Positions 1 to 36,222 of a stretch of 36,222 nt of DNA are shown here, in pieces. Position 1 is the stretch's first letter. Every line of letters starts with the position of its first letter. The position numbers were made by a program, and so were the translations under genes. The notes under the pieces are model-generated. The model searched no databases, was not told the DNA's origin, and saw only the letters and a program-made list of their open reading frames with translations. Where the stretch lies: assembly GCF_000314895.2 (NCBI RefSeq), contig NZ_CM001773.1, forward strand, positions 2,870,327 through 2,906,548. The letters run 5' to 3'. The DNA is from Providencia sneebia DSM 19967. GTDB lineage: Bacteria; Pseudomonadota; Gammaproteobacteria; Enterobacterales; Enterobacteriaceae.

Positions 1-152
1 GCTCTACGGACAACTTTATGTTGCTTAAAACATTCAATTAGGGCACTGATTAATACTTCAGGCTCTTTTTCAAGCACACTTAATTTTAGTGTTGAACCCT
101 GTGGGATGGTTAATTCTGCAAATTCTATATCTTTTTTTGATTGCTGCGACAT
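1..152 (-). CDS. SseB C-terminal-domain protein, 5' part only (gene runs off the window)
   Basis: The first 50 codons of a reverse-strand gene are visible. The stretch from GSTLKLSVLEKEPEVLISAL to the window edge aligns with the C-terminal domain of E. coli SseB, whose counterpart begins GESLILSEVAEPPAQMIDSL. SseB is the serine-sensitivity protein and normally follows pepB, as here. The start is ATG at 152, with GAGG about seven bases upstream and an in-frame TGA four codons upstream. The protein therefore begins only about 15 residues before the C-terminal domain and has no SseB N-terminal domain. SseB's biochemical role is poorly defined. A terminator between pepB and this gene suggests separate transcription. 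The family call is from my own alignment and is moderately sure. Confidence 0.55.
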   Translation of the reverse strand, partial: MSQQSKKDIEFAELTIPQGSTLKLSVLEKEPEVLISALIECFKQHKVVRR

Positions 153-205
153 GCTCAAACCTCATGATGAAAAGCATCATTACGACTATTTATAAGCCCC
201 ATAAT

Positions 206-244
206 AAAAAAATAGGCACGAAAAGTCGCTCTTTTCATGCCTAT
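206..244 (-). terminator. Rho-independent terminator after pepB
   Basis: A 14-bp stem (212–225 with 231–244, one G-U pair on the reverse strand) closes a five-base loop. On the reverse strand it is followed by a run of Ts, complementary to the A-run 206–212. It ends pepB transcription before the SseB-like gene. Confidence 0.8.
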
Positions 245-266
245 AATAAAATTTAAATGATATGGA

Positions 267-1562
267 TCAACCTGCTTTTTTAACCAACAGATTCGCAATT
301 GTTCTCACACCAATCCCCGTCGCGCCTTCTGCCCATAAGCTGACAGGAGATTTACGGTAAGTGGCAGAACAGTCAATATGCAGCCAGTTTTGCTGATAAT
401 TTTCAACAAAGTGTGATAAAAATGCAGCCGCAGTACTTGCACCCGCTGTATTCGAAGGCGAAGCAATATTATTTAAATCTGCAAAACCTGACGGCAATTG
501 GTGACGGTGGAATTCAGCTAATGGTAAGCGCCAAAATAGTTCAAACTCATCATCTGAAGATGCCATTAAATCAGCCACTGCTTTATCATCAAAACTTAGA
601 ACTGAGTGGTAATCATTACCCACAGCGGTTTTCGCAGCACCTGTTAATGTTGCTGCATCAATAATTAAAGTGGGTTTTTCTTTGCTCGCATCAATAAGAC
701 CATCCGCCAATACCAAACGGCCTTCAGCATCAGTATTCATGACTTCAACTGATTTACCATTACGATAGCGAATAATATCGCCTAATTTAAATGCATTGCT
801 GCTGACCATATTGTCGGCAAGGCATAAGAATAATTTGACGCGTTTTTTCAATCCACGCGTGATAGCAAGCGCTAATGAGCCAACTAATGTTGCTGCGCCA
901 CCCATATCAGCTTTCATTGAATTCATTGAAGATGTTGGTTTAATGCTATAACCACCTGAATCAAAAGTAATACCTTTACCGACTAAACAAGCAAAAACAG
1001 GTGCATTCGCATTACCCGTTGGGTTGTAATCTAGTGCAAGTAATGCAGGTGGACGACTTGAACCACGACCTACAGTATAAATACCTGCATAACCTTGATC
1101 ATTTAAATCTTCACCTTTAATAATACGGTAGCTAATATCTTCACCGCCAACATGGCCTAGTAGATCAATCGCGCGCTGAGCGAGTTGCTCAGGTCCTAAC
1201 TCTTCAGAAGGCGCATTGATCACATCACGCACCCAATCAATTGTTCTGATGCGGCTTTCTAATTCTTTGCGATCCGCTTCTGGAAGAACAGGCCACTCAA
1301 TGGTTCTTGCGCCTTTAGGTGCACGAAAACCTTGCCAAAATGCCCAGCTTTTTTCCAGATCCCATCCTTCGCCAGTCAAAGAAACATTGCGTATTCCTTG
1401 TCCATCTAATTTACGTCCAGCACTTTGCACAGCACAAAGCTTTCCTGGATGTTTTAAATGGATAGTAATCCCTTTATCACCAGAACTGATCAACGCGCCT
1501 TCACCCCAACACGGTGCCGCAGGTTCCATAGAAATCATTACTGGCATAATTTGTTTTGTCAT
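267..1562 (-). CDS. pepB: Peptidase B, leucyl aminopeptidase family M17
   Basis: PepB is a cytosolic manganese-dependent aminopeptidase that removes N-terminal residues from peptides. The protein aligns over its whole length with E. coli PepB (427 residues). The M17 metal-binding and catalytic motifs are intact: [14 protein letters not shown] and the signature [14 protein letters not shown]. The start at 1562 gives 431 residues, matches the E. coli N-terminus and has GAGA upstream; an in-frame ATG at 1604 would add 14 residues with no clear ribosome binding site. In E. coli pepB is the last gene of the isc cluster; here the genes that normally precede it are missing and yajD lies upstream in the opposite direction. 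Confidence 0.95.
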
Positions 1563-1604
1563 CGTTTCTCTCACTTTATCTGTTTTTGCAGGCCGCGCCA
1601 TCAA

Positions 1605-2035
1605 TATATCTGAACTGATATAAATACCTTAACTGATTAATTGCCAAGCCGCTATCAAGTTAGTGCTTATGATAATTATTTAACTCGCTGATCCTCAAAA
1701 CATCTTAACATAGGGATGATGGAAAAATATTTTAGTGTTTCCGTTAACTATATGGCAAGTCATGAGGATCGCATCTCATTATAATGATAAGTTAATCAAC
1801 GAATGTTATATCCAAGATATAATTGATGAATAACAAAATGATATGACGGTACAAAATAAGGTGAAAAAATATTGAAGGTAATAGTGAGTACGTTTGATCC
1901 CCCGCGATTAATCAATATCAAAGTGTTAAACCGCGTTTTATCTTAATGAACAGTGCTATCAATAATGATTGAGATCTTCTAATTCACACGATAAGGTATA
2001 TTAAAACCACATTTATACATGACAGGTAATATATC
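1605..2035. other. Intergenic region where the isc distal genes would be expected
   Basis: These 430 bases separate divergent pepB and yajD. I see no open frame of note and no recognisable remnant of iscX, fdx, hscA, hscB, iscA or iscU. The stretch is AT-rich. It should hold the promoters of both genes: a TATATT-like -10 lies near 1998 for yajD, and pepB must have its own promoter because the upstream isc operon is not continuous with it. Confidence 0.5.
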
Positions 2036-2383
2036 ATGGCTGTAATCCCCAAAAACTATTCCCGCTTAGAAAGTGGCTACCGAGAAAAAGCACTCAAGAT
2101 TTATCCATGGGTTTGTGGGCGCTGTACCCGTGAATTTGTTTATTCTAATTTGCGTGAGTTAACTGTGCACCATATTGACCATGATCATACTAATAACCCT
2201 GAAGATGGTAGCAATTGGGAGTTATTATGCCTTTTCTGCCATGATCATGAACATTCAAAATATACTGAAGCAGAGCAATATGGCACGAATGTTATTGCAG
2301 GTGAAGATGCACAAGATGACATCCCTGCGGCAACGTATAATCCATTCTCTGATTTAAAATCTATGATAAATAAGAAAAAATAA
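2036..2383 (+). CDS. yajD: HNH nuclease-fold protein YajD
   Basis: The 115-residue protein is nearly identical to E. coli YajD from MAVIPKNYSRLESGYREKAL onward. It has a zinc-type HNH fold: a first CxxC pair (CGRC), the core VHHIDHDHTNNPEDGSNWELL, then CLFCHDHEH with the second pair of cysteines and the final His. The family is predicted to bind or cut DNA; its role is not established. In E. coli yajD is not next to pepB or iscS, so its position here marks a rearrangement. It converges with iscS and shares a terminator with it. Confidence 0.93.
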   Translation: MAVIPKNYSRLESGYREKALKIYPWVCGRCTREFVYSNLRELTVHHIDHDHTNNPEDGSNWELLCLFCHDHEHSKYTEAEQYGTNVIAGEDAQDDIPAATYNPFSDLKSMINKKK

Positions 2384-2409
2384 CGAATACTTGCTGAAAA
2401 ACTAGTGAC

Positions 2410-2446
2410 AGAAAAGCCCTTATGGTTAACCAATCAAGGCTTTTCT
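2410..2446. terminator. Bidirectional terminator between yajD and iscS
   Basis: AGAAAAGCC at the left pairs with GGCTTTTCT at the right, with a bulge and inner GGTT/AACC pairing. It lies between two convergent genes. The T-runs are partly inside the stem. Confidence 0.6.
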
Positions 2447-2527
2447 ACTAAAAACAGGATGTTTGCAATTTTGCAATGATGATATAGCCAAACAGTATCG
2501 TTAAAGCCTCATTATCACATCTGATTT

Positions 2528-3688
2528 TTATGACAAGGAGATCTCGCGTAAACGGCTAATTGCGCTATGAATCTGTTTGATTGCATAGTCAATCTCTTCT
2601 TCTGTCGTAAAACGGCCTAATGAGAAACGAATTGAGCTATGAGCAAGCTCGTCATTTATTCCTAATGCGCGTAAGACATAAGAAGGTTCTATGCTAGCAG
2701 AAGTACAAGCAGAACCCGAAGACACCGCCAAATCTTTTAAAGACATTATCAGTGATTCACCTTCAACATGGTTGAAGCTGACATTCAAGATATGAGGAGC
2801 ACCACTTTCCAAATCGCCGTTGAGATAAACGTCTTCAATGTCTTTGATACCATTCCAAAGGCGTAGACGCAATTTACGCAGGCGCGCAGATTCATCTGAC
2901 ATCTCTTCTTTAGCAATACGGTAAGCTTCGCCCATACCAACAATTTGATGCACAGGTAATGTTCCTGAACGCATGCCACGTTCATGACCACCGCCATGCT
3001 GTTGAGCTTCAATATAAACACGCGGTTTGCGACGCACATATAATGCACCAATCCCCATAGGGCCATACAATTTATGGGCGGAGAATGACATTAAATCAAC
3101 TTTTAAGGTTGATAAGTCAATGGGGACTTTACCCACGCTTTGGGTAGCATCAACATGGAAAATAATATCGCGACTGCGGCATATTTCACCAATTGCGGCG
3201 ATATCTTGAATAATACCAATCTCATTATTCACATGCATAATAGAAACAAGAATGGTGTCATCTCGTAGTGCAGCTTCTAATTTTTGCAGGTCAATCAACC
3301 CATTACTTTCAGGTGAGAGATAAGTTACCTCAAAACCTTCGCGTTCAAGCTGATGGCAGGTATCCAAAACCGCTTTGTGTTCTGTTTTACAGGTGACAAT
3401 ATGCTTGCCTTTCTCTTTATAGAAATTAGCAGCACCTTTAATTGCCAAGTTATCAGATTCTGTCGCACCTGAAGTTAATACGATTTCGCGCGGATCTGCA
3501 TTGACGAGATCTGCGACTTGATTACGTGCAACATCTACAGCTTCTTCAGCTTGCCAGCCAAATCGATGTGAGCGGGAAGCTGGGTTACCAAAATTACCGT
3601 CTATGGTTAAACATTGCATCATTTTTTCAGCAACACGTGGATCTACGGGGGTGGTTGCTGAATAATCAAGATAGATAGGTAGTTTCAT
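2528..3688 (-). CDS. iscS: Cysteine desulfurase IscS lacking the C-terminal tail
   Basis: IscS is a PLP enzyme that takes sulphur from cysteine and passes it as persulphide to IscU, TusA, ThiI and other acceptors. The protein aligns without gaps with E. coli IscS (404 residues) through [15 protein letters not shown], and keeps the PLP lysine (SAHKLYGP, about 206) and the active Cys loop (SGSACTSAS, about 328). It stops at residue 386 (RLREISLS), so about 18 C-terminal residues of the E. coli form are missing. That tail is part of the IscU-binding region. No other frame downstream encodes the tail. The start has GGAG upstream. It is co-directional with iscR, 143 bases away, and no iscU follows. 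Confidence 0.95.
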
Positions 3689-3831
3689 TGCTCACTTACT
3701 CCAAAAGACAAAATGTCTTCGCTTTTCAATGATACACATTTAATAGCGACTCTATTTTGTCGAGGAGCCGCATAATATAAATTGAGTATCAAATTGCATG
3801 TATTTACTGCAATTTATTAATATATTTATAA

Positions 3832-4329
3832 TTAGGCACGGACATTGATGATAGTTTCAGGTGAAAGACTATCTAAAATTGTACGACGTTTTTCGCTATC
3901 TTGTCTGTCTGCAACAACCAGAACTTCTTGATTTTTCACTAGCTCACCAAGGCTAATGCTACTCAAAAAGTCAGTGATTCGATCACTAAGATCACGCCAT
4001 AAAGCGTGGGTCAGACAACGATCACCATTTTGGCAACCTTCTTTATTACCCTGACAACGCGTCGCATCAACAGATTCATCAACAGCTGCAATCACTTGAG
4101 CAACGAAAATTTGATCCGCTTCCCGGCCGAGTAAATACCCCCCACCAGGACCACGAACGCTTGCAACAAGCTCATTCTTGCGTAAGCGAGAAAAGAGTTG
4201 CTCAAGATAAGAGAGAGAAATTCCCTGACGTTCAGAAATGTCAGCTAATGGCACTGGGCCTGTGTGAGAATGTAATGCAACGTCTAACATTGCAGTTACG
4301 GCATAACGACCTTTGGAAGTGAGTCTCAT
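3832..4329 (-). CDS. iscR: Iron-sulphur cluster regulator IscR (Rrf2 family)
   Basis: IscR is a winged-helix regulator that senses a [2Fe-2S] cluster and represses its own operon when cluster-loaded. The N-terminal helix-turn-helix and wing ([29 protein letters not shown]) match E. coli. The three cluster cysteines and the histidine are present in [17 protein letters not shown]. There are six residues between the first two cysteines instead of the five in E. coli. The tail after about residue 135 differs from E. coli. GGAG lies before the ATG, and a near-consensus type 1 IscR site lies upstream, so autoregulation is expected. Confidence 0.95.
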
Positions 4330-4367
4330 AACATATACTCCGTGGTAAAATATAGCCCAATTGTGAC

Positions 4368-4392
4368 ATTCCTGACTAATTTAGTCAACTAT
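4368..4392 (-). promoter_or_regulatory. IscR type 1 operator and iscR promoter
   Basis: On the reverse strand the site reads ATAGTTGACTAAATTAGTC followed by AGGAAT. It fits the inverted-repeat type 1 IscR motif and closely resembles the E. coli iscR promoter. The TTGACT inside it can serve as the -35 element, so bound IscR would block polymerase. It lies 39 bases upstream of the iscR start codon. Confidence 0.75.
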
Positions 4393-4433
4393 TTACCTGA
4401 CCATTTCACTCAAGTATTATCCACGATTAATTG

Positions 4434-5165
4434 CTATTTTTTTGCCCATTTTTCCATTGAGGTTAAAATTCCACGTAAGATATGCAATTCTTGCGTTTCA
4501 ATATGTGAACGGGTGAATAACCGTCTCAATTTATTCATAATCAGGCCCGGATGTGCTTTACGAATAAACCCAGATTCATTTAAAACACTTTCTAAATGCA
4601 CATAAAAGCGTTCAATATCCTCTGATGGTGGATATTCTACCTCATCCGCTTCTACAGTCGGCATATTTTTTTCATTCATCGCCAAATAGGCCATGCGAAT
4701 CTCATAAGTTACCAATTGTACAGCCATCGCGAGGTTTAAAGAGCCGTATTCAGGGTTAGTCGGAATATATAAATGGTATTGGCACTTTTGTAGCTCTTCA
4801 TTGGTTAGACCAATTCTTTCTCGACCAAAAATAATAGCAACCGGTGCTGTTGCAGCTTGAGTGATCGATTTCTCGCCACATTCACGAGGGGCGACCATCG
4901 GCCAAGAAAGCGTGCGAGAGCGGGCACTTGTTCCTATTACCAATTTGCACCCTTCTAATGCTTCATCTAATGTTTTAACAATAGTAGCATTGCCAATCAC
5001 ATCACTTGCACCTGCGGATAAAGCGATTGAGTGGGAATCGGGCTGAACCAGTGGATTAACAAGATAGAGATTGGAAAGCCCCATGGTTTTCATAGCGCGG
5101 GCAGTTGAGCCCATATTTCCAGTATGTGAAGTCTCAACAAGAATAATGCGGATATTATCTAACAT
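4434..5165 (-). CDS. trmJ: tRNA (cytidine/uridine-2'-O-)-methyltransferase TrmJ
   Basis: TrmJ is a SPOUT-family enzyme that methylates the 2'-OH of residue 32 in several tRNAs. The 243-residue protein matches E. coli TrmJ (246). It has the N-terminal [20 protein letters not shown], the SAM-binding knot segments [17 protein letters not shown] and [11 protein letters not shown], and the C-terminal dimerisation part with [10 protein letters not shown]. It stands immediately upstream of iscR in the same direction, as in E. coli, and diverges from suhB. Confidence 0.95.
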
Positions 5166-5213
5166 GAATTTGTACAGTGTGATGAAAAGTCATCTTGGCA
5201 GTTTAACACAAAA

Positions 5214-5242
5214 TTGATTATTGTGATGAACATCTATATAAT
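5214..5242 (+). promoter_or_regulatory. Sigma-70 promoter of suhB
   Basis: TTGATT (5214–5219) and a perfect TATAAT (5237–5242) are separated by 17 bases, which places the start of transcription near 5249 and leaves a leader of about 40 bases. Confidence 0.7.
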
Positions 5243-5262
5243 TCGCTCACTCAAGTAGTCTC

Positions 5263-5273
5263 GTTCTTTAACA
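5263..5273 (+). promoter_or_regulatory. boxA (Nus factor) element in the suhB leader
   Basis: GTTCTTTAACA differs by one base from the boxA consensus GCTCTTTAACA. In E. coli a boxA next to the suhB ribosome binding site lets NusB/NusE and SuhB itself repress suhB. Here the element ends 18 bases before the ATG, directly ahead of the GTGGAAA ribosome binding region. Confidence 0.7.
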
Positions 5274-5291
5274 GTCCAGTGGAAAAAGCCC

Positions 5292-6095
5292 ATGCATCCG
5301 ATGCTTAACATCGCCATACGTGCCGCACGTAAGGCCGGTAATCACATAGCTAAAAGCTATGAAACGCCAGATAATGTTCAAATCACTCAAAAAGGCACTA
5401 ACGATTTCGTGACTAACGTTGATCGTGAAGCTGAACATCTCATTATCGAAGTCATCCGTAAATCTTATCCAGAACATACAATCATCACTGAAGAAAGTGG
5501 TGAATTAATTGGTAAAGATGACAGCATTCAATGGGTAATTGATCCGCTGGATGGCACGACCAACTTCACAAAACGTTTCCCTCACTTTGCTGTCTCCATT
5601 GCTGTACGCGTAAAAGGCCGTACAGAAGTTGCTGTTGTTTACGATCCAATGCGTAATGAATTATTCAGCTCAGTACGTGGCCAAGGTTCCCAATTAAACG
5701 GCTACCGCCTACGTGGTGCTGATGCACGTGAACTTAATGGCACTATCATTGCAACCGGTTTCCCTTTCAAACAAAAACAACATTCTGTCGTTTTCATGAA
5801 CATCATGAGCAAAATGTTTGAGAGCTGTGCAGATTTCCGCCGTACTGGCTCCGCAGCATTAGACCTGTGCTATGTTGCAGCGGGTCGTGTTGATGGCTAT
5901 TTTGAAATTGGTTTGAAACCTTGGGATTTCATGGGCGGAGAATTAATTATGCGTGAAGCTGGCGGGATCATGACTGATTTCGTTGGTGGTCATAACTATT
6001 TAGCATCAGGTAACATTGTTGCAGGTAGCCCACGCATTGTTAAAGATATTCTTGCTGTTATGCGTGATGAGCTTTCAGAAGCGCTAAAACGTTAA
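5292..6095 (+). CDS. suhB: Inositol-1-monophosphatase / Nus-complex factor SuhB
   Basis: SuhB dephosphorylates inositol monophosphate. In enterobacteria it also joins the Nus factors during rRNA transcription. The protein is 267 residues, exactly the E. coli length. The magnesium-phosphatase motifs are present: the Glu in ITEESGE, WVIDPLDGTTNFTKRFPHFAVS, and LKPWDFMGGELIMREAGG. It is transcribed alone from its own promoter, with a boxA in the leader and a strong terminator after it. Confidence 0.96.
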   Translation: MHPMLNIAIRAARKAGNHIAKSYETPDNVQITQKGTNDFVTNVDREAEHLIIEVIRKSYPEHTIITEESGELIGKDDSIQWVIDPLDGTTNFTKRFPHFAVSIAVRVKGRTEVAVVYDPMRNELFSSVRGQGSQLNGYRLRGADARELNGTIIATGFPFKQKQHSVVFMNIMSKMFESCADFRRTGSAALDLCYVAAGRVDGYFEIGLKPWDFMGGELIMREAGGIMTDFVGGHNYLASGNIVAGSPRIVKDILAVMRDELSEALKR

Positions 6096-6117
6096 TTATT
6101 AGTTGCATATCATTAGT

Positions 6118-6152
6118 AAAAGGCCGAGTTAATCGCTCGGCCTTTTATTTTA
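6118..6152. terminator. Terminator after suhB, shared with hcaT
   Basis: AAAAGGCCGAG pairs with CTCGGCCTTTT around a seven-base loop, followed by ATTTTAT. The A-run before the stem makes it work in both directions between convergent suhB and hcaT. Confidence 0.9.
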
Positions 6153-6166
6153 TCTCAAAAAACAGA

Positions 6167-7318
6167 TTAAGGCTGCGCTTCCACTTTTGGTCGGATAAAC
6201 AATGCTGGAATGGCTAACAGCGCCATGAGATAAAACACAATACCGTGCTGATCAGGTACGCGTTCATAAATAGCCCCGACAACAACAGTCATGACAGCTA
6301 ATCCCCCACCCATTGCTAAAGCAGAATAAACGCCTTGTAGCGGGATGATTTCATTTTCTTTTCGTGAGCTAATAAAGCGCATTGCCGCAAGGTGGCACAC
6401 CGTAAATGTTCCACTGTGTAAAATTTGTACTACAATCAGAACAGGTAGTGAGATGAACGCGCCCATCAATGTCCAACGGATAATACCGCAACAGGCTGAG
6501 AGTAAAAGAAGGTTTCTTGCGCTCCAACGGCGAAATAGTTTATTACTCAACATAAAGACAATCACTTCAGCTACAACGCCTAGTGACCATAAGTTACCGA
6601 TCACTGAGTCAGAATAACCGGATTCCTTCCAAAAAAGTGAAGCAAATCCATAATAAGCAGCATGAGCACCTTGTAATAAGGTCACACAGATTAAGAAGCG
6701 AACAATATTTTTATCTGAAATTAATTGCTTGAATGAAACTTTAGATTCACCCGCTGATTTCGGTACACCCGCAGGCATAATGGCAGGTTTAAGCATTGTT
6801 CCTAGCAAAATAGCTAAACAGCTTATGATGAGCGCAACCATAATCGTTGCATGCCCGAATGCACTGGTTAAATATCCGATTAATGAAGAACCAATAATAA
6901 AGGCGATAGAGCCCCAAACACGTATTTTGCCGTAATCAAATGGAAATTGTTTTTGCCAAGTTCCTGCTAATGAATCTCCCAAAGGAACCATTGGCGAGAA
7001 AAATAGGTTAAAACCAATCATAACGAAAAATAACCAAGCCCAATGCGAACCAAATGAAAAACCAACGGCAAATATCAAAGAGAGTGTTGCTAATATTCTT
7101 AAGGCTATTATGAGCTTAGAGGGATCTTTTATCATCGGCGTGATAAACATGGCGCCAAGGAAACGAGCGGCAAGCCCCACTCCCAATAGCAAGCCTATCA
7201 TCTCGGCGTCTATGCCTTCTCCTTTTAACCATATTGACCAAAATGGTAAGAAAATACTGTAGGCAAAGAAGTAGGTAAAATAGTCTATTGCTAGCCAACG
7301 CGTTGATGGAACAACCAT
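6167..7318 (-). CDS. hcaT: MFS transporter of the 3-phenylpropionate type (HcaT-like)
   Basis: This is a 383-residue, 12-helix inner-membrane permease that aligns along its length with E. coli HcaT (379 residues). Shared segments include WLAIDYFTYFFAYSIFLPFWS, GFNLFFSPMVPLGDSLAGTW, DYGKIRVWGS and LLQGAHAAYYGF. E. coli HcaT is assigned to 3-phenylpropionic acid uptake. No hca catabolic genes are in the window, so the substrate here is uncertain. The start at 7318 has a strong AAGGGAGGAG; an ATG at 7357 lies inside the glyA terminator and is unlikely. Confidence 0.88.
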   Translation of the reverse strand: MVVPSTRWLAIDYFTYFFAYSIFLPFWSIWLKGEGIDAEMIGLLLGVGLAARFLGAMFITPMIKDPSKLIIALRILATLSLIFAVGFSFGSHWAWLFFVMIGFNLFFSPMVPLGDSLAGTWQKQFPFDYGKIRVWGSIAFIIGSSLIGYLTSAFGHATIMVALIISCLAILLGTMLKPAIMPAGVPKSAGESKVSFKQLISDKNIVRFLICVTLLQGAHAAYYGFASLFWKESGYSDSVIGNLWSLGVVAEVIVFMLSNKLFRRWSARNLLLLSACCGIIRWTLMGAFISLPVLIVVQILHSGTFTVCHLAAMRFISSRKENEIIPLQGVYSALAMGGGLAVMTVVVGAIYERVPDQHGIVFYLMALLAIPALFIRPKVEAQP

Positions 7319-7340
7319 CACTCCTCCCTTTTGAATAAAA

Positions 7341-7377
7341 CAGAAAACCCGCTGCACATAACTGTCGTAGCGGGTTT
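7341..7377 (-). terminator. Terminator after glyA
   Basis: AAACCCGCT and AGCGGGTTT (7345–7353 and 7369–7377) form a 9-bp stem. On the reverse strand it is followed by TTTTCTGTTTT. It lies between the glyA stop and the hcaT start. Confidence 0.75.
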
Positions 7378-7454
7378 AACAATATCAATGCCGTATTTCA
7401 AATCAGTGTTTGATTAAATACGACAAATTATTGGACGATAAGCTGTAGATGATA

Positions 7455-8708
7455 TTATGCGTAAACAGGATATTTTGCGCAAATATTCAACACTTTCTGT
7501 TTGATGCTTTCAATCGTTGCTTCATCATTAAGATTATCTAATACATCACACATCCAACCTGCTAATTCGCGCGCATCAGCTTCATTGAAACCACGACGAG
7601 TAATTGCTGGCGTACCAACACGAATACCTGAAGTGACAAATGGGCTTTTCGGATCATTAGGAACGCTGTTTTTGTTAACAGTGATATTAGCGCGACCCAA
7701 TGCTGCATCAGCATCTTTACCCGTAATATTTTTATCAACGAGATCAACCAAAAACAGATGGTTTTCAGTACCGCCAGAAACCACTTTATAGCCGCGTTCT
7801 TGGAAAACAGCAACCATTGCCTTCGCATTTTTAGCAACTTGTTGCTGATACGTTTTGAATTCTGGCTCCATTGCTTCTTTCAGTGCAACCGCTTTACCTG
7901 CAATAACATGCATTAAAGGGCCACCTTGAGAACCTGGGAATACTGCTGAGTTCAGTTTTTTGTAGAGTTCTTCGTCGCCACCTTTAGCCAAGATCAAACC
8001 ACCGCGAGGACCTGCTAGTGTTTTATGTGTGGTTGTTGTCACAATGTGTGCATGTGGAACTGGGTTAGGATAGACGCCTGCTGCGATAAGACCTGCTACG
8101 TGAGCCATATCAACGAAAAGATAAGCACCAATGCTATCGGCGATTTCTCGCATTTTTGCCCAATCAACGACACCAGAATAAGCAGAAAAACCACCAATAA
8201 TCATTTTCGGTTTGTGTTTCAATGCTTGTGCTTTAATGTCTTCGTAGTCAATTTTACCACTTTCATCAATACCGTAAGGCACGATGTTATATAACTTACC
8301 AGAGAAATTGACAGGAGATCCATGAGTCAAGTGACCACCATGAGCAAGGTTCATACCTAACACAGTGTCACCGGGTTGCAAGAGCGCCATATAAACCGCA
8401 GCATTTGCTTGCGAGCCTGAGTGAGGCTGAACGTTAGCATAATCAGCACCAAATAACTCTTTAGCGCGGTCGATGGCTAATTGCTCAACAACATCAACAT
8501 ATTCACAACCGCCATAGTAGCGTTTACCTGGGTAGCCTTCCGCATATTTGTTGGTTAGCTGAGAACCTTGAGCTTGCATCACTCGAGGACTGGTATAGTT
8601 TTCAGAAGCAATTAATTCAATATGTTCTTCTTGGCGGACGACTTCTTGCTCCATCGCTTCCCACAATTGTGGATCATAATCTGCAATATTCATTTCTCGT
8701 TTTAACAT
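7455..8708 (-). CDS. glyA: Serine hydroxymethyltransferase
   Basis: GlyA is a cytosolic PLP enzyme that interconverts serine and glycine and feeds one-carbon units into tetrahydrofolate, and so into purines, thymidylate and methionine. The 417 residues equal the E. coli length with very high identity. The PLP lysine sits in [14 protein letters not shown]. The loop [13 protein letters not shown] has Ser where E. coli has Gly. GGAG precedes the ATG. A perfect PurR operator lies about 105 bases upstream. In E. coli glyA and hmp are divergent neighbours; here a sugar operon lies between them. Confidence 0.98.
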
Positions 8709-8814
8709 TCGCTTCTCCTGCCTCAGCCATTCAATATGTTGATAACAAAATTACACTAATGGAACATAGTGTAAACTCTTTTTCTTCTAGGTGATAGCCC
8801 TAAAGGAAAAAATC

Positions 8815-8830
8815 ACGCAAACGATTGCAT
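8815..8830 (-). promoter_or_regulatory. PurR operator of glyA
   Basis: ACGCAAACGATTGCAT matches every fixed position of the PurR consensus ANGCAANCGNTTNCNT. glyA is a known PurR target in E. coli. The match is read directly from the sequence; binding is inferred. Confidence 0.85.
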
Positions 8831-8953
8831 AACATATTTAAAGAAAAATCCACCCTTTTACTTAAAATAATACTTTGAATATTTACGTTTGCGAAAATTA
8901 ATCTATCCAAGCCAAACTTGGTGAAATTTAGGGATTAAGGCATCTAGATACAA

Positions 8954-8992
8954 TAAAAAGTAAAAGGATAAGCATAAAAATATGCTTATCCT
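8954..8992 (-). terminator. Terminator of the beta-glucoside operon
   Basis: A perfect 12-bp stem (8965–8976 with 8981–8992) closes an A4/T4 loop. On the reverse strand it is followed by TTTACTTTTTA. It ends the bgl-type operon ahead of the glyA promoter region. Confidence 0.88.
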
Positions 8993-9023
8993 GTATAGAA
9001 AACTGGATATTCTCTGTCTGACT

Positions 9024-12394
<3,371 letters not shown>

Positions 12395-12402
12395 CTAGAA
12401 AA

Positions 12403-12486
12403 TAAAAAAACCCAACAAGCGCATGATACTCAAGTACCATAAGCAGTTAGGTTTTGCCTGCTAGCTATGTGCAGCAGTAACAATCC
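12403..12486 (-). promoter_or_regulatory. RAT antiterminator and overlapping terminator before the permease gene
   Basis: On the reverse strand GGATTGTTACTGC starts a BglG/LicT-type RAT element that ends in GCAGGCAAAACC (12486 down to 12450). It overlaps the left arm of a long imperfect hairpin whose right arm ends GTTGGGTT, followed by seven Ts. RNA-bound antiterminator would stop this terminator forming. This copy has a longer RAT loop than the one before licT. Confidence 0.85.
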
Positions 12487-12514
12487 AGTTTTTTTGCGTT
12501 CGTCGTTTTAGTCT

Positions 12515-13354
12515 TTAATTAGACTTATTTTCTTTTCTAACTCGTTCTATATGAATGGTGAGAAACATCATTTCTTCACCTGTTAAATCTCGTTGGTATT
12601 TATCTTTTAAATAAGTTTGGATTTTTTCTGTGCATAGCCAAGCAATCGGATAATTATCTTTTATAGCAATATGCATGGAAACATCATCATCAACCACAGG
12701 TGTTTTTATTAACATCCGTTCAGCAAAAAACTTCAAATGTGTCACAAATCTTTGATAGCTCAATGTGGATTCATCATATTCCGTTTTAATTTGATATTTA
12801 ACGATATTCATGATTTCTTGAATAAGTTTAGTGACATAAACCAATTCTGACATATTGCTATTTAATTGTGCATTCACCAGATGAAAAGCAATGAAACCTG
12901 CTTCATCCTGCGGCAAGGTAACATCCAAACGTTGTTTAATAATTTCAAGCGCTTCTAAACCAATTTCACACTCTTTTGGATAAAAACGTCGCGCTTCCCA
13001 CAATAAATTATTTGTTATATTCAAGCCTTTTTTCGTTCTTTCTATCGCGTAATAACAATGGTCAGTCAGACTGATATAAATATTATCTTGCAAGTGACCT
13101 AACTTAGATTTCGCTAATTCAATAATTCGGTCACAAACGGTCATGACTTCAATAGGAATATGAGCAAGTAATTCACTTAGTCTTCCTGATAACTCATTAT
13201 TACGTAAAGTAAAAATCTTCTCGACTTTGTCATTATCAACAGAATCATCGATTTTCTTTTGAAAACCAATACCTTTGCCCATGATAACTTGTTCTTGCTG
13301 GTTATCATCTAAGGTAATAACCACATTATTATTCAATACTTTTGCTATTTTCAT
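12515..13354 (-). CDS. BglG/LicT family transcriptional antiterminator
   Basis: The protein binds RAT RNA and allows read-through of the operon's terminators when beta-glucosides are present. It has the order CAT RNA-binding domain (residues 1 to about 55, MKIAKVLNNNVVI and GKGIGFQKK), then two PTS regulation domains. PRD1 has histidines in the DHCYYAIERTKKG and GFIAFHLVNAQL segments; PRD2 ends with FLTIHIERV. The start at 13354 gives 279 residues and matches the usual N-terminus; an ATG at 13369 would add five residues. It is the first gene of the operon and is itself preceded by a RAT/terminator switch, so it is autoregulated. Confidence 0.93.
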   Translation of the reverse strand: MKIAKVLNNNVVITLDDNQQEQVIMGKGIGFQKKIDDSVDNDKVEKIFTLRNNELSGRLSELLAHIPIEVMTVCDRIIELAKSKLGHLQDNIYISLTDHCYYAIERTKKGLNITNNLLWEARRFYPKECEIGLEALEIIKQRLDVTLPQDEAGFIAFHLVNAQLNSNMSELVYVTKLIQEIMNIVKYQIKTEYDESTLSYQRFVTHLKFFAERMLIKTPVVDDDVSMHIAIKDNYPIAWLCTEKIQTYLKDKYQRDLTGEEMMFLTIHIERVRKENKSN

Positions 13355-13373
13355 GTGGCTCTGCCCCAAAAAC

Positions 13374-13441
13374 TAAAAAACCCGACCCCCCACATTTAAT
13401 GTGTGTGATCAGGTTTTGCCTGCATAGTGCAGTAACAATCC
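13374..13441 (-). promoter_or_regulatory. RAT antiterminator and overlapping terminator in the licT-like leader
   Basis: A 30-base RAT element (13441 down to 13412) begins GGATTGTTACTGC and ends GCAGGCAAAACC on the reverse strand. Its last bases, AACC, open a terminator hairpin of 17 base pairs with two mismatches, followed by a run of six Ts. It is the first of two such switches in the operon. Confidence 0.88.
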
Positions 13442-13706
13442 ATATATAATTTGTAGCTCCTAAGAATAATCTATGATTTACCTAATTCAATAGGAAGAAG
13501 AGATAATTGTGAGAAGCATCAGATAATTTATTTTTAGCCGTAATTAAAAAAACTTAAAAGATAAATAATATACTTATTATTCCCATAAATATGAGACATA
13601 AACCCATTCCTAAGCTTAGTTCATTAGCTCCGTTATTTTATCTGCAATTTCCTTCTGAAAGACCTTTTTATTTATAAACCTATTTACATTTTCTGCAAAA
13701 AACTAT
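13442..13706. other. Intergenic region between the beta-glucoside operon and hmp
   Basis: This AT-rich stretch separates two divergent transcription units and must hold the promoter of the antiterminator gene. I see no gene, no clear CRP site and no repeat that I can support. Confidence 0.4.
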
Positions 13707-13729
13707 AAGTTGTATTTAAAATGCATCTT
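13707..13729 (+). promoter_or_regulatory. NsrR operator of hmp
   Basis: Two 11-base arms, AAGTTGTATTT and AAATGCATCTT, flank a central A. This fits the inverted-repeat NsrR motif AAGATGCATTT-N-AAATGCATCTT with two departures in the left arm. It lies 38 bases before the hmp start. NsrR is the nitric-oxide-sensing repressor of hmp in enterobacteria. Confidence 0.8.
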
Positions 13730-13767
13730 ATAAACGTTATCGACTAAAATATGTTCGGAGCACCTGC

Positions 13768-14967
13768 ATGATTGATGAACGCACTATCACAATTGTTAAA
13801 TCAACTATCCCTGCCATCGCTGCCACTGGTCCAAAATTGACAGCACATTTTTATGACAGAATGTTCAATCAACATCCTGAATTAAAAGATATTTTCAATA
13901 TGACACATCAAAATAATGGTTCACAACGTGAAGCGTTATTCAATGCAATCTGTGCTTATGCCACTCATATTGAAACTCCCGAAGCCTTAATTTCTGCTGT
14001 TGAAAAGATTGCGCAAAAACACGCAAGCTTGAATATTAAACCTGAGCATTATCCAATTGTTGGTGAAAACTTATTGGCCGCTATTGATGAATTACTCTCA
14101 CCGGGCCAAGAAGTTTTAGATGCTTGGGGACAAGCTTATGGCGTTTTAGCCGATATATTCATCAATCGTGAGGCGGAAATTTATCGTGAAAATGCACAAG
14201 TAACTGGGGGCTGGGAAGGATTACGCGAATTTCGTCTAGTCAATAAACAACCGCAAAGTGAAGTGATCACAAGCTTTGAATTTGTACCGGTTGATGGAAA
14301 ACCTGTGGCAAGTTATCGCCCCGGCCAATACATCACTATTTATATTCATGATGAAAGCTTTGCTAACCAAGAAATTCGCCAATATTCACTCACCACAGCA
14401 CCAAATGGCCAAAGCTATCGTATCGCCGTAAAACGTGAAGATGGTGGTTTAGTTTCTCAGCACATTCATCAAAAACTCAATGAAGGTGATATTGTTCACT
14501 TAGCACCACCTTGTGGTGATTTCTTTATTGATATTGAGAAAACGACACCTGTTACATTAATTTCAGCAGGTGTTGGATTAACACCAATGCTAAGTATGCT
14601 TAACCAGCTGACTCAAGAAGGTCATAAAGGTCAAATTAACTGGTTACATGCTGCTGAAAATGGTGGTGTCTATGCATTTAAAGAAGAAGTCGATAACAAC
14701 CTCGCCCATCATGAAAAACATCACAAAGCAGTTTGGTTTAATCAGCCACGTAGTGAAGATAAAGTTGAATTGGATTATCAATTCAGTGGGTTGATGGATT
14801 TATCAAAAGTACAAGATTGGTTAATCGAACCTGATATGCAATTCTATTTTTGTGGACCCGTAGGCTTTATGCAGTATGTTGCTAAACAATTGATAGAAAT
14901 GGGTGTTGCTATAGAAAATATTCATTACGAATGTTTTGGTCCACATAAAGTATTATCAGTAAACTAA
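13768..14967 (+). CDS. hmp: Flavohaemoprotein, nitric oxide dioxygenase
   Basis: Hmp converts nitric oxide to nitrate using oxygen and NAD(P)H in the cytoplasm. The 399-residue protein matches E. coli Hmp (396). The order is a globin domain (1 to about 140, proximal His in [14 protein letters not shown]), an FAD domain ([12 protein letters not shown] about 206) and an NAD domain ([14 protein letters not shown] about 270, FCGPVGFMQ, ending [11 protein letters not shown]). A good NsrR operator stands before it, so it should be induced by nitrosative stress. Confidence 0.97.
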
Positions 14968-15005
14968 TTCGTTTTTACTTTATTCGCTCAGCTTAGTTGT
15001 ATTTT

Positions 15006-15076
15006 TGCGGTAACGGGTTTCATATAAAACACATTGTTAATCCCATTCCTGTGTTTGTACCGTTACCGCATTTTTT
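15006..15076. terminator. Large bidirectional terminator between hmp and glnB
   Basis: TGCGGTAACGG (15006–15016) pairs perfectly with CCGTTACCGCA (15060–15070), followed by six Ts. The enclosed 43 bases can form an inner hairpin through AAACACA and TGTGTTT. A T-run before the left arm serves the reverse direction. It separates convergent hmp and glnB. Confidence 0.82.
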
Positions 15077-15085
15077 AATTGCTGC

Positions 15086-15436
<351 letters not shown>

Positions 15437-17059
15437 TTATGACCAGTTCTTACGACCAAAACCCGAAGTGATCGGATAACGACGATCTTTTCCGAAATTA
15501 CGCATCGTAATACGGGGACCAACAGGAGCTTGGCGGCGTTTATATTCATTAATATCGACAAGGCGTACCACGCGATGAACCGTTGCTTCATCAAAACCTT
15601 GTTCAATAAGTTGTGCTACAGAATAATCCTTTTCGACATAAGCTTCCAATAAAGCATCTAAAATGTCATAAGGCGGTAGGCTATCTTGATCGAGTTGTCC
15701 CGGCGCTAATTCAGCAGATGGTGGCCTATCAATCACGCGCTGTGGGATAGCAGACGAAATGGTGTTCCGATATTTAGCTAATTCAAAAACTAATGTTTTC
15801 GGTACATCTTTTAATACATCAAAGCCACCCGCCATATCACCATATAATGTAGAATAACCCACAGCGGATTCGCTTTTATTGCTGGTGGTTAGCACTAAGC
15901 GACGACGTTTATTCGACATTGCCATTAAGATAACAGCACGACAGCGCGCCTGTAAATTCTCTTCCGTCGTATCAACTTGAGTACCTTCAAACATAGGTTG
16001 TAACTGAGTCATAAAGGCATCAAACATGGGCTCAATAGATACAATATCAAACTCAACGCCTAATAAATCAGCTTGCTCTTTCGCATCATGAATGCTCATT
16101 TCAGACGTATAACGAAAAGGCATCATAACAGCTTGTACGCGCTCTTTTCCTATCGCATCAACGGCAATTGCCACTGTCAATCCAGAGTCAATACCGCCAG
16201 ATAAACCAAGAATTGCACCATTGAAACCATTTTTATTAATGTAATCACGCGTTGCTAATACCAATGCTTGATAAACTTGAGCAATAGGTGACAATTCCGG
16301 CGCTGGATTTTCCATTGGAACTATCGTCAAATCATTAAATTGGCAATTAACGACTTGCTCACTAAAGTCTGCTAATTGATGCGTAATTTCACCTTGGCTA
16401 GATAGAACTTTTGAGCCACCATCAAAAATTAACTCATCTTGCCCGCCAACTTGATTTAAATAAAGGATTGGCAATTGTGTGCGTTGGCAATGCTTAACGA
16501 GTAGTTCATTACGGATATGATCTTTATTGCGATCATAAGGCGATGCATTAATCGTCAGTAATATGTCTGCACCCTGCTGTTTCACCGCATCAATAGGCGC
16601 ATCAAACCAAATATCTTCACAAATTAATAAACCAATATGGTAGCCTTTAAAATCAACGACACATGTATCATGACCCGCAGTGAAATAACGCGGCTCATCG
16701 AAAACACCATAATTGGGTAACTGCTGCTTAAAATAGCGGGCTAATAGCTTTCCTTGGTAAAAGAAAGAGAGTGCATTGTACAGCTTCCCTTCTTCTAACC
16801 ATGGGTGACCAACCACAATTGCCGTTTCGGTACTCGCTTTTTGTAGTCGCGCTAATTGGGTCAAACAACGTTGATTAAAATCTGGTCGAAACAGGAGGTC
16901 TTCCGGAGGATATCCCGTTAAAGCTAGCTCTGAGAACATCACAATGTCAGCAGCATTTTGCTGTTTATCAACAACTTGCAACATGCGGTCACAGTTGCCT
17001 TCAATGTCACCAACTAACCAATTTAATTGAGCTAGTGAGATATTAAGCTTACGGCTCAT
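15437..17059 (-). CDS. nadE: Glutamine-dependent NAD synthetase (two-domain)
   Basis: The enzyme makes NAD from deamido-NAD, ATP and glutamine. The N-terminal nitrilase-type glutaminase (1 to about 260) has the Glu-Lys-Cys triad in SELALTGYPPEDL, KQQLPNYGVFDE and LLICEDIW. The C-terminal synthetase has the PP-loop LGLSGGIDSGLT and the DRPPSAEL segment. At 540 residues it is the long form; E. coli has only a 275-residue ammonia-type NadE located elsewhere. The 140 bases between it and glrR hold no gene. Confidence 0.95.
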   Translation of the reverse strand: MSRKLNISLAQLNWLVGDIEGNCDRMLQVVDKQQNAADIVMFSELALTGYPPEDLLFRPDFNQRCLTQLARLQKASTETAIVVGHPWLEEGKLYNALSFFYQGKLLARYFKQQLPNYGVFDEPRYFTAGHDTCVVDFKGYHIGLLICEDIWFDAPIDAVKQQGADILLTINASPYDRNKDHIRNELLVKHCQRTQLPILYLNQVGGQDELIFDGGSKVLSSQGEITHQLADFSEQVVNCQFNDLTIVPMENPAPELSPIAQVYQALVLATRDYINKNGFNGAILGLSGGIDSGLTVAIAVDAIGKERVQAVMMPFRYTSEMSIHDAKEQADLLGVEFDIVSIEPMFDAFMTQLQPMFEGTQVDTTEENLQARCRAVILMAMSNKRRRLVLTTSNKSESAVGYSTLYGDMAGGFDVLKDVPKTLVFELAKYRNTISSAIPQRVIDRPPSAELAPGQLDQDSLPPYDILDALLEAYVEKDYSVAQLIEQGFDEATVHRVVRLVDINEYKRRQAPVGPRITMRNFGKDRRYPITSGFGRKNWS

Positions 17060-17200
17060 AAAGTGTCTCTTCTCCCGAGCATTGAATATGCGTACTTTAA
17101 TTCACTCATCTTTCAATATTGATTGAGTAACTAAATGCAATCTAAATTGAATAAAATGCCTTACATTTCATTCGTGGAATATAAATATATAAAAAAACGA

Positions 17201-18541
17201 TTATTCTTTAAAATCATTAGCTTCTAAATCATGTCGCCCAAGCAATTTATAAAACTCAGTACGATTTCGTCCAGCCATGCGTGCAGCTTGCGTCACATTA
17301 CCTTTTGTCATCTGCAAAATTTTACGCAAATAATTGAGTTCAAACTGATTACGCGCTTCAACAAAAGTTGGTAATGCCGTATTTTCGCCTTGTAGAGCCT
17401 GACTAACTAAAGTTTCACTGATGACTGGTGTCGTTGTTAAAGCAACACATTGCTCAATGACGTTAACTAATTGACGGACATTTCCCGGCCAGCTGGCAGA
17501 CATCAGGCATTTCATTGCTTCTGTTGAGAAACTACGCACAAAAGGTTTATGGCGAGTGGCTGATTCACGTAATAGATGATTAGCTAAAACAGGAATATCT
17601 TCAGCTCGTTCATTCAATGCAGGAATGCGTAAATTAACGACATTCAAACGATAATAGAGATCTTCACGAAACTCATTTTTTTCCATTGCTTTAGGTAAGT
17701 TTCGGTGCGTCGCTGAAATGATACGAACATCAATATCTAAGTCCCGATTACTGCCTAGAGGGCGAACTTTTCGCTCTTGTAGAACTCGCAATAATTTAAC
17801 TTGCAGCGGCATAGGCATATCACCAATTTCATCGAGAAAGAGTGTGCCGCCATTGGCAGCAAAAAATAGCCCTTCTCTGCTACTCACTGCTCCCGTAAAT
17901 GCCCCTTTTGCATGACCAAATAGCTCGGATTCAAGTAGCTGCTCAGGTAAAGCACCACAGTTAATTGCAATAAAGGGTTTTCGCGCACGTGGGCTAGCCT
18001 TATGAATAGCTTGCGCTAAGACTTCCTTACCCGTACCACTTTGCCCGTTAATTAAAACACTCACATCAGATTGTGCAACCATATGCGCTTGTTCTAATAA
18101 GCGGATCATCAATGGACTACGAGTAACAATCCCTTCGCTCCACTCTTCATCACTAATTAATGTTGAAGATAGTGCTAATGCTTCATCAATCGCCTTATAG
18201 AGTGCATCTTTATCAACTGGTTTGGTCAAAAAGCTAAATACGCCGCGTTGTGTTGCGGCAACAGCATCAGGAATAGAACCATGAGCTGTTAAAATAATAA
18301 CGGGTAGATTTGGATTTTGTTTTTGAATTTCATCAAACAGCGCCATGCCGTCCATTTCATCCATACGTAAGTCGCTGATAACTAAATCCACTTTATCTTT
18401 TTGAAGTATTTTCAAAGCTTCAGGGCCACTTGCAGCCGTAATCACCTTAAAACCTTCACTACTTAGGCGCATTCCAAGTAATTTCAGCAAACCTGGGTCA
18501 TCATCGACGAGAAGTAAATTTGCTGATTTACGGGTTGTCAT
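17201..18541 (-). CDS. glrR: Sigma-54-dependent response regulator GlrR
   Basis: GlrR activates sigma-54 promoters, in E. coli the one of the small RNA GlmY. It has a receiver domain (phospho-Asp in LVISDLRMDEMDG, about residue 56), an AAA+ domain with Walker A NGQSGTGKE, the sigma-54 contact loop GAFTGA and Walker B TLFLDEIGDMP, and a Fis-type helix-turn-helix at the C-terminus (TKGNVTQAARMAGRNRTEFYKLL). The ATG at 18541 is preferred: GGAG stands nine bases before it, too close to the GTG at 18550. It overlaps the end of qseG by 14 bases. Three candidate GlrR sites lie 3 kb away, upstream of glmY. Confidence 0.96.
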   Translation of the reverse strand: MTTRKSANLLLVDDDPGLLKLLGMRLSSEGFKVITAASGPEALKILQKDKVDLVISDLRMDEMDGMALFDEIQKQNPNLPVIILTAHGSIPDAVAATQRGVFSFLTKPVDKDALYKAIDEALALSSTLISDEEWSEGIVTRSPLMIRLLEQAHMVAQSDVSVLINGQSGTGKEVLAQAIHKASPRARKPFIAINCGALPEQLLESELFGHAKGAFTGAVSSREGLFFAANGGTLFLDEIGDMPMPLQVKLLRVLQERKVRPLGSNRDLDIDVRIISATHRNLPKAMEKNEFREDLYYRLNVVNLRIPALNERAEDIPVLANHLLRESATRHKPFVRSFSTEAMKCLMSASWPGNVRQLVNVIEQCVALTTTPVISETLVSQALQGENTALPTFVEARNQFELNYLRKILQMTKGNVTQAARMAGRNRTEFYKLLGRHDLEANDFKE

Positions 18542-19331
18542 TGCGCTCACTCTCCGGTTGGCTTGTTAATTTGTTCTCAGCTTCGGCAACAGGTTTTTCC
18601 GTTATGGCTTGTTCTTCTTCCTGTTTTTCACCTGTTGATTCAACATCTTTTTCTGTTTCATTAGTACTTTGCTTACGCGAGGAAAGCTGGCGTTCAATAT
18701 CCGTCAAATTTTCTAATTTGCGTGATGTTGTTTTAAGCTCAAACTCCAATTTCGCATTCGTCTCTTTTATCCGATCAAGCTTGTTATCCGTTTCGAGCTG
18801 AAGGCGTTTAAAGCGTGCATTAGCTTCCGCAAGATTGATCATTTGAACTTGTTGCTCACGCCATAATTGGAGCAATGGGCGAATGCCAGTCGGGAAATGA
18901 AGACTAAACGTATTCATATTATCAACCATTTTTCGCCTTTCAGCGATAGTTGGCTCAGCAGCGCCCATCAAAATGCTTTGTTGAAAGGCTTCAGACCAAT
19001 TTTCAATTTTTATCAACGCGGCATCTTCCCGAGCTTTAGTTGGCTCAAGATTATCTGCGCAGCTCATCATTCTTAGCCAAAATAGTGCATTGTCACGCGC
19101 ACTAGGCTGATCATTGTCCCAGATATTTTCACAAGCAGTATAACGGTAATCTGTCACTTTCACTTCAGACACCACAACTTGCGACAATGTGTCTAATGTA
19201 AAGTGACCACTTTTTGTGGCACACCCCGCTAAGACAAATGAAAAAAATAACAAACTTAGCTGTATTATCTTTGGTTTTTGCGTCGATATTTTAATTTTGT
19301 TGGTTAATCCTACATATTGTTTCAATGACAT
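18528..19331 (-). CDS. qseG: Outer-membrane lipoprotein QseG
   Basis: QseG interacts with the sensor kinase GlrK (QseE) in the cell envelope. The protein has a hydrophobic segment ending in the lipobox LAGC, a coiled-coil-prone region (MINLAEANARFKRLQLETDN onward), the conserved TTSRKLENLTDIERQLSSRK and an acidic, probably disordered tail. Identity to E. coli QseG is clear in the middle and C-terminal parts only. The start at 19331 gives a plausible signal peptide; an earlier ATG at 19376 overlaps the glrK stop by one base (TAATG) and would give a very long leader. Its end overlaps glrR. Confidence 0.88.
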   Translation of the reverse strand: MSLKQYVGLTNKIKISTQKPKIIQLSLLFFSFVLAGCATKSGHFTLDTLSQVVVSEVKVTDYRYTACENIWDNDQPSARDNALFWLRMMSCADNLEPTKAREDAALIKIENWSEAFQQSILMGAAEPTIAERRKMVDNMNTFSLHFPTGIRPLLQLWREQQVQMINLAEANARFKRLQLETDNKLDRIKETNAKLEFELKTTSRKLENLTDIERQLSSRKQSTNETEKDVESTGEKQEEEQAITEKPVAEAENKLTSQPESERNDNP

Positions 19332-19375
19332 AATAAAACCCGATGCTGCCAGGGCATTGATAGACCTGATGACCA

Positions 19376-20818
19376 TTATAATTCATTCTCTGCGGTTAAA
19401 GGCAGCTCAATTTTAAAGCAAACATCTGCTACCTTGCTAGGCACTAAAGAGAGTTCGCCACCCATTTGTTTAATACAATCTTGTGCGATACTTAACCCTA
19501 AACCACTCCCTTTAACCGCGCCTTTTCTTACTAAAGTTCCTTGATAGAAAGGTTCAAAAATCATATTTTTTTCTGATTCAGGAATTGGTGTTCCTGTATT
19601 TGCAATTTCAATAACAAGCTTATTATCAATTCTGCGGCTCGTGACCCAAATCTTACCTGATTCGCTGCCATAGTGCACCGCATTGGAGTAGATATTATCA
19701 ATAACTCTACCAAGTAATGTGGGTTCGGCTAAACAGTGATCTACACGTAAACGGATCTCTGTTTGAATATTTTTCGCCCTTGCAGGTAAATTATGCGCCA
19801 TAACAATATCTTCGATCAGCTTTTGCAAATCAATATGTTGCGCTTCTGGCGGGCTGTCAGCAAGTTTACGATTATAATCAAGAAGCTGTTCAATAAGTTG
19901 CTGAAGATGCTTACTGCTATTATCCAAAATCTCAACAACTTCTTTTTGCGAATCAGTTAGTGGCCCCGCCACCTCATCTGCAAGCAGTTCAGTACCTTCT
20001 CGCATGCTGGCTAATGGTGTTTTTAATTCATGAGAGATATGACGCAAAAATTCATGACGCTGAGATTCCAACCAAGCTAAGCGCTCACTTAGCCAGATAA
20101 TTCGTTGTGCAAGAGAGCGTAACTCTCTCGGTCCCTTAAAACGTTCAAGATTATTGGTTAATGTTCTTCCTGTGCCGAGCCGATTAATCATCCTTTCAAT
20201 CCCTTTTACGGGGCCGATAATCATTCGAGTAAATAAGGCAACTAACGCTAAGCTAAGTAAGAAAAGAATTAAACTTTGCCAACCAAATAACTGGCCTTTA
20301 TTAGCAATTTCTTTTTGTAACTGCTCGCCACGACTAAAAATAATATCGCGCGTCTCGTGAATCAATTGATTGTTATGTGCAGAAAATTGTTCTAATGCGG
20401 ATGACACATCTTGTGGTAGCTCATTATTTTCGCAGGTAACTATTTTTAGTTTTTCAAGTGCTGTAGATAATGCTGATGTATCTGATTCTTTAGATAAAAT
20501 CGTCTTTTGTCTTTCAAACATTTGTTGGTAATCAGAAAATTGTTTCTGATACAAATTGTCCAATGAGGCGTCTTTTAATACACAATATTGACGATAGCTA
20601 CGCTCCATTTCTAACGCAAGTGCGCCCATCGCCTCACTACGACGAGTATCTAACAGTGTTGTTTTGTTCATTTGCGCAGCTTGATTACTCAATTGTTCCA
20701 AACTTTGGTAAGCCTGATAGGCTAAAACCAATAAAGGGAGCAATACTAACCAAAAAGCCATTACAACTAATTGGCGCAGGGAGCGCGGAAATAGACGCCA
20801 TTTACTCAATGCATTCAT
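19376..20818 (-). CDS. glrK: Sensor histidine kinase GlrK (QseE)
   Basis: This is an inner-membrane kinase that phosphorylates GlrR. There are two membrane segments (about 15–35 and 170–192) around a periplasmic part, then a HAMP region, the phospho-acceptor segment HEFLRHISHELKTPLASMREG (His about 257), and an ATPase domain with NAVHYG, GTPIPE and the G-box GSGLGLSIAQDC. At 480 residues it has the normal length. It is the first gene of glrK-qseG-glrR, and the GlmY locus lies directly upstream. Confidence 0.95.
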   Translation of the reverse strand: MNALSKWRLFPRSLRQLVVMAFWLVLLPLLVLAYQAYQSLEQLSNQAAQMNKTTLLDTRRSEAMGALALEMERSYRQYCVLKDASLDNLYQKQFSDYQQMFERQKTILSKESDTSALSTALEKLKIVTCENNELPQDVSSALEQFSAHNNQLIHETRDIIFSRGEQLQKEIANKGQLFGWQSLILFLLSLALVALFTRMIIGPVKGIERMINRLGTGRTLTNNLERFKGPRELRSLAQRIIWLSERLAWLESQRHEFLRHISHELKTPLASMREGTELLADEVAGPLTDSQKEVVEILDNSSKHLQQLIEQLLDYNRKLADSPPEAQHIDLQKLIEDIVMAHNLPARAKNIQTEIRLRVDHCLAEPTLLGRVIDNIYSNAVHYGSESGKIWVTSRRIDNKLVIEIANTGTPIPESEKNMIFEPFYQGTLVRKGAVKGSGLGLSIAQDCIKQMGGELSLVPSKVADVCFKIELPLTAENEL

Positions 20819-20984
20819 CTCACACCTATTTAAAGTGGCTCTATGGTAGCAGAACTGATGCGATTGCGTGAGTATGATCAGCGTTGTTTTATCTGCTATT
20901 TTAGAATAATGGAATGATGAATGATTACAGCAATGAGCATGCCAATCTATTATCAGAAAGAAATATTAAATTTTTGTGAGGGTT

Positions 20985-21025
20985 AAAACAGGAAGGCGGA
21001 ATAAAGTTTTCTGCTTTATTCCGCC
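20985..21025 (-). terminator. Strong hairpin between glmY and glrK
   Basis: GGCGGAATAAAG (20995–21006) pairs perfectly with CTTTATTCCGCC (21014–21025). The reverse-strand tail is TTCCTGTTTT, which is only partly T. It may terminate glmY transcription or limit read-through into glrK. Confidence 0.6.
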
Positions 21026-21055
21026 AGCGATTACTGATTTTCATCTCTTAACACA

Positions 21056-21255
21056 TTTTAAATTACATAACCATGTAGCTCAAATGAGGTAAGATAGGTG
21101 GTGCCTCACTCCACGTGTCGCCCTGTGTTTGATAAAGCTCGAAAGCGAATATCTATGATGTTGGACGGTAGGCACCTTACTTTGGCATCATTCCGGGTTT
21201 ATGTGGTATGTTCCCACCTAATTGTGGACCGACATAATAAGTTGAATGAGCAACT
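21056..21255 (-). ncRNA. glmY: GlmY-like small regulatory RNA
   Basis: In E. coli GlmY lies between purL and glrK and, by binding RapZ, protects GlmZ, which raises GlmS synthesis. Here the same position and strand carry an RNA beginning AGTTGCTCATTCAAC, very like the E. coli 5' end. It can form the GlmY/GlmZ-type first stem: TCATTC pairs with GAATGA and TTATGT with ACATAA. A second stem pairs GGTGCCT with AGGCACC. The 5' end is placed 12–13 bases after the sigma-54 -12 element. The 3' end is uncertain: a weak hairpin near 21060 or the strong one at 20995–21025. Confidence 0.75.
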
Positions 21256-21267
21256 GAATATTATTAT

Positions 21268-21282
21268 GCACACATCATGCCA
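21268..21282 (-). promoter_or_regulatory. Sigma-54 promoter of glmY
   Basis: On the reverse strand TGGCATGATGTGTGCAT has GG and GC exactly ten bases apart, the defining spacing of -24/-12 promoters. It departs from TGGCAC-N5-TTGCA at two less critical positions. It points at the predicted glmY start near 21255. Confidence 0.75.
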
Positions 21283-21388
21283 ACTTTTCAAAATATTTTT
21301 TATCATATTGAAATATAATGATTTTTAATTTAATCATAACAGTTTACCATCCAACATTCATTATTCTTATTCCCTATAATTTGAAAAG

Positions 21389-21406
21389 TGTCGCAATTTA
21401 AAGACA
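21389..21406. promoter_or_regulatory. GlrR binding site 1
   Basis: TGTCGCAATTTAAAGACA fits the GlrR motif TGTC-N10-GACA exactly. It is centred about 142 bases upstream of the predicted glmY start and is the closest of three sites. Confidence 0.78.
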
Positions 21407-21451
21407 CCTATTATCAATAAATTTATTATCTTTATTTTTCATGCGGTTAAG

Positions 21452-21469
21452 TGTCTCCATTTAGAGACA
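21452..21469. promoter_or_regulatory. GlrR binding site 2
   Basis: TGTCTCCATTTAGAGACA fits TGTC-N10-GACA exactly and is the most palindromic of the three. It lies 63 bases, about six helical turns, from site 1. A one-mismatch IHF-like sequence (TATCAATAAATTT, near 21413) lies between sites 1 and 2. Confidence 0.8.
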
Positions 21470-21484
21470 CTACTATATGCGCTT

Positions 21485-21502
21485 TGTCGCTTATTTTAGA
21501 CA
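21485..21502. promoter_or_regulatory. GlrR binding site 3
   Basis: TGTCGCTTATTTTAGACA fits TGTC-N10-GACA exactly and lies 33 bases, about three helical turns, from site 2. Three such sites upstream of a sigma-54 promoter is the arrangement known for E. coli glmY. Confidence 0.75.
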
Positions 21503-21665
21503 TCACGGATTTAACCAAGAAAAATGATAAACCATTAATAAATGTGAAAATAGCTACATTTACTCAAGGAAGTAAAAAATTCATTTTAATACAAATAGAT
21601 AGATAAAAGCAGGTTCAGAAAAAAAGCGTGAAGTAAGAACATAAAAAGGAGGACTACATTGTTTA

Positions 21666-21704
21666 GCTAAAAAATTAGCGCTGAGTCCAAACAGAGCCAG
21701 CGCT
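21666..21704 (-). terminator. Terminator after purL
   Basis: TTAGCGCTGGCTC and GACTCAGCGCTAA form a stem with one mismatch and one G-T pair. On the reverse strand it is followed by TTTTTTAG. It ends purL transcription upstream of the GlrR sites. Confidence 0.85.
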
Positions 21705-21727
21705 AACATAGACCAATTAAATTAATT

Positions 21728-24700
21728 TTAGCCTAATTGTTTACGAGCATTACGGAAAATACGCATCCATGGGCTATCTTCTCCCCAATTTTCTGGGTGC
21801 CATGAATGACTAACAGTACGGAAAACGCGTTCAGGATGCGGCATCATAATCGTCGCACGTCCATCTCTAGAAGTAACAGACGTAATTCCGTTGATAGAGC
21901 CATTCGGGTTTGCTGGATATTTCTCAGTCACCTGACCATAATTATCAACAAAACGCAGTGCAATCAGTGAATTTTGCTCTAATTGTTGAATATGATCCGG
22001 CTGTCTAGCTTCCACAAGCCCTTCCCCATGCGAAACTGCAATAGGCATGCGGGAACCTTCCATATTTTGCAGTAACAAAGATGGGCTTTTCGCAACTTCA
22101 ACTAAACTGAATCGAGCTTCAAAACGTTCTGAACGGTTGCGTACAAAACGTGGCCATAAATCAGCTCCTGGGATCAGCTCATATAGGTTAGACATCATCT
22201 GGCAACCATTACAAACACCCAATGAAAGGGTATCTTGGCGCTCGAAGAAGCTTGCAAACTCATCTCGCACACGTGTATTAAACAGAATTGATTTCGCCCA
22301 TCCTTCGCCCGCACCTAACACATCACCATATGAGAAGCCACCACAAGCAACCAACGTATGGAAGTCAGCTAGTGATAAGTTACCAGCCAATAAATCACTC
22401 ATATGAACATCAATTGCGTCGAAACCAGCGCGATCAAATGCAGCGGCCATTTCAACATGCGAGTTCACACCTTGCTCACGTAAGATAGCAACTTTAGGAC
22501 GGCTACCCGATAAAATATAAGGTGCGGCAATATCTTCTGTGATATCAAAAGTCAGTTTTGTATTCAGGCCCGGATCGTTGAGGTCTAATTTGGCATTATG
22601 CTCTTCATCAGCACAAACCTCATTATCACGTAATCGCTGCATTTGCCATGTTGTTTCCGCCCACCATTCACGTAAAGTACTACGCAATTCACGGTAAACA
22701 ACCGTATCACGGCTGTTAATGATAACAGCATCATTTGGTGTCGCACTGCCGATAAAGTGCAAGCATTCACCAAGACCCGCTTGTGCAAAGCAATCTTCAA
22801 CATACTGGCGATCTTGCGCATTAATTTGGATTACAGCACCCAACTCTTCATTAAACAATGCAGCTAAAATATCTTCATCAAATTCACTAATATCAACATT
22901 CACACCACAATGACCCGCAAAAGCCATCTCAGCTAATGTCACAAATAATCCACCATCGGAGCGATCATGGTAAGCGAGTAATTTTTGTTCAGATAACAGT
23001 TTTTGTATTGCCTTAAAGAAGCCAGCTAATAATTGTGGGTCACGCACATCAGGAGCTTTATTACCCAACTGACGATAGACTTGCGCCAATGCTGAGCCAC
23101 CTAAAGCATTGTGCCCTTGACCAAGGTCAATCAATAATAGTGCATTATCAATATCAGATTTTAATTCAGGTGTGACAGTCAAACGCACATCTTCAACTCG
23201 GCCAAATGCACTAATAACCAATGATAATGGTGAAGTCATTTCGCGTTCTTCACCTTTCTCTTGCCAACGTGTTTTCATTGACATTGAGTCTTTACCGACA
23301 GGAATCGTTAGCCCTAAAGCAGGACATAACTCTTCACCAACGGCTTTCACGGCTTGATATAGACCCGCATCTTCCCCGGGATGTCCCGCTGCTGCCATCC
23401 AGTTTGCAGAAAGTTTAATGCGTTTAAGATCATTAATATAAGCACATGCAATATTCGTTAATGCTTCACCAACCGCCATACGCGCTGATGCGGCAAAGTC
23501 CAGTAAAGCAACCGGTGTTCTTTCACCAATTGACATTGCTTCACCATAATAACTGTCTAAACTTGCTGTCGTGACAGCGCAGTCGGCAACGGGTATTTGC
23601 CAAGGCCCAACCATTTGGTCACGGGCAACCATACCAGTAACCGTCCGGTCACCAATGGTGATAAGGAACGTTTTTCGGCAACAGCAGGAAGATGTAAAAC
23701 ACGTTTAACCGCTTCACTTAAGCTGATAGCGGTTCTATCTAAAGCATCCGGTTCGGCTTTTAATGTGTTCACATCACGCAGCATTTTTGGTGTTTTGCCC
23801 AGTAATACATCAAGTGGCATATCAATAGGCTGATTATTAAAGTGTGAATCATTTAATTTTAAATCACGTTGTTCAGTCGCTTCACCAATCACCGCAAAAG
23901 GTGCACGCTCACGTTCACAAATTGCGGTAAATAAAGGAAGCTGTTCTGGAGCAACTGCGAGGACATAGCGTTCTTGTGATTCATTACACCACACTTCCAA
24001 TGGACTCATTCCTGGTTCATCGTTCAGGATCTTACGGAGTTCAAAACAACCACCACGACCACCATCACTGACTAATTCAGGCATCGCATTAGATAGACCA
24101 CCTGCACCAACATCATGTATAAACAGAATTGGGTTATCATCACCAAGCTGCCAGCAGTTATCAATAACTTCTTGACAACGGCGCTCCATTTCTGGGTTAT
24201 CACGCTGTACTGATGCGAAATCTAAATCTGCATCTGATTGACCCGATGTCATTGATGAAGCGGCTCCCCCCCCTAAACCAATGTTCATTGATGGCCCACC
24301 TAAAACAATTAGTTTGGCGCCAACAGGGATTTCACCTTTTTGCACGTGATCCGCACGAATATTACCAATACCACCCGCTAACATAATGGGTTTATGGTAA
24401 CCACGCAGCTCTTCACCATTATGGCTTTTCACTTTTTCTTCATAGGTTCTAAAGTAACCAAGCAAAGCCGGTCGACCAAATTCATTATTAAATGCCGCAC
24501 CACCAAGAGGGCCATCTAACATGATATCAAGTGCAGTGACAATGCGCTCTGGCTTACCAAAATCTTCTTCCCAAGGCTGCTCAAAACCCGGAATTCGTAA
24601 GTTAGAAACAGAGAATCCAACTAAGCCAGCTTTTGGTTTCGCGCCGCGTCCCGTTGCACCTTCATCACGAATTTCACCACCAGAACCTGTCGCAGCACCC

Positions 24701-25614
24701 GGCCAAGGTGAAATAGCAGTAGGATGGTTATGGGTTTCCACCTTCATTAAAATGTGGGCATCTTCTTGATGATAGCGATAAGTGCGTCCTTCCGGTTCAG
24801 GGAAAAAACGCCCAACAGAAGAACCTTCCATTACCGCTGCATTATCTTTATAAGCAGACAAAACATAATCAGGCGTAGTTTCAAATGTATTTTTGATCAT
24901 CTTAAATAAAGATTTAGGCTGCTCTTCACCATCAATGATCCAATCTGCATTAAAAATTTTATGGCGACAATGTTCTGAGTTTGCTTGTGCAAACATATAT
25001 AGCTCAATATCCGTAGGATTACGTTTTAACTCAGTAAACGCTGCCAGCAGATAATCAATTTCATCATCAGCCAATGCTAATCCCATTTCAGCATTCGCTT
25101 TCTCAAGTGCTGAACGACCTGATGCCATGATATCAATCACTTTCATTGGCGCAGGTTGTTGATGAGTAAATAAGCTCTCTGCTTGTTCTAAAGCTGCAAA
25201 TGTTGTCTCCATCATGCGGTCATGCAATAAATCAGCAACTTGCTGCCATTGCGCTTCAGACAATGATTCTGCTTGAACATAGTAAGCAATGCCGCGCTCA
25301 ATTCTCTCAACTTGAGATAAACCGCAATTATGGGCAATATCAGTTGCTTTAGAAGACCAAGGTGAAATAGTGCCAGGGCGTGGAGTGACTAAAATCAATT
25401 TACCAAATGGTTCATGTTCCGCTAATGATGGCCCATATTTAAGCAAACTACGCAATTTTCCTTGCTCGCTGTCACTTAATGGTGCTGATAACTCAGCAAA
25501 GTGCATAAATTCAGCATAGATATCCGTAACGGGAAGCTTTTTTTCCGCAAATAGCGCTAAAAGGCGGGTAATACGAAATGCTGATAGAGCAGGTGAACCA
25601 CGCAAAATTTCCAT
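21728..25614 (-). pseudogene. purL: Phosphoribosylformylglycinamidine synthase, interrupted by a one-base frameshift
   Basis: PurL carries out the fourth step of purine synthesis, amidating FGAR with glutamine and ATP. The span from the ATG at 25614 is one base short of a 1295-residue gene, the E. coli length. The first frame runs to about residue 646 (HLPAVAEK) and then reads nonsense to a stop at 23557. The second frame resumes with the expected [15 protein letters not shown] and continues to the end, with the amidotransferase Cys in GVCNGCQM and His/Glu in PHPERVFR. The reverse strand has GCCGAAAAACG where GCCGAAAAAACG restores the frame; the short A-run is at 23671–23675. Everything else is well conserved, so the lesion is recent or a sequencing error. 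Confidence 0.93.
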
Positions 25615-25703
25615 AGTTTTAGTTTCTCTCTTGTAAACGCCAACCCTGACAATAAATAAAAAGCAGGGGAACTGGGTGCTATTATAGAGCAATGCGAATC
25701 AAT

Positions 25704-25719
25704 ACGAAACCGTTTGCGT
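25704..25719 (-). promoter_or_regulatory. PurR operator of purL
   Basis: ACGCAAACGGTTTCGT on the reverse strand matches all fixed positions of ANGCAANCGNTTNCNT. It lies about 90 bases upstream of the purL start. purL is a PurR target in E. coli. Confidence 0.88.
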
Positions 25720-25879
25720 GAGTAAAAATAGAGCAAACTACTAAATATTATTAAAAAGGAATTAACACAATATTGGTTGCATGGATCATAATTGTTGAGC
25801 AAAATGTCTAAACACTGGAAATATAACCATTACTTAAAACAGTTTTTATTTTAACATTCGTCTACACACGAGATATTTT

Positions 25880-27508
25880 TTGAACAACATCAAGATTAAC
25901 TATGTAATCATTGTGATTATTGCGCTTCTTGCCGCTATGATTATTGGTCTTAATATTCGCTGGCCTAGTACACAAAACAACCAGCTGAATCAAATCCTCT
26001 CTCGAGGTGAACTTCGTGTTAGCGCAATTAGCTCTCCTCTAATCTATGTTGATGAACAAAAAAACTTCCATGGTTTTGATTATGAGTTGGTCCAAAGCTT
26101 TGCTGATTATCTTGGAGTTAAACTCGTTATCACAATGATGCCGACAGTAGAATCACTGTTTTCCGATCTTGAAGATGATAACGCTGACATTGGAGTTGCG
26201 GGTCTTCTTTATAATAAAGATCGCCTGCATAAAATGAAAACAGGCCCTAAATACCTTAACGTGACACAACAATTGGTTTATCGTAAGGGCATGACTCGCC
26301 CCAAAAGTTTCAATGAAATCAATGGAAATTTAGTTATCATGGCGGGTTCTGCGCATGCGAGTACATTAAGAGAAATATCAGCGTTTTATCCTGAATTAAA
26401 ATGGAGTGAAACAACGGAATATACAACAAATCAATTATTAGAGATGGTTGCTAAAGGTTTAATTGATTACACCCTTGAAGATTCTATTGCGGTCGCTCTT
26501 CAACAACGTATTCATCCTGAAATTGCTGTAGGTTTCGACCTTGTTGATGATCATGCAATAACTTGGTATATGAAGCGTTTGAATGATGATAGCCTTAATG
26601 CTGCCCTCCTCGACTTTTTCAATGCCAGTAATGAAGTTGAGCTACTCGCTAGGCTAGATGAAAAATATTTTAGTCATGTTGGTTCATTTGATTATTTTGA
26701 TACCATCGCATTTATTAATGCAATCAATAATAAACTTCCGACTTATCAGCCTCTGTTTGAAAAATATGCATCTGCAATTGATTGGCAACTCTTAGCAGCG
26801 ATTGCATGGCAAGAATCACATTGGGAACCGCTCGCCACTTCCCCTACCGGTGTACGTGGGCTTATGATGCTCACAAAACCAACAGCTGAAACAATGGGTG
26901 TTTCCGATAGATTAGATGCTGAAGAAAGTATCAAGGGCGGATCTGCCTATCTTGAATATTTAATGCAACGCTTACCCGTATCAATTGCGGATGATGATCG
27001 CATTTGGTTTGCTTTATCCGCTTATAATATGGGTTATGGGCACATGCAAGATGTGCGTAAACTGACTGAACTACAAGGTGGCGATCCTGACCGCTGGCTT
27101 GATGTCAAAGCAAGATTGCCTTTATTAACGCAGAAGAAATATTATTCTCAATTAAATTATGGCTATGCTCGAGGCCATGAAGCTTATCGCTATGTGGAAA
27201 ATATTCGACGTTATCACCAAAGTTTAGTTGGCTACTTGCAAAATCAAGATAAAAAGCAAAAAGCATTAGAATTAGTTGAAGGTTCACTGATCCAGTTCCC
27301 AGTGGTAGAAACAGCCACCACCAAAGAAAATACAGAGCAAAAGATAATTGATAAGAAAATAGTCGAAAAAGTGAAATTAAATCATACTACAGCGCCAACA
27401 TCTGAGTACCAATTGCCTACATTATCTCTACCTGATGACAAGTTATCTCTTGGGCAATATTTATTATCTATTGACTCTAAAACCAGCGCTAAAAATAATC
27501 ATGAATGA
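25880..27508 (+). CDS. mltF: Membrane-bound lytic murein transglycosylase F
   Basis: MltF cleaves peptidoglycan glycan strands to 1,6-anhydro ends at the outer membrane. The order is a signal or anchor segment (about 8–26), a periplasmic solute-binding-like domain (RGELRVSAISSPLIYVDE to about residue 270), then a C-terminal lytic transglycosylase domain with the catalytic Glu in AIAWQESHWEPLATSPTGVRGLMMLT and IWFALSAYNMGYGHM. It has 542 residues against 518 in E. coli, the extra length in the low-complexity tail. The start is TTG: the following NNIKINYVIIVI aligns with E. coli MltF and no better ATG exists. It diverges from purL, as in E. coli. Confidence 0.93.
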   Translation: MNNIKINYVIIVIIALLAAMIIGLNIRWPSTQNNQLNQILSRGELRVSAISSPLIYVDEQKNFHGFDYELVQSFADYLGVKLVITMMPTVESLFSDLEDDNADIGVAGLLYNKDRLHKMKTGPKYLNVTQQLVYRKGMTRPKSFNEINGNLVIMAGSAHASTLREISAFYPELKWSETTEYTTNQLLEMVAKGLIDYTLEDSIAVALQQRIHPEIAVGFDLVDDHAITWYMKRLNDDSLNAALLDFFNASNEVELLARLDEKYFSHVGSFDYFDTIAFINAINNKLPTYQPLFEKYASAIDWQLLAAIAWQESHWEPLATSPTGVRGLMMLTKPTAETMGVSDRLDAEESIKGGSAYLEYLMQRLPVSIADDDRIWFALSAYNMGYGHMQDVRKLTELQGGDPDRWLDVKARLPLLTQKKYYSQLNYGYARGHEAYRYVENIRRYHQSLVGYLQNQDKKQKALELVEGSLIQFPVVETATTKENTEQKIIDKKIVEKVKLNHTTAPTSEYQLPTLSLPDDKLSLGQYLLSIDSKTSAKNNHE

Positions 27509-27611
27509 CTAGTTGAATGATGCCAAAGAACAACTAACATTACCCTAACTTATAAAACAAGTTAACTATTACAGATATACAGTTTATTTAAAGGTCATCA
27601 TTCAGTAAAAA

Positions 27612-28121
27612 TTAAACTTGGCTATTTTGTTGGCTTAACATGCGTTTTTGTAACTTCTTTTCATTACGACGCATTTTAAAAAATGCACTTAGCATCGTTG
27701 AACAACTTTCCGCTAATACACCGCCAGTAACTTCAACATAATGATTTAGTCCAGAATGACCCATTATGTCTATAAACGAACCACATGCGCCCGTTTTAAA
27801 ATCTTTAGCACCATAAACTAGACGATTTATCCTGCTATGGATCATTGCACCTGCACACATAATGCAAGGTTCTAATGTGACATACAGAGTTGTATCAAGA
27901 AGGCGATAATTATTAAGAGACTGACCTGCTTTTTGTATTGCAACAATTTCAGCATGTGCAGTAGCATCATGATTTTGAATCGAACAATTCCAACCTGTAG
28001 CAATTAACTGATTATCTCTTACCAATAATGCGCCGACAGGAATTTCCCCTGCATCTTGAGCTTTCAGTGCTAACTCTAAAGCTTGTTTCATCCAATATTG
28101 GTCTATCTCTTCTTGCGTCAC
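27612..28121 (-). CDS. tadA: tRNA-specific adenosine deaminase
   Basis: TadA converts the wobble adenosine of tRNA-Arg(ACG) to inosine. It is a zinc deaminase with the catalytic motif HAEIVAIQKAG and the zinc cysteines in PCIMCAGAMIHSRI. The 169 residues align with E. coli TadA except at the ends. The start is GTG at 28121, with GAGG five bases before it. The 100 bases between it and mltF hold no clear terminator. leuE lies 71 bases upstream on the same strand, so read-through from leuE is possible. Confidence 0.95.
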   Translation of the reverse strand: MTQEEIDQYWMKQALELALKAQDAGEIPVGALLVRDNQLIATGWNCSIQNHDATAHAEIVAIQKAGQSLNNYRLLDTTLYVTLEPCIMCAGAMIHSRINRLVYGAKDFKTGACGSFIDIMGHSGLNHYVEVTGGVLAESCSTMLSAFFKMRRNEKKLQKRMLSQQNSQV

Positions 28122-28192
28122 ATTTACCTCAACGTCATTATTTTTCAGGGATTATGACTAATTGTCAGTTTGAGTGCAATTTCGATACAGAC

Positions 28193-28843
28193 TCAACTAT
28201 GACTAAAGATGGCTAGTTTTGCTGCAAACCCCATAAAAAATGCACCGACAGTACAATTTCCAAGCTTAGCAAGAACCTGTTTTTCTCGTAAGAAACGCGC
28301 AATGAGATAGCCACTAAAAATCAATAAACTCAAATAAAGAAAACTCGTTAGCTCTAAAATAGAAGCTAAAACCAAGTAAGGAACCCATGATTGCGCATAA
28401 CTAAAATCAATAAATTGAATAAAAAAGGAGATATAAAATAAAATTGCTTTCGGGTTTGTCAAACTCAGAACTAAAGCTCGGATAAAATAGCTTTCAGATT
28501 TTACAGGAACAGGTTCAGCAGTTGTTGATTTTGATTTAGGCTGGAAAAAAGTCGCGTAAAGAATTTTAACACCTAAATAAAGTAAATAGGCCGCTCCTAA
28601 ATAGCGCACAATCATAAATAAAACGGGAGATGCTTTGATGACAGAAGCAACCCCGATAAAAGAGAGAAAAATAAGTATCGCATCCCCTGTCAAAACGCCT
28701 AGAACTGCTCTATAACCCGATCGTGTGCCATGCGAGGTACTTGTTTTTAAAACATATAAAGAATTTGGGCCTGGCACGATAATGATCAAAATTAACCCGG
28801 CTAAGTAAGTCCAAAAATTTAAAACACCCAGTTCTGCAAACAT
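28193..28843 (-). CDS. leuE: Leucine efflux protein LeuE (LysE/RhtB family)
   Basis: This is an inner-membrane exporter of leucine and similar amino acids. It has 216 residues with six hydrophobic segments. The family signature VPGPNSLYVLKTS is near residue 25. Identity to E. coli LeuE is clear: MFAELGVLNFWTYLAGLIL, VRYLGAAYLLYLGVKILYAT and LSLTNPKAILFYISFFIQF. LysE-family members are hard to separate by substrate, but the match to LeuE is good over the full length. Confidence 0.85.
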   Translation of the reverse strand: MFAELGVLNFWTYLAGLILIIIVPGPNSLYVLKTSTSHGTRSGYRAVLGVLTGDAILIFLSFIGVASVIKASPVLFMIVRYLGAAYLLYLGVKILYATFFQPKSKSTTAEPVPVKSESYFIRALVLSLTNPKAILFYISFFIQFIDFSYAQSWVPYLVLASILELTSFLYLSLLIFSGYLIARFLREKQVLAKLGNCTVGAFFMGFAAKLAIFSHS

Positions 28844-29040
28844 AAAATAATCCTTCTCATTTTTTTATTATTTTTACCATAATTTTTAATTTTGTAAAAA
28901 TTTATTCGCACTATTAATTTTTAATCATTAAAATAGATAAAAGAAGCTAATAATAATCATTCTTTAAAATAATCTCTATTTTCATACAATAACTAGGCTT
29001 TAAATTAGGCTCCTATAAACAAACTTATTAAGGACATAAT

Positions 29041-29505
29041 ATGGCTATTGATCAAACAGGTATACAAGCTGGAACATTTGAAACTTTTTATCCAACTAAT
29101 ATTGTCTATTCAGTAGGGAGAAAATACTTTTTCTTAGGTCATACCCCACAAGAGAATGGTTACTTTATTTATAATGTGACTGATACAGGAAATATCGACA
29201 ATAGTAAAACTCTTCATAAAGGAAAATTGAGTTTTTATTTGAGTAATTTACAATATGTTCAAGACTCTGTTCAAAATAAAAGTTATTTGTACGGTTATAA
29301 TTTAAATGATAAAACAATTCAGCTGTATGTTGTTTTAGATAACGGTAATATTGAGAATGTTTATAACTTTAAGTTTAATGCTGCAGGCATGTCTATTCGT
29401 ACCACATCATTCTATGTTATAAATGGTGTACTATTCTATTATTACCAATATGAGAAATCAAAAGAGTGGGAACTATTCACTGTAAAAATTCTCGGAACAG
29501 CATAA
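29041..29505 (+). CDS. Unrecognised small protein with a 52-residue internal repeat
   Basis: I do not recognise this 154-residue protein. It is acidic to neutral, rich in Tyr, Asn, Phe and Gly, has no signal peptide, membrane segment or cysteine, and begins after a good AAGGA ribosome binding site. It contains an internal repeat with a 52-residue period: K28-Y-F-F-L-G33 corresponds to K80-S-Y-L-Y-G85, and D48-T-G-N-I-D-N54 to D100-N-G-N-I-E-N106. A third, partial unit ends WELFTVKILG. Alternating hydrophobic patterns suggest beta sheets, such as propeller blades of a lectin-like protein; that is inference. It is AT-richer than the core genes and sits at the edge of the phage-like block. Confidence 0.7.
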   Translation: MAIDQTGIQAGTFETFYPTNIVYSVGRKYFFLGHTPQENGYFIYNVTDTGNIDNSKTLHKGKLSFYLSNLQYVQDSVQNKSYLYGYNLNDKTIQLYVVLDNGNIENVYNFKFNAAGMSIRTTSFYVINGVLFYYYQYEKSKEWELFTVKILGTA

Positions 29506-30195
29506 ATAAAAAAATTTATTAACTTATTGAAATTTTTTATCATATGAAATTGTTAAAAATTTATTACCAGATAATTATATTTGAAAAATAAATATAATCT
29601 TCTATTGTGATACTAAATTAACAAGAAACAAAATATAATAATGCTAAGGGTGATTATTCTTCAATCACCCTTATTTATTCAAATGCATAATAATCAATAG
29701 TAAATATAATCCTTCACAGCACCTAAATATCATCATTTAAACATTAATCTAAAATAAAATATAAATAATAGTTCCTACATATATCAATATACTTTTATTC
29801 CTTTATTAGCAAATCACCATTCTTATAAAAAAGAATCAAACAATAAAATTTATCTATTTTAAACTCAATCAACCAATTTTATGTCATAACATCAAAGAAA
29901 CTACGGTTAGAGGTTTAGATTTTGAAATTTGATGTATAATACGTCAAATAACAGATGGAAGTAACGAATAGGTGCAAGATATAAGTTACTGATTATTAAT
30001 TAAATTAAACGTAAGTTATTGATATGGCTCTATTAATTACTAAAAAATGCATCAATTGTGATATGTGATTCATTCCAATAAAAACACAATAAAATCATAG
30101 CAATATAATTCCGTGTTATGATTTGTGTTTCTCTCAATATAGTTAACAACACAAAAATCTTCTGTATAGTAACACAAAAAAACTTCATTTCTGTA
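29506..30195. other. AT-rich intergenic region at the left edge of the phage-like block
   Basis: There is no convincing gene in these 690 bases. They hold one terminator at 29645–29680 and otherwise very AT-rich sequence. The host/element junction probably lies here, but I could not identify an attachment-site repeat, integrase or tRNA. Confidence 0.45.
29645..29680 (+). terminator. Terminator downstream of the repeat-protein gene
   Basis: TAAGGGTGAT pairs perfectly with ATCACCCTTA around a nine-base loop, followed by TTTATTC. It lies 140 bases after the gene's stop. Confidence 0.65.
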
Positions 30196-30244
30196 TTGCG
30201 TAAACCCGTTTAACTGTATATAAATACACTGTACAAATTAACAG
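30196..30244 (+). promoter_or_regulatory. LexA-controlled promoter with two abutting LexA boxes
   Basis: Box 1, CTGTATATAAATACAC (30214–30229), has a single departure from CTG-N10-CAG. Box 2, CTGTACAAATTAACAG (30229–30244), has perfect CTGT and ACAG ends. They share one base. A possible promoter, TTGCGT (30196) and TATAAA (30219) 17 bases apart, has its -10 inside box 1, so LexA would block it. The dinI-like gene starts 20 bases after box 2. Confidence 0.8.
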
Positions 30245-30263
30245 TTAAATGAGGGGTTACATT

Positions 30264-30551
30264 ATGCCACGTATTGAAATTCTCTTTGATAAAGAAAATA
30301 GCAATAAGCCATCTGAAAAAGTACGCAATGCTCTACGTGAGCAAGTGATACACAAGATTGGTGATAAGTACGGCCCGCTAAACGTCAGGGTGGCGCTAAG
30401 TTCGTCAACATCATTAGTGGTCACTGGTGCTAAAAGTGACGATGCGACTAAAGAAATAAATCAAATTATCGAAGATATTTGGCTTGATGACTCATGGGTA
30501 TGCTATAGCCGAATGCGAAGGGGTAACGACATTACCACCGACCTGTTTTAA
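30264..30551 (+). CDS. DinI-like SOS protein with an abnormal C-terminal end
   Basis: DinI-family proteins modulate RecA filaments during the SOS response. Residues 1 to about 80 are a complete DinI-like domain (MPRIEILFDKENSNKPSEKV, SSTSLVVTGAKSDDATKEIN, EDIWLDDSWV). DinI proteins normally stop at or just after the SWV position; here the frame runs on for 16 unrelated residues (CYSRMRRGNDITTDLF), which are the DUF2800 coding sequence read in another frame. The ATG at 30264 follows GAGGGG. The gene is driven by the double LexA box, and 3' truncation by a deletion is the likely cause of the extension. Confidence 0.85.
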   Translation: MPRIEILFDKENSNKPSEKVRNALREQVIHKIGDKYGPLNVRVALSSSTSLVVTGAKSDDATKEINQIIEDIWLDDSWVCYSRMRRGNDITTDLF

Positions 30552-31134
30552 TCCCGGTGAAAAACAGTGTCGCTTTTGTAAAGCCAAAGGCGGTTTATGC
30601 GCAGCCGAAGCACAACATGCTCTTGAGTTGGTGAAAGGTGATTTTGTCGATTTAACCGCACCAATTGAGGAGCAGCTTAGCGAAGTACCTCAGCGAATTA
30701 CGGTATTAGAACCTGCACAGTTAGCGGAAATTTACAAAGGGCTAGATTTTGTAGAAAACTTCTGCAAGAACCTACGTGCTCGTGTCGCAGATGAACTTAA
30801 TGTGGGGCACACCGTACCGGGCTTGAAACTGGTCACGGGTAAATTAGGTAACCGGGCATGGGGTAACGAGACCGAAGCTGAAGCCACATTAAAAGGCTTT
30901 AGACTTAAGCGCGAAGAAATGTACAGCATGAAGCTGATTAGCCCTACTCAAGCCGAAAAGCTAATCAAGAAGGATAACCCTCGCCGCTGGACAAAATTAG
31001 AGTCGCTCATTACCCGAGCTGAAGGTAAGCCTGTTATTACACTCGAATCAGACCCACGCCCTGCTCTTGTCATCAACCCCGAAAACGATTTTGACGATGT
31101 GACCGACGAGTCACTCGCCGCTGACCTCATTTAA
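30484..31134 (+). pseudogene. DUF2800 phage protein, 5' part missing
   Basis: The protein matches the C-terminal part of phage DUF2800 proteins. These normally have nearly 400 residues and carry a PD-(D/E)xK nuclease-like N-terminal half followed by a cysteine cluster. The cluster is present at its very start (FNPGEKQCRFCKAKGGLCAA), but the N-terminal half is absent. The frame opens inside the end of the dinI-like gene at ATG-ATG (30484/30487) with no clear ribosome binding site. The remaining 200 residues are well formed and end 15 bases before the next gene. I read it as the product of a deletion that joined dinI to the middle of this gene; a functional short form is possible. Confidence 0.72.
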
Positions 31135-31149
31135 TTAAAGGTACCCAAT

Positions 31150-31701
31150 ATGAAAGTTAAATTATCCAATGTCCGTTTGGCATTCCCTGATCTGTTCGAA
31201 GCAACCCAAGTTAACGGGCAAGGCGATTACAAATTCCGCGCTACGTTTCTTATCCCCAAAAACCGCACAGATTTAATCGAAGCGATTGAAAACGCAATTA
31301 AGCAAGTCGCTACGGCAAAATGGGGGGCGAAAGCTGATGCAGTTCTCAAGTCTATTCGCGGTAACTCAATGCGCTTTAACTTCCGCGACGGGGACGAGAA
31401 AATTGAGTATGATGGATATGCAGATCACATGTACATCGGTGCAAGCAACAAAGCCCGACCACTGGTTATTGACCGTGATCGCACTCCGTTAACGGCACAA
31501 GATGGTCGACCTTACTCAGGTTGCTACGTCAATGCAACTATCACTATTTTTGCCTATGACAACCAAGGCAAGGGCATTTCCGCATCATTAGGCGGTGTTC
31601 AGTTCTTCCGTGATGGTGACGCTTTCGCAGGTGGCGGTGTCGCGAGTGAAGATGACTTCGATGATCTTAGTGTCGCCGAAGAGGAAGAATCACTTATTTA
31701 A
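31150..31701 (+). CDS. DUF2815 family phage single-strand-DNA-binding-like protein
   Basis: This 183-residue protein (MKVKLSNVRLAFPDLFEATQ, FRATFLIPKNRTDLIEAIEN, SGCYVNATITIFAYDNQGKG, SASLGGVQFFRDGD) belongs to DUF2815. The family is typical of phage replication modules, next to DUF2800 and a family A polymerase, and is thought to act like a single-strand binding protein. The acidic tail (EDDFDDLSVAEEEESLI) resembles the protein-contact tails of such proteins. AAAGG stands before the ATG. In comparable modules the polymerase gene follows closely; here a reverse-strand nuclease gene intervenes. Confidence 0.85.
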   Translation: MKVKLSNVRLAFPDLFEATQVNGQGDYKFRATFLIPKNRTDLIEAIENAIKQVATAKWGAKADAVLKSIRGNSMRFNFRDGDEKIEYDGYADHMYIGASNKARPLVIDRDRTPLTAQDGRPYSGCYVNATITIFAYDNQGKGISASLGGVQFFRDGDAFAGGGVASEDDFDDLSVAEEEESLI

Positions 31702-31708
31702 ATTTAGT

Positions 31709-31734
31709 TCGCTGGCATCGATAGATGCCAGCTC
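31709..31734. terminator. Hairpin between the DUF2815 gene and the nuclease gene
   Basis: GCTGGCATC (31711–31719) pairs perfectly with GATGCCAGC (31724–31732) around GATA. It separates two convergent genes. T-runs are poor in both directions, so efficiency is uncertain. Confidence 0.5.
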
Positions 31735-31738
31735 TTAA

Positions 31739-32635
31739 TTAAAAGTTTTTACGTAAAGAAAATTCTGGAAAACTATGTTTTAAATACCCTAATAAATTTG
31801 AGTACAGCCGGTATAGCTCAGCCGACAAATTTTCCAAGCTAGCTTTAGCTTCAAATGAAGCTATATTTTGCTCTATTAACCTAGGAAGTAAATAATCAGA
31901 TTCAAATTGTGTATGATTAAAATCATAATACAAATAACAATTAGATATTTTATGTGTTATTCCCAAAATTTCATCCGTATACCTTTGTAATTCATCATCA
32001 TAAAAAACAGAACCAGAGTATCTGTTATTCAAATCATCCAATGCATCAATAAATGCTGAGAAAGCATAGTAGTACGTACCGGGTAAGCGTTCTATTAATA
32101 CCGACAGATATTCACACGACACCCCAGCATATTTATATATCATTTCTAGTTGATTTATATCTAATGAATGCCTATCAGCGCCAATATTATTTTGCGTTTG
32201 TGGAAAATATCTCCGAAATAATTCAGGATATTGATTTACTGTATCAGAGTAGATATCGTCATAAAAGAAAACATCAATATTAAATAAACTTAGTTTGTTT
32301 ATCTTTTTTATGTAATCAATAATTGCAACGTCTCTTTTTGATGCCGTCACAAAAATAAACTCGTCTATATCAAACTGTATTTCTTTTGATTTTTCTAAAT
32401 CACTATCAATTACATCAGTAGTAAACGAAGTTAAGTTATAGTTCTTACATTGAATAGCAATTTTATTGTTGCCATTTGACCTATAAACTATATCCACACC
32501 TTTCTGTTTCTGCCCTTTCCGTCCATAAATGGCAAAGCCTTGATTGTATTTAATTTCAAAATAGTCTTTAACAAAACATTCAAATTGATGATCATCTTTG
32601 AATCTAAGCGGTTCAAAATTATTATACGATGTCAC
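31739..32635 (-). CDS. Mrr-like restriction endonuclease-fold protein
   Basis: This appears to be a nuclease of the Mrr or related PD-(D/E)xK group. The N-terminal part has the family layout: [10 protein letters not shown] helix, [12 protein letters not shown] (catalytic Asp), then [10 protein letters not shown] (the QxK motif) and the strand [11 protein letters not shown]. The C-terminal 150 residues are helical and unrecognised. The GTG start at 32635 is preferred, with AAAAGG about ten bases before it; an ATG at 32719 would place 28 codons inside the opposite polymerase gene. The gene is AT-rich, on the opposite strand to the whole module, and interrupts the DUF2815-to-polymerase order. 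Defence or moron cargo is my inference. Confidence 0.75.
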
Positions 32636-32653
32636 TATAAAATACCTTTTATT

Positions 32654-34711
32654 ATGAAAAACACACTCTGGCTCGACCTCGAAACTTTCAGTGAAAAGCC
32701 AATTAAATACGGTACGCATTCTTATGCGGAAACTGTTGAAATTATGCTTTTTGCTTGGGCGTTAAACAACAATTTAGTTCAAGTCTGGGATGTTACAGAT
32801 AAATCCCCTATGCCTACTGAATTAAAGCAAGCGTTAACAGACCCTAACACTATTATTTATGCACATAACAGCCATTTTGACCGCACGATGCTTAACCATA
32901 GCGGTATTAAAATTGGTGTTAGCCGTTGGCGAGATACCATGGTTCAAGCACTAGCGCACGGTTTACCCGGTGCTTTAGGGGCGTTATGTGAAGTGCTTGG
33001 TGTGCCTTTGGATAAAGCCAAAGATAAAGAAGGTAAAGCATTAATACAGTTATTCTGTAAGCCTCGCCCTAAAAACTCAGCATTACGTCGCGCCACTAGC
33101 AAAACTCATCCCGAAGAGTGGAAACGTTTTGTTGCTTACGCAGGGCTAGATATTGAAGCCATGCGTGAAGTGCATAAGCGTTTACCAAGTTGGAACTATC
33201 GCGACAATGAGTTAGAACATTGGCATCGTGACCAACGAATTAACGATCGCGGTGTGTGTATGGATATTCAACTCGCCACCGCGGCCATTGAAGCCGTTGA
33301 AATTGAGCAAAAGCGCTTAGCCAAACTTACCCAAGATTTGACAGATAATGAAGTACAAGCAGCAACACAGCGTGATGCTCTGCTACAACATATCTCTGCA
33401 GCTTTTGGTGTTGACCTGCCTGATATGCAAAAAAGTACATTAGAACGCCGTATCAATGATCCGGATATTCCTTTGCCTTTACGTGAGCTATTAGCTATTC
33501 GATTACAAGCCAGTACCACCAGCACCAGTAAATACAAAGCGTTAATGAATGGTGTAAGTTCAGATGGGCGTTTGCGTGGCACATTGCAATTTTGCGGCGC
33601 TTCTCGTACAGGCCGTTGGGCGGGTCGCTTGTTTCAACCGCAAAATTTACCAAGACCAACACTTGATCAAGACACCATTGATAACGGTATCGAAGCGTTA
33701 AAAGCAGGATGTGCAGACCTTATTTACGATGACATTATGCAATTAACTAGCTCGGCTTTACGCGGTTGCATTATGGCACCAGAGGGTAAAAAACTTGTCG
33801 TATCTGACCTTTCGAATATCGAGGGGCGAATGCTCGCTTGGTTAGCAGGTGAAGCATGGAAAATTACAGCATTTAGCGAGTTTGATAAGGGTATCGGTGC
33901 TGACCTCTATAAATTGGCCTATGCTCGAGCATTCAATATTAGACCTGAAGATGTTGATAAGCATATGCGCCAAATCGGTAAGGTAATGGAATTAGGCTTA
34001 GGATACGGCGGCGGTGTCGCAGCATTCTTAACATTCGCCCTCACCTATGGTCTCGATTTAGATGAACTCGCCGAAGCCGCTTTACCTAATATTCCGCCAA
34101 AAGTGAAAAACGATGCGCTTAGCTGGTATCAAAAATCCGTTGAAACCAAGAAAACATACGGCCTGAGTGAAACCGTGTTTATTACCTGCGATTCACTTAA
34201 ACGTATGTGGCGAAATGCTCATCCCGAAACAGTCTCTTTCTGGTACGAAATAGAAGATACCGTACGTCGGGCGATTGCATCACCAGGGATCACCTTTCCT
34301 TGCCGTAAACTTAAAGTTAGACGTGATAAAGCATGGTTACGTATCGTTTTACCTTCGGGGCGTGCAGTTTGTTACCCATCTCCACGTAATGATAACGGTC
34401 AAATCAGTTATATGGGCGTTAATCCTTATAGTCGCAAATGGCAACGGTTGAAAACCTACGGTGGGAAATTGGTGGAGAACGTAACCCAAGCGGCAGCACG
34501 TGATGTTCTCGCGGGTAACATGCCGACTATTGAAGACCACGGCTATGACATCGTGCTCACAGTGCATGATGAAGTGTTAACTGAAGCACCAGATAACTCC
34601 GCATTCAACCATGAACACTTATCTGAGTTACTCGCCACCAACCCCGAGTGGGCTTTAGACCTCCCGCTTAGTGCCGGGGGTTTTGAGGCTTATCATTATA
34701 GGAAGGATTAG
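32654..34711 (+). CDS. Phage-type family A DNA polymerase with 3'-5' exonuclease
   Basis: This replicative polymerase of phages and related elements has 685 residues and no 5' nuclease domain. The DnaQ-like exonuclease motifs are [10 protein letters not shown] (Exo I), [12 protein letters not shown] (Exo II) and YAGLDIEAM (Exo III). The polymerase part has [20 protein letters not shown], motif [17 protein letters not shown], motif [17 protein letters not shown] and motif [10 protein letters not shown]. All catalytic residues appear intact. The ATG at 32654 matches the family N-terminus; the frame is open further left, but that is the nuclease promoter and start region. No ribosome binding site is visible, perhaps because the upstream insertion displaced it. 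Confidence 0.93.
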
Positions 34712-34772
34712 TTTTTATTTACAAGCATTGCCACTTTTTAAAAAACTAGTAGATTAGGAGATATCTTTAATT

Positions 34773-35516
34773 ATGCAAAATGGACAAATTATGAGTTTAA
34801 AGTACCCATATGAGTTATCAACATTCTCAGCTTTTATAGAAAAATGTGGCTTAACTCTAATATCTACAGAAATAAAAGGAAACGCTACGCGTTACAATCT
34901 TTCTGACGGAGTCATATTAAATCTATTTAGTACAGGGACAATACAATTACAAGGCAATTCGCTAGTAATACCTTATGTAGAAAAAACTATTGAAGATAAT
35001 TTAAACATTAATAGTAACACCCCCGAAATAGATACATGTAAAAAAATATTCATTGTTCATGGACATGATCATGCATCAAAAGAACAGTTAGAATTAATTT
35101 TACATAAACTCGGCTTAACTGAACAATTTATACTACAGAACACAGGAGGGTCAGGCTTAACTATCATCGAAGAATTAGAAAAAGAGATAGGTAAAAACCA
35201 AATTGGTACTCGCTTTGGTATAGTCCTTCTGACCCCTGATGATATTGGATATTCACAAAAAGATGGCGAAGAAGCTAAACAACCTCGCCCAAGACAAAAT
35301 GTAGTATTAGAAATGGGTATGCTACTCTCATCACTAGGTAGAGAAAATGTCGCAATTCTACAAAAACAACACTTAGAGCAGCCATCTGATGCAAATGGTA
35401 TTTTGTACTTACATTTTAATGATCATGTAAAAGAAACAGTTCCTCGACTAGCTCAACGATTGCAAAAGTCTGGATTTATAATTGACTCAGATAAAATTGC
35501 GTCAGCATCTTCATAG
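34773..35516 (+). CDS. TIR-like (predicted NAD-cleaving) protein with an N-terminal TBP-like domain
   Basis: The C-terminal domain (about 88–240) is the TIR-like fold of the PF10137/CAP12 type: KKIFIVHGHDHASKEQLEL, TGGSGLTIIEELEKEI, FGIVLLTPDDIG and PRQNVVLEMGML, the last holding the putative catalytic Glu. The family includes the NADase effectors of bacterial STING systems and other defence proteins. The N-terminal 75 residues (ATRYNLSDGVILNLFSTGTI, QLQGN) resemble the TBP-like domain often fused to it. Low GC, its own terminator and a position between polymerase and the ANR gene mark it as cargo. No cyclase or other partner is visible. An ATG at 34791 is an alternative start. Confidence 0.83.
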   Translation: MQNGQIMSLKYPYELSTFSAFIEKCGLTLISTEIKGNATRYNLSDGVILNLFSTGTIQLQGNSLVIPYVEKTIEDNLNINSNTPEIDTCKKIFIVHGHDHASKEQLELILHKLGLTEQFILQNTGGSGLTIIEELEKEIGKNQIGTRFGIVLLTPDDIGYSQKDGEEAKQPRPRQNVVLEMGMLLSSLGRENVAILQKQHLEQPSDANGILYLHFNDHVKETVPRLAQRLQKSGFIIDSDKIASASS

Positions 35517-35545
35517 ATTATCTTCATTAGTAAATATCTCATATT

Positions 35546-35578
35546 AAATATCCCCTAAATTTAGGGGATATTTTTATC
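35546..35578 (+). terminator. Perfect 28-bp palindrome terminator after the TIR-like gene
   Basis: Fourteen-base arms centred at 35559/35560 (core CCCCTAAATTTAGGGG) form an uninterrupted palindrome that runs into TTTTT. The site lies 30 bases after the TIR gene stop and 13 bases before the ANR gene start. It is a strong candidate for a Rho-independent terminator. Confidence 0.8.
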
Positions 35579-35590
35579 TTGGAAAAACAT

Positions 35591-35818
35591 ATGGCATTCA
35601 TAAACAACGATAGCCCGTTGTATTTCCGCGCGGCTCGGGATGCTATTCGTCTTGAGCAAGCGGGTAAATACTTCGAGGCGGCTACCGCTTGGTTACAAGC
35701 ACACCGACTTGCACGGACAAGGAACAATCAAATTTGGAGTGAACGCCGCTCTGATTTTTGCATGAAACAACTTAAACGCGAAATGTACAAAGGCACGAGT
35801 AATGAGCAAAGTACGTGA
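35591..35818 (+). CDS. ANR family (AggR-activated regulator type) small protein
   Basis: The 75-residue protein has the pattern of the ANR family: YFRAARDAIRLEQAGKYFEA, then ATAWLQAHRLARTRNNQIWS, then ERRSDFCMKQLKRE. Known ANR proteins dampen AraC-type virulence regulators; phage and plasmid members are mostly unstudied. The start at 35591 has GGA seven bases before it; the frame also opens with TTG at 35579. It overlaps the nuclease gene that follows by 17 bases, so the two are translationally coupled. Confidence 0.75.
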   Translation: MAFINNDSPLYFRAARDAIRLEQAGKYFEAATAWLQAHRLARTRNNQIWSERRSDFCMKQLKREMYKGTSNEQST

Positions 35819-36071
35819 AGATGTCATCGAAAGGCACTTGGTCAATGAAGTGAAAAAAGCAGGCGGTATCGCTTATAAATTTACTTCCCCCGGTCGTCGA
35901 GGCGTGCCTGATAGAATTGTACTTTTGCCAAATGGCAAAATCATTTTTGTTGAGTGTAAAGCCCCCGGTGAAAAGCCCCGCCCCGATCAGTTACGGGAAC
36001 ACGCGAGGCTTTTTGCATTAGGGTTTCATATTGTCGTTTTGGATAGTAAGGATTTGGGAGAAATATTATGA
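35802..36071 (+). CDS. VRR-NUC domain nuclease
   Basis: This is an 89-residue stand-alone VRR-NUC protein, the minimal phage form of a PD-(D/E)xK nuclease seen in replication modules beside SNF2-type helicases. The motifs are the Glu in EDVIERHLVNEVKKAGG, GVPDRIVLLPNGKIIFVECKAPGEKPRPDQ (catalytic Asp and ExK) and the hydrophobic end LGFHIVVLDS. It overlaps the ANR gene upstream and the next gene by four bases (ATGA), so the three form one operon. Confidence 0.92.
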   Translation: MSKVREDVIERHLVNEVKKAGGIAYKFTSPGRRGVPDRIVLLPNGKIIFVECKAPGEKPRPDQLREHARLFALGFHIVVLDSKDLGEIL

Positions 36072-36222
36072 AAATTTGCCCAATAATACCAGCTAACCCC
36101 GGTTGGTGGTATGTAGAAAAACCTAGTAAAGATTACCATCCCATTATTGCTTGGGAATTGCGTAAAAGCGAGTCTTTTAATGAGTATTCATATATTCCGG
36201 TGTACCCATGTCTTCCTGATAA
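36068..36222 (+). CDS. Phage-type hypothetical protein, 3' end outside the window
   Basis: The frame opens at an ATG overlapping the VRR-NUC stop (ATGA) and is open for 51 codons to the window edge. It reads MKICPIIPANPGWWYVEKPS, then further aromatic-rich sequence including IIAWELRKSESFNEYSYIPVY. I do not recognise a domain. Tight coupling and matching composition support it as a real gene of the module. Confidence 0.65.
   Translation, partial: MKICPIIPANPGWWYVEKPSKDYHPIIAWELRKSESFNEYSYIPVYPCLPD

Follow-up and report, generated by a model that had tools for sequence, protein, structure and literature searches.

The isc operon of Providencia sneebia DSM 19967 is reduced to iscR and iscS in the stretch of 36,222 nucleotides analysed here (hereafter the window). 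The genome lacks the assembly module iscUA-hscBA-fdx-iscX and encodes sufABCDS and sufE; its IscS is truncated and changed at three partner sites, and cyaY, the frataxin gene, is decayed. E. coli-like enterobacteria are the textbook two-system case, with ISC in daily use and SUF reserved for stress. From these sequence features, we consider it very probable that the module was deleted and that SUF is the only Fe-S assembly system of this organism, with IscS kept for tRNA thiolation and cofactor sulfur and IscR as a regulator. The initial annotation of this DNA had raised reliance on SUF, with these same roles for IscS and IscR, as one of two alternatives, and this alternative finds support in the presence of SUF and in the pattern of IscS changes.

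More specifically, deletion of the ISC module in the window lineage would leave SUF as the sole Fe-S cluster assembly system. IscS would then supply TusA, ThiI and similar acceptors for tRNA thiolation and cofactors, and selection on its IscU, CyaY, Fdx and IscX surfaces would therefore be lifted. IscR would be matured by SUF and still sense the Fe-S supply for its own operon, and probably also for suf; it may thus now be reporting on SUF supply.

The isc site and the genome around it

Open reading frames place iscR, iscS and pepB in this order on the minus strand, with none of the six module genes between iscS and pepB, and NCBIfam equivalog models assign IscR, IscS, YajD, PepB, TrmJ and inositol-1-monophosphatase in the window (Table 1). 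At this place, all six genes (iscU, iscA, hscB, hscA, fdx and iscX) are found in P. vermicola, P. alcalifaciens and P. burhodogranariea. The reading frames, the family models and this comparison confirm the earlier description of an isc operon cut down to iscR-iscS with yajD in the pepB-iscS gap.

Table 1. Features of the isc region, in window positions (a dot marks features listed with no strand)
Feature	Position	Strand	Basis
pepB, aminopeptidase B, border gene of the isc cluster	267..1574	-	NCBIfam PRK05015, 723 bits; 92% to P. vermicola PepB
pepB-yajD gap, 31% GC, no detectable isc remnant	1605..2035	.	sequence search
yajD, HNH nuclease family, relocated to the isc site	2036..2383	+	NCBIfam PRK11295, 203 bits
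Possible terminator hairpin between the converging yajD and iscS	2408..2446	.	folding test
iscS, cysteine desulfurase, 386 aa	2528..3688	-	NCBIfam TIGR02006 and PRK14012, above cut-off
Altered end of iscS, REISLS then stop; a different 24-residue stretch in P. vermicola	2528..2541	-	sequence comparison
IscS codon 333, Ile; Leu in 98/98 IscU-linked IscS	2690..2692	-	alignment; role from the accessible text of PMC2854127
IscS codon 225, Tyr; Arg in 98/98 IscU-linked IscS	3014..3016	-	alignment; role from the accessible text of PMC2854127 and PMC3750173
IscS codon 112, His; Arg in 98/98 IscU-linked IscS	3353..3355	-	alignment; role from the accessible text of PMC2854127, PMC3750173 and PMC13343975
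iscR, regulator with Cys-rich stretch	3832..4329	-	NCBIfam PRK10857 and TIGR02010, above cut-off
Two palindromic operator-like sites upstream of iscR (TGACTAATTTAGTCA, TGACCATTTCACTCA)	4366..4420	.	alignment of 38 sequences

The longest open frame of pepB begins at 1604. The adjoining gap resembles the pre-pepB stretch of relatives over about its first 60 bases only. A search of the first 12 kb of the window with the six P. vermicola genes found none of them, and we reject isc remnants in the gap, because matches in 1605-2035 and 2384-2527 are at chance level (the best an IscX piece at E 0.09). The 66-base stretch that holds the hairpin between yajD and iscS folds with a z of -3.7 (0 of 200 shuffles equally stable), and the hairpin is missing from the output of a consensus terminator scan. 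The yajD gene was set aside as part of the loss mechanism, because the 20 further Providencia genomes with the gene have it at other sites and 3 of 24 lack it; its neighbours vary between species. Upstream, IscR scores above its family cut-offs and has a Cys-rich stretch of 18 residues, which we take to be its ligand stretch. The two palindromes before iscR, presumably IscR sites, are alike in the window, in IscU-bearing relatives and in five IscU-less loci.

The assembly comprises 3.88 Mb in four contigs, is rated 99.97% complete, and holds the window in a contig of 3,856,882 bases. A search of the whole assembly with the IscU profile (PF01592) found no match, with a positive E. coli control, and no IscU/NifU scaffold is encoded in it; 23 of the 24 genomes of the genus have IscU, the window genome being the exception. 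When the six P. vermicola proteins were joined into one query (IscU-IscA-HscB-HscA-Fdx-IscX), the assembly gave six matches up to E 0.1, namely an Hsp70 with 43% identity to HscA, SufA (adjoining sufB), an A-type protein, two weak matches in the Hsp70 region and one in the ferredoxin region. We read the Hsp70 as DnaK and the A-type protein as ErpA. HscB and IscX gave no match with this query at E up to 0.1, and Fdx was not found, the only ferredoxin-like match standing at E 0.096 and 30% identity. Of a complete ISC system, the genome lacks the IscU scaffold and the HscB/HscA/Fdx/IscX set, and its IscS is without the C-terminal tail that belongs to the IscU interface.

The other alternative in the initial annotation, that the isc genes had simply moved, is not borne out, since IscU, HscB, Fdx and IscX are absent from this nearly complete assembly. 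Rearrangement does occur here, as the displaced yajD and its differing neighbours indicate, but genes relocated or carried on a replicon and overlooked are highly unlikely: neither the family-profile search nor the P. vermicola protein search found them, and relocation would not account for the lost IscS tail and the lost cyaY. The region was judged from assembled sequence, in which a misjoin could hide an intact operon. Such an artefact is nevertheless extremely unlikely, because no join would fall near the altered IscS tail, the three IscS substitutions or the stops in cyaY; the length of the contig, the completeness of the assembly and the same scar in other genera speak against it as well.

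The search for sufABCDSE that had been proposed located sufA, sufB, sufC, sufD, sufS and sufE, all with open frames, as in an E. coli-type SUF system. The first five are contiguous (SufB and SufD at C1:2007531-2010333), about 0.86 Mb from the isc site on the chromosome. The sufE gene (C1:2019604-2020005; 81% to SufE of the comparison genome G090) lies 7.9 kb downstream of the end of sufS, versus 72 bases in G090. In both genomes, an L,D-transpeptidase-like gene and pykF come after sufE. A LysR-type gene and an apparent chaperone-usher fimbrial set fill the insert. Loss of sufE was a candidate that we rejected once more of the chromosome had been read. Additionally, csdA adjoins a CsdE-like gene (csdAE) and MnmA is encoded; a search of about one third of the chromosome located neither TusA nor ThiI.

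The IscS tail and partner surfaces

Window IscS scores above the TIGR02006 and PRK14012 cut-offs and has C328, K206 and H104, as expected of an IscS-type desulfurase. Its residues 1-384 align gap-free to E. coli IscS 1-384, so E. coli numbering is used throughout. The gene has 386 codons, a shortening that the initial annotation did not mention, versus 404 in P. vermicola, P. alcalifaciens and P. burhodogranariea, and the match to a 404-residue query ends at 384 in the window and spans 1-404 in all 23 other genomes of the genus.

We aligned 133 IscS proteins, 98 with an adjoining iscU (90 distinct) and 35 without (34 distinct). The tail marks L386, M389, W401 and H404 are all present in 98 of 98 IscS beside iscU versus 0 of 35 without it; both groups contain repeated proteins, and restricting the comparison to distinct rows gave the same result. 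As a control, 30 further iscU loci from outside the earlier set, among them reduced genomes of 0.4-0.6 Mb with IscS at 63-70% identity, all keep the SPLWxM tail core and W401 (H404 varies). In five independent pairs, the state of the tail and the state of the module agree five times out of five, the lowest attainable p for five pairs being 0.0625, above 0.05. According to the accessible text of PMC2854127, IscU contacts the C-terminal helix R379-K391 of IscS, and deleting residues 374-404 reportedly lowers or abolishes the binding of IscU. The same text has E. coli IscS L386R and M389R retaining IscU binding; these single-residue data count against a simple reading of the tail loss, only the deletion 374-404 affecting IscU binding there.

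Of the core positions (1-383), 154 do not vary among the 98 IscU-linked IscS, and the window deviates from these only at R112H, R225Y and L333I. R112 is altered in 31 of the 35 IscU-less IscS, and all 35 retain W45, E49, D52, R237 and C328. Alongside the three losses, window IscS keeps R116, R220, R223, R237 and the TusA contact residues W45, E49 and D52 (residue roles from the accessible text of PMC2854127). According to that text, R112E lowers IscX binding and spares ThiI, and R225E/E227R abolishes IscX and CyaY binding and likewise spares ThiI. L333A leaves TusA-dependent nucleosides at 110% and ThiI-dependent ones at 100%, and lowers IscU-dependent s2C to 20%. Ferredoxin and CyaY are placed on R220/R223/R225, with ferredoxin contacts on R112/R116 (PMC3750173, accessible text), and R112 and R116 have also been tested in ACP binding (PMC13343975, accessible text). 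The changed residues R112, R225 and L333 are sites that work elsewhere ties to IscX, CyaY and ferredoxin or to the IscU branch. The enrichment of partner sites among the IscS changes (P 0.0014) is post hoc, the site list having been compiled after the changes were seen. L333I is a mild change.

Reduced ThiI binding is described for R116E, R220E, R223E and R237E/M239E and for mutation of F89 (PMC2854127, accessible text). F89 and R116 are kept in the window and lost in 23 and 18, respectively, of the 35 IscU-less IscS, and these losses do not fit a purely ThiI-preserving pattern. For the window genome itself, the retained residues would be compatible with an IscS that is active in tRNA thiolation.

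Alternatively, IscS could have been recruited as a sulfur donor for SufBCD instead of being kept for tRNA thiolation. The retention of IscS in 41 of 42 large IscU-less genomes (the exception being the fragmented G362) and the separation of sufE from sufS in the window genome would both fit such a role, but sufS and sufE have open frames, sufABCDSE stand together in 19 of 19 further SUF loci, and the TusA contacts of IscS are kept, so that we regard it as very unlikely. All 42 of these IscU-less genomes of at least 3 Mb have SufBD, a count that is partly circular since the set was drawn up with the genome sizes given in the SufBD table. No SufBD match was obtained for six IscU-less genomes (G077, of 0.2 Mb, G198, G272, G299, G323 and G336).

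Recurrence across Enterobacterales and the fate of cyaY

The module is absent from 7 of the 80 named IscS loci (Rouxiella badensis, Ewingella americana, Erwinia persicina, a Pantoea MAG, UBA2655, an Enterobacterales MAG and Regiella insecticola), all seven with a cut or altered tail, and 27 additional loci likewise lack the module and have a cut or altered tail. iscR adjoins iscS in 32 of the 35 IscU-less loci, the window included. The iscS and pepB matches are spaced 52 to 894 bases apart in 32 of 33 re-examined IscU-less loci, and pieces of hscA (L175, L176) or iscX (L177) persist in the iscS-pepB gap of three of the 33, which argues that the module was lost in place.

A tree was built from IscR, PepB, TrmJ and SuhB (79 of 82 rows used, three dropped), its rows being 52 of the 80 named loci, the window and 29 further loci. 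On this tree, a quick search with SH-aLRT values only, long branches at L071 and L060 and an outgroup that does not fall on one side of a branch, the module character needs five changes, all forced by starred branches (shuffled mean 25.1; 0 of 500 shuffles as low). The IscS tail also changes five times, in step with the module. Since the Vibrio and Aeromonas outgroups carry the module, we read the five changes as losses. By this quick tree, the module is deleted at least five times in Enterobacterales, and the IscS tail is degenerate in all 35 module-less loci.

In the window genome, cyaY is a decayed pseudogene (C1:156596-156793) with an internal TAG and TAA, and it is intact in the 23 other genomes of the genus. 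The remnant covers profile positions 37-104 with 52% identity over 71 residues. Of 392 family genomes, 254 have both IscU and CyaY, 23 have IscU without CyaY, 3 have CyaY without IscU (the window remnant, a weak match in G224 and the fragmented G362) and 112 have neither. Among genomes of at least 3 Mb, CyaY is found in 217 of 219 with isc-linked IscU (the exceptions being G022 and G313) versus intact CyaY in 0 of 45 without, the 45 being those with a size given, with G141, G219, G304 and G364 counted on the IscU-less side and G362 (330 contigs, no IscU or IscS found) excluded; this split bears on whether frataxin has a role apart from ISC. The IscU-like matches of G141, G219, G304 and G364 were rejected as isc IscU and read as NifU, because their isc loci lack iscU and because these genomes have further desulfurases of 43-48% identity, read as NifS. 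The genus code g141 is mixed, G141, G304 and G364 having no iscU beside iscS and G236 having both IscU and CyaY.

Drift unrelated to the loss of the module might be invoked for the IscS truncation and the loss of cyaY, and the two large genomes with isc-linked IscU and no CyaY match would fit it. We hold this to be very improbable, however, given the complete split of tail states between loci with and without iscU, the agreement of all five independent pairs and the tail core kept in every further control. We think it reasonably likely that ISC was dismantled in Enterobacterales at least five times in the same manner, with the module cut, the IscS tail and parts of the CyaY/Fdx surface eroded, cyaY lost and SUF left as the sole housekeeping system. 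Such events would amount to a natural deletion mapping in which the Fe-S face and the tRNA face of IscS are told apart, and would suggest that outside ISC no function of bacterial frataxin is under selection.

Relation to known systems

Relative to E. coli (iscRSUA-hscBA-fdx-iscX-pepB plus sufABCDSE), the window genome shares the order of iscR, iscS and pepB, the suf gene set and the operator-like sites before iscR, but lacks the six isc genes and the IscS tail, has a broken cyaY and has sufE split from sufS. Most bacteria have one Fe-S system, usually SUF, and E. coli and related enterobacteria have both (PMC11559095, accessible text). Mycobacterium tuberculosis resembles the window genome in having a complete SUF system and an ISC operon truncated to iscS (PMC10848736, accessible text). 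It belongs, however, to a distant phylum, and its IscS tunes Fe-S regulators and suf expression (same source), whereas iscR-iscS of the window has kept its enterobacterial isc location and the loss is a recent event within the genus. Caulobacter, with the alphaproteobacterial iscRS-suf operon, likewise has iscR and iscS together, no remaining ISC genes and SUF only, but there iscRS heads the suf operon, unlike the distant suf genes of the window genome (PMC11475020, accessible text).

SUF-only bacteria are already known; what sets this case apart is a probable SUF-only state by repeated loss inside the two-system model group, with the IscS docking sites and frataxin decaying together. In the open-access literature, in the text accessible to us, we found no report of iscUA-hscBA-fdx loss in Enterobacterales or of IscS tail erosion; the bare distribution may sit in the survey of more than 9,000 genomes cited by PMC11559095. 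That full-size relatives of E. coli drop ISC several times means that the usual order of ISC and SUF is reversible. Having arisen independently and probably at different times, the losses offer a test of which IscS residues serve which partner and of whether CyaY acts apart from ISC. The window genome, alone among the 24 of its genus, shows the process at a stage at which cyaY can still be recognised as a pseudogene.

Remnants of the isc module and IscU-like genes elsewhere

In three loci read from other genomes without the iscUA-hscBA-fdx-iscX module (L175, L176 and L177), pieces of hscA and iscX interrupted by stops were located between iscS and pepB. Genomes G141, G219, G304 and G364 have no iscU at the isc locus, and an IscU/NifU-like gene together with additional desulfurases was found at other sites in each of them; these genes are perhaps nif clusters.

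IscU, CyaY and associated IscS positions

Genus g141 is mixed, with G236 retaining IscU and the bacterial frataxin CyaY and G141, G304 and G364 not doing so; it is a second genus split in this way. Among large genomes (3 Mb or more) with isc-linked iscU, a CyaY match was missing only in G022 and G313, the latter an assembly that is 84% complete. Eight additional IscS columns (89, 90, 101, 120, 196, 260, 285 and 346, E. coli numbering) were at least 95% fixed in sequences with iscU and less than 70% without IscU. Published work on IscS variants describes ferredoxin binding as unaffected by K101E/K105E and ThiI binding as lowered by F89E.

SUF locus, yajD and a small RNA

The SUF operon of P. 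sneebia is split by an insert, leaving sufS and sufE 7.9 kb apart, and the gene set beside the LysR-type gene reads as chaperone-usher fimbrial. Within the genus, yajD was not found in 3 of 24 genomes and is sited elsewhere than in the window in 20 others, with flanking genes unlike one another across the three loci read. An additional yajD copy, 74% identical, is carried by G399.

Coordinates and content of the features described
Feature	Location	Strand	Details
GlmY small RNA	window 21095-21255	minus	Rfam RF00128, 138.6 bits
Insert between sufS and sufE	G000:C1:2013558-2019359 (L247 end, L293 start)		LysR-type gene and putative chaperone-usher fimbrial gene set
yajD	window 2036-2383		genus comparison from loci L226-L246
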